Shown: positions 1-64,000 of the stretch, piece by piece
How positions within the stretch are numbered: the stretch's first letter is position 1
How the letters are laid out: every line of letters starts with the position of its first letter
Source: Saitoella complicata NRRL Y-17804
Lineage: Eukaryota; Ascomycota; Saitoellomycetes; Saitoellales; Saitoellaceae
NCBI RefSeq assembly: GCF_001661265.1
Contig: NW_017566996.1
Coordinates: 372,001 to 436,000 of the forward strand
Reading direction: 5' to 3'
DNA: 64,000 bases
Notes under the pieces: generated by a model
What the model was told of the DNA's origin: nothing
The model's database searches: none
The model's input: the letters and a program-made list of their open reading frames with translations, nothing else
Program-made: the position numbers and the translations under genes

Positions 1-310
1 TGGTTTGCAGTAGTAAACCGTTGACGTGACAGTTGTGAAGTCTAGAATGTACTGGGCTGCTAAGGATTGGTGAGCCGAGGATCAGCCGTCTATTTCGGAT
101 GGGAAGAAGGGCTTGTATGAAAAGATGCGACCACTTTGACGTAGGAGGTACTGATGTCAATGTCTAGTTCTATAGCTATGGTATGGATGCCTTCAGTTTT
201 TCCGGCGCCGGATCTGACAGGTGTCATCCTGCCCAACCCGCTGATCACCACGGACCCTCAAACCCACTATTGATCACTCGCCGACTCCCTCCTCTCCCTA
301 GATCCATCAC
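1..310. other. Intergenic, no gene seen
   Basis: No convincing coding frame, RNA gene or repeat was seen. The right end is the 3' flank of the GTR2 gene, which ends at 311 on the minus strand. Confidence 0.5.
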
Positions 311-1550
311 TCATACAATGGCCAACTCAATCCGAACCCCCTCCCCCCCCTCCTCCGGCCCCCCGGGCGTCGGAACCCCACTCCTCTTCTCAATATCAAA
401 AACCTCCTCAATCGCCTTCTGAAAACATCCGACATTCCACTCCACCAATCCATGTTTATCGAGTGCCTCGGATCGCATGAGACATATGAGTGCGAGGTAG
501 CGGTTTATTTCGCGAAGGTAGAGGACGAGGCCGTTGGAGAGTTTGATGATTGAGCCGGCGGAGTCGGGGTCGGTGGGGGTGGTGGTGGAGGTGGAGGTGG
601 GTGGTAAGGAGGGGGTGGGGCGGTCGTATCCGTAGATTGTCGACACGTCAATAACAACATCAATAAAATCCGAACAAATCTCATAACTCTGCATATCAAC
701 CGGACTCGAATCCGTAGCAATATATATCTTGCTCAACACATCAAACAAATACGCTTTCTCGATCCCAGAGTTTGAGCACAAAATGTTGAGGAGGTTCTCG
801 AGGGTTGGGAGTTGTGGGATTAGTTTTTGGATGACTTTTGAGAAGGCTTCGAAGATTGAGTGGTCGTAGATTGAGGTTAGGTGGAAGTTTAGGGTGACAT
901 TGTCGAGGCCGACGTCGGCGAGTTCGTCGGAGGTGCGTTGCTGGATGTCGCGTTGGGTGTCTGTGTCCCAAGGCATCAGCAATCCGCAACAGATAGATTT
1001 GAGTTCAGTGTATTCAGTACCTATCTTGTAATCATCGCTCAAACCATCGACCTTATGGATAAAAACCTCGAGGTGGATATTCGGGTTCACCGCTAATGCT
1101 CTCGTGATCGTAACGTGGAGCTTCTGTAGTGCGTCCAAGTAATCGTCCTGTGCATCAATGATGAAAATCAGCGCTCCGATTTCACCAAAAATGGAGTCCG
1201 CGTCGAAGGTGGGGTCAAAGAAGTCGATTTGGCCAGGGAAGTCCCAAACTTGGAAGTCGATAAATGAACTATGCTGTATGTCAGTTCGTCCGGATAGTGT
1301 AGAGATGAGGACGAGCCACGCACTTGATGTTGTCCTTTGTGATCTTACTCGTACTCTCCAAGAACAGCGTCTCGTTTGGCGGCATCTTGTGGAAGACGAC
1401 TTTTTGTATTGAGGATTTTCCGCAGCGTCTCAGTCCCATCTAACACCACCACATACATGAGCATATCATCCTCCCCGTTGACTTCGGAAGGCATACCAGC
1501 AGTAACCGTGGGCGTGCTCGCACGGAGGGTAATTGGCCATCCGCGGACAT
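311..1550 (-). CDS. GTR2: Rag-family GTPase Gtr2 (RagC/D type)
   Basis: This is the RagC/D-type GTPase that pairs with Gtr1/RagA on the vacuole or lysosome and signals amino-acid supply to TORC1. Exons on the minus strand are 1497–1550, 1324–1439, 1021–1268 and 311–960. All introns (55–60 bp) are GT–AG, and the splice gives 355 codons with no frame conflict. The GTPase landmarks are visible: a P-loop of the form [10 protein letters not shown] directly after intron 1, WDFPGQ (switch II), [10 protein letters not shown], and then the roadblock-like C-terminal half with the family stretch [12 protein letters not shown] and [20 protein letters not shown]. The start at 1550 gives MSADGQLPS before RPRLLLMGLRR, as in fungal homologues. 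A Pro/Thr-rich insert lies near residue 265. It is divergent from the J-protein gene, with 325 bp between starts. Confidence 0.92.
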
Positions 1551-1875
1551 GATTGAACTCTGTAATGACTGCGCATATCGATTAGCACCATCCTCCCTTC
1601 TTAACAGAGCTGTTCCTCACCTCCATAATGGCATATATCCCCGATGGATTCTGGTGTTGGTGTCGATAAGGTTGGCCGTGTCATCATAGTTGCACCCTCT
1701 GTCTCACGCGCCCTCTGTTATTGTGGCTGGTGCCCTGCCATATGTCCATCGTCGTTACGCCGCGGGACGGAAGTTAGAGAAGAGCATTCACGACGGAGAC
1801 ATAGACGACTGCGCAGTTGATCGCCATCTTGGTATCTTGATTGGCATCATCGCCTGCTGAGGCGAGTCTTTTGCG
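1551..1875. promoter_or_regulatory. Divergent promoter region GTR2 / J-protein
   Basis: This 325-bp stretch lies between two divergent start codons. No TATA box or recognised site was picked out. It probably holds both promoters and 5' UTRs. This is inferred from gene orientation only. Confidence 0.4.
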
Positions 1876-4429
1876 ATGCCGAGGACCGCGGCGCCGGAGC
1901 ACGACGCTTCTGTCGATTACTTCAAGTTGCTGGGCATTACGCCTGATGCGGATACCGGTGCTATTCGAAAGGCTTTCCTGAAGCTAGGTGTGCTATCCCG
2001 ACGACCCGCGGTCTTTTTCTTGCCGTTGCTGACGATGTACAGCGCTCAAGTATCATCCGGATAAAAACATAGGAAATGAGGAAGCGGCAAAGTCCGCTTT
2101 TCAGAAAATAGGTACGCCATCACCTCTCTCCTTCTGGCGAAGTATACGTCTTCGGGAACTGCATACCAGGGCCCGGAGCACCCGGCTCCACCTTACTCTT
2201 CGGTGTCGCGACGGGTCGTTTTCGGATTTCGTCGTATAGGTCCTCCTCGTCTTCGGGGGGTGCGCCGTAGCCCTTCGTCCTTGCGCGTGGCGGTGGCGGG
2301 TTGAACGACTCCTTCTTGTCGAAAGCTGGCATCTTCGGTTCGTCTTCCTCGGACGAACTGAAACCTGAGACGTTCTTTGGTATGGGTTTATCTCGACTGC
2401 TCGAGGTATATGCCCCTTTCGGCGCTGGTTTCTCCCAGCCCATATCATCCTTGTCGAACCCGAACTTGGTATGTCTCCCTTGCGGTGTAGTCCCTGCTCC
2501 CGCCGACCCCGTTTTCCCCCGAGGAAAATTGGTATCGTCTTGGTATTTTCTGCTTGTCGGCGCCGCACCCCGCCTCGACGTCTTTTCCCACGCAAACCCA
2601 CCAAAATTCCCTTGCTTACTCGATCCCGTCCCCGAACTTGGAGGTCTCCGAGCTTCTTCGCGTCGATTCGTGGAAGAGTATGCTGATGGACCAGATTTCT
2701 GGCTCTTACTCCCTGAATCACGATATGACCAAGGATCTGGACCGGTATTTTTGCTGGATGAGGAGGAGGAGGTCTTGTCGCGAGAGTCTGGACGTGGAGT
2801 CTGTTTTGGTGTACTCTTGCCGGTGCCGTATCCGTCATGTGCGGATCGTGGAGGTTCTTCTCTTCCTCCTTGTCTTCCAGATGATTGATTCCACGATGCA
2901 TTCGTTCGACCTGAACTTGACGAACCATTTGTGTACCAATTATCAGTACTTGTTGGTTGGGGCTTTTTTGGTGTAGAAGTGGAAGTATATGTTGGTTTAG
3001 GTGCGGTGTGCGTAGGTCTTTTGTTCGGACCAAAGTTATTTCGCCAGACGTATAGGTAAGTCTGCCGTTTTGTCGGATCTTTAAGGACTTCATGCGCGAT
3101 TGCTACCACAAGAAAGTCAGTTGACTCCCAGAACAAACGCTCGCATCAGGGACTACTACTCCAAATCAACCACCACCGAGACAAGCACCAGCGAGTGCAT
3201 TCACCTTCCAACGACCAATGACCCCCGAACCGAAGCCAATGGGGGCACAAGCGCCCTTTTCTGCACCGGGTGGTACTGGCACTGGTACGTACAGTTTCAA
3301 CTTCACCGGCAACGGAACGACTCAACCCCCGCCGTCATGGAATGCGAAAGCGAGCTCGACATCCCCGTCGAGTCCGAGTAAACACACCAAAACCCATAAC
3401 CCGGATCGACCGGGTCCATATCGTCCATCCGGTAATAGTCCCAAGTTTACTGGTCCGAGGTTTACGGGAGATATCTTTGGGCAAGCGGGGATGAGGCCGA
3501 AGGACGGGGGGATGGGTGGGAGTTATGCGAGTAGTCATGTCAAAATTCCGCTGTTTGATTTTGGGTTTGGAGCGGGGGTTGAGGGGACGGAGTTTAACGC
3601 TAGTCAGAATGGTGGGAAACCGAGGGAGAAGAAGGGGGCGAAGATGAGAGCGGGGGTTGATAGTCCGTTGACTCCGACAGGGGGGTTTACGTTTTCGTAT
3701 AAGGGTGGGAAGAAGGAGGGGGAGGGTGCAGAGGGTGTTAAGACGAAAGAGGGAGAGGGTGACAAGAGCTTCAAGTTTGATTATGAGCAGTGGACGAGGT
3801 CGTTCGCTGAGTCGAAGAAGGCTGAGGAAGCAAAGGCGAATGGGCAGGCTGAGACAGGTGCAGCGAACGGAAGCCGGCCCACGAGCAGCCGAAGTGGGAC
3901 GGGTATGCCGTACGAATGGCAAGACGACGGTTTCGACGAGGAGATGAACGACGCACCACCCATGCCCCCAACCGAACCCCCCGTCCCGCCAGAAATCCCA
4001 ACAATGACCCCACCAACCCAAATCCCCACCCCACCCGCAACCCTCAACGAAGGCGTCTTCCACACCTACCTCCAATCCCTCCTCGCCTACCGCCTCCAAT
4101 GGACAGAATACACCGACGCCTACACCGCCTACGCCGCCTCCTGGCACCAATTCGAGAGACTGTGTAATGAGGAGCAATTGCTATTTACGAGTGTTGCGGA
4201 TATGTTTGGGAAGACGAGTAGTGAGCAGGAAGCTGCGAGGAAGATGTTTGAGGTTTATATGGAGGCAGCGGAGAGGAATGATAGGGTAAGGGAGGAATGG
4301 GTTGAGGCGGAGAGGAGGCACAGGAGGGTTTTGAAGGAGTTTAATAGGGTGAGGTTGAGGGAGGTTGAGAGGGTGAGGGCGGCGGCGGCGGGCCAGAAGA
4401 CGACTAATGGTACGAGCGCTTCAACATAA
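1876..4429 (+). CDS. J-domain (DnaJ) co-chaperone, middle exon inverted
   Basis: This gene encodes an Hsp40-type J-domain protein with a long low-complexity tail. Exon 1 (1876–1987) and exon 2 (2043–2111) encode the first half of the J domain, including the HPD motif in LKYHPDKN. The next exon is on the opposite strand: minus-strand 3102–2167 begins AIAHEVLKDPTKRQTY, which is the missing second half of the J domain, and runs on into a Ser/Pro-rich tail. The last exon is back on the plus strand (3132–4429) and ends in a conserved-looking helical region (about FHTYLQSLLAYRLQW to the stop). Reading the middle exon in its own orientation, phases match at both joins (1 nt then 2 nt; 1 nt then 2 nt) for about 804 codons. 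As the sequence stands, the plus-strand gene would stop soon after residue 60. Either the locus carries an exon-sized inversion or the assembly is wrong. The J domain is certain; the specific orthologue is not recognised. Confidence 0.85.
2112..3131 (-). other. Inverted segment carrying one exon of the J-protein gene
   Basis: Minus-strand 3102–2167 is a 936-bp open exon of the J-protein gene. On its own strand it is flanked by an acceptor (TTGTGGTAG, just right of 3102) and a strong donor (GTATGC, 2166–2161). The plus-strand exon on the left ends with donor GTACGCC at 2112. The exon on the right starts after acceptor CTCCCAG at 3131. Both breakpoints must therefore fall inside introns, within 2112–2166 and 3103–3131. 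The intron remnants sum to about 84 bp, short for two introns, so a few bases may have been lost. A near-palindrome (AGTCAGTTGACT, 3115–3126) lies at the right break. No inverted repeats joining the two breaks were seen by eye. Confidence 0.8.
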
Positions 4430-4646
4430 CATAAGCATGAAGATAGCATATTTAGAGGACTATGGAACATTGGAGGATACCATCACGATTCGAAGTTGAC
4501 CAGTGTGAGTGCTCCAAGTAAACGACGCATGCGCCACTCGTATACGAGCTTCGCCACATCCAGGTCCTCGCCCTGCCTCGATTTTTCAGTGTGCTCGTAC
4601 AATACACCGGTAAAAACAGCATCCAGCTCCCTTATACACCCTCATA

Positions 4647-5217
4647 ATGTCCGAAGAAGAACAGCAGATCGACCAGCAGTACCCCTCCACCGACGCCGAT
4701 TTGGATCGGGAACCGCAGGCTGTGGTGATGGATGTTGATGCGACGAAGATTCAGATTGTATGTACTCTCAAGGGAACAGGTTCTGCGGTGTGCTAATGTG
4801 GTGCGTGTTCTAGTTGCCTGGTGCATCGGAAGATTTGTCGAGTGCTACGTTCCAGATCCTGGAGGAGGACCACACGTTGGGAAACGCGCTGAGATATATG
4901 ATCATGAAGAAGTACGTCATCGTCCCCATCCTCCCCCTCCTTTCCTGGAGTTCTCTTTCGAGGAGCAAGTGCTAAATACTGTGCTGCAAAGTCCCGAAGT
5001 CGAGTTCTGCGGTTACTCAATCCCCCACCCCTCCGAAGCAAAAATGAACATTCGAATCCAGACCTACGGAACAAATGGATATACCGCTGTTGATGCGATA
5101 GAGAAGGCGTTGGATGACTTGGTGGGGTTGTGTGATCATGTTGATCAGGAGTTTGAGGCGAAGTATGCGGCGTTTGAGGAGGGGAGACAAGATGGGGATG
5201 TTAGTATGTCTGGATAG
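4647..5217 (+). CDS. RPC19: RNA polymerases I and III subunit RPC19 (RPAC2)
   Basis: This is the small alpha-like subunit shared by RNA polymerases I and III. It pairs with RPC40 in the assembly platform. Exons are 4647–4757, 4814–4911 and 4992–5217, with GT–AG introns of 56 and 80 bp, giving 144 aa. The family core is clear: FQILEEDHTLGNALRYMIMK, then NPEVEFCGYSIPHPSE and MNIRIQTYG after intron 2. The N-terminus (about 38 residues) is acidic, as usual for this subunit. The gene has no operon-like link to its neighbours, though RPC34 of RNA polymerase III is about 8 kb downstream. Confidence 0.95.
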
Positions 5218-6069
5218 GGAGGGGTTAAGCGAAGGGAGGGAGTGTAGAGAGGATTTTGAGCATATGTTCAGGATGAGCATGATACCCGGAGGAATGTTAG
5301 AGAAACACAGTTCCGTTCCAAGTACGAGTGCCATGAAGGCCGGCTCGAGCTCTTTCATTCGTGTAATGATGTCGTCGTATTGTATTCGTCGTAGTTCCTT
5401 TTCTAAGACTAGGTAAGCATTTGTTGTAAATGAGTAAAAGCACCACGGTTTTAACTCACAGCTGCGGCAAGGTAGGTAACTAAACATGCCGCTTCTTCCC
5501 ACGCTATGGGTATTCCTATCAAACAAGGGGAATACAGTTCATCCAGCGCTGGTCTTATGTGGTCATTATTGAAGGGTTGCCCATATTTGGCACGTATAGA
5601 TTAGGTTCGTTTGGATTCCTCTCGGTGTTCTTGTGAACGGTATGGCACTTGACATACCTACGGTGGTCGTGTTTTGAGCGAATGCCAAAACATTCGTACA
5701 GAGTCACTTGAAGTCTTGACCACGCGCTCCATATGAAAGCTGTGTCTCAGAATACGATACTGACTCCGGTAAGATCGACTTCACGGGTACGAGGCACGTC
5801 TGTTGGCGGATGATCTCAATACACGTTATGAACGTCGGCGACAGGGTAGAACACGATGGTTTGGAACATGTTGACGGGGTCCATGTTATCGTCTGACGGA
5901 TGCTAGTGTTAAACTCTGTATGGTTGATAGCTTTGGAAAAACTTGTACCATCTGATGACAGAAAGTAGAGCGAAACCATTCCTGGGCATGCATGGGAATA
6001 GCCAGTGAAGCGAAATGATTCTTTTGATGTGAATATATTTTTTAACAATGAAAGCTATCATCAATAATA
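5218..6069. other. Intergenic, no convincing gene
   Basis: This 850-bp stretch lies between RPC19 and a tRNA gene. A minus-strand open frame around 5250–5526 contains a protein-like run (LEKELRRIQYDDIITRMKEL), but it has no family resemblance, overlaps RPC19 and lacks a supported start, so it is not called. No repeat was seen. Confidence 0.4.
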
Positions 6070-6140
6070 GGCCGCCTGGCGCAATGGTAGCGCGTCGGTT
6101 TTCGGTACCGAAGGCTGTAGGTTCGAGTCCTGCGGCGGTC
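6070..6140 (+). tRNA. tRNA-Arg (anticodon UCG)
   Basis: This 71-nt sequence folds as a full cloverleaf. The acceptor stem GGCCGCC pairs with GGCGGTC (one G–U). The D stem GCGC/GCGC closes a loop AATGGTA. The anticodon stem TCGGT/ACCGA closes loop TTTCGGT, so the anticodon at 6102–6104 is TCG. The T stem GTAGG/CCTGC closes TTCGAGT. The A box (TGGCGCAATGG) and B box (GGTTCGAGTCC) are both present. No intron is seen and CCA is not encoded. Confidence 0.93.
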
Positions 6141-6142
6141 GC

Positions 6143-6155
6143 TTTTTCTTTTTTT
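6143..6155 (+). terminator. RNA polymerase III T-run terminator
   Basis: Two T-runs (five T and seven T, separated by one C) begin 3 nt after the tRNA. This is the usual Pol III stop signal. Confidence 0.75.
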
Positions 6156-6391
6156 CTGAGTACCACCCTACCCCTCACTGTTTTGTTTTTCCCACCAACT
6201 AACTCGTCCCACAATATGTTTGGAGTGCGTCAAACTGAGCAAATGGGACGGGCATGGATGGGTACCGGTAGAGCTGGTCCGTGCGGTCATGATAGGCCGT
6301 TATCGATAGCCCTCGCTCCCCCGCGATCTCATGCAAGTGACCGACGATGTCGCGATTACTGATCCGACGAAGGACATCTCCATCAACAACC

Positions 6392-9195
6392 ATGGGGTCT
6401 CCTGAAGCCAATTACCACAGCCATGGCAGGTGGAAGCCAAGCCTGACAAGCAAAATCATCGTCGGTGCTCTCTGCTCCCTCGTTCTCGGCTCCTTCCTCG
6501 TTCAATTCGCATGGGTAACCCGCAGCACACCCGAGGGGATCCTGAAATCACAGTTGAAGGTATACGAGGATGGTATGAGGTATTGTCAGGCAGTTGCTGA
6601 GCAGCCGGTTTTTCCGGTTTATGCGGATGCGGGGAGGAGTAATCCGAGGCGAGTTGAAGGCGCGAAGCCAATTCTGATTATGAATGCGACTGTGCTTGAT
6701 GGGGGTGGGAAGGCTACGTATGGGGCTTCGGTGTTACTTAAGGATGGGTTGGTCATGAAGGTTGTGGAGGGGAAGATTAAGGATGTTCCTCAAGGGACGA
6801 TCAAGATCAATGCTCATCACCGGTATCTCACACCCGGGTTGGTTGACATGCACTCCCACGTTGGAGTAGACTCTCTACCCGAGCTATGGGCTGTGGACGA
6901 CACGAATGAGATGACGAGCGCAATTACCTCCCAGATGCGGTCCCTTGACGGTATCAACCCCTCTGATCAGATGTTCCTTCGCATCGCGTCTGGTGGAGTT
7001 ACCACCTCCCTCGTCCTTCCTGGTTCGGCAAACAACATGGGCGGAGAGGCATTCGCCGTTAAGCACAGAGTTCCGGAGAGTTTGAAGGTTGATGATATGC
7101 TAGTTCAGCACAACATCACAGAGAAACCGTGGAGGTGGATGAAGATGGCGTGTGGGGAGAACCCGAAGCGTGTATACCCCAACGAGGTCAACACCCGTAT
7201 GGGTGAATCTTGGGCCTTCAGACACAGATTTGAGCAAGCTCAGAAGTTGATGCAAAAACAAGACGCATGGTGCGCAGCCGCCTCCTCTCTGAGCCCTCAG
7301 GACGTCCGCGAACCCTTCCCCTCCGACCTCGAGTTGGAGAGTGTCGTCGGCGTCCTCCGCGGCGACGTTCGTGTCAACATCCACTGCTACGAGACGATGG
7401 ACCTCGAAGCTCGTCTCCGCGAGTCCGCTGAATTCGGATTTCAGATCCGTGCATTCCACCATGGCCTCGACGCCTGGCGCGTCCCTCAGATGATGAAAGA
7501 CGGAAACCTAACCATCGCAACATTCTCCTCCCTCTGGGGCTACAAGAAGGAAGCATACCAAGCCTCTGTCTACGCTGGCAAAATTCTCTCAGAACATGGC
7601 GTACCCGTCGCATACAAATCTGATCACCCTGTGTTGAACGCGCAGGATCTGATTCATGAGGCGAGGGTTGGACATCATTTTGGGCTTGCGGAGGAGCTGG
7701 CGTTCGCGGCTGTGACGGGGACGCCGGCGAGGGCTTTGGGGTTGAGTCATCGGGTTGGGTTTCTGAGGGAGGGGTATGATGCTGATGTTGTGTTGTGGGA
7801 TGCGCACCCACTTACCTTGGGGGCGAAGCCGGTTGAGGTTTGGGTTGATGGTGTGTCGTTGTTTGATGTCAAGGCGAAGGCTCTGGACGTCGAGGTCGGC
7901 AAGGTCGAGGAGAAGGCTCTGCCGAAGCAGCGTCAATCCGAGCCCGTGCAAGCAAAGTCATGCCAAGTTGGTCAGGAGAACATCATCGTCACTGGCCTGA
8001 CCAAGGCATTCTTTGTTGCCGAGGAGGACGAGCTCACTGCCGCTCAAGAATCTGGTTCCGAGCCATTCTCCATGGTCATTCGCAACGGCTCCATTGCCTG
8101 TATCGGCTCCTGCGATACCGAGGTCGCCGCTGCCTCAACCTTCGGCGTCCCAGTCATCAAGCTCGAGAATGGACACGTACTGCCCGGCATCACCGCCTTG
8201 ACCACTGCTCTCGGTCTCTCTGAAATCGAGTCGGAGGACTCTACGCGGGATGGCGAGGTTGATTCTTCGAAGAATCCTACCGATCCGAAGTCGGTCGTCT
8301 TCGCAAAAGACGGATTGATGTTCGACGGCTTGCACATCGAACGCGCTTACAAGAACGGAGTGCTTAATGCCATCACAGCCCCAAGCTCCGAAGGCTTCTT
8401 GGAGGGGGTATCGGTTGCGTTCAGGACGAGAGGCAAGAGTGTCCTTGACCCTGCGGCGGTGATTAAGGAAGAAGCTGCGTTGCACTTTACGGTCGGACAG
8501 GGTGGGAAGGACGATTCCTTGAAGACTGTTAGTTCGCAGATCGCGGCGCTGAGGAGTTTGTTGAAGGACAATGAGGGAAAGGAGAATGTCTATGGCAAGG
8601 CAGCAAGCGGTGCTTTGTCTATTTTGGTGAAAACACATAACAAGGTGCGTATCTGGCATGAGAAGTTCTCTCCGCAGATGACTTGCTAACCTCGTACACA
8701 CAGGACGTCATTGCCCATCTTATCGCCTTGAAGACGGAGCTAAACAGCATCAAACTCATCATCGTTGGCGGTATCGAGAGTTACCTCGTCGCCAAGGACC
8801 TGGTTGAAGCCGACGTTCCGGTCATTCTGACCTCTTGGCGCTGCCAGCCAGAATCCTGGGAAAGCCGCCATTGTCTCCCAGGTCCTCCCATGACCGCCGA
8901 GACGGCCTTGCAGGTTCTTGTCGATGCTAATGTTACCGTGGCTCTTGCGCAGCCAGACGATGGCTTACTCGGACAATTATACTGGGAAGCGGGATGGGCG
9001 TCTCATATGGCTGGGAACCTTAACGAGAAGGACGCGGTCGCGCTTGTTAGTACGAACGTGGAGAAGATCTTGGGGTTGGATGTTAAGAGGAGGAGCGAAT
9101 TTGTCATCTATGAGGGTAACCCAATGGACTTCGGGGCGAGCGTTGCGGTTGTTCTTGGGGATGGGGTTCAGGCATGCTGGCCCGAGGTCGAGTAA
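6392..9195 (+). CDS. Membrane-anchored amidohydrolase, two tandem halves
   Basis: This is an amidohydrolase-superfamily protein (imidazolonepropionase/dihydroorotase-like fold) of 914 aa. Exons are 6392–8644 and 8704–9195 (intron 59 bp). I chose the start at 6392 because its context (CAACCATGG) is strong. An in-frame ATG at 6347 would add 15 residues. One N-terminal membrane segment (about residues 25–45) suggests a type II anchor. The first half has the metal-site pattern of the family: TPGLVDMHSHVG, then VNIHCYETMD, AFHHGLDAW and YKSDHPVLNA, followed by the composite-domain end (REGYDADVVLWDAHPL). From about residue 540 a second similar half begins (RNGSIACIG, GHVLPGITALTTALGLSEIE) in which the first metal-site His residues are missing, so it is probably inactive. 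The substrate is unknown. Confidence 0.85.
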
Positions 9196-9510
9196 GGTCA
9201 CATCTGGTAGAAGTAGTCGTTGACTTGATTCTCCAGCTAGATGAAATGATGATTCAATTTCAACGGTTGAGTATTTTTCGTTTTCCCAGGGTTCATTATT
9301 CCCGATCTGGGAATCCCTCCTGCGTGACGTCAGGAGCCTAGTAACGTAGACTCATGCTCCGACCGCAACCTTCGCCCTAGGGCTTTGATCAGACAATAAA
9401 GGACATAAAACGAGTCGCAAGTCATTGAAAAGCGTCAATTACCTGCATTACCATCACACAACAACGGTAAAGTAACATTGAACGACCCTTTAGACCAAAG
9501 CATACCTACC
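9196..9510. other. Intergenic
   Basis: This 315-bp spacer lies between two plus-strand genes and probably holds the upstream 3' UTR and the next promoter. No specific site was recognised. Confidence 0.4.
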
Positions 9511-10050
9511 ATGTCTGAGAAAGCAACCGTCGTCAAGAACTTCCTGGATGTGGTGAACATGACAGAAGATGAATTAGCGGGTAAGCTTATGCTGTTCGCA
9601 AGTGATGCATGCATGCTGAGTTTTGTTAGAATGGCTGGAGACAGAAGAGTCAAACTCGACAGGCCAGCTCAAGCCTGGCCAGGCAGAGTCCATCGGTCAT
9701 GAATCGTACGTCGTTCAACAGGAAACCTTCTTCGTGTGTTCTAACACAAAGAACTAGAGGTCGGCATTTGCTTGAGTTAATGCGATGCACATACGGTTCC
9801 GATCCAGACACCTACAACGACGAGCAAATAGCCTTCATGAGACGCGTGGTTAGCTATTGTCGGCGACACCTAGCACAATTTCCTCGGAATAAGGCACTAG
9901 AAGAGATCAGAGCAGGGAAATGGTACTGGAGTCTAAAGAATTGGTACGTAGCCTCCTTTCATCTCCCCCCAGTTACGGCCAGGTTTGCTAACGAGGCGAA
10001 GGGGCCACGATGCATTGAAAGAGTCAAACGACGAGGATGAGATAGAGTAA
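9511..10050 (+). CDS. DUF3140-like small protein
   Basis: This is a 126-aa protein from four exons: 9511–9580, 9630–9705, 9758–9943 and 10002–10050. Introns are 49–58 bp, and all phases agree. The spliced product reads NMTEDELAEWLETEESNSTG, then ESIGHESGRHLLELM, HMRRVVSYCRRHLAQ-like sequence (FMRRVVSYCRRHLAQFP) and SLKNWGHDALK near the end. This order (EWL..EES, GHESGR, HMRKV..Y..RHLAQ, NWGHD) is that of the DUF3140 family found in bacteria and fungi, whose function is unknown. No membrane segment or signal peptide is seen. Confidence 0.82.
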
Positions 10051-10393
10051 TCAAGTCCACTACATACTTCACGAAGGTGCACCACCGTAGGAAGCATGTC
10101 GACGTTCTTTACGGTACGGGCAGCAGCCGGTGGTGCATCACGCGCGTTTCCCCTCACGCATGGACCCGTCCCGCGCCCGCGCCCGCGCCCGAGCGTGGGA
10201 CATGTGCATGTACAATATTGGCAGGGTCTTTTTCATCCGATCAGCTGATTCCTGTCTCCTCCTCTTCTGCTTACCAGCTGCCCCGCTTGATCCAGTGTCC
10301 GCTGTTACCTTGATCCCTCTTTAAATATCGCGACAACAACCACGAAGGTCCTCCTCGCTCACCAATCTTACTCCAATTGAACCTTTTCCCAGA
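10051..10393 (+). promoter_or_regulatory. Promoter region of the zinc dehydrogenase gene
   Basis: This is a 343-bp spacer. A short GC-rich simple repeat (three GCGCCC-type units) sits at about 10171–10192. A TATA-like TTTAAATAT lies at about 10319–10328, some 65 bp before the start codon. Neither has been tested. Confidence 0.4.
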
Positions 10394-11856
10394 ATGTCTA
10401 TGAAAGCCGTTGTTTACGAGAAACCCTTCTCGGTTGTCATTCAAGACGTGCAAAAGCCGAAGATCCAGGACCCGAACGATATCATTGTGGTGCGTGCAGG
10501 CGGATCTACCGTTTGAAAAGAGAACAGGAACTGATTCAATTGCACAGAAAGTTACCACGACCTGCATTTGTGGTTCTGATCTCCATATGGTACGCGATCC
10601 CAACCTCATCACTCTGGGCCTGGCTGATATCCCCCAATAGTACGAAGGCCGTACCGCAGCCTCTCCTGGTATCGTCTTCGGCCACGAAAACATGGGTATC
10701 ATCGAGGAATGCGGCCCCGGTGTCCACTCCCTCAAGATCGGCGACCGCGTCGTAATGCCCTTCAACGTCGCCTGTGGTCACTGCCGTAACTGCGAAGAGG
10801 GCCGTACCGCATTCTGCACAGAAGTTAACCCAGGCTTCGCTGGCGGTGCGTATGGATATGTCGCGATGGGTCCGTATACGGGTGGACAGGCACAGTATTT
10901 GAGAGTTCCGTTTGCAGATTTTAATTGTTTGGTGTTGCCACCTGGGACGGAGAATGAGGACGATTTTGCGTTGTTGGTATGTCTCATTTCGAACCTAACC
11001 TTTCGATATGTCCCGGGTACTGATGCAGATGACAGGCTGACATCTTCCCGACTGGATGGCATGGGGTGGAGCTCTCCGGTTTCAGGCCCGGTGAGAGCAT
11101 CGCCGTCTTTGGAGCTGGACCTGTCGGGTATGCACTCCTACCATTGTTTCATTACCCGTGCAACATGCTTACAGATTTGTTCTAGGTTAATGGCCGCCTA
11201 CTCCGCCATCCTCCGCGGTGCCTCCCAGGTCTTCGTTATCGACCGCGTTCCGGAGCGTCTCGCCAAAGCGAAGGAAATTGGTTGTATCCCTATTGACTTC
11301 ACCGAGTCCGACGCGGTCGAGCAGATCTTAAAGATCAGAAATGGAAGGCATGTTGACCGTGCGGTCGATGCTGTCGGATACCAGGCGAGTCAAGCGAAGG
11401 GGAAAGCGACGGACGAGGAACCGAATGCTGTGTTGAGCGCTTTGATTGCGGTATGTATAGCACTTGTGAGACGGATGCCAAGTAGCATCTGCTGACTCGA
11501 CTACACAGGTCGTCCGCCCAACCGGTGGTCTCGGGATTCCAGGCCTCTACGTCCCCTCCGACCCCGGAGCTCCCGACTCCAACTCCGCCTCCGGCAACCT
11601 CCTCATCCCCTTCGGCAAGCTCTTCGAAAAAGGTCTCTCCCTCGGCACGGGTCAATGCAACGTCAAGAAATACAACCGTTACTTGCGTGATTTGATCATT
11701 GAGGGCAAGGCTAAGCCGAGCTTTGTCGTTAGCCACAGTGTCACGGATATGAGCGAGGTTCCGGATGCGTATAAGAAGTTTGATCAGAGAGTTGAGGGGT
11801 ATACCAAGGTTTTGATTAGGCCGAATGGGCCGCTTTCTGGGGCTTCTGCGGCTTAA
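10394..11856 (+). CDS. Zinc alcohol dehydrogenase, glutathione-independent formaldehyde dehydrogenase type
   Basis: This is a medium-chain zinc dehydrogenase of 392 aa. Exons are 10394–10489, 10548–10589, 10641–10976, 11036–11127, 11186–11450 and 11509–11856; all junctions are GT–AG and in phase. The catalytic zinc region reads CICGSDLHMYEGR then FGHENMGIIEE. The structural zinc loop is CGHCRNCEEGRTAFC. The NAD-binding motif is FGAGPVGLMAAY. The long insert before DAVGYQA and the C-terminal SDPGAPD segment match the glutathione-independent formaldehyde dehydrogenase/dismutase branch rather than ordinary alcohol dehydrogenases. The expected role is NAD-linked aldehyde oxidation or detoxification in the cytosol; the substrate is inferred only. 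Confidence 0.9.
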
Positions 11857-12342
11857 GCTTCGGCGAGGCCGTGCGAATCTTCTTGAAATGGGGTGCGGGT
11901 AGTGCACAATGATCTGTATGGAATGAAGCAGTATGTAATAGCAACTTTTTGGCTTCCCCTTCCTTTTCTCAAAACCCGCTGGCCTTCTCGATCCTCCTCC
12001 CAGACCAAACCGCTTATCAAACCCTTTATCAAAATTTTAATGTTAATTGACTTTCGGAACCTAACGTCTTCCATCCTTCCCGATCCCGGAACCATCTGTA
12101 AGCTGCATCGCTCCTAGCCTCCTTAGATTCCGTACGCCGGCCCTTATCAGATCCTCGACGTCACCTTCATGTCAGCTTCGCGAATCTGGAACGTGCGCGA
12201 GTCACGACTCATAAATTCGGTTGCCGCGAGCCGCAACCCGCTTCGCCACCAACGTAAATCTTATAAGGACCCTTGATCCAAATTCTCCTCTTCTCCATTA
12301 CACCTTCAAGAAGAATCGTCACAGCAGATAAATCAAGCAATT
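11857..12342 (+). promoter_or_regulatory. Promoter region of the sulfiredoxin gene
   Basis: This is a 486-bp spacer. TTATAAG at about 12261–12267, 75 bp before the start codon, is a TATA-box candidate. An inverted pair GAGTCACGACTC at about 12198–12209 resembles AP-1/Yap-type half sites, which would suit an oxidative-stress gene. This is inference from sequence only. Confidence 0.4.
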
Positions 12343-12779
12343 ATGGCTTCAGTACACACTCGCAATCGCGGAAACATCGTCTACCTCTCCATGTCCGAAC
12401 TCCGCCGACCAATCCCGCCGGTGTTGGATATGGACAAGGTCATGTCTATGATTGAGACGCTCAAGCGTGAGCAGGCGAAGGAGGATGCGGCTGCGGCCGA
12501 GGGAACGGAGGGTGAGCCGACGGAGTTGCCGCCTGTGGATGTTTTGCATGTGAGGAAGGATGACGAGAATTACTACTTTGCGTAAGTCGATCCGGATCTG
12601 TGGATCTCAATGAAGGAGGGAATGGTGGCTAACAAGGTTGCAGGTTTGGTGGATGTCACCGTCTGAGAGCACACGATATGTCTGGGATCGAAAAGGTGCG
12701 GTGTAAGCTCGTGCCTTGTACGCCGAAGATGTTGAAGATGTACATGGGTGGTTCATCGCCTTTCAAGGACGACGAGTAA
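12343..12779 (+). CDS. SRX1: Sulfiredoxin
   Basis: Sulfiredoxin uses ATP to reduce over-oxidised (sulfinic) peroxiredoxin in the cytosol. Exons are 12343–12581 and 12644–12779 (intron 62 bp), giving 124 aa. The signature FGGCHR with the catalytic Cys opens exon 2, followed by HRLRAHDM and a C-terminal VRCKLVPCTPKMLKMYMG. The N-terminal half holds VYLSMSELRRPIPPVLDMDK, the usual phosphate-binding and substrate surface, and an Ala/Glu-rich insert near residues 45–62. It is convergent with RPC34. Confidence 0.94.
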
Positions 12780-12973
12780 AGGAAATCAAAAAGAAAGTTC
12801 AGGTATAGATGGGTGTACGATACACAGATAAAAGGCTCCGGAGCTGGCTCCAGCTGATGTTATGAAAACATAATCGATTCAATCCAAAAAGATCCCACGT
12901 AACGCCAGCTATAGAAATGCCAAGAGGTATGCAATATCGCCTTGTCCCTCATTCGTATCCTTCCTTCCGTGAC

Positions 12974-14037
12974 TCAGAAGATCTCCTCCTCTCCATCCCC
13001 CAAGTCACCAAGCCAGTCCTGGTAATACACACAACTCCCAGGATTCACCGGCCCACCCTCCTCACAGACATTGAACACCGGACAATTCCCACATGGCGCC
13101 TCCACAAATGGATTCTGCGCCGTCTTGTTGAAGTCACGTACAGCAGAGTATGTCATCCCATCCGGCCTCTTCTCAATCTTTCCATCGTAGATCAAGACAT
13201 CCAGCAACTGCATGATATCCGAAACCGTAAGTTCAGTGTTGGTGATACCCATGCTCTTGACCCACTTGTGGATTTCGGTTGCATTTGGGTAGCAACCGGT
13301 GTAATCCGGCACAAAATGTGTCGCCCGAATCTTATTCCCCGCCATCTTCTTCGGCCACGTCCGATCCTTCAAGAACTTCAATATCCCCTCACTCAACCCC
13401 AAAATAAACCCCTCGTCCAACCCATCATCCGAATAGAACACCCCCCCACTCAAACTCGCACTAGGCTCCAGATCATACAACATGTACCACTTTTGCGTTG
13501 GTTTCTCAACGTTCTTGACTTGTTTGATCATTTGTTTTGATTCGAGGCGTTTGATAACATTCGTGACAGTGACTTGGGGTAGATTGGATTTCTTGCGGAG
13601 TGCAGCGAGGTAGATTCCATCTGCAGCAACAGATTGGACGATTTGGTAGACAATTTCGTCATCAGGGTCGAGGTCTGAGAGGCGGGCGGCTTCTTGGGGA
13701 CGGAGGCCGCGGTACATGATTTCATTGCCATTTTGGATCTGGATTTCAATCATTCTCTGGAGGCGGCTGGTCAGTAAATGACTTATTGGGGATGGGGAGG
13801 ATAACTTACGTATCCCAACAACTCGTTCACCGCTTCTGCAATCTGACCCTGGGCCTTGTCAGGTAACATTTCATTAACCTCATCTTGGGACTTGAGAGCA
13901 GGAGAGATCGCGACCAATTGTTCATGGAGTAGCCGTGCTGTTTTGGACACTCGTTGACCGGCTGCGGACGAGCTCGGTCGTGAACTGGATTCAGCTTTGA
14001 TACCGGCTCCGGTAGCGGCCTTCTTCTTCGGAGGCAT
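12974..14037 (-). CDS. RPC34: RNA polymerase III subunit RPC34 (RPC6)
   Basis: This is the TFIIIE-alpha-like initiation subunit of RNA polymerase III. Exons on the minus strand are 13810–14037 and 12974–13756 (intron 53 bp), giving 336 aa. After a Lys/Ser-rich N-terminus the protein has tandem winged-helix regions (about residues 25–180) with MYRGLRPQEAARL, KSNLPQVTVTNVIKRLESK and YDLEPS. The C-terminus holds the cysteines of the Fe–S site known in human RPC6: CGNC, then VC and SC within the last 35 residues. It is divergent from SLX9, with 242 bp between starts. Confidence 0.94.
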
Positions 14038-14279
14038 TATGGATATCGATGAATTTTGGGGTTTATGGATTGGGTTGCCGGACGAACCGAAAGGTGACGA
14101 GGTTCAATATGTTTCTTTCTCGTTCTTCCCTGTAACGTAGACGTAAAGTTCATACGACCAAGTTTACGCCGCGAAGTTTGTGGCTAGTGACGCTCACCCC
14201 GGACAATCGATTGTACCAGCCTGCGCGGTATCCAGAATTTCCCGCCTGTAACGTTGACAACCTCCAAAAAGCGTCCAAC

Positions 14280-14942
14280 ATGGCATGCGATGATCCCTAT
14301 CCCCCATCAGTCATTCCATCCTAACCATTTCCATAGCCTAAAGCTGCAAAACGCAAAACTCTCCGCTCCAAAGCCGCCTCCCTAGGCCCCCTCGCCGCCG
14401 CGACCGTCCTCCCAACCCCATCCCCCTTCACCGCACCCCAAGACCTCTCCATCTCCTCCCTCTCCGGCACAGAGATCATCCGTGACCACCTCCAAGACGA
14501 ACATGAATTCCGCCCTCAACTCGAATCCAAAAAAGATAAACGCACCGCACGCCACGAAGCATGGATGCAGAAATTCCAATCAGCGGGTTTATCAAAAGCC
14601 TCACAGAAGAATGCCAAGAGGAGGGAGAGAAAGAGGGCGGAGGGTGGGGAGGGGACTGCATTGGATATGAGAGGGATGATGGAGGAGATGGCACCAGAGG
14701 CATTGGAGGTGAAGAAGGAGGAAACTGGGGTTGGTATCCGGGCGCCGAATCCGACTGCTGCGTCGAAACCTAAGACAGCGAAGAAGAAGAAGAAGGAGCA
14801 CGAGCAGGAGCGTGCACGATTTGATGCAGTGATGAAGCTTCCTGCGTTCAAGTTGGGCGGATTGAAGGCGATCAGGACACATATTCAGAACGAAATGGCA
14901 AAAGACGCACCAGCAGATCAGGCAAACAAAATGGATATGTAA
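14280..14942 (+). CDS. SLX9: Ribosome biogenesis protein SLX9
   Basis: SLX9 is a nucleolar 18S-rRNA/ITS1 processing and pre-40S export factor. The body of the gene is one exon, 14337–14942, opening PKAAKRKTLRSKA and continuing KKDKRTARHEAWMQKFQ, KASQKNAKRRERKR and, near the end, AFKLGGLKAIRTHIQNE, all family features. A stop codon (TAG, 14334–14336) lies just in front, so the start must be spliced on. The best solution is an exon of only the ATG (14280–14282) joined through a GC–AG intron (14283–14336, 54 bp, branch-like CTAAC at 14321–14325). This gives 202 aa beginning MPKAAKRK, as in homologues. The GC donor is inferred and no GT donor fits. Confidence 0.85.
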
Positions 14943-15187
14943 GCATGTGCATCACCAACATCAACCAACATAAAGGCATATTGGGTTATTGGCGTTATGG
15001 GATTCGCAGTCACTTCACATCATTTCTTTAGCATCAATCAAAGATTACTGGACTAAGCCAAACCATAAGACGGGTATAAGTTATAACCAACGTTGGGGAA
15101 CTCGCATGAATCGTGCGAAAACGCCTAATATTCCTACCTAAATTTCAATTTCAATTGCTATTGCTATTCTAAACCTCCGAAACCGAC

Positions 15188-16510
15188 TTAGATGTCCAAC
15201 GGCACCGTACTCCCGCTCATCCTTCCACTTCTGTAAACCTTCCTTCCACCCCTGAACGGCCTAGGTGCAGGTAACTCATTCTGCGCCTTCCAGTTGAACC
15301 TACTGTCGTCGATTGCAACGTCCGCGTTTGTTGGGCGGATAGTCATAGGTGCGTTACTTGGTGCCGGAGGTGCCGGCGGACGTGAAGGAGAAGAAGAGGG
15401 AAGGGAGCTCATCGCCGCCTGAGCAGCGGCACGAGCCGGGCTAGGAGCGGAAGGCGGAGGTGGAGGACTTAACATCGACCTTACCGGCTGCGGTGCGGGC
15501 GCCGGTGGTGGCGGAGGTGGTGATGGTGTAGACGGAGCCATAGGCGCAGACATCCTCGGTAACGGCGGAGCTGCACTCCCGGGCAGGGGAGGCGGCGGTG
15601 GTGGTGCAGCAGCCGGTGCACCAAAGCTCGGCATTAGTGGTGCAGGTGGAGCGGCGGCTGCTGGCCGTGGAGGAGCAACGGATCCAGGCATGGGTGGAGG
15701 AGGCGCAGGTTGTGCACCCGGTCCTGACGGAGCAGACGGCGCTGACATTCCAGGCATAGACGGTGGTGGTGGAGGAGGAGCTCCGGGTGCCGCTGGGCTT
15801 GCACGCCCAGGCGTTGGAGGTGCTCCTGACCCTAAACTTGCTGTTGAGACGGAACGAGGTGTAATAGCCGGCGCGCCGGGAGGTTTTCTGAGCGATGGAG
15901 CTGCGGAACTGGGCATTGGCGGCGCTGGCGGGGCTCTTGCGCCTGGCATAGGAGGGGGTGGAGGGGCCGCTGAGCCGGGTACTGGCGGTGCCCGAGGTGG
16001 TGTTGGCACGGATGACGGTGGTCTTAACGCTGGCAATTGGGGCGCTGGAGCTGAAGGAGCTGGGGGTGGTGTAGCAGCTGTATTCGATGACTCAGTAGGA
16101 CGATCACCGCAAGTCTTAATGTTATACACACCTCGGCCAGTTTTCTTCAAAGTAGGCATGCCTCCCGCAAACAACCCTCCCAATCCAGGAGCAGCAGGAG
16201 CGGGCGGTGCAGAAGCAGCACCTCCGGTAGCACTACTCGTAGCCCTGGATCTCCCCGGAATGCTCGGTGCACTTGCTGGCGCATTCATACTGCCGGTGGA
16301 CTTCGACGCAGTTCCATCAACGATAGGCGCACTTCTGTCATTCGTCACGGCTTTCTTGAGTCTTCGTCCTTGTTGGATCTGGCCGAGAAGGGCTCCACGG
16401 CTGGGTTGAGCTAGTGGAGGAGCACTTGGTGCACCGCCGGGTGGAGGAGGTGGAGGAGGAGGCCCCCCGCCCATCATTGGTGGTGGAGGAGGTGGGGGAG
16501 GCGGAGGCAT
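15188..16510 (-). CDS. VRP1: Verprolin / WIP-family actin regulator
   Basis: Verprolin binds actin monomers and WASP (Las17) at cortical actin patches. This is one exon of 440 aa. The N-terminus is a polyproline run with MMGGG, followed by a WH2 actin-binding motif (RGALLGQIQQGRRLKKA, about residues 39–55). The middle is very Pro/Ala-rich with repeated PPPPPMPG-like units, the profilin and SH3 ligand type. The C-terminus has the WASP-binding motif RFNWKAQNELPAPRPF. Its extreme composition also produces a long Gly-rich open frame on the plus strand that is not a gene. Confidence 0.92.
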   Translation of the reverse strand: MPPPPPPPPPPMMGGGPPPPPPPPGGAPSAPPLAQPSRGALLGQIQQGRRLKKAVTNDRSAPIVDGTASKSTGSMNAPASAPSIPGRSRATSSATGGAASAPPAPAAPGLGGLFAGGMPTLKKTGRGVYNIKTCGDRPTESSNTAATPPPAPSAPAPQLPALRPPSSVPTPPRAPPVPGSAAPPPPPMPGARAPPAPPMPSSAAPSLRKPPGAPAITPRSVSTASLGSGAPPTPGRASPAAPGAPPPPPPSMPGMSAPSAPSGPGAQPAPPPPMPGSVAPPRPAAAAPPAPLMPSFGAPAAAPPPPPPLPGSAAPPLPRMSAPMAPSTPSPPPPPPAPAPQPVRSMLSPPPPPSAPSPARAAAQAAMSSLPSSSPSRPPAPPAPSNAPMTIRPTNADVAIDDSRFNWKAQNELPAPRPFRGGRKVYRSGRMSGSTVPLDI

Positions 16511-16929
16511 TGTATGCGGTACTGTATAGTCGATTGCGGATGGTAGACGCTGGGCCTTCGTGTTACTACCTCTTGGTGTTATTCGTTCACTGCTTAAGCT
16601 TCGATCAAGGACTGCCGGTGCCGGTGCGTTGACGTAGCGGCCAAGCAGGCACCACGTATGCTGAGAGCGAGAAACAGAGAACTATCTTGATTTGTATCAT
16701 AGTAAACCTATCTATACTTTAAAAGCTCCAATTTCTACCTGCAATTCCTTGTCTTATCTCCCAGGAACCCACACAAAAGCGTGCGTCGTATGTATTCGAA
16801 CGTGTACGTACACCGTCGTATAGGAGGCGAGCATATACAGCTACGGGCCCCTTTCATTACGCCTTCGCATCAATCATTCACCCATATACATCCTCTGCAG
16901 CTGAAAGAGCCTGAGCCAACACATACGAC
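16511..16929. promoter_or_regulatory. Divergent promoter region VRP1 / UBE2O-like
   Basis: This is a 419-bp spacer between two divergent start codons. No specific element was recognised. Confidence 0.4.
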
Positions 16930-19812
16930 ATGCCGGCTCCTCCGTCGAAGACTGCAAAGTTCTTCGCCGATGACACGGTAATGCTGCGCAATGCCAACAG
17001 GCTCGGTGTTGTGTCAAAGACCTGGCAAGATATTGACGAAGGTGCACCTGAAGAGGAGATTTTCGATGACGCAGGTAACTTGATTGAGCTCAAACCTGGT
17101 CAGGTATACATTACATGGGTCGATGGTCAAGAACGTTCGCAAGTCCTCTCTGAGGATGACCTTGAGCTGTATGATCGCGTCCTTGCTCTCGGTGACATCT
17201 GTAAGAAGGATGTCGACTCGCACCTCTCCGGCACAGTCATTGAGCATTCACTCGAGCTGGTATTGGAACATACGTTTACGGGACAAAGACTAGAAGGAGT
17301 GAAGGGTATCGAGATCCGGCATTCATTCGAGTACTTGGAGGGAAACTTTGTCATCTACAACAATTGGCTCGGTATCCTCGACGAAGCACAAGATGCTGTT
17401 ACGGTTCGACTTCCTAACTCCTCCATCGTGACAGTTGAACGGGCGGATGAATTGGAACCTCCAGAACTTGAGCACATGGAGGAATTCCTCCCAGACCGTG
17501 TCGCCGTTGGTCAAGTCGTCACCACCACAAAGGGGAACCTGCGTCGCGGGAAGTGGAGATTTGGCGCATATGATCCGAAGATCAAGCCTGAGGCTGTGGT
17601 GGTGAACGTGGAGACTGAGCGGGTTGTTGTACGGTGGATCTGTCAGAACCCTATGCAACACCAAGGGCGGTACAGAGAGATTCCCGAACCTCAGCCAGTA
17701 TGGGAGGGCGATGAACTCCAGAAACTCCACATCTTCAGGTCACTTTCGGATGCGACGACCTTTCAGGTCGGTGATCGTGTCGTCTTCAACGACCGAGACA
17801 ACGAAGTGAACACTCGTGGCGTGCGTAGGATTTCTCGCGAACAGAGCATGGGCTACGACGTCAACATCTTCTGCGTCGTATCGACAAAGAATTTCGTCCG
17901 CGTCCTATGGCAAGACCTCACGGAATCATCACACGCGGCAACCGAGCTCTTCGCGTGGTCAAATTGGGTAGACGAGTATGATTTGTACCCCAACGAGTAC
18001 GTAACGAAGCGGAACGAGACGAAGGTTGGAGTCGTACATTCGGTTGATCCAGCGTCGAGAGTGGCGAAGGTGAGATGGTTTGTTGATCCAACCCTTCAGC
18101 GAAGAGAGTTTGCTGAGGGGGTTGAGGTGATGAGTTTGTATGAGCTTGCGGCGCATGCGACGGCGCAGGTTCGTCGGGGTGATCATGTTATTCTTCCACC
18201 TCAGGGCAGTGAGAATCCCGGTACGCCGGATGAGCCATGGCGGCCTGGTCAGGAGCAGTTGAATGCTTTGTTCAATGGTCTGGACGAGAACGAGCGTGTG
18301 ACTGCGATGGCGAGATTCCAGGAAGAGTTCACACCGCTTTTCACTCAAGCTACAGAGGAGAATCGTGCGAACGGGACGGCAAACCCATACGACATGATCG
18401 CGCGCGTCATCTCTAACGTTTCTACATCACTCCAATCATCTTCCTCCGACACCCTCGTGCGCGTCGGACGGGGTCTCGCACAGATTGCCCAGTTCGCTGC
18501 ACCACCCCCGGTTCCATCAAATGCAGTGATTGACTGGTTTGGTGAGGTTGTGGGTATCACTCCGGATGGAATGGCGAGAGTAAGGCTGGGCAGTGTGGAG
18601 GGCGAGCCGATTGTGGAGAGAGGAATGACTGAGGTTATCGTAGTTGAGGAGGAACTGGAGAATGCAGTCGCGGGAGCAGCTGGATTCGATGAGGACGACA
18701 GTGAAGGCGATGATTGGGAGGATGAGAGTGATGAGGGAATGGAGCCTGAAGCTGAAGCTGATGCTGAGGGATGGGTTGATGTCGATGATGATGAGGAAAT
18801 GACTGATGCTGAGACGGGCGAGTTGCGCGTGGATCAGATCACAGACGTCCGGGTCCCCATCGATAGCTCAGTGGAGGAGAACAGTCATTCCGTTCCATCA
18901 GAGAGCGCGATCTCTGCGTCTACCGAGGTGTCGAATCAGCTTACTGGTGATCTCAACATCCCCATTAACCACGAGAAGTGGGAGAAGCTCATGGTTCTTG
19001 AGGCAGCCCCGTCGAGTCATCATTTTTTCAATCAGCCCTCTGCCGCAGGTAATCGCACCTTCATCTCTCGCATCCAGAAGGAACACAAAATCCTTCGTCA
19101 GTCGTTGCCTGAGGGTATTCTAGTGCGAACATACGAGGACCGTCTGGATTTGTTGAGGGTATTGATCATCGGCCCGGTGGATACGCCTACGGAGTATGCG
19201 CCCTGCGTGTTTGATTTCCAACTTCCTTCGTGTTTCCCGGCTGATCCGCCACTTGCTTACTTCCACTCCTGGACGAACGGTATGGGCAGGATCAATCCGA
19301 ACCTGTACGAAGAGGGTAAGGTCTGCTTGAGTTTGCTTGGTACGTGGCATTCGAAGGATTCATCTGAGACTTGGAGCCCGTCGAGCTCGATTCTCCAGGT
19401 GTTGGTCTCCTTGCAGGCTTTGGTGCTCAACCGCGAGCCGTACTATAACGAAGCTGGCTTTGGGGTTTATCAGGGAACGCGTGAGGCGGCTGTTAGCTCG
19501 AGGTTGTATTCTGAGAAGGTATACATCCTTGCACGAGGATTTGTCAAGTACGTCCTCGAACACGACATCGATGGCTTTGCGGACGAGCTCAAGTGGCTGT
19601 ACGCCGCCTCCGACGGTCCACACTTCCTCAAAAAAGTCGTTGAGAGCGGACGAGAAATCCTGGAGCGCAGCATCGGCGAGCCAGCGACCGCCACCGAAGA
19701 TCAGGATCTCGGCAAGGAGGGCGTGGGTAGGTTGACGCCTGGTGCGTCAAGTTGGTTCAAGCGAACCTTGAGCTCTTTGGAAGAGCATTTAGCGGAGATC
19801 GAAACGGCATGA
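16930..19812 (+). CDS. UBE2O-type hybrid E2/E3 ubiquitin ligase
   Basis: This single-exon gene encodes 960 aa with the layout of UBE2O/UBC23-like hybrid enzymes. The N-terminal 570 residues hold repeated SH3-like strands with conserved patterns (DDTVMLRNANRLGVV, WVDGQE, VRLPNSSIVTVE, GDRVVFND, VRWFVDP). An acidic stretch (about residues 585–630) follows, and then the UBC fold (about 700–860) with LPSCFPADPP, FHSWTNGMGRINPNLYEEGKVC and LGTWHS. The predicted catalytic Cys is residue 799. In mammals UBE2O ubiquitinates unassembled basic proteins; the role here is inferred. The start context (CGACATGCC) is good. Confidence 0.93.
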   Translation: MPAPPSKTAKFFADDTVMLRNANRLGVVSKTWQDIDEGAPEEEIFDDAGNLIELKPGQVYITWVDGQERSQVLSEDDLELYDRVLALGDICKKDVDSHLSGTVIEHSLELVLEHTFTGQRLEGVKGIEIRHSFEYLEGNFVIYNNWLGILDEAQDAVTVRLPNSSIVTVERADELEPPELEHMEEFLPDRVAVGQVVTTTKGNLRRGKWRFGAYDPKIKPEAVVVNVETERVVVRWICQNPMQHQGRYREIPEPQPVWEGDELQKLHIFRSLSDATTFQVGDRVVFNDRDNEVNTRGVRRISREQSMGYDVNIFCVVSTKNFVRVLWQDLTESSHAATELFAWSNWVDEYDLYPNEYVTKRNETKVGVVHSVDPASRVAKVRWFVDPTLQRREFAEGVEVMSLYELAAHATAQVRRGDHVILPPQGSENPGTPDEPWRPGQEQLNALFNGLDENERVTAMARFQEEFTPLFTQATEENRANGTANPYDMIARVISNVSTSLQSSSSDTLVRVGRGLAQIAQFAAPPPVPSNAVIDWFGEVVGITPDGMARVRLGSVEGEPIVERGMTEVIVVEEELENAVAGAAGFDEDDSEGDDWEDESDEGMEPEAEADAEGWVDVDDDEEMTDAETGELRVDQITDVRVPIDSSVEENSHSVPSESAISASTEVSNQLTGDLNIPINHEKWEKLMVLEAAPSSHHFFNQPSAAGNRTFISRIQKEHKILRQSLPEGILVRTYEDRLDLLRVLIIGPVDTPTEYAPCVFDFQLPSCFPADPPLAYFHSWTNGMGRINPNLYEEGKVCLSLLGTWHSKDSSETWSPSSSILQVLVSLQALVLNREPYYNEAGFGVYQGTREAAVSSRLYSEKVYILARGFVKYVLEHDIDGFADELKWLYAASDGPHFLKKVVESGREILERSIGEPATATEDQDLGKEGVGRLTPGASSWFKRTLSSLEEHLAEIETA

Positions 19813-20300
19813 GTATGAGCACGATTCTAATGCATATGGATGAAATTGATGTTTTCTTTTACTAGCTGTTTTCGTTGACGTTGCATGGGAGAAGGGATCA
19901 TGAGATGGGCCTGGCGCTTCGCATAATTATCACCACTGCTATTGATAGAAATTCTATAAGCCTATACATTGTACCCAAGCTTCAAGTTTCAAAAGCGTTG
20001 GTGCTTTCACTCGCGCAGCAGCAGCTCATCGTCACTTCTAGGTATGTAAGTGAAGTCTCGAGAAGTCTCACGCGTGCGCTAGCCCAAATTTCCCGATGCG
20101 GATGTAGGAAGACTCAATATCCACCACCATGATCCGACTTAGTCATGGGACTAACTGTTGGGGTTTTTCGTTCACTTAAGGTTGCCTCTCTCCCTCCCTC
20201 CTTTTTCAACTTTACCACACACTCCAACTCCCAAGCTTACACCTCCGCTGCTCAGTCCGGCCCTTTAAACACCTTCAACTACGCGAAACCCGATAACAAC
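19813..20300. other. Intergenic
   Basis: This 488-bp spacer lies upstream of a small membrane-protein gene. An in-frame ATG at 20145 could extend that gene by 52 residues, but the encoded stretch is not protein-like. Nothing else was recognised. Confidence 0.4.
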
Positions 20301-20859
20301 ATGAATATCATCGTCTCCAACTTCACCGTCCTCTCGCACATCCAGTCCAAGCTGGACATGAAGCCCGCAAGCCTCGCCGCCGAGATGGCGATCAAAATGA
20401 ATGAGACGATTGATGAGCGGCTTCAGGTCCTTGAGGCGAACTTCTGGAGTTTGCAGCCGCTTATTGCGGGTAAGTCCTAACCTGCTATCTACTTCTGGTG
20501 CAGTACTAACTCTTCGAGCGACAGTTCTTTGCATCGTTATGTTATTCATGATCCTGGGCATTGTCATCTTCTTTGACCGTGCCCGCCGTACCTCTATCCA
20601 CCCTGCCGCACCCCTCTCTCCTCGTTCCGAGTCCAGACGCTCTTATGAGGAGACCCTCCTCAGGGACAGGATCAAGGAGTTGGAGAGGAAGATGGAGCGT
20701 ATGTCGCAGCTACCGCCTTACTCCGCTTATGCCGAGGACACGATTATTTGCAGTAACCTTCCGGTTCAGCTTGAGGTTCCGCTCTTTGGGCAGAACACGG
20801 CTGCGCCTGCTGAGGAGGCTTTTGAAGTCGGGCCCGCGCATGACTATGATATTGTGTAG
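20301..20859 (+). CDS. Small single-pass membrane protein, unknown
   Basis: The exons 20301–20469 and 20525–20859 (intron 55 bp) give 167 aa. No family was recognised. The N-terminal 57 residues are polar and helical (HIQSKLDMKPASLAAEM, NETIDERLQVLEANFWS). A single hydrophobic segment follows directly after the intron (VLCIVMLFMILGIVIFF, about residues 58–74), ending in the basic DRARR. The C-terminal tail has a short coiled-coil (DRIKELERKMERM) and an acidic end. The orientation fits an N-out or tail-anchored-like protein. Start codon 20301 is a choice; 20145 is possible. Confidence 0.65.
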
Positions 20860-21215
20860 CGATATCGGCGAGATTACGAGACTATCCCTACTGTAGAGCG
20901 TGATCTTGAGAGGATCGAGTCGCACATCGGGTAAAGTCGCAGCTTCTTAGTTTTCAGCTACGTTATCATACAACTTGGGTATGGAGTGAAGAAAGAAATA
21001 TCAACGACTCTGGAAGCTTGTAAGAGTTCGAGCAGGCCACCCTCGGAGCCGTCGTCTGAACGTGCCCGTGTAACGTAGCCTGTCAAATGCGGCACTTTCC
21101 CTCCCTTCGGCAGCCGATTTCGGCAGATCAAGCCACCGCAGTCATCGCCCTCAACTCGAAATTCCGCACAAAACTGCATCCAACACATACGCATCCATTT
21201 GATCTCATCAACACA
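20860..21215. other. Intergenic
   Basis: This 356-bp spacer lies between two plus-strand genes. No motif was recognised. Confidence 0.35.
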
Positions 21216-22304
21216 ATGTCAACCTTAACATCCCTCCAACCCACCGAACCCTCCGACTTCCTCGTCCAACGCCTAACCCTCTTCCCCCCCGCCGCCCGCG
21301 CCGACGCCTACATCCTCTCCCTCCTCTCCCCAATGACCAAACACCGCGTCCAACTCCTTTCCCTCGGCCGCGGCAAAAACTGGGCGGGTGCAATCTCCTG
21401 GCTCCCACCTGACCAAGCCCTCGACCTAATCCTTCCGTTCCAGAATATTGACGTATCTCTAGGAGGCCAGGAACGAGCGATACAAGGATTGAAGTGGAGG
21501 GGTGTGAGGAGGTTTGATGAGCAATCGTTGGTGGGGAGCTGTGTTTTGCCTGTGATGGGGGTAGAGATGGTATGGATGTGGGTTGGGCTTGAGGAGGATG
21601 AGGATCGGGTTGGTGGGTGGAAGTTGCATGATATTTTGCCCTTGCCAGGGAGAGAGGAGGTTAAGGAGTGGCTTGAGGCTGCGGAGTTTTATCCTACGGT
21701 TGAGGAGGCGGAGAGAAGGTTTAGGGAGGAGAAGGAGGGGAAGGTTTGTTTCGCGATACACGATCGGTTATAAGGATTTTACTGACGATGCAAACAGGTC
21801 GAGGACAAGCAAGCACCGACAGAAGAAAAGACAGCTGAAGATGAAGAAGATGACGATTACTGGGATCAGTACAACGCGGTTACGGGCGAACCTCTTCAGG
21901 AACTTCCTGAACCAAAAGCTAAGACACCGGCGCTGGAGACCGGGACGCCAGCCACTCAAGATGAGGACACGTATTACAGACAATACGATCAGATTGAATC
22001 TCAGATCGGCGAAGGCGGTCAAGGCATGGAGGGTGTGGAGCAGTCAAAATCGGCGCCTGCGGCGGAAGATGACTGGCTGGCTGTACCGACCGTTAACCAT
22101 CCGGCTTCAACGCCTACAACGAATACAAAGGTATCTGCTCAGGAGCAAGAGCCAGAACAGAAGGATGCGGTGGATGGAGGGAAAATGAAGAGGGTGGTTA
22201 CGAATCATGTGAGGAGCCAGATCAGGGATTTATGCCTACTTGCACTGGGAGCAGGTATTTCAGAGGAGGAGTTCAAGCAGACTGTTCTAGACAGCCTGCC
22301 ATAG
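21216..22304 (+). CDS. Uncharacterised fungal protein
   Basis: The exons 21216–21743 and 21798–22304 (intron 54 bp) give 344 aa. No known domain was recognised. The N-terminal 175 residues look folded (LLSLGRGKNWAGAISWLP, GLKWRGVRRFDEQSLVGS, HDILPLPGREEVKEWLEAA). The second exon is acidic and low in complexity (EEDDDYWDQYNA, YYRQYDQIESQIGEGG) and ends in a helix (VRSQIRDLCLLALGAGISEEEFKQ may be an interaction motif). No signal peptide or membrane segment is seen. The start at 21216 has A at –3. Confidence 0.75.
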
Positions 22305-22505
22305 TCCTCCTCAACAAAAAGGTGCCGTGTCCTAGAATCCTAAGATTGGAAATTAAGTACTACGCCTTAGGGTTCAGCTGCTAGATTTCCCAGGCCATGG
22401 ACGAGACGTGATTCGTGAGTTCGAAAGGACGTATCGCCGTTCGTGTTGAGAGATAAAGTTGCTCAGCCGATCTCTAGTGCCGATCTGTAATTTCTAAATC
22501 TAACT

Positions 22506-23960
22506 CTAATACCTTGGAAACTCCCCGTCAACCTCCCGGCTCCAAGCATCCAAACCCCCAATAACATCCCTAACCACAAACCCCTGACCTTCCCTCTCCC
22601 ACCCCTCCTTCAGTATCCTTGTAGCAGTTTGCGAGTCATTCCCGTACCTACACACCACAAAAATCTCCTTTCCTTCCTGCCCCTGCCCCTGCCCCTGCCC
22701 CGCCTCCTGAAGTACTGCTGGAAGATCATCTGGGTCTTGCTGGAGAGTCCGGAGTGGAACATTGAACGAGTTTGGGAGTGCGGTGATCCCATATTGTGTC
22801 TCATCCCTCACATCCACCACAAGTGCCCTTCCCTTGTCTAGCGCCTCCTTGAGCTCTTGCACCTTGACCCTCTCCTCTCTCCTTAACCTCTCCCCGTCGT
22901 GTAAGCCCACACCCCCACAAAACGCCCCATAATCCACTTCCCCCTTCCGGAAAACTTCGAGAGTGATAGTGGGATTCTCTCCACAAACCACACAATCCTT
23001 CTTCCTTGGCCTCATCTTGATAGACCTCCACGTCATCTCCGGCCACGCCCCAAACAGCAACATCTTCGTTCCCTCTTGTTCTTGCTCTTTTCTGTCTTTC
23101 TCTCCCAATCCGAGGAATTTGATAGCCTCCAAAGCCTGCAAAACACCCATCACGCCCACTACAGGCCCCAACACCCCACTATCCCCACATGTTTCTACCC
23201 CAACTGGTGCCCTCGGGAAGATACACCGATAGCACGGGCCCTCCTTCCCTTTGAGAAAATGCGTCAGAGTTCCTTCGAGTTTGAGGGCCGAGGCAGAAAT
23301 GAGGGGTTTCCGGTTGAGGAGAACACAGGTGTCGGAGATGAGGTAGCGGGTTAGGGGGGTGTCGGTGCAGTCTAAGATTAGATCGTAGGGGGCGAGGGTG
23401 TCGAGGGAGTTATTAGGGGTGAGATGTTCTTCGTAGATGACGAGGTTGACATTTGGGTTTAACCTAATCCTGACTATTAGCACATCGACCTTCACAAGCA
23501 CTAGGATATGGACATACCGCTTGAGATACTCTCGTGCACCCTCAACCTTCGCCTTGCCCTCACAACCCCCGTACATAACCTGCCGATGTAGGTTGCTAAC
23601 ATCAACCACATCCCCATCCACAACCCCTACCGTCCCCACCCCCGAGCCCACAAGATACATCAGCGCTGGAGAACCGAGACCACCAGCTCCGATTACGAGG
23701 ACAGAGGATTGTTTGAGACGGAGCTGGCCAGAGAGGCCAAGAGGCGGAAGGAGGAGTTGGCGGCCGTAGCGGAGGTATTCGGGGAGGCTGAGCTTGAAGT
23801 CATTGCTATCTTCGTAGGATCCGTTCGGCGTTGTGGTTGTAGTTGGAGCAGGAGCAGGAGGAGCGGAAGAGGCAGCAGCACTCTTGAACTCCTCCAGTTC
23901 GCGTTCCAACTCAGCGATCCTTGCCTTCAACTCTTCTTTTGATGGATCGGAGCTGGACAT
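22506..23960 (-). CDS. UBA4: Adenylyltransferase/sulfurtransferase UBA4 (MOCS3)
   Basis: Uba4/MOCS3 adenylates and thiolates the C-terminal glycine of Urm1 for tRNA thiolation and, in species with molybdenum cofactor, of MOCS2A. Exons on the minus strand are 23518–23960 and 22506–23469. The 48-bp intron is a multiple of three, so the frame stays open if it is retained. An N-terminal coiled coil (ELKARIAELERELEEF) precedes the MoeB/E1 domain: RYGRQLLLP, IGAGGLGSPALMYL, GVVDGDVVDVSNLHRQV, a zinc pair CYRC and CVVC, and ETCGDSGVLGPVVGVMG with the E1 Cys. The rhodanese domain at the C-terminus has active-site VVCRYGNDSQ. An in-frame ATG at 24083 would add 41 residues; 23960 gives the usual fungal N-terminus. 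Confidence 0.94.
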   Translation of the reverse strand: MSSSDPSKEELKARIAELERELEEFKSAAASSAPPAPAPTTTTTPNGSYEDSNDFKLSLPEYLRYGRQLLLPPLGLSGQLRLKQSSVLVIGAGGLGSPALMYLVGSGVGTVGVVDGDVVDVSNLHRQVMYGGCEGKAKVEGAREYLKRYVHILVLVKVDVLIVRIRLNPNVNLVIYEEHLTPNNSLDTLAPYDLILDCTDTPLTRYLISDTCVLLNRKPLISASALKLEGTLTHFLKGKEGPCYRCIFPRAPVGVETCGDSGVLGPVVGVMGVLQALEAIKFLGLGEKDRKEQEQEGTKMLLFGAWPEMTWRSIKMRPRKKDCVVCGENPTITLEVFRKGEVDYGAFCGGVGLHDGERLRREERVKVQELKEALDKGRALVVDVRDETQYGITALPNSFNVPLRTLQQDPDDLPAVLQEAGQGQGQGQEGKEIFVVCRYGNDSQTATRILKEGWEREGQGFVVRDVIGGLDAWSREVDGEFPRY

Positions 23961-24396
23961 TGTGTTATCACTATCTTTGTTAAGGTTGTCGTCGTGATGT
24001 TCGGGATTGGCGTGACGTGCCCTGGGGTACGACGTCGTACACGCACGGTCCAGCTTCCTCATAAAACTACGAGACGTACCCATGATGTATCTGGAATTGA
24101 AATTGATCCACTAACTATACTAACCTGAGGAATACACAGAACCGAGTCAAGACCTAACACGAAAGCAACATAACCGAGGGTATTGATATGAAGGTATAAC
24201 CAACCAACCGACTGAACGGAATAAACAAACGAGAGAAGAAGAACACCACACAAGTCCGTAACATAAACCAAACCAAACCCACATGAAATCACCAGCACCA
24301 GTATTAAACCAATCACTCCAACCAGAAACCAGAACCGACAATAACCAGAAACCAGAGAATATAGAACATAATCCCACGCATCCTAACCGTAGACAA
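23961..24396. other. Intergenic
   Basis: This 436-bp spacer lies between two minus-strand genes. It has short imperfect repeats of CCAGAAACCAGAA type near 24318–24356 and AACCAACCAACC near 24198–24210. A hydrophobic minus-strand frame here is judged to be chance. Confidence 0.4.
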
Positions 24397-25898
24397 TCAC
24401 CAATTCACAACATCGATGCCACCAGGCAGCCTAAATCCAGACTGAGCAGGCTTCGCCGCCTCAGCCGGGGCAGCCATAATACCACCAATGGACATAACCC
24501 CAAGTCCATACCCATGTCCCTGAACCTGGACAGGAACAGCGTGAACAGGAGGCGGCGTAATAATCTCCAACTCACTCCTCACACTCGGCGAACTCTCTAC
24601 GCCACCACTAGCGACAAGCTCCGGCACTTCAATTGGGACTTCATCGTCTTCAGCCTCGGAGGCGGATGAGATTGCGACATCGTCGGCGGGGAGGACGTTG
24701 TCCAAGGGATCGAAGGAAGAGGAGGAAAGAGCGGGTGAGGCAGAGGCGATGTCGGTGAGTGTCTTCTCGCCGTCCCAGCGCCAGCGCCGGCCAAGGTATT
24801 CGAATTCACCGCCTCGTGGTTGGTCGTATGACCAGCGCACTGTCGGACCAGCCGAGAGTAGCTGCAGCGAGCGTGAGGCGGAGAGGAGCTGGATCAAATC
24901 ATCTGTGGTGTAGATCTCCACCTCGAGTGCGATGGTCTCCGGAAGAGGAGGCGGGGTCACGTAGGTATACTTGACCCTCTTGGCGGTAGCTGCGTCGGCG
25001 AGCTCTGTCAACTCCTCGTAGCGAGACCGCTTCTTCGTCTTCCTATCAGCCGGGACAAGGCGAGGCTTCTCCGGTACACGATCGGCATCATTGTCCTCAA
25101 TGACGGCATCAGGGACATTCTTCGGAGCAATCAGACGAGGCGCTTTGTTCGCACCACCAGGCTGACTCGACCTTCTTCTACGCTTCTTAAGCGCGCTATC
25201 GTCGAGCGTGAGAGTTCCATACCCAGCGTGATCAGGCGTCAAACACGTATCCGGAAAGTCCGGGCCAAATATCGGAACCAAAGTATACCGAATCTCATAG
25301 CATGTACGCTCAGCCAAACGTTTCGCGACGTCGAATGGCACCCAAGTCCCCTGAATCTTGAGATACCCGCCTCTGATACGAACGATCAGACCTTGGAGTT
25401 CGGGGTGGTTCTCGAGGAGTTTGACGACGTCTGCTTTCTGGTTTCCGAGGCCTTTCCAGATTCCGGTGAGGTGGATGTAGCCGGACGTATAGTCCCACAT
25501 GACCGCATGATCTTTGAGTGGGTATTCGAAGACTGTAGGGGTAGCATACAATTAGCTCAAGTTCAATTGGACTGGTAGGGGTTGCAGGAGAGTGACTCAC
25601 CAGAGAGATAACCGCGATCGTCCACGGAGGTGGCATACTTGGCCTTCTTGATCTGTTTCACCACCCCAGATATCCTCTCGGCATAGGGAGCGTTGGGACC
25701 GGTGGGACGGTGGATGTCGTAGAGGATTTCGTCGGCGTCGCCCGAGGGGGTGATGATTTGGGGAATTCGATTGTTTTGCTGGGGGGAGTGTGACTTGTAG
25801 TTGAACGAGGCTGCTGAGTTGGATGGGCGTGTGACTCTGCGGGACGGCGGATCAAGTCGCTCAGGAGTCCGAGCAATCGAGGCACGAGAGGCCAACAT
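24397..25898 (-). CDS. APSES (KilA-N) transcription factor, Xbp1-like
   Basis: This is a fungal APSES-family DNA-binding protein of 477 aa. Exons on the minus strand are 25601–25898 and 24397–25532 (intron 68 bp). The DNA-binding domain (about residues 100–205) reads VFEYPLKDHAVMWDYTSGYI, then RGGYLKIQGTWVPFDVAKRL and RYTLVPIFGPDFPDTC. The last two blocks are the Xbp1 type rather than the StuA or Mbp1 type. A basic stretch (KKRRRRSS, about residue 230; KTKKRSRYEE, about 270) may be a nuclear signal. The rest is low in complexity. In yeast, Xbp1 is a stress- and quiescence-induced repressor that binds CTCGAG. Nine CTCGAG sites lie upstream of this gene, so self-repression is possible but inferred. 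Confidence 0.9.
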
Positions 25899-27754
25899 CG
25901 TTGTCGTTATCGTTTGTTGTAGATAGTAAGCAGATCGAGAGGTTTGACGGAGGATTGATCGAGGAGAAGAGCGTTGTTGGTGTTGTTATCGCAGAGACCT
26001 CGAGGAGCGGGGGGTGCGGTCGAGGTGTATGGTTGGGATGATGGTCGGGTCCGGTGGCCAAGGTTAAGGCAAGCCTCGGTGGAAGCGGCAGCCAGCGCTC
26101 AGGTGTTAATTGATTGTGGTGAGACCGGGGTCGGGCAAAGCGGGCAATGCGGTCAATGCGTGAAGCGCCCAATGACGACGGCTGAATCAGAGCAAGCTGG
26201 GACGTGAAGAACCCAATGGAAAACGTAGAAGGGAGCAGTTGCGTTTGTTTGTAGCATACTGGGTGGGAGGTTCGCCCTGGATAAAGGACCCGGTTACGTC
26301 GGCCCTCGGCCAAGCCCGCGCCTCGAGGCCGAGCTCTGCGAAGGCAGGTGACACCATCGCTATCGACAAGACCAGATCGGCATTGTTCTGAACCCCTCAA
26401 AATGGGTACATGTGGCTCGGATGCTATGCCCCGCTGCGAGACAACTCCAGCTACTGTAGCTCGACGTAACAGGGACAACGATCCCCTTTCTCGGTATTCA
26501 CCGCCGGGGCTGATGGCGCACCCCTCGAGCCAACATTGCAGGGCCTCTAGTGCACGGCACGGGCCCGACGGTTAACGCTTACGTTGGCTAGTTCTGTACA
26601 TGTAATTGGATATGCCTCGAGTTTGGTCTCGGTCCAAGTCTGGGTCTCGGTCTCGAGCGGTGGGGGTAATAATACATTGCAGGAGTGTAGTATCGGCAGC
26701 CTTGTGAATCGTACTGTGCTCGGATCGCGATGTCGACGGCCTAGTTCATAAGTCATGCGCTTTGATTACCCTCCTCTAACCCTTGCAAACAACTGCCTCG
26801 ATCGCTCGATTGCCTTCGACGTGGACCTCGAAGCTCAGCAGCTGATCCTCCTCGGGCTCCCAGCCGAACAACCCAAAACAAACAAGATGCCCCATGAGTC
26901 ACTCTCACCCTCCCTTTCAACGTCTCGAGAAAGCTAGACACCCCTTAACAAGCCCGAGGCGCGGGCCATACATTGTGGGGGTTGGCGGCTGGCGCGCACT
27001 CTGTCCTCGCTTTGTGTGCGTCGGACACCTGACCACGCCTGCAGAAGCGCCATATGACGCTCGGCCGCAGCTGCGATATCGATACGTTATGGAGGATTGG
27101 CTGGCCTTGGTAGATCACGGGGTTTCGTCGGGGCTTTCGAGGCTTGGGAGTTTGGCCGACGGGGGTTTGATCCAGCTGCCGTAACCGGCGATGGGCGCAC
27201 GTTGGTGGGGCATGTGCACATGATCAGGACTTGTTAAACAGGGAATTGGCATGCTTAGGAGATCGAGGCATATGGAAGATGAGTCAGGAGATGGACAGGT
27301 CCGTAGGTTTTCTCGGCCCAATTGAGGTCGCATGGCAGCCCCGCGTCCGTAAGCGGGTAAGCGGCTCGATCTTTACATTCTCGATCCGGGCACTCAAGGG
27401 AGAGAAATCGGACCGCGGAGGCTGTGTACTCCAGCCAGATCCTGTCGAGGAGGGCACAAAACACGGGTCGTGCGTGCTCGACTGGAGTGCGGCGTGTGAC
27501 AGGTGTGCATAACGACAATAAATGAAGGCGGTCCGCTGAGGGGCTCGAGAGTGCCGACGGTTCGGCATTTGCCACTGCACCTGACGTCGACGTCGACCCT
27601 GCCGGATCATCCAGTTCTCGAGATGACTCCTCGAGGAACTCATGTTACAACGCATCCCATTCCCATCCACGGATTGACGTCACCCCATCACCTCCATGCT
27701 ATGTAATCTCTTCCATCCCAACGATTCCTCAGACGACATATTAAAGGTTCGGTC
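25899..27754. other. Long intergenic region upstream of the Xbp1-like gene
   Basis: No gene was recognised in this stretch of almost 1.9 kb. Open frames are short and lack family resemblance. Its clearest structure is the repeated hexamer CTCGAG (separate entry). It is probably an extended promoter or 5' leader of the APSES gene. Confidence 0.5.
25999..27635. promoter_or_regulatory. Cluster of nine CTCGAG (Xbp1-type) sites
   Basis: CTCGAG occurs at 25999, 26332, 26524, 26616, 26652, 26924, 27544, 27617 and 27630. About 0.4 would be expected in 1.6 kb of random sequence. The other long spacer in the window (47518–51332) has only two (48216 and 50349). The site at 26332 has the extended form GCCTCGAGGC, close to the yeast Xbp1 consensus. 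The cluster begins about 100 bp upstream of the Xbp1-like start codon. Function is inferred. Confidence 0.6.
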
Positions 27755-28591
27755 ATGCCCTCGGCTACGTATCGTCCTATCAATCATTTTGCATACAGAA
27801 AGTATAGGGAATCGCAAGCTATGATAACACTATATAGCGGGTTGGAAGCGAGGAAGGTCTGGTGCAAACTGCCAGTGATGAGTGCGCGCGCGTGCGGTTG
27901 CAAGGGCGGCGTGGGAAATATCGACTTGCGGAACGGTGAGTTGGAAACGTCTGGTTACGTTTGAGTGCCCCAAACCTCTTGACAAACCGAGCGGTGCTGA
28001 ACTACTACTACAAGTACATAGGCACCCCTACCCACTCACCTAAGATTTGTTGTACAGTCAGTGCCAGAATTGACATATCTCGTCGCGGAGACGGAAGCCA
28101 ATGACTTTGAACGTTTTCAAACTTACGAGGAGTATCTCGTCCTCTATCCCGGTGTGACGCTTGATCACATAGACATACCTCCCGAGCCACACCTCATCAC
28201 CAGTCTAAAGTACGAGGCCCTAGATGAGGTGAGTAATCTTTGGGTTTACCAATACCCAATATCATACAGCAGCTGCTCCTTCCCGACGTATCCAGTTACA
28301 GCTAAAGTGAACCCCCAGCTGCTATAGCCGTGCATTTCCGACAACTGCGACTCCGCCCCATCGCAACACGCGCGCGCGATCATCGCCAAGTCTTGCCCAA
28401 ATGTTAAGTCAAGGGTCAAGTGGACATGTGATCCTCCATATGAAGATCCTGAAATCGAGATCTTAATGAAGGACGGGCCGGGCAGTACAAAAAGGGAAGG
28501 GTGCGCTGTTGCGATTGGAGTTGCGACAGAAAGTCTAAGGACAAGTAAAGCGCAATGTCTACCTCCGACGACTACAACGAAGAACTCATGA
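27755..28591 (+). CDS. Possible orphan gene overlapping the stomatin start
   Basis: This is a candidate only. Three segments, 27755–27935, 28062–28228 and 28328–28591, join in phase across GT–AG sites (donors GTGAGTTGG and GTGAGTAAT; acceptors GTCAG and TATAG) into 203 codons. The middle part is protein-like (ETEANDFERFQTYEEYLVL, LDHIDIPPEPHLITSLKY). The last part is Cys-containing (PCISDNCDSAPSQHARAI, SRVKWTCDPPYEDPEIE). No family was recognised. Weak points: the introns (126 and 99 bp) are longer than is usual here, and the 3' end overlaps the stomatin start codon by 37 bp in another frame. It could be a decayed gene. Confidence 0.3.
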
Positions 28592-29678
28592 ACCGCCGCA
28601 CCCTCCCCTCCGCCTCTGGTACTGGCGCCGCCGGCGGCTTCATCGAGGTTCAGCCTCCTAAGAAGTCTGAGTTGCAGCCGAGCTATGCGCAGACTCTTGA
28701 AGGGGAGGACGATTCCAATTTGGGGTTTTATCCGAGGATGATTAATACGCTTGGGAGTTTCTTTGGGACTTGTGGGAGTATTCCTGGGTGTTTTTGTTGT
28801 CCGAATCCCTACAAGGTATTGCGCCTCTGCCCTCTTCTCTCCATCTACACAACCGTCTTTGCGGGGATGAATGCTGACGGACAATTGTCACGTAGGAAGT
28901 TCAACAAGGCAACGTCGGCCTCATCACGAAATTCGGTCGCTTCCACCGCGCCGTCGACCCTGGCCTCAGCAAGATTAACCCCTTCTCCGAGAAGCTCTTC
29001 CAAGTCGACATCAAAATCCAAGTCGTCGAGGTCCCGCGTCAAATCTGCATGACGAAAGATAACGTGAATGTCGTGATCAACTCGGTGATGTATTACCACA
29101 TTATCTCACCCCATCGCGCCGCGTTTGGCATTGCGAATGTGAGGCAGGCGTTGATCGAGCGTACGCAAACCACCCTCAGGGACGTGTTGGGCGCCAGAGT
29201 CCTCCAAGACGTGATCGAACGCCGCGAAGAAATCGCCCTCTCCATCGAAGAAATAATCGCCCACGTAGCCTCAACCTGGGGCGTAAAAGTCGAATCCATC
29301 CTCATCAAAGACATCGAATTCTCCACAGATCTCCAAGCTTCCCTCTCTATGGCCGCACAATCAAAGAGAATCGGAGAGAGTAAGATCATTACGGCGAAAG
29401 CGGAGGTGGAGGCGGCAAAGTTGATGAGGCAGAGTGCGGATATTTTGAGTAGTAGTGCGGCAATGCAGATTAGGTATTTGGAGACGATGCAGGCTATGGC
29501 GAAGACGGCGGGGGCGAAGGTTATTTTTATGCCGAGTTCGGGGGGTGGGGAGGGGGGTACCGGTGTTACCACTGTCCAGCCGGGGTTGCAGGGCAATGGG
29601 AGTTTGAGTCCGCCGATTGCAGGCTTTGGTGGTGGACTGGATGATGTGATGAAGGCTACGGTTTTGAACGATTACTAG
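28555..29678 (+). CDS. Stomatin-like SPFH/Band 7 membrane protein
   Basis: This is a stomatin-family scaffold protein of 347 aa. Exons are 28555–28815 and 28896–29678 (intron 80 bp). A polar N-terminus leads to a short Cys-rich hydrophobic segment (GTCGSIPGCFCCPNPYK, about residues 71–87) typical of hairpin insertion and palmitoylation. The SPFH domain (about 88–270) has GNVGLITKFGRFHRAVDPGL, NVVINSVMYYHI, RTQTTLRDVLG and WGVKVESILIKDIEF. The C-terminal oligomerisation helix has AEVEAAKLMRQSADILSS, followed by a Gly-rich tail. It is probably at the plasma membrane or an endomembrane; the exact site is not visible. Confidence 0.93.
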
Positions 29679-29994
29679 GAGGTGGAACTGAGGATTTTTG
29701 TCGGGTTTGTTGCACTTACGGCTAGGAATGATCTTGGATCTGGAGGACGGGAAGGACGGAGACAGACAGGGATCAGGACGGGTACTGTCGCTATAATCGT
29801 AATCGCTACCATTTATACCCATATAATGAATGACCTTGTAATGCCCCTTCATATACGAGAACCCGGGATATCTACGTTCATGCACATCCCGGTACCAGTC
29901 TGGGATATTTAACCTGTGGTGCTTTCTTTCACATTCCATAGGTTCCCGAGCAAAACCCAATCTATGTTCCCTCCATACCTTGTTCTCATGAGAT
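29679..29994. other. Intergenic between convergent genes
   Basis: This 316-bp spacer lies between the 3' ends of the stomatin gene and MOCS2A. No feature was recognised. Confidence 0.4.
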
Positions 29995-30351
29995 CTACCC
30001 TCCACTCACAGGCGGAATTACCGCAACTTCATCCCCAGCCTTAACCCTCGTCTCTGCCTTCCCAGCCAACTCCTCCTCCAGATCAACATACTCCACATTT
30101 ACCGCAAGCCCAGCTGTATTTATAACTTTCTCCATCTTCTCGCCGTGGCGCTCAATGATGAGTTTGACCGCCTCTTTCACTGTGATAGAGTCCGTGCCTG
30201 CTGGGAGGGGGATTGACTCTGATGAGAGGCCTGAAGCGGCGTCGCGCGAGGAAGCAAAGTATAACATTGTGAAGCTCTAAAATGTGTAGTTTGTTAGCAC
30301 TTGCAGGGTGCCAGTAAAGGAAAAATTGGTAATTACTTGAGATGAGGCCAT
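29995..30351 (-). CDS. MOCS2A: Molybdopterin synthase small subunit MOCS2A (MoaD/CnxG)
   Basis: This is a ubiquitin-fold sulfur carrier of molybdopterin synthase. Its C-terminal Gly-Gly is adenylated and thiolated by Uba4/MOCS3. Exons on the minus strand are 30337–30351 (15 nt, MASSQ) and 29995–30276 (intron 60 bp), giving 98 aa. The sequence SFTMLYFASSRDAAG-like start, VKEAVKLIIERHG and NVEYVDLEEELAG lead to DEVAVIPPVSGG at the terminus, the required double glycine. It is divergent from MOCS1, with 328 bp between starts. The large subunit MOCS2B is not in this window. Confidence 0.93.
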
Positions 30352-30679
30352 GGGAATTGGATGTGGAAGTGCACCGAGCCCGGGGAAAGTGATGTACAGT
30401 AACGTCAAGGCGTAGATGTCGCGATTCCGAATTCAGTATCAAGACTACGGATTAACATTCGCTTTCCAGTCGGTTGAATTCTCAGGTATCTTATCTCAGC
30501 TCATCCCATCACCCTCCGTATTGGCCGCTTTAGCCGTCGACCGCCGTCCAACCCGCGCCACATGATGCGCCCCCGCCGTATCTCGAGGTTTGGTGCAACG
30601 GCCCGCGGGAGTCGCCGAATCATCGAAGCATTGTTGTCAGCAGCATTTATCCTCGAGAACATCGACGACTGAGTCAAAA
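30352..30679. promoter_or_regulatory. Shared promoter region MOCS2A / MOCS1
   Basis: This 328-bp spacer lies between head-to-head starts of two genes of the same pathway and probably acts as a bidirectional promoter. No TATA box or known site was picked out. Shared regulation is inferred from layout. Confidence 0.5.
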
Positions 30680-32622
30680 ATGCTACAGACGAGATCAAGG
30701 ACGATGTTGACAAGAAGTGCGAGACGGATCACTGCGAGGAATGCCGTAAAAGTGGGTGGTCTGCGGCATCACTCGGCTGCTGCGGCAACGGCGGAATCAT
30801 TCACTCTCCCTCCCATCGCGCTCCCAGCTCAATCCTTCGAGCATACACGCTCACCGAAGCCTCTGATCAAAGACGCCCTTCCCTTCTCCGCCTTCCTAAC
30901 CGACAACCACAGCCGTCAACACACCTACCTCCGCATCTCCATCACCGAGAAATGCAACCTCCGCTGTACTTATTGCATGCCCGAAGAAGGCGTCGAGCTA
31001 TCCCCTCCGGAGCATCTACTGACCACGGATGAGATTCTGAAGATCGCGGAGGTGTTTGTGGGGCAGGGGGTTACGAAGATCAGGTTGACAGGTGGGGAGC
31101 CGACCGTGAGGAAGGATATTGTCCAGTTGGTGGAGCGCTTGGGGAGGTTGAAGGAGAAGGGGTTGAAGGAGTTGGCGATGACGTCAAATGGGATTGCGTT
31201 GGCTAGGAAGCTGCCGGCGTTGGTGAAGGGCGGGTTGACGCATTTGAATTTGTCGTTGGATACGCTGGATCCGTTCAAGTACCAGATGATGGCGCGACGG
31301 AAGGGGTTGGAGGCTGTGTTGAAGTGTATCGATACGGCACTTGCGTTGGGAGTACAGCCGCTGAAGATCAATTCGGTGGTTATCCGGAATGTAAATGATG
31401 CCGAGATCCTGGATTTTGTCGCTATGACGAAGGACAAGCCCGTGGAGGTCCGGTTCATTGAGTACATGCCCTTCGACGGCAACCGTTGGAATAAGGAAAA
31501 GATGCTGTCCTACCAGGAGATGTTGGAGAGGATCCAGGCGGAGTACCCTACATTCGAGAAAGTCAAGGATCACGAGAACGACACCTCCAAGACCTACCGC
31601 GTTCCCGGCTTCGCAGGTCGCATTGGGTTCATCACGAGTATGACAAATCACTTCTGCGGAACCTGCAACAGACTACGGATAACCTCCGACGGAAACCTCA
31701 AAGTCTGCCTCTTCGGCAACGCCGAAGTCAGCCTTCGGGACCTCCTCCGCCAACCAGACATCACCGAAGACAAGCTACTAGAAACGATCGGCATGGCAGT
31801 CAAGCGCAAACACAAGCAACACGCCGGAATCGGGAACCTGGAGCACATGAAGAACAGACCGATGATTTTGATTGGGGGTTAGTCATTCATTTTGTATGTC
31901 CGTGTCCTCGCAGAGCGAAGTCAAGTGCTAACGTATGGGTGGTTTTAGATGGGATGAGGAAGACGAAACTACAGTTTGAAAGGCGTTTGAGGAGTTCTTT
32001 TACAGCATTCTCGGCATATATACCCGTGGGATTAACATATTTACCATTTACACCGGCTCTTTCATTTGCGAGGGCATATTCTACGAAGCAACCGCCACCA
32101 CCAGCAGGCGAGAAGCTCACACATGTCAACGAGGCGGGACACGCTCACATGGTCAACGTCGGCGACAAGCAAGAAACCAAACGCATCGCAACAGCCCGCG
32201 CAACAATCACCTTCACAAGCCCCCAAACTCTCGCCCTCATCACCTCCAACTCCCTCAAAAAGGGCGACGTCCTCGCCACTGCCCGAATCGCAGGAATTAT
32301 GGCAACAAAACGGACAGCAGACCTAATCCCCCTCTGCCACAACATCCCTATTTCAAAGGTCTCCGTCACCTTGCTCCCGGTGTCTGGGTCGACGGATCAG
32401 GTTGAGGTTGAATGTACGGTCGAGTGTCGTGGACAGACAGGGGTCGAGATGGAGGCTTTGGTGGGGTGTAGTAATGCGGCGTTGACAGTGTATGATATGT
32501 GTAAGGCTGTGGATCGGGGGATGAGGGTCGATGGGATGAGGGTCGTGGAGAAGAGGGGCGGGAAGAGTGGGGATTGGAGGGAGGGGAGGGATGGACAGTT
32601 GGTCCATGACCATAAGGTGTAG
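30680..32622 (+). CDS. MOCS1: Molybdenum cofactor biosynthesis protein MOCS1 (MOCS1A–MOCS1B, CnxABC)
   Basis: This gene makes cyclic pyranopterin monophosphate from GTP, the first step of molybdenum cofactor synthesis, in mitochondria. Exon 1 (30680–31877) is MoaA-like: a basic presequence, the radical-SAM motif CNLRCTYCMPEEG, GGEPTVRKD, and the second Fe–S cluster region CGTCNRLRITSDGNLKVC. Exon 2 (31949–32622) is MoaC-like: LIPLCHNIPISK, GVEMEALVGCSNAALTVYD. Spliced across a 71-bp intron they fuse into 623 aa. If the intron is retained, exon 1 continues IGG then TAG (stop 31880–31882), giving a free MOCS1A with terminal Gly-Gly. That terminus is essential for MOCS1A activity in animals. Exon 2 opens with an Arg-rich presequence-like stretch ending RAYSTKQ. 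Start 30680 is the first ATG giving a mitochondrial presequence. Confidence 0.94.
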
Positions 32623-32652
32623 TAGGTGTAGGAGGGTGTGTATTGTCAATTC

Positions 32653-33571
32653 TTATTTTTCCTCGGAGTCGGTGAATGGCGAAATGTGTTCCTTAGGGTG
32701 TCTCCGGCCACGGTATTGCGCAGGCTGCCTGTCTCCATGGTGTTCATTTCCCTTCACATCGCGCAGAGCTTCCTTTGCAACGGCTCCACTTGCGTTCCTT
32801 TGATCTTCCGTCGGGGGGAAGTATTTCGATACAGCTTTCAGGTATGCATCTTCAACCGAATTCCGGTAACAGCAAAACACAATGCGCTCGAACTGTACTT
32901 CACATTAGCCTCAAAACTCCCATACTTCTAACCGGATACTGACCTTGTCCTCGTATTTCTCCAACATCCCCCTCACCGCCTCCAACGCAACATCCGCTGC
33001 CTCATCAATAGGATAATACAGTCTCCCCGTACTGATCGCCGGAAACGCAATACTCGTAGCCCGAACCTCCATCGCCTTCTCCATACAATTCACATAGCAC
33101 TCCTTCAACAACCTCGGCGCATCTTCTTCGGCATCACCCCACTCGTCGTAATATCTCGGTCCGGAGGTGTGGATGATCCAATTTGCTGCGATCAACATAG
33201 AAGGGTAGTGGACGCGTGTTACCTTTGCTTCAGCGATTTTGACGCCCATTAGGCGGCGGGTATCTTCCAGAAGGAGTTTACCGCCGGCGTCGTAGAGTGC
33301 TGCGGAGAGGGTGTGTTTGCCGAGGAGGGATCTCGAGCCGGCGTGGACGATTGCATGGGTTTTGATTTTGGTGAGGTCGCCGTTCCATATTGAGATTTTG
33401 TCGTTTAGAATGGTTGAAGGGTTGAAGGGAGGATCTATGAAAGACGTTCTGTTAGTAATGTGTCTGGTAGGATTCAGTGCAGACATCCTCACTGTTGGAA
33501 GCTCGAAGGCCGAGGCGGTAGAGATGTCCTAGAGTAGGGATGTTTTTAAAGAAAGTCGCAGATGCTGTCAT
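32653..33571 (-). CDS. Divergent macrodomain protein
   Basis: This is a macrodomain (ADP-ribose-binding fold) protein of 269 aa. Exons on the minus strand are 33493–33571, 32944–33434 and 32653–32892 (introns 58 and 51 bp). The N-terminal IPTLGHLYRLG is the usual lead-in of fungal homologues. The fold can be followed: ISIWNGDLTKIKTHAIV, WIIHTSGPRYYDE, LLKECYVNCMEKA, SIAFPAISTGRLYYP, and FERIVFCCYRNSVEDAY. The ligand loop is unusual: the canonical NAAN..LLGGGGVDGAIH region reads HAGSRSLLGKHTLSAAL, so the catalytic Asn and the Gly-rich loop are missing. Hydrolase activity is therefore doubtful. The C-terminus has an extra Arg/His-rich tail. It is convergent with MOCS1, 30 bp from its stop. Confidence 0.87.
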
Positions 33572-33816
33572 GGCTTTGAATGCATTCGCAATTCCAGACT
33601 CGATGCTGTGTGATATTTCCGAATGGTTGGGTTCCTTGTAACGTTGACACCCGAATCCGGGAAATCACGCAGCGGGACGCATGAACTTGTCGTGGGACAC
33701 AATTGCAATGGCCAACAGATCTAAAGACAAAGAACGGACAGCTTGGATACGAGGCAAGAACGGACGCATCAAAATCTGTGAGAGCAAACACAGCCTCCAA
33801 ATAGTATTATCCTATT

Positions 33817-36192
33817 CTAAATTCTCTCATAGAACAGCAAGTATGCTTTAGCCTCAAGTACCTCCGCTTCAGTCGCCGCCCGTACACTCGTATCACTAGC
33901 ATAACACCACCGTCTATGTTCCCAAACCTTCGGCTTCTCCTCCACCGAAGGAGCGTCCGTAACCGATTTCTTCGCTGCCTCCTCCGCTAACGTGATGCGT
34001 GGGTTGAGTTGGTAGGAAATGTAGTGACCACCCGACATCGTACCTATGTGTACCACGACGCCCACTAGTCTGTATTTCGTGCTGACTCCTTCGGTGCTCG
34101 TGGTTTTGTCCATGCTGTCCGGAGCGATGAACGGCTGGATGTCAATCTCGTGTTCGAACTCCACGAAATCGTCGATCTTCCGCATAGAACGGCCGACTTG
34201 CTGGAAGCGCTTGAGGTGGAGGGTAAGAACCTTTGGTGGTGTAGCAATGACGAAGCGCTTATACGCAGTTCGCATAACCGTAGGCTTCTTCTCCTCTTTC
34301 TTCTCTTCTTTCTCGTCTGAAGGTGGCGATGGCGCTGGAGCAGTGGTGTTGGATTCAGTCGTAGGAGCGGTCATGTATGATTGCGCCGTGGACCCATTCG
34401 TCGATGACGGCGCCGGACTCACATCAACGTGCACGAAACTCTCATCAGACGTATCCGACGCTGCATCATTCTGCGCCTCCACCTCCATCTTCTCTTCCTC
34501 AATTCGCATCTCAACCGCCTCCTCAACCTGCTGAACCTCCATCTTCGCCCCCGCAGCAATCTTCCCACACTCCTCACATGCATAGGCATTTCCCCCCTCC
34601 AACTTCTCAACCTGAAAGAACTCCTCCATACAATCCCAAATACTGACTTGTCCTTTCTTCATCTTCGCCGTACCCGCTGTTGCAGATGCTTGCTGACCCC
34701 ATGATACAAGGTTTCGGAGGTACGCGCCCCATTCCTCCTTCTTCTGTTCGGGCCCGGGGGATGCTCGGGTGGAACTCTTCCGACGCGAGGTAGATTTGGA
34801 ACGGTCGAGACCGAGTGACATACCCGCCAACCGACCTCTAAGCCCTGCATCCTCATCGGCATCATCGCCATCCTCATCAGCAGAACTAACAACAGCCGTT
34901 AACTCCGGCCTGGCATCATCCATCGACAACCGACTCCGATCCGTCCCCCCGCTTTTGGCAGACTCGTTACTTTCTCTTCTCGTCCTTCTATCTCTCGAGG
35001 AGAACCTCATTGCGGCCTTGAGTCTATCCCGTTTTCGCATCCGTTTTTCTCTGTCCTCGATCGCACTCTTGCTCAACTCCACCTCAGGCGCACTTTCAAA
35101 CCCAGATGCCCTACCTCCACCTAATGAAGGCACAGGCGGTGGTTTGACCATCCCCGGTGTCAAAACAGGCTTACACCCCAAACTCAACTCCCCAAAATCC
35201 TCGAAGTTGGTAGACACGTTCTTACACGTATCACAAACGACCATACTCGCCAGCGTACCCCCGAAAACCTGATCCACAAATGTCCGTTTCGGCCTCGTTT
35301 TCCCCGTCGGTTGTTTTTGCGCCAATTCCCGTTCTTCCTGCGTCCATGTTTTGATTTCCTCTGTCCTCATTCCCTCCAATAAGGTGCGCAACAGCTCTTG
35401 GGCATCTTGCTGGTCTCCGATTCGACGGAATGTTGAACCGCCTTTCTTGCCGATTTGGGTCATGAGGCCCACGGGGGAGATGGACTGTGTACTCTTGCTA
35501 TTGTAAAAATCGTCAAGAAGCGCGGTGAATGCGGCTGTTAGAGGTCCAGTCGAGGATGGCGGGGGAAACGCAGAGATGAACTCGTGTAATGGTGATAGGG
35601 ATGCCATCACCTGGAACACGGAGTTGAAGTAGCAAGTATTGCCGAGGTTGACAAGACCCGGGTTTCGTGTCTTGAAACCCGCATCATCTTTCTTACTCCC
35701 CTTTCCCTTCTTTGCTGTCGTTTTTGTCTCCTTGACCGCACGTTCCTCACTCTTCTCCTCCATTTTGCGTGCCCATTTCTCAACCACGGCTTTCACCTCC
35801 GCAATAACCGCATTCTTCGTCCCATTCGGTTTTATATCGTCGTCGCACGCATAACACCACACTTCCCCAGTATTGAGGTTAATCGTAAGTGGATGCTGTG
35901 TCGCTTCCCAATGCGCAACACCATGCCCAGCATCAGTCCTCGTACAGAACGGCACTGCACACGTCAAGCACAACACAGCTCCACCCTCCGGTGCCCCCAC
36001 ATTCTTATCAGCCGCCGCACACGAAAAACAAACCGGACTCCCAGTTTTCTGAGATGTAAACCCAGCCAACGCTCGTTTCACCTTCGGTACACGCACCCCT
36101 TTCTTGAGATGCGCACACTTCTTCCCCCCTTCATTTCCGGACTCATCCGACGAAACCTCCGAGATGAGGATTTCAGGGAGATCCTCGGTCAT
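33817..36192 (-). CDS. USP16/USP45-type ubiquitin-specific protease
   Basis: This is a cysteine deubiquitinase in one exon (791 aa). A zinc-finger UBP domain (about residues 25–125) has CAHLKKG, CFSC, CLTC, CTRTDAGHGVAHWEATQHPL and WCYACDD. The UCH domain begins GLVNLGNTCYFNSVFQVM with catalytic Cys about residue 187, continues FRRIGDQQDAQELLRTLLEG and VFGGTLASMVVCDTCKNVS, and ends GTMSGGHYISYQLN with the catalytic His and RRWCYASDTSV. Long Ser/Glu-rich inserts separate the two catalytic parts, as in USP16. The human homologue acts on histone H2A and ribosomal proteins; the target here is inferred only. Confidence 0.92.
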   Translation of the reverse strand: MTEDLPEILISEVSSDESGNEGGKKCAHLKKGVRVPKVKRALAGFTSQKTGSPVCFSCAAADKNVGAPEGGAVLCLTCAVPFCTRTDAGHGVAHWEATQHPLTINLNTGEVWCYACDDDIKPNGTKNAVIAEVKAVVEKWARKMEEKSEERAVKETKTTAKKGKGSKKDDAGFKTRNPGLVNLGNTCYFNSVFQVMASLSPLHEFISAFPPPSSTGPLTAAFTALLDDFYNSKSTQSISPVGLMTQIGKKGGSTFRRIGDQQDAQELLRTLLEGMRTEEIKTWTQEERELAQKQPTGKTRPKRTFVDQVFGGTLASMVVCDTCKNVSTNFEDFGELSLGCKPVLTPGMVKPPPVPSLGGGRASGFESAPEVELSKSAIEDREKRMRKRDRLKAAMRFSSRDRRTRRESNESAKSGGTDRSRLSMDDARPELTAVVSSADEDGDDADEDAGLRGRLAGMSLGLDRSKSTSRRKSSTRASPGPEQKKEEWGAYLRNLVSWGQQASATAGTAKMKKGQVSIWDCMEEFFQVEKLEGGNAYACEECGKIAAGAKMEVQQVEEAVEMRIEEEKMEVEAQNDAASDTSDESFVHVDVSPAPSSTNGSTAQSYMTAPTTESNTTAPAPSPPSDEKEEKKEEKKPTVMRTAYKRFVIATPPKVLTLHLKRFQQVGRSMRKIDDFVEFEHEIDIQPFIAPDSMDKTTSTEGVSTKYRLVGVVVHIGTMSGGHYISYQLNPRITLAEEAAKKSVTDAPSVEEKPKVWEHRRWCYASDTSVRAATEAEVLEAKAYLLFYERI

Positions 36193-36504
36193 GCTTATGC
36201 TTATGCAAACTTTCAGGGATTGTTATTCAGTTCATTCGGTTGTTGACACTGATCCGCAGAACGTTGGGGATTCCACGCAGGTGTTTTGGGACTTGGCGTT
36301 GCAAGCGTGTATTTATTAGAACGCGGGGACAGAGCGGAATATATGCTTAAATGTCCTGTGTACCGAGTTTCAATCGAAGTCGGATTATAAAAACGAATGT
36401 CAAACAATCGAATCTAGTCTGAAATCCCCTCCTGCAAATGGCCCGTAGCTTCATTACATCCTTCTCACGCTAATCATCAATCTCATTTCACTGGCGTATG
36501 CTGT
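36193..36504. other. Intergenic, USP16-like promoter side
   Basis: This 312-bp spacer lies between two minus-strand genes. It would hold the deubiquitinase promoter and the PIS1 3' end. No feature was recognised. Confidence 0.35.
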
Positions 36505-37416
36505 TCACGAGTCTTTCATCATCTTGTCGTTGGCGTGGACACCAGCGGCCTTCCTGTCCTGCAAATCAACATCCACAAGAGCCCTTGCCGCATTCGCCAT
36601 CTGCACGCAATTAATGATCTGCTTCGCGGCGCAGATGGGGAAGGTAAGAGCAGCGAGGACGTAAGGGTAGGAAAGAGGCATGCCCATGAGGTATCCAAGA
36701 CGTGGAGGCGAACGAGGCGGGAAAGACAAGAGGTAAAGAGCGACGAAGAAGAGCTCGTTACACGCGCAGAACGCGAACAAGACGTACTGTACGATTTCAT
36801 GTTAGCGTCGTATTTCGACACTGGGGGGAACCGTACGTTGTTGCCGTAGTACTGTCTCAAGACCCAGTTACCCTCCTTGGGGATCTTCTTGTGCGACTCT
36901 CCACCGGTGGTAAGGGTAGAGTACATGTGCATGTAGTGCGAAGCCAAATCCAACGATATCAGGGATTGGAAAAGAATGGTGAATCTAGGGTACTCGGAAG
37001 AGAGGAAGCAGAGAAGCGCAGAGGTGGTACAACGATCCGTGACCATGTCGAGAACAGCTCCGAACTTGGTGCCTATTGCCAAGGATTGTCAGCATGACAA
37101 CAAGATTCGGGGAGGGCTTGTGCGACAAACATTGGTTGAATCTCCGGGCAGCCATTCCGTCGAACGCGTCCAACAAGCAACTCACAACGTACAACCACGT
37201 GCAATACTTGGGATGAAAGGGCATGTAGTAAAGCGAAGCACCCGCCAAGACGACTCGGCTGTATCCTGTTCACACATCCCGATGAGCATACATCCCGTAG
37301 GTATGACGCAGCGACGAGAAAAAGTTACCAATCAAGTTGGGAATGAAGAAAAAGACATCCTTCGCGGTCTCGTTGACCTTTCGGTTTGGCCTCAAGGGCG
37401 TCTGCTTCGATGACAT
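36505..37416 (-). CDS. PIS1: Phosphatidylinositol synthase
   Basis: Pis1 is a CDP-alcohol phosphatidyltransferase that joins CDP-diacylglycerol and inositol in the ER. Exons on the minus strand are 37329–37416, 37131–37265, 36837–37072 and 36505–36786 (introns 63, 58 and 50 bp), giving 246 aa. The family motif D-G-x2-A-R-x8-G-x3-D-x3-D is formed across intron 2: DAFDGMAARRFNQ joined to CTKFGAVLDMVTDR. Several hydrophobic segments are visible (FFFIPNLIGYSRVVLAGASL, YVLFAFCACNELFFVALYLL, YPYVLAALTFPICAA). HMYSTLTTGGESHK is also conserved in this enzyme. It is divergent from NSE2. Confidence 0.94.
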
Positions 37417-37716
37417 TTCAGGAGGGTCGTCGCGGGCTGGGGGGTTACACGTTTGACACTCGGCCTGACTTTCCAACTCCCGAGGGCCGCTGCTGGAAGT
37501 GCCTGATTACGAGAGGGGCGTGGAATATGACGGAGGAGACTGCGAAAACGCGATGAACGGAGTGTAGAACGTCTTTCTATTTCACTTATATAAGTTTTTG
37601 TATCTTCTCCCTGTGCGTTGAGGGAAGCGACATAGGGTGCATGTTCGTACACCAAACGCGTCTTCCCAGGATCCTTCACCACCAACGCTCACCTATCCCC
37701 CTCCAACGCCTCCAAC
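37417..37716. promoter_or_regulatory. Divergent promoter region PIS1 / NSE2
   Basis: This is a 300-bp spacer between head-to-head starts. No specific site was recognised. Confidence 0.4.
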
Positions 37717-38646
37717 ATGGCTCCATCACGCCGTACCACGCAACCAATCGTCAAACCTGATCCCTCCTCCCAGCCCCGACCCGCCTCAGCCTCCCCATCT
37801 CGTTCTCCCGAACCCGCTCTCGAACCCATCCCTGACCACTTTCCTCTCGACCCCCAAACCCTGCACAAACTCTCGAATTTACCAAATGAATACCACATGC
37901 TCACAAACCATCTCTCGAAGGCTATAACATACGTTGCTGATACAGCGGTTGACTGCGAGGAGGTCGAGGCGAACTCGACGACTGCGCAGGCGTTGGATAT
38001 GGCGCTGAGGGCGTTGATCGATATCCAGGCTCAGGTCGAGCGGGACCGAACGACGCTGCAGAACGTTCATCGAGATTTTGGAGCTGGGGCAGCCGCGGAT
38101 GACCCAATCCACAACACCTCTCTCTCCCGCACGTTCCTCAATCGGGTGGAGCTGTCGAAACAAAACTACGACGAAAAAACCTCGTTGGAGAAATACGGCG
38201 AGAACGAACACTACAAAGAATTCAAACGCCGAGTCTGGGACGTCTCCCACGAAGGTGAAACCCTCCCGCGCCCAAAACGATGGTTCGCTGATCTCAACGA
38301 CCCTGAATCCGAATCCGAATCCGAAGACGACCTTGTTATGTCCCATGCCCGGACCTCCCTCAAGTGTCCACTCACGCTCACGCTTGTTGTGGATCCCGTT
38401 ACGTCGACGGTGTGTCCGCACAGTTTCTCGAAGGAGGCTATTCAGGATTTGTTGAGGCAGAATGGGGGGAGGTGTGATTGTCCGGTACCGGGGTGTGATA
38501 AGCAGTTGACGTCGGCTACGCTGAAGGCTGATAGGGTTTTGGAAAGAAGGGTGAGAGAGGCGAGGGAGAGGGAGGAGGAAGGTGTTGATGCTGAGATGTT
38601 GGATAGCAGCGATGCTGAAGATGAGGGATACATGAAGATCGAGTAG
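37717..38646 (+). CDS. NSE2: SUMO E3 ligase NSE2 (MMS21)
   Basis: NSE2/MMS21 is the SUMO ligase subunit of the SMC5/6 DNA-repair complex. This is a single exon of 309 aa. An N-terminal Pro/Ser-rich region (about 1–45) is followed by helices that would pair with SMC5 (HKLSNLPNEYHMLTNHLSKA; ALIDIQAQVERDRTTLQ). The SP-RING (about residues 216–270) reads KCPLTLTLVVDPVTSTVCPH, then FSKEAIQDLL and CDCPVPGCDKQLT. The tail is acidic. A frame-consistent ATG in good context precedes the Pro-rich start. Confidence 0.9.
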   Translation: MAPSRRTTQPIVKPDPSSQPRPASASPSRSPEPALEPIPDHFPLDPQTLHKLSNLPNEYHMLTNHLSKAITYVADTAVDCEEVEANSTTAQALDMALRALIDIQAQVERDRTTLQNVHRDFGAGAAADDPIHNTSLSRTFLNRVELSKQNYDEKTSLEKYGENEHYKEFKRRVWDVSHEGETLPRPKRWFADLNDPESESESEDDLVMSHARTSLKCPLTLTLVVDPVTSTVCPHSFSKEAIQDLLRQNGGRCDCPVPGCDKQLTSATLKADRVLERRVREAREREEEGVDAEMLDSSDAEDEGYMKIE

Positions 38647-38961
38647 GCGATTTAAGGACCGGTTGTATACGGAGCATCCCAGGGAGATTCGGTCGTTGGC
38701 GCAGGTATTTGACGATTTACGGAGTTCTGGCGTCTCATTTTCGGCAGTTCATTAGGTCTTCCACGGGTATACGGTAATCATGCAATTCGTCGCTATTCTT
38801 ACTTCACAACATACTACCCCCATGATGATCCCATACCTTATGCTCCCCACAAATCTGTTTTCCGTTTCGAATTGTATTAGAGGCAAGATCAATTTTTACC
38901 GTCTAACGTATACGTACACATCGTTCCTATAGTACACATACTACACCGTATGCTCAACATC
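38647..38961. other. Intergenic between convergent genes
   Basis: This 315-bp stretch lies between the 3' ends of NSE2 and MIA40. No feature was recognised. Confidence 0.35.
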
Positions 38962-39969
38962 TTACTCCTTCTTCTCCTCCTTCTTGTGGTCATCAAACAA
39001 CTCGCCCTTCTCCTCTGCCTTCTTTAACTCCTCCTTGCCCACCGGCGAAGCCTCCTTGGCCGCCTGCTCCGGCTCAGGCATCTCCTCATCATCCGCAATC
39101 TCCTCACCGTAAATCTCGGGGTGCTTACGGAAACATTCCTGCATACCACGGAACTTGTCGACACATTCCATTCCCTTGGGTTCTTCCTTTGAGTATACGA
39201 AGCAGGAGAATGCTTCGCGGAATTCGGGGCCGCAGGGTCCGTGAGCCATACCGCCGAGGCAGGGGCAGTCCCAGTTGATTTCGCCAGTTTCTTCGTTGAA
39301 GGCGCCTTGTTGGGAAGAATCCTCACCCTCCTTCTTGTCCTCCTTCTTGTCGTCCTTGGAGGCCTTCTTCTCGGCCTTCTTAGAGTCGGCCTTCTCCTTT
39401 GCGTCGTCGTGGCCTGTGGGACCCTGAGCGGATGCCTCGTCACCGGAGTGTCCAGACTCCTTCTTCGGGCCACTCTCCTTTCCAGCGGGGGTGTTCTCCT
39501 TCCTCGCGGCATCGGCGGGGATACCCGATCCCTTCTCAGCCTGCTTCTTCTTCTCGGCCGAGGCGGTAGGAGCAGAGTCATGGATCTCGCCATGCGCACG
39601 AGTCTCCTCGTGTCCCTTCCCCTGCTCCTCGTGTCCTGATCTTACGACTTGGGGGCCACCTTCCTGGGCGCGGTTCTCGCCGTCTTTGGTTTTGGTGTCG
39701 GTGGAGTCCTGACGCTTCTTCTCAGCAGAAGCGGCGGGGGCTTTGGTGTAGGGAGGGTCAACATGAGCTTTACCTTGGTCCTCGAGGTGGATAGGGGAGG
39801 AGAGGGTGCTGCTGATGTAGGTCAAGGCACCGGCGACGAAGGCTGTGGTGGCTACTCGGATGATTGAGCCGGATGCGGTCTCAGAAGCGTAGGCAGAGGC
39901 GAAGGTGCGACGGGAAGTGGATTGGGCGACACGCCTGGATGCGATGATACGTGCTGATGAGCGAAACAT
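38962..39969 (-). CDS. MIA40: Mitochondrial intermembrane-space oxidoreductase MIA40
   Basis: Mia40 oxidises and traps twin-CX9C/CX3C proteins in the intermembrane space. It is a single exon of 335 aa. The N-terminus is an Arg/Ser-rich presequence ([17 protein letters not shown]) followed by one membrane segment ([16 protein letters not shown], about residues 38–54), the layout of fungal membrane-anchored Mia40. A long Lys/Glu-rich linker follows. The redox core (about residues 233–295) has [15 protein letters not shown] with the CPC site and two CX9C motifs, [11 protein letters not shown] and [11 protein letters not shown]. The tail is acidic. Confidence 0.95.
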
Positions 39970-40448
39970 GGTGGATCAAGGGATCTTGTGTGTGGAGTAT
40001 TTTTGTGGACGAGATGAGCTTCAAATCAGCGTCCCGGGAATTCGCGACGCAGGCCGCGTTTTAGCGATGATCATGAGGTCACTACTGACAAATACGGATC
40101 GAGGGTTGTCGCAGGAAGAAGAGATTCCCACCATAGTAAAGACGTAGAAGAAATCAACTTCTGGTCCTTTCGAGCCTCGAATCGTCGCTCCACGCGGTTT
40201 TCAGGTGACCCGGGTATGGCCATGCAAGTTCATGCACTACGGCCAGTATACGTATACCGGTACGAAGTTCAGTCATAACCTCCAAGGCGCATTCACCCCC
40301 TATATCGGCTTCATATCGCCAGTACAGACCGTCGATTATCGTCAGGACCGAATCGCTTATCCATACTGTCGATTCTACGTGCTTCTTCAACCTTCAGTTC
40401 TCTTTCTTCGGCCGCCGACGCGTCTAGCGACATCGCAACACCGGCGAA
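39970..40448. promoter_or_regulatory. Divergent promoter region MIA40 / TAF4
   Basis: This is a 479-bp spacer between two divergent starts. No specific element was recognised. Confidence 0.4.
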
Positions 40449-41831
40449 ATGTCGGCAACAACGGGCAACAACGAGCCCGTCATCAAACAAGAGAACCCAG
40501 GACAACAGCCTCCACCACAGCAATATGCGCCTCCTCCCCAGCAGGTCCAGCACTCCGTCCCACAAATGCAATACCATCAACAAATGATGATGCAAGCAAG
40601 TGCCATGACACCAAAACGCCCAGGCGAGACAGACGAAGGAGCAAACAAGCGGCCAAGGCTGGATTTACAGTTACCGCCGGGGACACCGTTAGCAGGGCCT
40701 ATGCATGGACAGCATATGGTAGGAACGCCGCAGCAGATGAGTGCGCCCGGTATGCCAGGCATGCCTGGTACACCGATGGGAACACCGATGGGGCCACCTA
40801 TGGGTATGCCTCGAGCAGGAGGACCCGGACCTGGTACACCGGGCGGTATGCCCCATCATATCGCACCCTGGGCTTTCCCCCCCGCTGGCCACACCCCAGG
40901 CGCCGGCCCTCGCGGCATGCCACCACCCCAAACCCCCAAAACCGAAGATCCCCTCGACTCCAAAGACAAATTCCAAGACGCGCTCTTCACCGCTGGAATC
41001 GACATCAGAGCCGAAGAGCAGGCGCTCGCGAATCAGAATATGATTCCTGGGGGTGGTGGGTACATGCAGCAGCAGCAGTATAACCCTTACGCATATCAAC
41101 AGCAGAATCGAGAGCGGCAGAGTGATTTCTTGAATTCCACGCCGATGATTCATTTACTTAACGGGACGGCGACAGCACACGCACTCAAGAGTATCGACCC
41201 AGACGTTCCGGCACTCCTGGCACTCGCTGTGAAGGAGCGGTTATCGAGTCTCATCACTTCCATGGCAGCCCTAGAAAAACATCGCACATCCGGCCCTGTA
41301 AACCCAGGCCCATCACCCGAAGCCCGGGCACTGGCAGCATTGGCAAACAAAGAACGCGCAGATGAAGAACGCCGACTCGTACTCCTCGAATCCCGAAAAC
41401 AAGAAGAAGAAACCCGACAAGCACAAGCCGTTCTCGAAGGAACCGCAACCCCAACTACCGAAGGCGAGAAGCCCAAGAAACCCCGGAAGAGTTTGGTGCC
41501 GGGTGGAAGAGGCACCCCCGTAAACGAAGAAGCCCAAACCCGCCTAGCAAACGCAACAGCCTCCGCAATGTCCGGCTCCCGCGGGAAAAAATACGCATGG
41601 ATGACATCCTCCGGCGCCATCACCCCCGGTTCTTCTGCCAACCGTCGGAAGCTTGCGCCGGCGAAGAAGGGAGGGTTGGGGGAGGGGGGAAAGGGGTATG
41701 AGGAGACGAAGGGGTTGATTACGATGAAGGATGCGCTTTTGGCGCTGGAGGGGGAAAGGGATGGCGAGGGGGGAGGAGGGGGGATCGGGGTGCAGAAGGT
41801 CGTTATGAGGGGCTATTCAAGGTTGAGATAG
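40449..41831 (+). CDS. TAF4: TFIID subunit TAF4
   Basis: TAF4 is a histone-fold subunit of TFIID that pairs with TAF12. It is a single exon of 460 aa. The N-terminal 165 residues are Gln/Pro/Met/Gly-rich with short MPGMPGTPMGTPMG-type repeats. The TAF4 C-terminal domain begins KFQDALFTAGIDIRAEEQAL and contains DVPALLALAVKERLSSLITS, a charged helix (EERRLVLLESRKQEEETR), ANATASAMSGSRGKKYAWM and the conserved end ITMKDALLALEGERD and MRGYSRLR. Its stop codon is 77 bp from the telomere-junction repeat described at 41908. Confidence 0.9.
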   Translation: MSATTGNNEPVIKQENPGQQPPPQQYAPPPQQVQHSVPQMQYHQQMMMQASAMTPKRPGETDEGANKRPRLDLQLPPGTPLAGPMHGQHMVGTPQQMSAPGMPGMPGTPMGTPMGPPMGMPRAGGPGPGTPGGMPHHIAPWAFPPAGHTPGAGPRGMPPPQTPKTEDPLDSKDKFQDALFTAGIDIRAEEQALANQNMIPGGGGYMQQQQYNPYAYQQQNRERQSDFLNSTPMIHLLNGTATAHALKSIDPDVPALLALAVKERLSSLITSMAALEKHRTSGPVNPGPSPEARALAALANKERADEERRLVLLESRKQEEETRQAQAVLEGTATPTTEGEKPKKPRKSLVPGGRGTPVNEEAQTRLANATASAMSGSRGKKYAWMTSSGAITPGSSANRRKLAPAKKGGLGEGGKGYEETKGLITMKDALLALEGERDGEGGGGGIGVQKVVMRGYSRLR

Positions 41832-41907
41832 GATGATGGCGCGCATTCGTAATCGGGGCAGAACACTTACCATTACGACTATACTACCATCATTGTATCC
41901 CCTATCC

Positions 41908-42836
41908 AATATCTTATCATACACAAACAAACCACCATGTATCCATATACACCCATTACGCTTACAACGCAACATACTTCCCACTTTGAAGCATCCGTAC
42001 AGTCTGCACATCAACAAGTTCCGCCGCGACATTCCCCTTCATCGTAACCGACCCCTCATCAGCAAAGGGATCTCTATCCTCCTCACTGCTCGCCCGCGAT
42101 CCAACGAGCTTCACGCCAAGCCCCGTGACACTTTCCTCGGCCTGCATCTTCCACCGTGCCTCGACAGGCTTACTTGCCGTCGCGACACCCTGGGTGACGA
42201 ACCTAACCAGGATCTTCTCCTCCTGACCATGCTCCAGCGTGACATCACCGACCTTCATGGCAGCCAACTGACGCTCCGTACTGAACGCAGCAATGGGCGG
42301 CTTACAATCACACGAACTCGCCTGGACACCCTCAACACCCGCAAAGAACACCAAGTCCTGGACTTTGACAGCGTTGCCCATACGCTTGAACATAGGGTTC
42401 ACTTGGTACGTGACAATCAATAAACTCTGTCCCTCCTTGTGTTTCCACATCGGAGTAACAATAATAGGCAAGAACGTAGACATATTAGCCTCATCAACAT
42501 GAGCCTGATACTTCAACGCAATCGTTGCCCGAGATTGAATTGGTGTGAGGGCGACGTGGTACTCTCCAGGCTTGTCGGCTATATCCTTCATGAACGCCGG
42601 GTTTGGTGCAACCTTCTCCAATGTCTGGAACTGATCAAGGTTGATGGTGACACGCTGTTCTTGGCCGCTATACGCCAGCGCGATCTCACCCAAAACGTTT
42701 ACATTCGTGGGTTGACCTTGCTGCATCCTCGCACTGACTGTCTCGATGATGGAGGCATTGAGTCCAGGACCAGTCAATTCAGGATGCCTAGTCGCAGCCG
42801 TGCCAGGCGCCGAGCTGCCCGCAGATCTACTGGACC
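41908..42836. repeat. Direct repeat, left copy (3' part of SYP1)
   Basis: This 929-bp stretch matches 43047–43975 with no difference found by eye and the same encoded peptide throughout. It ends abruptly at the N-gap. It is best explained as the unmerged end of the left contig. Confidence 0.9.
41962..42836 (-). pseudogene. Truncated duplicate of the SYP1 C-terminus
   Basis: This minus-strand stretch encodes the last 291 residues of the Syp1 mu-homology domain up to SGKYVAL and the stop at 41962. It is cut at its 5' end by the gap. Its sequence is the same as in the complete gene at 43101–45669, so it is probably the same locus assembled twice and not a second gene. Confidence 0.85.
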
Positions 42837-42902
42837 NNNNNNNNNNNNNNNNNNNNNNNNNNNNNNNNNNNNNNNNNNNNNNNNNNNNNNNNNNNNNNNN
42901 NN
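42837..42902. other. Assembly gap (66 N)
   Basis: A run of 66 undetermined bases separates the left copy of the SYP1 repeat from a telomere-repeat tract. The size may be arbitrary. Confidence 0.99.
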
Positions 42903-43047
42903 CCCTAACCCTAACCCTAACCCTAACCCTAACCCTAACCCTAACCCTAACCCTAACCCTAACCCTAACCCTAACCCTAACCCTAACCCTAACCCTAACC
43001 CTAACCCTAACCCTAACCCTAACCCTAACCCTAACCCTAAACCCTAA
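42903..43047. repeat. Telomere repeat tract (CCCTAA)n
   Basis: About 24 head-to-tail CCCTAA units, with one CCCTAAA variant near the right end, run 5' to 3' toward unique sequence. This is the orientation of a left chromosome end (TTAGGG on the other strand runs outward). The tract joins unique sequence at 43047–43049, sharing only AA with the uncapped copy. It marks the right-hand contig as telomere-capped here. Confidence 0.97.
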
Positions 43048-43975
43048 ATATCTTATCATACACAAACAAACCACCATGTATCCATATACACCCATTACGC
43101 TTACAACGCAACATACTTCCCACTTTGAAGCATCCGTACAGTCTGCACATCAACAAGTTCCGCCGCGACATTCCCCTTCATCGTAACCGACCCCTCATCA
43201 GCAAAGGGATCTCTATCCTCCTCACTGCTCGCCCGCGATCCAACGAGCTTCACGCCAAGCCCCGTGACACTTTCCTCGGCCTGCATCTTCCACCGTGCCT
43301 CGACAGGCTTACTTGCCGTCGCGACACCCTGGGTGACGAACCTAACCAGGATCTTCTCCTCCTGACCATGCTCCAGCGTGACATCACCGACCTTCATGGC
43401 AGCCAACTGACGCTCCGTACTGAACGCAGCAATGGGCGGCTTACAATCACACGAACTCGCCTGGACACCCTCAACACCCGCAAAGAACACCAAGTCCTGG
43501 ACTTTGACAGCGTTGCCCATACGCTTGAACATAGGGTTCACTTGGTACGTGACAATCAATAAACTCTGTCCCTCCTTGTGTTTCCACATCGGAGTAACAA
43601 TAATAGGCAAGAACGTAGACATATTAGCCTCATCAACATGAGCCTGATACTTCAACGCAATCGTTGCCCGAGATTGAATTGGTGTGAGGGCGACGTGGTA
43701 CTCTCCAGGCTTGTCGGCTATATCCTTCATGAACGCCGGGTTTGGTGCAACCTTCTCCAATGTCTGGAACTGATCAAGGTTGATGGTGACACGCTGTTCT
43801 TGGCCGCTATACGCCAGCGCGATCTCACCCAAAACGTTTACATTCGTGGGTTGACCTTGCTGCATCCTCGCACTGACTGTCTCGATGATGGAGGCATTGA
43901 GTCCAGGACCAGTCAATTCAGGATGCCTAGTCGCAGCCGTGCCAGGCGCCGAGCTGCCCGCAGATCTACTGGACC
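43047..43975. repeat. Direct repeat, right copy (3' part of SYP1)
   Basis: This is the second copy of the 929-bp stretch, offset by 1139 bp from 41908–42836 and directly fused to the telomere tract on its left. It continues without a break into the rest of SYP1. Confidence 0.9.
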
Positions 43976-45669
43976 GAATGGATTGCTGATCATCGGAAAT
44001 CAAACGGCCATGGATACCGGGGCTAGGCAAGGCACCACCCGTCACAGAACCACCCGTCAAATCAGGACTGAGCGAAGGTCCAGGAACGAACATTGTATTC
44101 CGGACCTCCCTCCTGCCGCGACCACCGCGTCTCGAAACAGTGGGCTGAGCTCGGAGTGCAGAGGTAACCCTCGACAATGCCGCAGTATCTTCACCTGTGT
44201 TTTCCGAGCGAATCGCATTCTGGGAGATTTGGACTTGGATAGCGGGTTGAAGCTCGGCGATAGAGTCTGTTTCCTCTTCGGCAATGGTGTCGGAGATGAG
44301 AGTAGGCGCTGGAGGCGCAATGGAGTATCCCTCTGCATCAACACGAGGCTGCAGAGGCTCCTCGAGTGCCCTTGGGGCGTCCTGAGGAAAGCTAGGAGGT
44401 GCCTGATAAGTCTGAACCGGAGCGGGCACAGAAACAGGTACGAGCGGAGGTGCAGGCGCATTCTCGGTGAATTGCGGCGATGTACTCTCACCCTCACGCT
44501 CCTCCTCAATTGTGGGCGTCCCAGTTGTTGGCGGCCTAGCATATCCCTGCGAAGATCCCGTACTAGGTCTCTGCTCTGTAGGGAAGTACGATTCCCGCCT
44601 CGGTGTAGTAGGCGTTGCAGGCTTCTTCGGCGACGTAGATCCACTGAAATTCAGACTCTTCTTTCCTCTCAACATCGTGCCGAACCTGCTCTTGAGACCA
44701 CCTTTCGACGATGAGCCCGTAGAATGCATACTGCTTCCATCATCGAAGCTTTGGCCTCGGGTAACGCCTTGTCTGGGCATCGCGCCTGAAGCACCGGAGC
44801 CGAAGCCTTGCTTAGCTGCAAAGGCCGTGATCTCATCCTCCGCATCAATGCTGAGTACAACATTCGTCACGCTCTCTGTTAACCGCATCGTCTCCTGCGC
44901 GACCTCCGCCTCAAGCGTCTGATACTGCACCAACAAATTCTGAATATTCGCCAACCGAGCTCCATCCACGGCCTGGAACTTCTCCAGTGCCATAGGCGCC
45001 GTAGATTCCCACGTCTGACGTGCCTGAACCATCTGTGATTGCGCATCCGCTGCTTTTCCGTTACTCTTCTTCTTCTTAGAGGCCTTTGCGAGACTGGATT
45101 CAGCTGCTTCGATATCGCGGAGACATGCGGTGAGCGTTAGCTCAATCCGCTTGATCTCGGACCACTGCGGATCGCGGTCGGAGTAGTTTTTCAATGGGTG
45201 TCCGATTGTCTCGTCTAACTTCCGTGCGAGTCTATGGTGAGCATTCGCGTTTCCCTCCGCTGCGCCGGCGACTTGTACCCATGCTGAACCGAAGACCCTG
45301 TATGCGAGTTAGCACCCGTAGCCGAATCCACGAGGACATAGCTCGTCATACCCTAGCGCATCGATATTGGGTAACGGCTTGGCTGCGAGCTTCGACAAGC
45401 TCTTCGCATACGTCTCCTCGATCATCGCACGTTCTCGAAACCATTCGGCAACTGTATGACGAATGAGTCCAACCTTTCAGTTATTCAATACCCTCGCCAT
45501 ACCTTCATCATTGACAGCACTCGCCTTCCGTAACCTATCCCTCAACAATGCCGTCGCAGAGGTTGGTGGTACATTCGTCTGTGCAAGATCGTCAGTCCAA
45601 CAATCGTGAAGCCTGGCGGACGCTGCGCACCAGGAAAGCATCCGCGTACAACGCGTTTCCTCCGGACAT
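43101..45669 (-). CDS. SYP1: Muniscin endocytic adaptor Syp1 (F-BAR plus mu-homology domain)
   Basis: Syp1/FCHo is an early endocytic-site protein. Exons on the minus strand are 45631–45669, 45503–45578, 45352–45451 and 43101–45297 (introns 52, 51 and 54 bp). All are GT–AG and in phase, giving 803 aa. The F-BAR domain (about residues 1–270) reads YADAFLTNVPPTSATALLRD, WFRERAMIEETYAKSLSKLA, VFGSAWVQVAGAAEGNANAH and then helical sequence. A Ser/Pro-rich linker carries SRFGTMLRGKKSLNFSGS. The C-terminal mu-homology domain (about 540–803) has NVNVLGEIALAYSG, VALTPIQSRATIALKYQAHV and VTYQVNPMFKRM. The gene stops 54 bp from the telomere tract; its C-terminal part is repeated left of the gap. Confidence 0.93.
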
Positions 45670-46077
45670 GATCAGGGGTATTCGTATTTGAGTTTAATTG
45701 CAATTGGATCTTTGGTGTTTTGGTGTTTGGCTCGAGCCGCGTTGAATCGACGTCACATGTAGCTCGACGGCGGCCGCCGATTGAGATGCACGGATGCCGA
45801 ACGGCCCGAGTTGTCACTTGCAATTGGAAAGGAGTACATATGAATATAATCGTGTTTCGAGAGGTAATACGTATCCATCTGTCACGGCTCCAAGTCCGTC
45901 CATACCAAACAAGTGAAAGAATCGATCAAAACGCCCAACATACCCAATGCAGACCCTTCGTCTGTTACCCAAAGCAAAAAAGGACGGCTATCAAAGCCAG
46001 TTCATTCCAAAGACTCAAGCATCCATCCCCATCATCCCATCATCTTCTGCCCCTCGGCTCCACCTCCCGTAGGTCGC
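45670..46077. other. Intergenic, SYP1 promoter side
   Basis: This 408-bp spacer lies between two minus-strand genes. No feature was recognised. Confidence 0.35.
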
Positions 46078-47517
46078 TCACATCTTCTTAATCACCAAAA
46101 CCCCCACATCCCCTCTAACCATCCCCTCAATTCCCCTACCCTCCACATCATCCCAAACCCTCCTCACAACCTCCTCCGCACTAACCCTCAACCCACTCTG
46201 CATCGAGTATCCCCCATGCTCCGCCGCATTCTCCTTAAACCACTCCGCCGCTACCCCACGCATCCGATCCTCCTCCTCACGACGCCACCAGGAAGTGATA
46301 CGACGCGAGTATTCCTCTTTCGTAATCTCGCTGTGCTCGAACATTGTCGTTGCGGGGTGTGCGGTCTGTACTGTGTAGGCTTGTAGGATTTCTGCGGTGC
46401 CTTCGAGCCGGAGTTTTAAGTTATCGACAAGGCGGTCGAATTCGGCGGGTTGAGGGGGGGATTGAGCGAGTTGAGCGGCGAGTGGGGTTGGGATGACGCC
46501 TTGACTTATCAAACCCCGAAGAGCGGGCGCAAGCGTCTCATCCAACGGCTTAAACCAATCCGGAAGCCAATCCTCACCGACCTTTCCTCTCGTTGTGGGG
46601 AAAACGTAGATGAAAACTCCACCATGCATCAATTCCTGCATCCTCCACTTTAAGAACTCGTGGGTCTGCGTGATAACCGCATACCCATTCGCCCCTCGTC
46701 GAACACCCGCACCCTCGTAAGCAGCAAACGGAGACTGCCCCGGCCGGGGTTTAGGTGCGAATTGAGCCGGCTCGAAGGACATCCCGATATGTATCGAATC
46801 CGGTTGCACAACCAATGCGTTCACACTCGGATTCGTCGCAAAACACGGGAAAATCCTCTCCGTCGAAAAGTACCCATCCACTTCGTTCTCCGCCGCACCC
46901 ACACCTCCCAAAGTCCTCGTCGAATTCGTTCTGTGCCCAGTGGGTGGACTTGTCAGCGCTTTCGAGAACTCCATCAGATGGGAGAGTGGTAAATGATGTG
47001 TGAGGTGCACAAACGGATCCGTCCCATTCGCAACGAAATACTTCCTCCGCATCGCCGCCAAGACAGGTTTAGACAATCTATCATGCGCTGTCCTCCCCGT
47101 GTTATACTGACACACCCTCACTGCCTCACCACCCCTCACAGGCGCATCCCACGCATCGACGGCGGTTATTAGGGCGTCCCACCTCTCCATTTCCCATTCC
47201 CAGATATCGTCGTATGTCCCATCCTCCCGCCTACTCTTCGCGAACCATCCCCCGCTCTCGCTCGGCGGAGTAGGTAATACGCCTTTTCGGCTATGCGCGT
47301 GCGTGAACCCTGCCTGGGCACTCAAACCAAGCTCCGGAAGTCGTAGGCCGCTCTTGCTTTTGGTTAGCTGGTGCTGGTGGTGGTGAGGTATTGTGGGTGA
47401 TGGATTGGCGGAGGAAGAGTTGGATGAGGTTAGGGGTGGGGAGGGTAGCATTGCCGGTCCGAAGTGAAGATGTTCCGGGTTTGGACGCCCGGGTAGGTTA
47501 AAACCCGGATAAGCCAA
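46078..47517 (-). CDS. Uncharacterised protein, weak methyltransferase-like pattern
   Basis: This is a single exon of 479 aa. No family was recognised with confidence. The first 90 residues are Pro/Ser/His-rich. Later stretches include SHLMEFSKALTSPPTGHRTN, SIHIGMSFEP, FLKWRMQELMHGGVFIYVFP, LRGLISQGVIPTPLAAQLA and MFEHSEITKEEYSRRI. The order of FL..R..EL..GG..+L..AL..L...G.I resembles the carboxyl-methyltransferase (SABATH-like) fold, but the N-terminal SAM-binding motif is not visible. No membrane segment or signal peptide was seen. Confidence 0.7.
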   Translation of the reverse strand: MAYPGFNLPGRPNPEHLHFGPAMLPSPPLTSSNSSSANPSPTIPHHHQHQLTKSKSGLRLPELGLSAQAGFTHAHSRKGVLPTPPSESGGWFAKSRREDGTYDDIWEWEMERWDALITAVDAWDAPVRGGEAVRVCQYNTGRTAHDRLSKPVLAAMRRKYFVANGTDPFVHLTHHLPLSHLMEFSKALTSPPTGHRTNSTRTLGGVGAAENEVDGYFSTERIFPCFATNPSVNALVVQPDSIHIGMSFEPAQFAPKPRPGQSPFAAYEGAGVRRGANGYAVITQTHEFLKWRMQELMHGGVFIYVFPTTRGKVGEDWLPDWFKPLDETLAPALRGLISQGVIPTPLAAQLAQSPPQPAEFDRLVDNLKLRLEGTAEILQAYTVQTAHPATTMFEHSEITKEEYSRRITSWWRREEEDRMRGVAAEWFKENAAEHGGYSMQSGLRVSAEEVVRRVWDDVEGRGIEGMVRGDVGVLVIKKM

Positions 47518-50500
47518 CGTAAGTGATGAACGTAGGTTGTTGATCGTTGGGTTGTTGTTGAAAGGTGAGAGGTGTCCGGTGGTTATGAGCTGTCGTTGTG
47601 CGGATCGCGTGAGATCCGCTGAGGGTATGCGTAGGTACCGCCTGAGCTCGCTTGTTGGGTGGTGTGAATCAGATGACTTGACACCCGTAGGGTAACTATC
47701 GCAAGTTCTTGACTCTCGACTTCGGGAGCGAACGGGAGTCGATTTGTAGTCCGATGGAGATGTTGGTTGTCTGTGGTTGATCCTAAGGTGATCCCGTGGG
47801 TGCTCTCGTGATCGTGCAGTCGCACAGTTTTGCCGTGCACCTCAAATAGAAAGTTCCACTGTCTCGTCTTCTCGTTCAGCAGAGCAATCGCGTCTTCTCG
47901 TTCAGAAGAGTAAACTCTCGTAAACAGTCAAGTTGGTAACAGCAGGGTCTATAAGGTCGGAGCGGAGTCCTATAAATGTCCAGTCCGTCTTGTCCGCTTA
48001 AGTTGCGCTCGGTCGGGCGACCGAACTGAGACCCCGGCTGTCCTCACTAACCAAATCGGGCCACATGTGCAATTGCAACATTCCAGATCAAATTTGAAGT
48101 GAAGTTGGCCCATGGATGGATCGTCTGAAATGCTCCATATAGCGGGTAAACTGGTTCATGATCGTGAAGGGAGAGTGAGAGTGAGAGTGAGAATGACCTC
48201 CACAGAGAGGGAGATCTCGAGGGAAGGCCAAGAACGATGCCAAGTGGACACAGCCTCGATGTGTCTCCTTCTCTTGGTTAATTAACTTTAATTTGCACCC
48301 AGAACGTGCCGATTTTGCCGTCCGCAAACTTCCCCTGCGCGCGGTCCGCTTAACTCAACACTTTCCAATCGATTGAAACATCTGGATCGTTTCCCAAGCT
48401 TGAGGCCTGGCCAAGATCCGACGAAATTGGCACTGTAGGTTAGGTCCAGGCCTCAGCAAATCAAATCTTAGGAAGCAATCTCGACCTGTTAGAGCAAGCT
48501 TGCATGTCGCGGGACGGTACTTGTCGATGCATGACGCCGGTTAGCGGATAAACACCTCCTAAGGATCCTGCTGCCCATCTTCGTGGAGGTTAAGGAAACG
48601 CACAGACCACCTTCGCTAAATCGCATGAAAAAACCATCGAGGCCGTGCGACACCCCTCGCAGATTAGTCGAGCATGATCTGACCTCCCACGCACACTGCT
48701 GATAACATATACCGGTACGTGATAACGAAGCCGCGACGGCGTCAGCTGGGTGAAGGACACCCTCGTTCTAACCATTGAGCCTCGACTAACATCCCCTGCT
48801 ATACTTGCTCACGAAGTCCAAGCGGCAACGTATATCTGTTGACATTAATGGAGTTTCGAGGTGGGGTAGGGATTGGGATCGACAAACTGAGTCCAGTTTC
48901 AGATCGTCCGTACGCGGCTGGACCCGTGCCCTGAAAGTCAATATCATAAGCCTGTGTGTGGGCTGTGGTTATGTAATGAATACACTCCGCAATCGCGATG
49001 GTATGCGCATCGGCTATCCCGATTGTGTTTGATGCTCTTGTGAGCTTGGGATTAACCATGGGACGAGTTTGTGAGCCCCGAGAATTGTTCTGTATCGAGA
49101 GGAGGAGGTCAATTTCGTGAGAACTCTTCAACTAGGTAGTGAGTCACTTGAACACCCACAGATAACGCAACGCTCAATTGATCCCCCCTCGGCCTTTCTA
49201 CCTGTACATACTTAGTCTACCTCTCGCGTGTCCTCCCTTCCATCCCCATGGCAATTACGATACTCACGCTCATCCTCCCACACTTACCCACGTGTAACCA
49301 ACCGCCCACGGCCAGCGCCGCACCCGCGCAGCGGCTGTTTCCGCGGCTGTTGGCTGCGCAAAGGGGGTTAAACACCCGCAGAAAGCGTCTGGAGCGAGGA
49401 GAACCATTCTCCGCGGGAATTGGTGGAAGGTGTAAGCGTAGAGCTTATCTTGTTAAGCGAGGTGTAGGGATATGTGGGGAGTGTGATTGGTCGATGGGTA
49501 ATGGCGGTGATGGGTTCGTTAATCTTGGGTGAAATGGCATATGGAATGAGGAAATTGAAGTTGAGCTTCAGGTTGAGTATATGGCTCAGGAAGTCACATG
49601 CGAGAGAGTGTATAGAGTGACTGTGGCTCGTTGGTTGTGAGAGCCGCGGGTAAATAGTAGTGACGCGTACCCACATCTCCTCTTCTCTCACGTAAGACCT
49701 CAACACCATACCGTATCTGCCCATGCTCACCTTCCATTGTTCTCTTCTAAGCAATCGTGAAATTCAGTACACTCAGAAACTCTCACACCGTAAATCCCGC
49801 GTGGAGGCTGTGTAGCATCGCATGGCCAAACATTTCCATGCCAGCGCCTTGTCGCCCTCTCGCTCTGCCGTCCTTGAAGTTCATTTCGTTTCGTGTTACG
49901 TTATGGGAGACGGGTAGGTGCATGATACCTCACACCCTGCCTCAAGCTTGTGTCTCGACGGGAGGGCCCTTGACGAGTGTTTTCACGAGGTTACATGAGC
50001 TGTGGAAGGAGGAGGAGAAATGATTCAGCCGGTTCGTGGTGTGTCTCATTACCTAATCAAACATACAAAGCAAGACGAAAACTCTCCGAGTTAACTAACA
50101 AAAGGCAAGTCTTCCTGACTTAAACTTCTACTTTGCGGGTAAGTTAGGAAGATGTAACCCCGTCTCCGCACCTTGAATTTCCCCGCAGATCACTTCGACG
50201 AGCAACGAAAAGTGTGGTCATTTCCGGGCATCGAGGGTCTGGGGAGTGAGGTCACGAGGATGAAGCGTATTTTGGCTTAAGGTTGAAGGGAAGTTTTGTC
50301 GAAGACACTTTCGAAAAGATGGGGACGGAATCCGGGCGTCAGGAGGTGCTCGAGCGGGTGTTTTGGCCTTGAGGGGACAGTGGCCGAGGAAGACTGGGAC
50401 TGGTCGAGCGGAGAGGTCACGCTGGCATAAAAAGACCCACAGCTCCCAAGGCCTGGGCAGTTCTGCGACGAGGCGACCGTATCTGGTCGGGTAAGGTCGA

Positions 50501-50749
50501 GGAGATACGTTATGTCACATGCAGCTCGGACGCAACAACCACTTGAGAAGATACTAGTGAGGAGTGAAAATTATCGTCTCAATTAAATCTAGATCATATC
50601 TGTCAAGCTTTTCATTTTTGCGGCTCAGCTCCCACGGCGTCCTGTTCCAGCAGTCCCAAGCGATTGCGGGGTGGCTAAGTACAACCCCGCGCTTCATTAC
50701 TGGGGTATGCACAATCTAGGCTATGCCCAATATGGTGCGCTCGCGCTTT

Positions 50750-51181
50750 TGATAGGGGACCCGGAGGGGGTGCCCGCCCGTGGATATGTGCCCCGATATA
50801 AACTGTAGCGATAGGTAGGAGTTATGGAGAGTAAGGCGCAGCTTATCTGCTTAGCGAAAGGGTGGTGATGACGTGTCCGCCAGCAATTGCAATTGAGTCA
50901 ATTGGAAGGGGGGATCAGACGCGGGCCGTTCGTTGCGACCTCGAAGGTCACCAAACAATCGAGATGTCGCTTTCAGAGTTCAATCTCACGTAATTACCGC
51001 TCCTGTCGATCTCATCTCGCAGGGTTCGTGACGTGTTCACATGTCCTTGTTCCTCGGCTGCGCACCCACCCCGGTATCAGAAGGGCGTAGCGCAGCGATT
51101 GAGGCGGGGCACCTCGGACAGCTGATAGCCAACGTGACGAGCGCGGTACACCGTCAGTAACCCACACCTGCCCGACGATAA
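50750..51181. promoter_or_regulatory. GATA-type sites upstream of the amidase
   Basis: Five HGATAR-type sites lie within 600 bp of the amidase start: TGATAG at 50750, CGATAG at 50809, AGATAAG on the minus strand at 50841–50847, TGATAG at 51123 and CGATAA at 51176. AreA/Nit2 GATA factors use such sites for nitrogen control, and amidases are typical targets. This is inference; GATA motifs are common by chance. Confidence 0.4.
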
Positions 51182-51237
51182 CCAAACCCCACCTGGAGAT
51201 GGATCGCGCTAGTTACCTCCCGAGCCCGAAGCATCTC

Positions 51238-51244
51238 TATAAAA
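51238..51244 (+). promoter_or_regulatory. TATA box candidate of the amidase gene
   Basis: TATAAAA lies 95 bp upstream of the start codon of a gene with strongly biased codons. Confidence 0.55.
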
Positions 51245-51332
51245 TGGGAGCGGATCACCGTGGTCTGATCTGTTTGCATCGATCAATTCCAGTTTGATCT
51301 CCCCCCTCAAAACAAGACATACGATATCAAGA

Positions 51333-53009
51333 ATGGCCAAGTGGGAAGAACTCGTTAAGGCGAAGCGTGAGGCTCTCGCAAACCAGATCCCTTCCGAGTG
51401 GAAGTTGCAGAGCCCTCCCTCCGAGGATGAGAAGCGTGTGATTGACTTCCCCGAGAAGTCCGGTCTCTTCACCAAGGTTCGTCTCGATCCGATCCGTTGA
51501 TCCGTTGCAATTGCTAACTCAATTGATTAGGAGGAGCTTGAGATCACCGGCCTCGACGCCGCTACCCTCGTCAAGAAGCTCCAGGCCCGCGAGCTCAAGG
51601 CCTACGACGTCGCCAAGGCTTTCTGCCACCGCGCCGCCGTTGCCCAGCAGCTCGTTAACTGCTGTGCCGAGATCTTCTTCGAGAAGGCCCTCGCCCAGGC
51701 CAAGGAGCTCGACGACTACTACGAGAAGAACGGTAAGCCCATCGGCCCCCTCCATGGTCTTCCAGTCTCCTTGAAGGACCAGTTCCGTGTCAAGGGTGAG
51801 CAGTGCGCTATGGGATACGTCGGATGGATCGGCAAGAAGGACGAGAAAGATTCTGTTTTGACCGAGTGCTTGAGGTCCGCCGGTGCTGTCTTCTACGTCA
51901 AGACTACCGTTCCTCAGTCTCTCATGGTTGGTGAGACTTTGAACAACATCACCGGCCGTACCGTCAACCCTTACAACCGCGGTCTTTCCTGCGGTGGTTC
52001 CTCCGGTGGTGAGGGTGCCCTCGTCGGTTTCCACGGTTCTCCCATTGGTGTCGGAACTGACATTGGTGGTTCTATCCGTATGCCTGCTGCTTTCAACGGT
52101 CTTTTCGGTATCCGTCCCTCGCACGGACGTATGCCTTACGCTGGTGCCGCCAACTCCATGGAGGGTCAGGAGACCGTCCACTCCGTCTGTGGACCTATGG
52201 CTCATACCGCTGAGTCCTTGACTGAGTTCCTCAAGGGTGTCTTGTCCCAGCACCCCTGGGACTTTGACCCCAAGGTCATCGAGCTCCCCTGGCGCCAGGA
52301 GATCTACGAGGAGGCTCGTGTCGCTAAGAAGCTCCGTATCGGTATCTTGACTACCGACGGTGTCGTCGACCCCCAGCCTCCCATCAAGCGCGGTCTCGAG
52401 CAGACCCGCAAGGCTCTCGAGGCTGCCGGCCACGAGGTCGTCGAGTTCGCTCCTATGGACCACGCCCGTGGTGTCGACATCATCAACCGCATCTACGTCG
52501 TTGACGCCGGTAAGGACATCCAGAACGCCCTCGAGGCTTCCGGTGAGCCCATGATCGACAACCTTAAGGTCCTTGTCGACTTGGACAACATGTCTACCCC
52601 TCTCACCATCAACCAGGGCTGGGACCTCAACCTCGAGAAGTACAAGTACCAGTCTGAGTACCTCGAGTACCTCAAGAAGAACCCCGTCGATGCATTCATC
52701 ATGCCCGTCGCTCCTCACGCCGCTGTCAGGCACGACCACTACTTCTACTACGGTTACACCTCCATCATCAATTTGCTCGACTACACCTCCGTTGTCTTCC
52801 CCGTCGGTTTCCAGGACCCTTCCATCGACAAGAAGGACGAGTCCTACAAGCCCAGGTCTGACTTGGACAAGCAGGTTTACGAGGACTATGTTCCTGAGCT
52901 CTACGATGGCGCTCCTATCTCCCTCCAGATTGTTGGCAGGAGGTTAACTGAGGAGAAGGTTCTTGGTTTTGCTGAGGTTGTTGCTAAGGCCTTGAAGGCT
53001 CAGGCTTAA
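51333..53009 (+). CDS. Acetamidase-type amidase (amidase signature family)
   Basis: This is an AmdS-like amidase of 540 aa that hydrolyses amides to acid and ammonia. Exons are 51333–51476 and 51531–53009 (intron 54 bp, branch GCTAAC). The Ser-Ser-Lys triad region is complete: LHGLPVSLKDQF with the Lys, LSCGGSSGGEGALVG with the cis-Ser, and GVGTDIGGSIRMPAAFNGLF with the nucleophile Ser. ARELKAYDVAKAFCHRA and APISLQIVGRRLTEEKVL are also family features. Codons are far more biased to C/T-ending optimal forms than in neighbouring genes, which suggests high expression and also makes long antisense open frames. The exact substrate cannot be told. Confidence 0.92.
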
Positions 53010-53365
53010 ATTGAATGATTATGGTCCGGAGTTTGTACGTTATTATTTAGTGATACCAATCTATATCTTCACGAGAACCTTTATCCCACCTCTATATTCT
53101 GCTGTGTTATAGCTGATTATGAAGACTCATTGCCTGGTTGTAAACCTCCATGAGCATTTTGACAGACCATGCAGCGGATGATAAGATCACAGCACAAACG
53201 ACAACATCAGTCGCACGCCTGCATCGCAGACCTATCTGGACCATAGAATCACCTTGATCCAATCTCTTCCTCAACTCTTGTCTCTTTCGCAGGCACGACT
53301 CCACAAGCACTGGTGGGCATGCGCAAGTTGCCAGCTCCATATGCATAAAAAAAGAAAACACCCTA
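53010..53365. other. Intergenic, possible 3' end of a broken gene
   Basis: A minus-strand frame here (about 53107–53391) contains charged and hydrophobic runs that could belong to the membrane-protein candidate next to it, but no splice arrangement was convincing. Confidence 0.3.
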
Positions 53366-54127
53366 TCAGGCCGAGAGGAATGATGACCCATTCGTCTGTA
53401 AGAAGGGAGCTGAGATACTCGTAATCAATCCATCTATTTTGACGGCAGCCAGCAACTCTAAATCAAGTATGGTTATGGGTCCGAAGAAAATCAAATGCGG
53501 GACGTTCTGGTCGAGGAAGTCATCCAGGAGAGCAACGATGGCCCGTAAACTTATGCGCTTGAACGGATAGAGCTCGGTCGAACCTCGGCTTTTTCGAGGA
53601 GGAACGTTGTCGACCCATCGGAAAACAACGGCGGCAAGACGGTACACCAGCAGACAAAAAAACTCGCCGACTCAAGATAAGGGATGTTGGAAGTGTCCAC
53701 GTTGAAGAAGTAGCCCCCCAAAAAGCGCACGCCTTCAGTCACATGTAAGGTGGTCATCATCCCGAGGATGAGAGCTAGACCCGACCAGAATGTGGAGATC
53801 GTCTTGGCTTTGGCTTCTGACTCCGCGAGCCAGGATTGCAAAAGGTAATCGTTCGGATCGTATTCCCGATCTTCCGGTTCGTCAAATCCAGAGTCCTGCC
53901 AGAGCACCGTCAGATAGCTATTCGAGCAGTAGCAGGCGGAGATGTAGACCTACTCGACGTCGACTATCGAGCCCTGTACTTCTTGTCGTATACTCTCCCC
54001 CGTAGGCCGGTGGATAAAATTGCGGATAACCCATGATCATGCTCACCCGAAAGCTATCGTCGAAGACGTTCTTTGACATACCCTCTGCCATATTTCCTGA
54101 CATGACGCCTGGTGCACTTGAGCTCAA
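53366..54127 (-). pseudogene. Possible membrane-protein gene, frame broken
   Basis: Protein-like sequence on the minus strand begins near 54127 (MSSSAPG) or at the later ATG giving MIMGYPQFYPPAYGGEY. It passes a GT–AG intron (donor GTAGGT, acceptor TGGCAG) and continues DSGFDEPEDREYDPNDYLL, TFWSGLALILGMMTTLH and VRFLGGYFFNVDTSNI. At a run of seven A (plus strand 53656–53662) the frame changes. The next frame continues sensibly as VYRLAAVVFRWVDNVP and SLRAIVALLDDFLDQNVPHL, ending near 53366. This is either a one-base homopolymer error, a real frameshift, or a missed intron. No family was recognised; two to three hydrophobic segments suggest an integral membrane protein. Confidence 0.4.
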
Positions 54128-54498
54128 GTACGAAGGAGATGCCCATGCTTGGCTTTTATGTCATGGACTTGGCAGCAGCTGCTGTGCGAAAACGCGCTCG
54201 AGACCCGTTTGGGGAAGTTACGTATGGCGCTAGCCGATATCGATAAGAATACACGGCATGAAGAGGCAAGGCAGGACCAACTGCATATCAGACGATATGA
54301 AGAGAGCTATGTTCCCAGACATCTTTTGAAAGTGAAGAGGTACCGTACAGCTGGCCATGGGGAGGACTGCAGCAGTGCAACATCCCATCGAACCATGCAT
54401 TGCCGGCGCCGCGAGGATTGAAAATGATTTATGAAAGACGAAGAAAGCAACTGGTATATTTCCTCCAACATACATAGGTCTGTCTTGAAACGATACCT
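54128..54498. other. Intergenic, no gene seen
   Basis: This 371-bp stretch has only short frames without resemblance to known proteins. Confidence 0.35.
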
Positions 54499-55305
54499 CT
54501 AGTTCTTAACCTCCTCAACGTTCCTCTTAACACTCTCATCCATCCCCTCCTTCTTCTTCTCCTCCTTCTCCTCCGGCCCATCAACCCATCTCAACTCCAA
54601 CCCCTCCCCATCCTCGTCGCGCCAAACACACCTCCTCGCCTCGGCATTCCCATAACCCGCAAACCCTTTCACCAACATCGCCAAAAATCCACCATGCGTA
54701 ACAACCGCAATGTTCCTCTCTGGCCGCGCCTTGAGTGATCGGAGGACGTGGGCAGCACGGGAGCGCACGGCAGATTCGTCGGATGACCAGGGTCCGGATT
54801 TGGAGTGGTAGTTGGCGGTGAGAGAGGAGAGTTGAGTGGAAAGAGCGGGGAAGTGGGAGGAAGTTTCGGAGGCGGTGGAAGGAGTGTCGCAGGGCATCTC
54901 GGAGACTTCTTGGAGTTCGGCCATGAGCTCGAATTTCACCTCCCCCTTCTTCTTAGGCGGCACTACATCTCCTTCGAAGTCGATGTCCGATCCCTCACGC
55001 AAAGGCTTCGTATCAAGCACGGATTCAAACGCCAACAAACTCGTCTGGATCGTCCGGATGAGTGGGGAAGAAACGATGAGGTCGACGGAGGATGGGATAT
55101 CTGGGTATTCTGTGCTGAAATCGCGGGCTTGTTGCAATCCCAGGGAGGTTAGGGGTGGGTCGGGGATGTGGTAGCGGTCATTGACGTTGTGGAGGGCTTG
55201 AGCGTGGCGGATGAGGTAGATTGTTTGCGGTTCCTTTGCCATGGTGGTGGATTTGGTTGAGAAAGTGCGAATTGCGCTTGAAGGTAGACGGATTGAGTAG
55301 GCCAC
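54499..55305 (-). CDS. Histidine-phosphatase (phosphoglycerate mutase family) protein
   Basis: This is a single exon of 268 aa. The phosphohistidine motif is YLIRHAQALHN (about residues 30–40), followed by DPPLTSLGLQQARDF, VDLIVSSPLIRTIQTSL and the second catalytic His in NIAVVTHGGFLAML. It matches the fungal PMU1/YOR283W-like broad-specificity phosphatases rather than glycolytic mutase. The first 21 residues (MAYSIRLPSSAIRTFSTKST) look like a mitochondrial presequence; a second start at 55242 (MAKEPQTIY) would give a cytosolic form. The C-terminus is Lys/Glu-rich. Confidence 0.88.
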   Translation of the reverse strand: MAYSIRLPSSAIRTFSTKSTTMAKEPQTIYLIRHAQALHNVNDRYHIPDPPLTSLGLQQARDFSTEYPDIPSSVDLIVSSPLIRTIQTSLLAFESVLDTKPLREGSDIDFEGDVVPPKKKGEVKFELMAELQEVSEMPCDTPSTASETSSHFPALSTQLSSLTANYHSKSGPWSSDESAVRSRAAHVLRSLKARPERNIAVVTHGGFLAMLVKGFAGYGNAEARRCVWRDEDGEGLELRWVDGPEEKEEKKKEGMDESVKRNVEEVKN

Positions 55306-56055
55306 GGTGGGTTGCGATTGAGAATGATCTCGCGGGATCGATGTGTTGGTGGGGAGGATTCACGAGAAAATACCTTAACCTTAACTGCCTCGGGCTCGAG
55401 CTCGGTGACGTCACATCGCGATGGGTTCACGTGAGAAGCAAGTCCGAAAGTAACAGACCTGGGTGTTCAATTGACGTTCTCTTATTCATCCCTAGCTTCC
55501 TGCTCCTCGAATCGACGACCTTCTCTCTTCTCTCCGGATGCTTGTTTCCATGGCTCACATGTCCCGGATCCCTTCAGCTGTCAACGCTGGCGCCGGCGCC
55601 GGTTGCAGCGGTCCGCGCGCGATACATCTTGGAAGCACCAGCACACCCCCAAGGTGCAACGTTCTGGAGGAGGCGATACAAATGCGATAAGACGTACATC
55701 TGTCCATTCAGCTACCACTCTGCAACACCCTAAGCTCCCACGAAGAAGCGTTAGAAGATCGCTGTCGGGTAAACGGCCGCGCCAGCGCACCCCAGACACT
55801 CGACTTTCGCACCAAACCCCGCTCCGCCCCACCTAGCCCCAGCCTCGCCATGCCCGCTCTCTGATCCGCGATTCGCGATTCGCTCTCTCTCAAAACCCCG
55901 CACAGCAAACCCTGTGATATCCACACGTGATGTCTCCCCCTTGTCACCCAAGTACGCCATCCTTCTCGAGACGGATACCTGCACCCACTCGCCTATATAT
56001 TCCCTCTTCCCGCCTCTGATTCGACTTCTACCACAATACAATTCGATTGATCAAC
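55306..56055. promoter_or_regulatory. Divergent promoter region, phosphatase / lactonase-like gene
   Basis: This 750-bp spacer lies between head-to-head starts. TATATA at 55995–56000, about 55 bp before the lactonase-like start, is a TATA-box candidate. No other site was recognised. Confidence 0.4.
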
Positions 56056-56937
56056 ATGCCTCAAGCAGCACCCACCCTCGCTCCGAACTCTGCGGTTCCT
56101 ACTTACCTCGCCCCCAATGGTACGAAGATGTGGCTTCTCAACCTCGGCCACCTCGAGTGCGACAACGGCTGGCTTCTCCGCGGTGCCAACACCTCCACCC
56201 GCTCCAACAAGAACGGATCTGCCGGACGTACCGAGCTCGTCGTCATCGCTGCCTTGATTGAGCACCCTACCGAGGGTTTGATTTTGTGGGAGACTGGATG
56301 TGCCGAGGACGTCGAGGTCAAGTGGCCCGCGCCCGTCACCGACGTCTTCCCCTTGGTCGTCTACGGCGAGGAACACAAGTTGCCGGCCGCGATCAAGGCT
56401 ACCGGGAATGATATCAAGGATGTCAAGCACGTCGTCATCGGACACCTCCACCTCGATCACGGAGGTGGATTGGAGCACTTCAAGGGCACGGACGTCAAGA
56501 TCTGGGTCCATGACGATGAGTTGAAACACGCTTTCTGGGCCGTCGCGACGAAAGCCGATCACGGCGTTTACCTCGACCACTACCTCGACCTCAACCTCAA
56601 CTGGCAGACCTTCCAAACCGCCGGCCCGAACGGTGCTATCGACCTCTTCCCCGGTATCACCATCCACCACTCTCCAGGCCACACCCCCGGTCTCTGTATC
56701 ATGCAACTCAACTTGCCGAACTCGGGAACGTTTTTGTTGACGAGTGATCAGTTCCATATCAAGGAGAACTATGAGGATGGACATCCTCATGGTTGGTTGG
56801 CGAGGGATCACAATGCATGGTTTGGCAGTCTGCAAATGTGTAGGAGGTTGGAGAGGATGCACAACGCGAGAATGGTGTTTGGGCATGACAAGACGGTGTT
56901 TGATGCGTTGAAGGCTGAGGCGAAGTTCTTTGACTAA
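56056..56937 (+). CDS. Metallo-beta-lactamase-fold hydrolase, N-acyl homoserine lactonase-like
   Basis: This is a single exon of 293 aa. The zinc-binding pattern HLHLDHGGGLEHF (HxHxDH) is followed by the later ligands in ITIHHSPGHTPG and by LTSDQFHIKENY. GLILWETGC and DIKDVKHVVIGHLHLDH place it with the AHL-lactonase (AiiA/AttM) branch of the metallo-beta-lactamase fold. The last block NARMVFGHDKTVF carries the final His. No signal peptide is seen, so it is probably cytosolic. Codons are fairly biased. Whether it opens homoserine lactones or another lactone is unknown. Confidence 0.88.
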   Translation: MPQAAPTLAPNSAVPTYLAPNGTKMWLLNLGHLECDNGWLLRGANTSTRSNKNGSAGRTELVVIAALIEHPTEGLILWETGCAEDVEVKWPAPVTDVFPLVVYGEEHKLPAAIKATGNDIKDVKHVVIGHLHLDHGGGLEHFKGTDVKIWVHDDELKHAFWAVATKADHGVYLDHYLDLNLNWQTFQTAGPNGAIDLFPGITIHHSPGHTPGLCIMQLNLPNSGTFLLTSDQFHIKENYEDGHPHGWLARDHNAWFGSLQMCRRLERMHNARMVFGHDKTVFDALKAEAKFFD

Positions 56938-57254
56938 GTGTAGGATATGAGGCGGAGAGAGAGGAGTTTATACCTTTAGGTGTATTTGTACTGGATACCA
57001 AATGGATACCAATGTATGATATATCGTTGCCATCATCAAATTCTTGACCTTAGTCATGGACGGGTCGTTGTTCTTCAGGTTCGTTTCTGAAGCGCTAGGA
57101 GGCTGCCCCACATTTCTCACGACGAACGGTCACGCGCATCTCGGTTCACCTACCCTGAACCCCGCAAAAAGTGCCCATGCGTACGAGCAAAACGCCAGTC
57201 TGAAGCACCATTTCACTGCCATTCCGACTCTCAGGTCCTTGTTGTCAAACAGAA
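56938..57254. other. Intergenic
   Basis: This 317-bp spacer lies between two plus-strand genes. No feature was recognised. Confidence 0.35.
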
Positions 57255-59618
57255 ATGGCTCCAGAACCAGTGTATGTCGTCGGCGTGGGCCTCACCAAGT
57301 TCCTAAAACCTCGCGGGAAGGTGGACTACACAGAACTCGGCTTCGAAGCAGGCGTAAAAGCCATGCTCGATGCTGGTATCAACTATGATGAGGTGGATCA
57401 AGGCGTTGCGTGTTACGTCTATGGAGACTCTACCTCGGGACAGAGAGTCTTCTATCAGTTTGGTGCGCTCCCCCTTCCTCTCCTCCGTGAAATCAAGACT
57501 GACGGATCCAACAGGCATGACCTCTATCCCAATCTATAACGTCAACAACAACTGCTCAACCGGCTCAACCGGCCTCTACATGGGCCGAAACCTCATCGCA
57601 GGCGGCGCGGCAAACGTCGTCCTCGTCATCGGCTTCGAGAAGATGTTCCCAGGCTCCCTCCCCGCCAGCGCCTACCCCGACCGGTCCAACCCCCTCGACC
57701 GCACGAATGCGATGATGGCCGCGGCACAGGGGGTGGTGGAAGGTGCACCCAATGCGGCACAATTGTTCGGGAATGCGGGAAGGGAGTATATGGACAAGTT
57801 TGGAGCAACTGCGGAGGATTTCGTGGAGATTGCCAGGGTTAGTCATCTGCATTCGAGGAATAATCCGTATAGTCAGTTTCGCAACGTGTATACTAAAGAG
57901 CAGATCCTGGCTGCGCCGGTGATTCATGCGCCGTTGACAAAGTTGCAGTGTTCGCCGACAAGTGATGGGGCTGCGGCGGCTGTATTGGTTTCTCACAGTT
58001 GGCTGGAGAAGCATCCGGAGATGAAGGGGAAAGCGGTGTTGATTGCAGGACAGGCCATGGCGACTGATGCGCCGTCGATGTTTTCGAGGTCGGCGATGGA
58101 TTTGGTGGGGTATGAGATGACGAAGATCGCGGCTCAACGGGCGATGGGGGAGGCGGAGATTAAGCCCGAGCAGGTCAAGGTCGTTGAGCTTCACGATTGT
58201 TTCAGTACAAATGAGATGGTTACCATCGATGCTCTGGGGCTTTGCGAGCATGGAAAGGCGCATGAGGTGGTGCGGAAGGGTGATATCACGTATGGTGGGA
58301 AAGTCGTGGTTAACCCTAGCGGAGGGCTTATTAGCAAGGGCCACCCGCTAGGTGCGACCGGACTGGCGCAGTGCTGTGAGTTGGTTTGGCAGCTGAGAGG
58401 GTGGGCGAGTAATCGGCTTGTGCCAAACCTCGACGTTGCTTTGCAGCATAATCTAGGGTTGGGCGGTGCGGTTGTCGTAACGGTGTACCGCAGGTATGAC
58501 GGTAAGAAGAACCATGTCGTTGCAGTCGAGCAAGTTGTCAAGAGCAGCGGTGTAGCCTATAACCCTGCAATCGAAGCCCATGGAATTGTAGAGCAAGACG
58601 CGAACANNNNNNNNNNNNNNNNNNNNNNNNNNNNNNNNNNNNNNNNCGGCACAGGGGGGTGGTGGAAGGTGCACCCAATGCGGCACAATTGTTCGGGAAT
58701 GCGGGAAGGGAGTATATGGACAAGTTTGGAGCAACTGCGGAGGATTTCGTGGAGATTGCCAGGGTTAGTCATCTGCATTCGAGGAATAATCCGTATAGTC
58801 AGTTTCGCAACGTGTATACTAAAGAGCAGATCCTGGCTGCGCCGGTGATTCATGCGCCGTTGACAAAGTTGCAGTGTTCGCCGACAAGTGATGGGGCTGC
58901 GGCGGCTGTATTGGTTTCTCACAGTTGGCTGGAGAAGCATCCGGAGATGAAGGGGAAAGCGGTGTTGATTGCAGGACAGGCCATGGCGACTGATGCGCCG
59001 TCGATGTTTTCGAGGTCGGCGATGGATTTGGTGGGGTATGAGATGACGAAGATCGCGGCTCAACGGGCGATGGGGGAGGCGGAGATTAAGCCCGAGCAGG
59101 TCAAGGTCGTTGAGCTTCACGATTGTTTCAGTACAAATGAGATGGTTACCATCGATGCTCTGGGGCTTTGCGAGCATGGAAAGGCGCATGAGGTGGTGCG
59201 GAAGGGTGATATCACGTATGGTGGGAAAGTCGTGGTTAACCCTAGCGGAGGGCTTATTAGCAAGGGCCACCCGCTAGGTGCGACCGGACTGGCGCAGTGC
59301 TGTGAGTTGGTTTGGCAGCTGAGAGGGTGGGCGAGTAATCGGCTTGTGCCAAACCTCGACGTTGCTTTGCAGCATAATCTAGGGTTGGGCGGTGCGGTTG
59401 TCGTAACGGTGTACCGCAGGTATGACGGTAAGAAGAACCATGTCGTTGCAGTCGAGCAAGTTGTCAAGAGCAGCGGTGTAGCCTATAACCCTGCAATCGA
59501 AGCCCATGGAATTGTAGAGCAAGACGCGAACAAGGTCCTCAGCAAGACAAAGATCTCAGAGTGGATGCGAGCAACGGTGAAGGAGAAACAAGCTGTCTTA
59601 GCTAGTTCGCGAATCTGA
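57255..59618 (+). CDS. SCP-x type thiolase, locus assembled with a duplicated segment
   Basis: This is a sterol-carrier-protein-x thiolase (3-ketoacyl-CoA thiolase of the peroxisomal SCP2 type, without the SCP2 domain). Exon 1 is 57255–57462; the intron is 52 bp and exon 2 starts at 57515. After removing the repeated piece (58647–59532 repeats 57722–58606) the gene is 461 codons, ending ASSRI at 59618. Active-site regions are YNVNNNCSTGSTGLYMGRN, CSPTSDGAAAAVLVS, VVELHDCFSTNEM and GGLISKGHPLGATGLAQCC. The C-terminus is not a typical SKL signal, so peroxisomal import is not shown. Read literally, the window holds a gene interrupted by a gap plus a 5'-truncated copy; this is judged an assembly effect. 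Confidence 0.9.
57722..58606. repeat. Direct repeat, left copy (thiolase exon 2)
   Basis: This 885-bp stretch matches 58647–59532 except that a G-run near its start has five G here and six in the right copy. It ends at the N-gap, as an unmerged contig end would. Confidence 0.9.
58607..58646. other. Assembly gap (40 N)
   Basis: Forty undetermined bases lie inside the thiolase gene, between the two copies of an 885-bp repeat. Confidence 0.99.
58647..59532. repeat. Direct repeat, right copy (thiolase exon 2)
   Basis: This second copy of the thiolase segment continues into the gene's true 3' end. The extra G in its first 15 bases would break the frame, in keeping with a low-quality contig start. 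Confidence 0.9.
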
Positions 59619-59664
59619 GCTACCCATACTGTATGATAAATATTTGTCCGTTGATAACTTGATG

Positions 59665-61281
59665 CTACTTCTTCAATCCAATGTTTGGCATGGGAGTGCC
59701 CGGTTTCGCCATCGTGCGAACCTGGAACGCCACCAAAGCCTCCAACTGCTCTTGCGTGACTTCCCATACTTCGATATCTCTGCCGTCACGGTGTACCGTC
59801 TCTGCTGGTACTGGTTCCCGATGAAGAGCCAATACTGCGTCAACCCATTCACAGATAGGCTTGGTGGACCACCTCCGTTGTCGCTTTCCCACACCGCTTA
59901 CGAAACCGATGTGGCCACCATGTTCGGTGACGGCCTGGATGATGTTAGGATTCTCCGCCATGAGGTGCTCACCACAAGAAACGGAACCCTTGATATCGTC
60001 TCTTGCCCACATGACTATCATCGGGATCGCAATGTTCTTGATATCATCAAGACAAGAAGCAGCTTCGTAGAACTCATCCCGATCTCTGAAGCCACCATAG
60101 ACCTTCGCAAACCGGTTATGGAAATCATCCATCTTCACCAACGAATCCATGCCCTCATCAACATCCTCAAGGCCGAGCCGTGCATCCCCATTGAAGACAT
60201 ACGAGTAAGGTTTGACCAGGGAAACCGATGCACTAACTAGCCTTGGCACGATTCTGGCCACGAGCGGTGCGCTCGAGATTCTTTCCAAATCAATAAAGAA
60301 GTTTTCGCCAGAAAGAACTGGACTCATCGCCAATGCGGCGTGTATCGTCGTGTCGGGACCTTGCTCGCTCAGCAGCTTCGTGAGGAGTGCACCACCCATC
60401 GAGAGGCCAATGACGACGAACTTGGCAACTGGAAACATCCGACGAAGATGGAGAAGAGCAGAGCGTTGATCCTCCGTATCGTACAAGTTTGGAATCCGCG
60501 GCGACGTCAGTGGTGTTGAACCATGTCCACGGTGGTTCAGCACCACACCCCTATACCCACGTCCACCACTTTGCTTCGGCCCACACAACGCTCCCATCAA
60601 CTCCCTAATGTTGTAAGAGTTGCTGTGTCCACCGACGTGTGGTAAACAAATGATCAACGGCTCCTCACTGAACGTCTTCTGCACCTCAATGGACGGGGTG
60701 AAATCAAGACTGAGACTGCCGGTGAAAGATTCGTATCCAGCGGGTTCCGTGACCTGGAGCCACATTCGTTCATAGTGGATTCGAGGTGCTCCGAGGGGTT
60801 TTCGGACGGAGGCTGTCCAGTTGAGCAGGGGGTGGATGATTGATGGTGAGCGGTGGTAGACTGCTTTTGGTCCATGGAGATGTGGGCAATGATTGCGGAT
60901 TTGATTTATGTAGGTAATTGACTCAACCTTGGCCTGCTTATCCTGAGGCTTTGGCGACGGGAGAGTTTGACTGCTGACACTATTGGCGTAGCTGGAGTAA
61001 CCGGAGTCTGTTTGGTAGAGCTTCGGACGCACAAAAGACTCATCATCAGACACAATGAGCCCGGACGGGTTCGACTTCAATTGGACGGGAATGCTGTCAT
61101 TGGCATGAATCATATGTACCGGAGACGCGAGTCCCAGCGACTTCGAGACAATCCGACAGGCGGACTTTCTGAAGGCCCCTCGGACCGGCCTAGAGGTAGC
61201 GATAACAGAGGGTGCAATTGCGGTGGTAGTCTTCTCCATGTCCAGTGCTTTGGCGAGCACCTTCACGAACGAGCGGATCAT
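59665..61281 (-). CDS. EMB8/YheT-type alpha/beta hydrolase
   Basis: This is a single exon of 538 aa in the ABHD1/3–EMB8–YheT family (ester or acyl hydrolases, in yeast the medium-chain ethyl-ester synthases/esterases). The core reads LIICLPHVGGHSNSYNIREL, YRGVVLNHRGHGSTPLTSPR, the nucleophile elbow VVIGLSMGGALLTK, the acid region PMIVMWARDDIKG and a late His in TEHGGHIGFVSG. The N-terminal 150 residues are Ser-rich and not conserved-looking. One short hydrophobic start is not clear enough to call a membrane anchor. It is convergent with the thiolase gene, 46 bp between stops. Confidence 0.9.
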   Translation of the reverse strand: MIRSFVKVLAKALDMEKTTTAIAPSVIATSRPVRGAFRKSACRIVSKSLGLASPVHMIHANDSIPVQLKSNPSGLIVSDDESFVRPKLYQTDSGYSSYANSVSSQTLPSPKPQDKQAKVESITYINQIRNHCPHLHGPKAVYHRSPSIIHPLLNWTASVRKPLGAPRIHYERMWLQVTEPAGYESFTGSLSLDFTPSIEVQKTFSEEPLIICLPHVGGHSNSYNIRELMGALCGPKQSGGRGYRGVVLNHRGHGSTPLTSPRIPNLYDTEDQRSALLHLRRMFPVAKFVVIGLSMGGALLTKLLSEQGPDTTIHAALAMSPVLSGENFFIDLERISSAPLVARIVPRLVSASVSLVKPYSYVFNGDARLGLEDVDEGMDSLVKMDDFHNRFAKVYGGFRDRDEFYEAASCLDDIKNIAIPMIVMWARDDIKGSVSCGEHLMAENPNIIQAVTEHGGHIGFVSGVGKRQRRWSTKPICEWVDAVLALHREPVPAETVHRDGRDIEVWEVTQEQLEALVAFQVRTMAKPGTPMPNIGLKK

Positions 61282-62402
61282 GGTCCTTTTGTATATGCAG
61301 AACCTTACTTTTTCGTGTGTGTAACGCCCATATGGTTAGGTGTATCCAAGCGGCCACGTTCCACATGGAAACCGACGTCCACGTTCGACACCCGAGGCAC
61401 CAGCTCCTACAGCAAACGCGTACGGTCAATCGTTCCCCCGGTCCTTTTTTTTAATTCAAGAGACCCATGCGTTCGTGTACTTATCGCATGGTAGGTGTCG
61501 GGTATCGCGACTTTGAGCTTTTCTAAGGTTCATGGATGCGAGCCGTCCCTTTTATTGCGTTTCATTTCGGCGTAGAGTTTCGTGAAAGATTGCGTCTCGG
61601 GCACTTCAGCCGCCCCGAGGTTCCTCGGCGAAAGTTCACTGTCGCGTCATTTGTTATGGATATCTCAGATCCCGCGGAGTACGGTCGATACATAGCACAC
61701 TGCCTTCTAAGAATTCCGAGCATGCGGTGACAGACCGAGTGAGCCGTGTGCGTTGACACCCCCATACCGCAAAAAGACGGCTCCCGCCATCAACCCATAT
61801 GGTTCTTACCTCACCGTATACAAACACATGGATCGTACGCGTACCGTATGGAGAAAGGCCGCACGGAAACACGCAGCTTTCTTGAGAGGAGTACAGCGGA
61901 AGAGGGGAAAAGGAATAAGATGCGCTTGCAAAGGATTTATTTGGAAGGGGGGTGTATTCAACTATAGTAGATAGACATAACATTGAAAGGAGTGGTAAAG
62001 AGAGAAATCTGGAAGAGACCATGTTAGCCTCGAGGTCCGAAAACGAACAGTTGCTCTTCATGTCATGAACACTTTCGAGTCCGAAAGAAAACACATCAGG
62101 TATGTCATAAATTAGGTAGCTGACTTTTTTTCAGCAACGGAGAAGTATCCTCTTGCCAAATGCCGTGATCATCTCGCGTGTTTTCTTCCCGGACTCACCG
62201 GAGTTGACAGAGCCGAGCGGTAAGAGTATACTCACGTTGTGTTGTTTTGATCGTTGATTGTTGGTGACTGTTGGTCGAAGTCGAGGAGCGCAAAGCAGAA
62301 GTTTTTGTAGGCGCAGCGTGGGAGCGCCGTTCCTGGTGGAGGGAGACACGTGCCACCCGTACAACACACCCAGCCCTACAACGACTGCCAATTGCGATTG
62401 CG
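61282..62402. promoter_or_regulatory. Divergent intergenic region, hydrolase / USO1
   Basis: This 1.1-kb spacer lies between two divergent genes. No gene or repeat was recognised; a T-run (61445–61452) is the only simple sequence seen. Confidence 0.4.
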
Positions 62403-64000
62403 ATGGATCTCCTGGCGAAAGGCCTCTCGGTACTGTCCGCGCAACCGCTGCACCAATCCGCCGACGAGGCCATCGCGAAGCTATGTGATCGCTTGCAATA
62501 CTCAACCTTGCTTGAGGACCGGAGGGCTGCTGTCCTGGGACTGAAGGGGTTCTCTAGGGATTTCAAGGAGGTTCGTGTCGTGCCACAATGACAATACCCT
62601 GTTTCTGACCTGGTGGCACAGCAAGTTGCAACAGGAGGTCTAGCAGGACTCTTCGTCACACTCACCCGTGACGCCGGCGACCTCGACACCCTCAAAGCCG
62701 CTCTCGAGACCCTCCTCGTCCTCTTCTACCGCGACTCAAACGATCCACAATCCCCCGACCTCCAAACATGGATGGCAGACGCCTTCATCTCCGCACCCCA
62801 AAACATCTCCTCCATCATCGAGATCCTCGACCAAAATGATTTCTATGTTCGATTGTTTGCACTACAACTGCTGGCCAGTTTAATGGGTGTACGAGGAAAC
62901 AAGATGAAGGAGCTCATGTTTGCGGATCCGACGGCGTTGTCGAGGTTGGTTGCTACACTTGGTGATGGGCGCGAAGCGGTACGGAATGAGGGGTTGTTGC
63001 TGTTGATTGCGCTGAGTGATGCGAATACGGATATCCAGAAGCTCATTGCGTTCGAAAATGCGTTCGAGAGGTTGTTTGAGGTCGTTGAGATTGAGGGTGG
63101 GTTGGATGGGGGAATCGTGACCCAGGATTGTCTACAGTTGCTCAACAACCTGTTACATCACAATACTTCGAACCAGACGCTGTTCAGGGAGCTCGGAAGC
63201 GTTCCGAGATTAGCAAAGTTACTGGCGGACGGGAAGGCCGAGACACGATGGAATGAGCAAAAGGCAACGAACTTGTCAGCATCAATTGCTCTGACCAGAG
63301 CATTCGTCGAGCGCGGCGCTCCAGGTATCGAGGCAAATCAGAAGGTTATGGCATCCTCGGGTATCTTGGACAGCCTCGTCGAGATAGGATTCTCGGATGC
63401 ATTGCCAATAGGCGTCCGTGCTCATGCTTTGACCACCTGTGCCGACTTGATCCGTTCAAACCCTCAGAATCAGGACTTGTTTGCGCGGTCAAGAGTCGTG
63501 GGTGCCCCTCCGCCGCTTGCTCCCGGTACCTCGAGGGCTTCGACGCCCGGGATGGGCAAGACCATCAGTCCGGTCATGGAGCTGCTGTTGATTGCACTGT
63601 ACTCCGAGTCTGCAGAATTCTTCGAGCTGCGTGCCGCCGCCGTTCTCTGTTTCCAGGGTTACATCCAAGATAACGACATCGCAAAAGGCCATATCGTCGA
63701 ATACCTCATCGACATCTACTTCCGATCACAGAAGAACCAGAACACGGACGGCGAACCGGGATTGCTAGACTGCATTCTGTGGCTAGAACAGTCCAGGGCA
63801 CGGAAGGATCCGTATAAGGTATGGTTCGCCTGTGTGCTCTTGATGCACCTCCTCTTCGAAAACCCTAGGACGAAGTCATTGTTGCATGCTGTAACGATTG
63901 GTGGTGATGAGGATGTCGTTACGGCCGTGCAGACACTCGCGGCGAACCTCGTCACGTCTATCCGACATTCTCTTGATCCGCGGATTTCGCTCGCGTATGC
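62403..64000 (+). CDS. USO1: Vesicle tethering factor USO1 (p115), 5' part
   Basis: Uso1/p115 tethers ER-derived COPII vesicles at the Golgi. Exons are 62403–62570 and 62622 onward; the frame is open to the window edge, so the gene continues beyond it. The 516 or so codons seen form the armadillo-like globular head: ADEAIAKLCDRLQYSTLLED, RRAAVLGLKGFSRDFKEQV, VRLFALQLLASLMG, VRNEGLLLLIALSDANTDIQ, DCLQLLNNLLHHNTSNQTLF and IPVMELLLIALYSES-like sequence (SPVMELLLIALYSESAEFFE). The DNA beyond 64000 should encode the long coiled-coil tail. The intron (51 bp) splits the helix pair at FKE/QVATGG. Confidence 0.92.

Follow-up and report, generated by a model that had tools for sequence, protein, structure and literature searches.

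The MOCS1 gene of Saitoella complicata raises the question of how a single gene can provide both a free MOCS1A that ends in Gly-Gly and a fusion of MOCS1A with MOCS1B. The window, by which we mean the whole stretch of 64,000 nt that was analysed, had been given a first-pass annotation in which this choice was proposed to depend on the retention or removal of one 71-bp intron. The last Gly codon of MOCS1A and the splice donor were said to be the same bases, and a parallel was drawn with animals, in which MOCS1A would need a free Gly-Gly end for activity. The features of the locus are collected in Table 1.

Table 1. Features of the MOCS1 locus and its divergent neighbour (positions in the window)
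Feature	Position	Strand	Basis
MoaD/MOCS2A gene, ends VSGG	29995..30351	-	ThiS 2.1e-10; moaD 1.3e-13, below its cut-off
MOCS1 gene, MoaA-type enzyme followed by MoaC-type enzyme	30680-32622	+	profile matches
Exon 1, MOCS1A-coding (MoaA-type radical SAM GTP 3',8-cyclase)	30680..31877	+	TIGR02666, Radical_SAM, Mob_synth_C
GGG GGT TAG, Gly-Gly-stop of free MOCS1A	31874..31882	+	direct reading
71-nt intron, donor GTTAGT	31878..31948	+	direct reading, in silico splicing
Candidate alternative 55-nt intron, donor GTATGT	31894..31948	+	in silico splicing, donor word counts
Branch-site motif GCTAAC, usable for both introns	31927..31932	+	direct reading, pattern matches
Exon 2, linker, MOCS1B (MoaC) domain and stop	31949..32622	+	NF006870, TIGR00581, PF01967
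Linker MRKTKLQFERRLRSSF...SFARAYS, presequence-like, candidate cleavage site R-A-Y/S	31954..32082	+	charge, motif scan

The MOCS1 gene and the end of MOCS1A

Profile searches confirmed the identity of the gene. The MOCS1A exon matched TIGR02666 (moaA) with an E value of 7.9e-111 and 370 bits (cut-off 284) over model positions 1-336 of 336, and the Radical_SAM and Mob_synth_C domains were also matched. Its N-terminal 42 amino acids have a net charge of +7 and are basic and of a mitochondrial type. The MOCS1B exon matched NF006870 (E 2.8e-65), TIGR00581 (E 3.5e-55; 186 bits, cut-off 141.5) and PF01967 (E 5.2e-54; 182 bits).

Exon 1 ends with ATT (31871-31873), GGG (31874-31876) and a single G (31877), and the intron opens with GT (31878-31879) and TAG (31880-31882), base for base as had been annotated. 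The donor of the 71-nt intron is thus the last GT of GGT, the second Gly codon (31877-31879), while the acceptor, TTTTAG, ends at 31948. In silico, RNA that retains the intron encodes a product of 400 amino acids with the C-terminus NRPMILIGG, whereas removal of 31878-31948 yields an in-frame MOCS1A-MOCS1B fusion of 623 amino acids with the junction NRPMILIGDGMRKTK, in which Asp takes the place of the terminal Gly. The intron length, the Ile-Gly-Gly-stop of unspliced RNA, the loss of this stop and joining of MOCS1B upon splicing, and the use of the same bases for Gly codon and donor, all put forward in the first-pass annotation, were in this way confirmed. Retention giving A with a Gly-Gly end and removal giving A-B in frame is the pair of outcomes by which a nit-7-type gene is recognized.

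Because the match to TIGR02666 runs to the last model position, the stop inside the intron sits at the family's own C-terminus. Relatives were collected by scanning bacterial and archaeal genomes with six search peptides, one of which lies near the tail, the GG not being part of it; of 579 stretches that encode relatives the best 80 were kept, each bacterial by its title, and in all 80 of them GG precedes the stop. Judged from this match and these sequences, Gly-Gly is the true C-terminus of MoaA and the position of the Gly-Gly-stop is not due to chance, in agreement with the proposed logic of a free, Gly-Gly-ended MOCS1A as opposed to an A-B fusion. A PDB search at E 1e-10 returned five distinct sequences, two of which are named MoaA (1tv7, 1tv8, 2fb3, 2fb2), while the other three belong to radical SAM enzymes less closely related; the alignments with the MoaA chains end at residue 304 of 340, short of the tail.

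In a profile search of the assembly (14.1 Mb, 34 contigs), the C-terminal domain of MoaA and MoaC were each matched once, both in the MOCS1 gene, and a second MoaA gene was not found. A search of viral contigs found none that encodes a relative of MOCS1, and no Rfam family reached its gathering score in 31000-32700.

Known genes with the same layout

The original genetics of nit-7 of Neurospora crassa are reportedly those of Probst et al. 2014, and human and animal MOCS1 is said to have been studied by Gray and Nicholls 2000 and Mayr et al. 2020. The first-pass annotation held that an arrangement such as that of S. complicata was not described in fungi. This part of it has to be given up, as the same arrangement, with experiments, is found in N. 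crassa nit-7 (PMC7232280). According to that paper, nit-7 has one intron. Its non-spliced RNA is the source of NIT-7A, whose Gly-Gly motif lies in the coding sequence of intron 1, and removal of nucleotides 1460-1696 gives NIT-7AB. The donor mutant 1461T>C showed no significant growth on nitrate and, among the transcripts tested, only the non-spliced RNA rose significantly on nitrate. In a third variant, which was not essential, 1469-1696 is removed, the donor lying just past the stop (PMC7232280).

The two fungal genes have in common a MoaA exon, one intron, a linker and a MoaC exon, as well as a stop and Gly-Gly in the intron, a phase 1 donor that splits a Gly codon behind its first base and an in-frame fusion. 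A second donor shortly past the stop, a candidate one in S. complicata, is also shared; it is not known to be general in nit-7-type genes. The genes differ in their dimensions. In N. crassa, for which the positions of the stop and the split codon were derived from construct ends 1464 (no stop) and 1467 (stop) and from the mutants 1461T>C and 1470T>C in PMC7232280 and not from the sequence, the donor lies within the codon of the first Gly (codon 487), the second being wholly intronic, and the stop begins at intron base 6, whereas in S. complicata the second Gly is split and the stop begins at base 3. The intron is 237 nt long in nit-7 and 71 nt in S. complicata, the second donor lies 9 nt as opposed to 16 nt downstream of the first, and the linker is about 135 as opposed to about 50 amino acids long. 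The overlap of donor and Gly-Gly can thus move by one codon while the logic is unchanged. Aspergillus nidulans cnxABC is, by name, a further nit-7 homolog (PMC7232280). The MOCS1 gene of S. complicata joins the known nit-7 arrangement, with the two donor-like sites as a detail of its own spacing; next to nit-7 itself, it is a second case in fungi of this layout for making MOCS1A and MOCS1B separately.

In humans and animals, too, alternative splicing sets free MOCS1A against MOCS1AB, and human MOCS1 has an internal targeting motif in front of MOCS1B and a proteolytic release of MOCS1B, as the S. complicata gene would have. Human MOCS1 is different in that it has ten exons, with the choice made in exon 9, and in that additional exon 1 variants alter targeting (PMC9607355). 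The two sources place the cut of the human fusion differently, PMC9607355 in the matrix and PMC7232280, citing the same work, in the cytosol.

We propose that the S. complicata gene is a nit-7-type fungal MOCS1, in which one pre-mRNA would give two products. When the donor at 31878 is used, the stop would be removed and the A-B fusion made; its A domain, without a free Gly-Gly, would mainly serve to carry MOCS1B into the mitochondria, in which a protease would cut the fusion in the linker. When this donor is left unused, either by retention of the intron or by splicing from 31894, the Gly-Gly-stop would be kept and active free MOCS1A made. To such a switch between MOCS1A and the A-B fusion, by either route to free A, we assign a probability of roughly 0.8. 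By analogy with N. crassa, both isoforms would be made and needed, nitrate would favour the A form, and the fusion would be cleaved once imported. Use of the donor at 31894 and cleavage at RAY/S are inferred only from features of the S. complicata DNA and the protein encoded by it.

Two donor-like sites around the MOCS1A stop

GTATGT at 31894 starts 11 nt past the stop and 16 nt downstream of the first donor, with which it can share GCTAAC and the acceptor. Splicing from it would keep the Gly-Gly-stop, with 11 nt between the stop and the junction, and in silico the same 400-amino-acid protein ending in IGG-stop is encoded. At the acceptor, ATGGGATGA (31949-31957) specifies a Met-Gly-stop that overlaps, as ATGA, the ATG in frame with MOCS1B in exon 2; after splicing from 31894 this small reading frame (31949) would lie 11 nt past the stop of MOCS1A.

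The two donors were compared by counting, genome-wide, a pattern consisting of a donor word, 22-52 nt, GCTAAC, 4-22 nt and YAG, with reversed patterns as controls. With the counts limited to introns that have the branch word GCTAAC, and with some donors counted double when two YAG fit, 163 matches were obtained for GTATGT (reversed control 30), 81 for GTAAGT (32), 14 for GTTAGT (24) and 9 for the decoy GATAGT (23). Among the three donor words GTATGT has the most matches, while GTTAGT is not enriched over its reversed control (14 vs 24). It does exceed the decoy rate, with 14 seen and 6.5 expected (P 0.007). Among the matches listed for GTATGT (100 of 163, including 31894), the median intron length is 55 nt, and 8 of the 100 are at least 71 nt long. 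By the word counts and this median, the site at 31894 thus looks like the start of an intron of the usual kind for this genome, and GTTAGT is a donor of a rare type. By the reversed-pattern control the fusion-making donor would thus be weak on this test. When the preceding base was included, TGTATGT gave 30 matches (reversed control 3), GGTTAGT 9 (control 5) and GGTATGT 85 (control 9). Per local occurrence, TGTATGT and GGTTAGT scored 1.07 and 0.53, and since this difference is only about two-fold and not significant (P 0.16), the donor at 31894 is not clearly stronger in its context. The two donors may therefore be of similar strength, as a switch would need.

Local enrichment of the branch site RCTRAC (9 seen and 1.6 expected for GTATGT, 1 seen and 0.55 expected for GTTAGT) was based on numbers too small for ranking the donors. 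An intron prediction from coding scores over 264 kb was dropped: it gave 31 GT introns as compared to 22-30 for five decoy dinucleotides, and the MOCS1 locus was absent from it.

These observations suggest that free MOCS1A may come from competition between donors as well as from retention. In its full form, this reading makes the choice between A and A-B one between two competing 5' splice sites that flank the MOCS1A stop and share one branch site and acceptor. The donor of the common type after the stop would give free A and the rare-type donor in the last Gly codon the fusion, with retention as just one output; the layout, as in N. crassa with different spacing, would perhaps be old in ascomycetes. 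We put this forward tentatively, at somewhat less than even odds. The two-donor layout offers a simple handle on how cofactor supply may be set by splice-site choice in a fungus.

A narrower form of the switch, in which free MOCS1A arises solely from retention of the 71-nt intron and the donor at 31894 is never used, is a serious possibility that likewise falls short of an even chance. It is the route to which NIT-7A was attributed in N. crassa, in which the second-donor variant was dispensable (PMC7232280), and it is in line with the lack of significance of the context-corrected difference between the donors (P 0.16). Against it, the word after the stop is the one with the most matches among the three donor words, and the intron that it would define has the median length found for GTATGT among the matches listed. 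By chance, a GTATGT would begin within 20 nt past the stop with a probability of about 0.005, and one of any four strong donors with a probability of 0.015, both figures having been computed post hoc, with the site already seen. The proposal that the choice is made by retention of one intron is incomplete, as splicing from 31894 could also yield the free protein.

According to a further reading, the gene is bicistronic: 31894 would be the normal donor, 31878 would hardly be used, and MOCS1B would be translated separately, with its own presequence, from the ATG at 31954, which lies 16 nt past the MOCS1A stop in RNA spliced from 31894. A. nidulans cnxABC was at one time considered in these terms (PMC7232280), and the count of GTTAGT, not above its reversed control, together with the in-frame ATG of exon 2 and the basic, presequence-like 42 amino acids after it, would agree with it. 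We nevertheless regard it as unlikely, as the frame is kept exactly across the 71-nt junction and the first ATG past the stop (31949) yields Met-Gly-stop only. In N. crassa, moreover, complementation failed with free NIT-7B, and the splice that forms the fusion was needed (PMC7232280). That splicing from 31878 is constitutive, with only the fusion made and the Gly-Gly-stop a relic, would fit the clean continuation of the frame into MOCS1B but is very improbable, as the fusion lacks the Gly-Gly end kept by all 80 of the bacterial relatives retained from the scan (the best 80 of 579 stretches), another MoaA gene was not found in the assembly, GTTAGT is a rare type of donor and N. crassa also requires a separate A (PMC7232280).

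The linker of MOCS1B and the neighbouring genes

In the fusion expected from the switch, exon 2 starts with GDG, the D being created at the junction, followed by MRKTKLQFERRLRSSFTAFSAYIPVGLTYLPFTPALSFARAYST and the MoaC domain. The first ATG of the linker (31954) is in frame with MOCS1B. Mitochondrial processing enzymes cleave after motifs of the type R-x-[FYL]-[SA]; a literature search found no paper on this presequence motif rule. The first 42 residues of the linker from this Met carry a net charge of +6 with a single acidic residue, their helical moment reaches at most 0.45, and RAY/S is the sole such motif in the 623-amino-acid fusion. In a comparison with 88 long ORFs (264 kb), a stretch of residues equally strong was present in 21 ORFs, and in 2 ORFs a stretch of this strength had a motif of this type close to its end, corresponding to 220 and 12, respectively, of 46,683 stretches compared. 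The linker in front of MOCS1B looks like a mitochondrial presequence, and RAY/S is a candidate site of the cut that frees MOCS1B. MOCS1B made on its own from the ATG at 31954 could be importable, unlike free NIT-7B of N. crassa.

The MoaD/MOCS2A gene next to MOCS1 has a predicted intron of 60 nt (30277-30336). The two genes lie head to head with 328 bp between their start codons, and two genes for the molybdenum cofactor may therefore share a promoter. One GATAAG is present in this region, at 30490, and was not counted as evidence; over the window, GATAAG occurs at the chance level (22 seen, 22.0 expected), as do CTCCGNGG sites (13 seen, 11.25 expected). The assembly also carries MoaE and a nitrate reductase, in which molybdopterin, dimerisation, cytochrome b5 and FAD domains are present, and molybdenum cofactor domains occur at two other loci; the cofactor pathway thus has customers. 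Just 3' of MOCS1 a macro-domain protein (PF01661) is encoded at 32911-33492 on the minus strand, followed on the same strand by a ubiquitin carboxyl-terminal hydrolase of 791 amino acids with a zf-UBP finger (33817-36192). On the other side, a Band 7/SPFH-domain protein is encoded on the plus strand at 29049-29678, approximately 300 bp away from where the MoaD gene ends.
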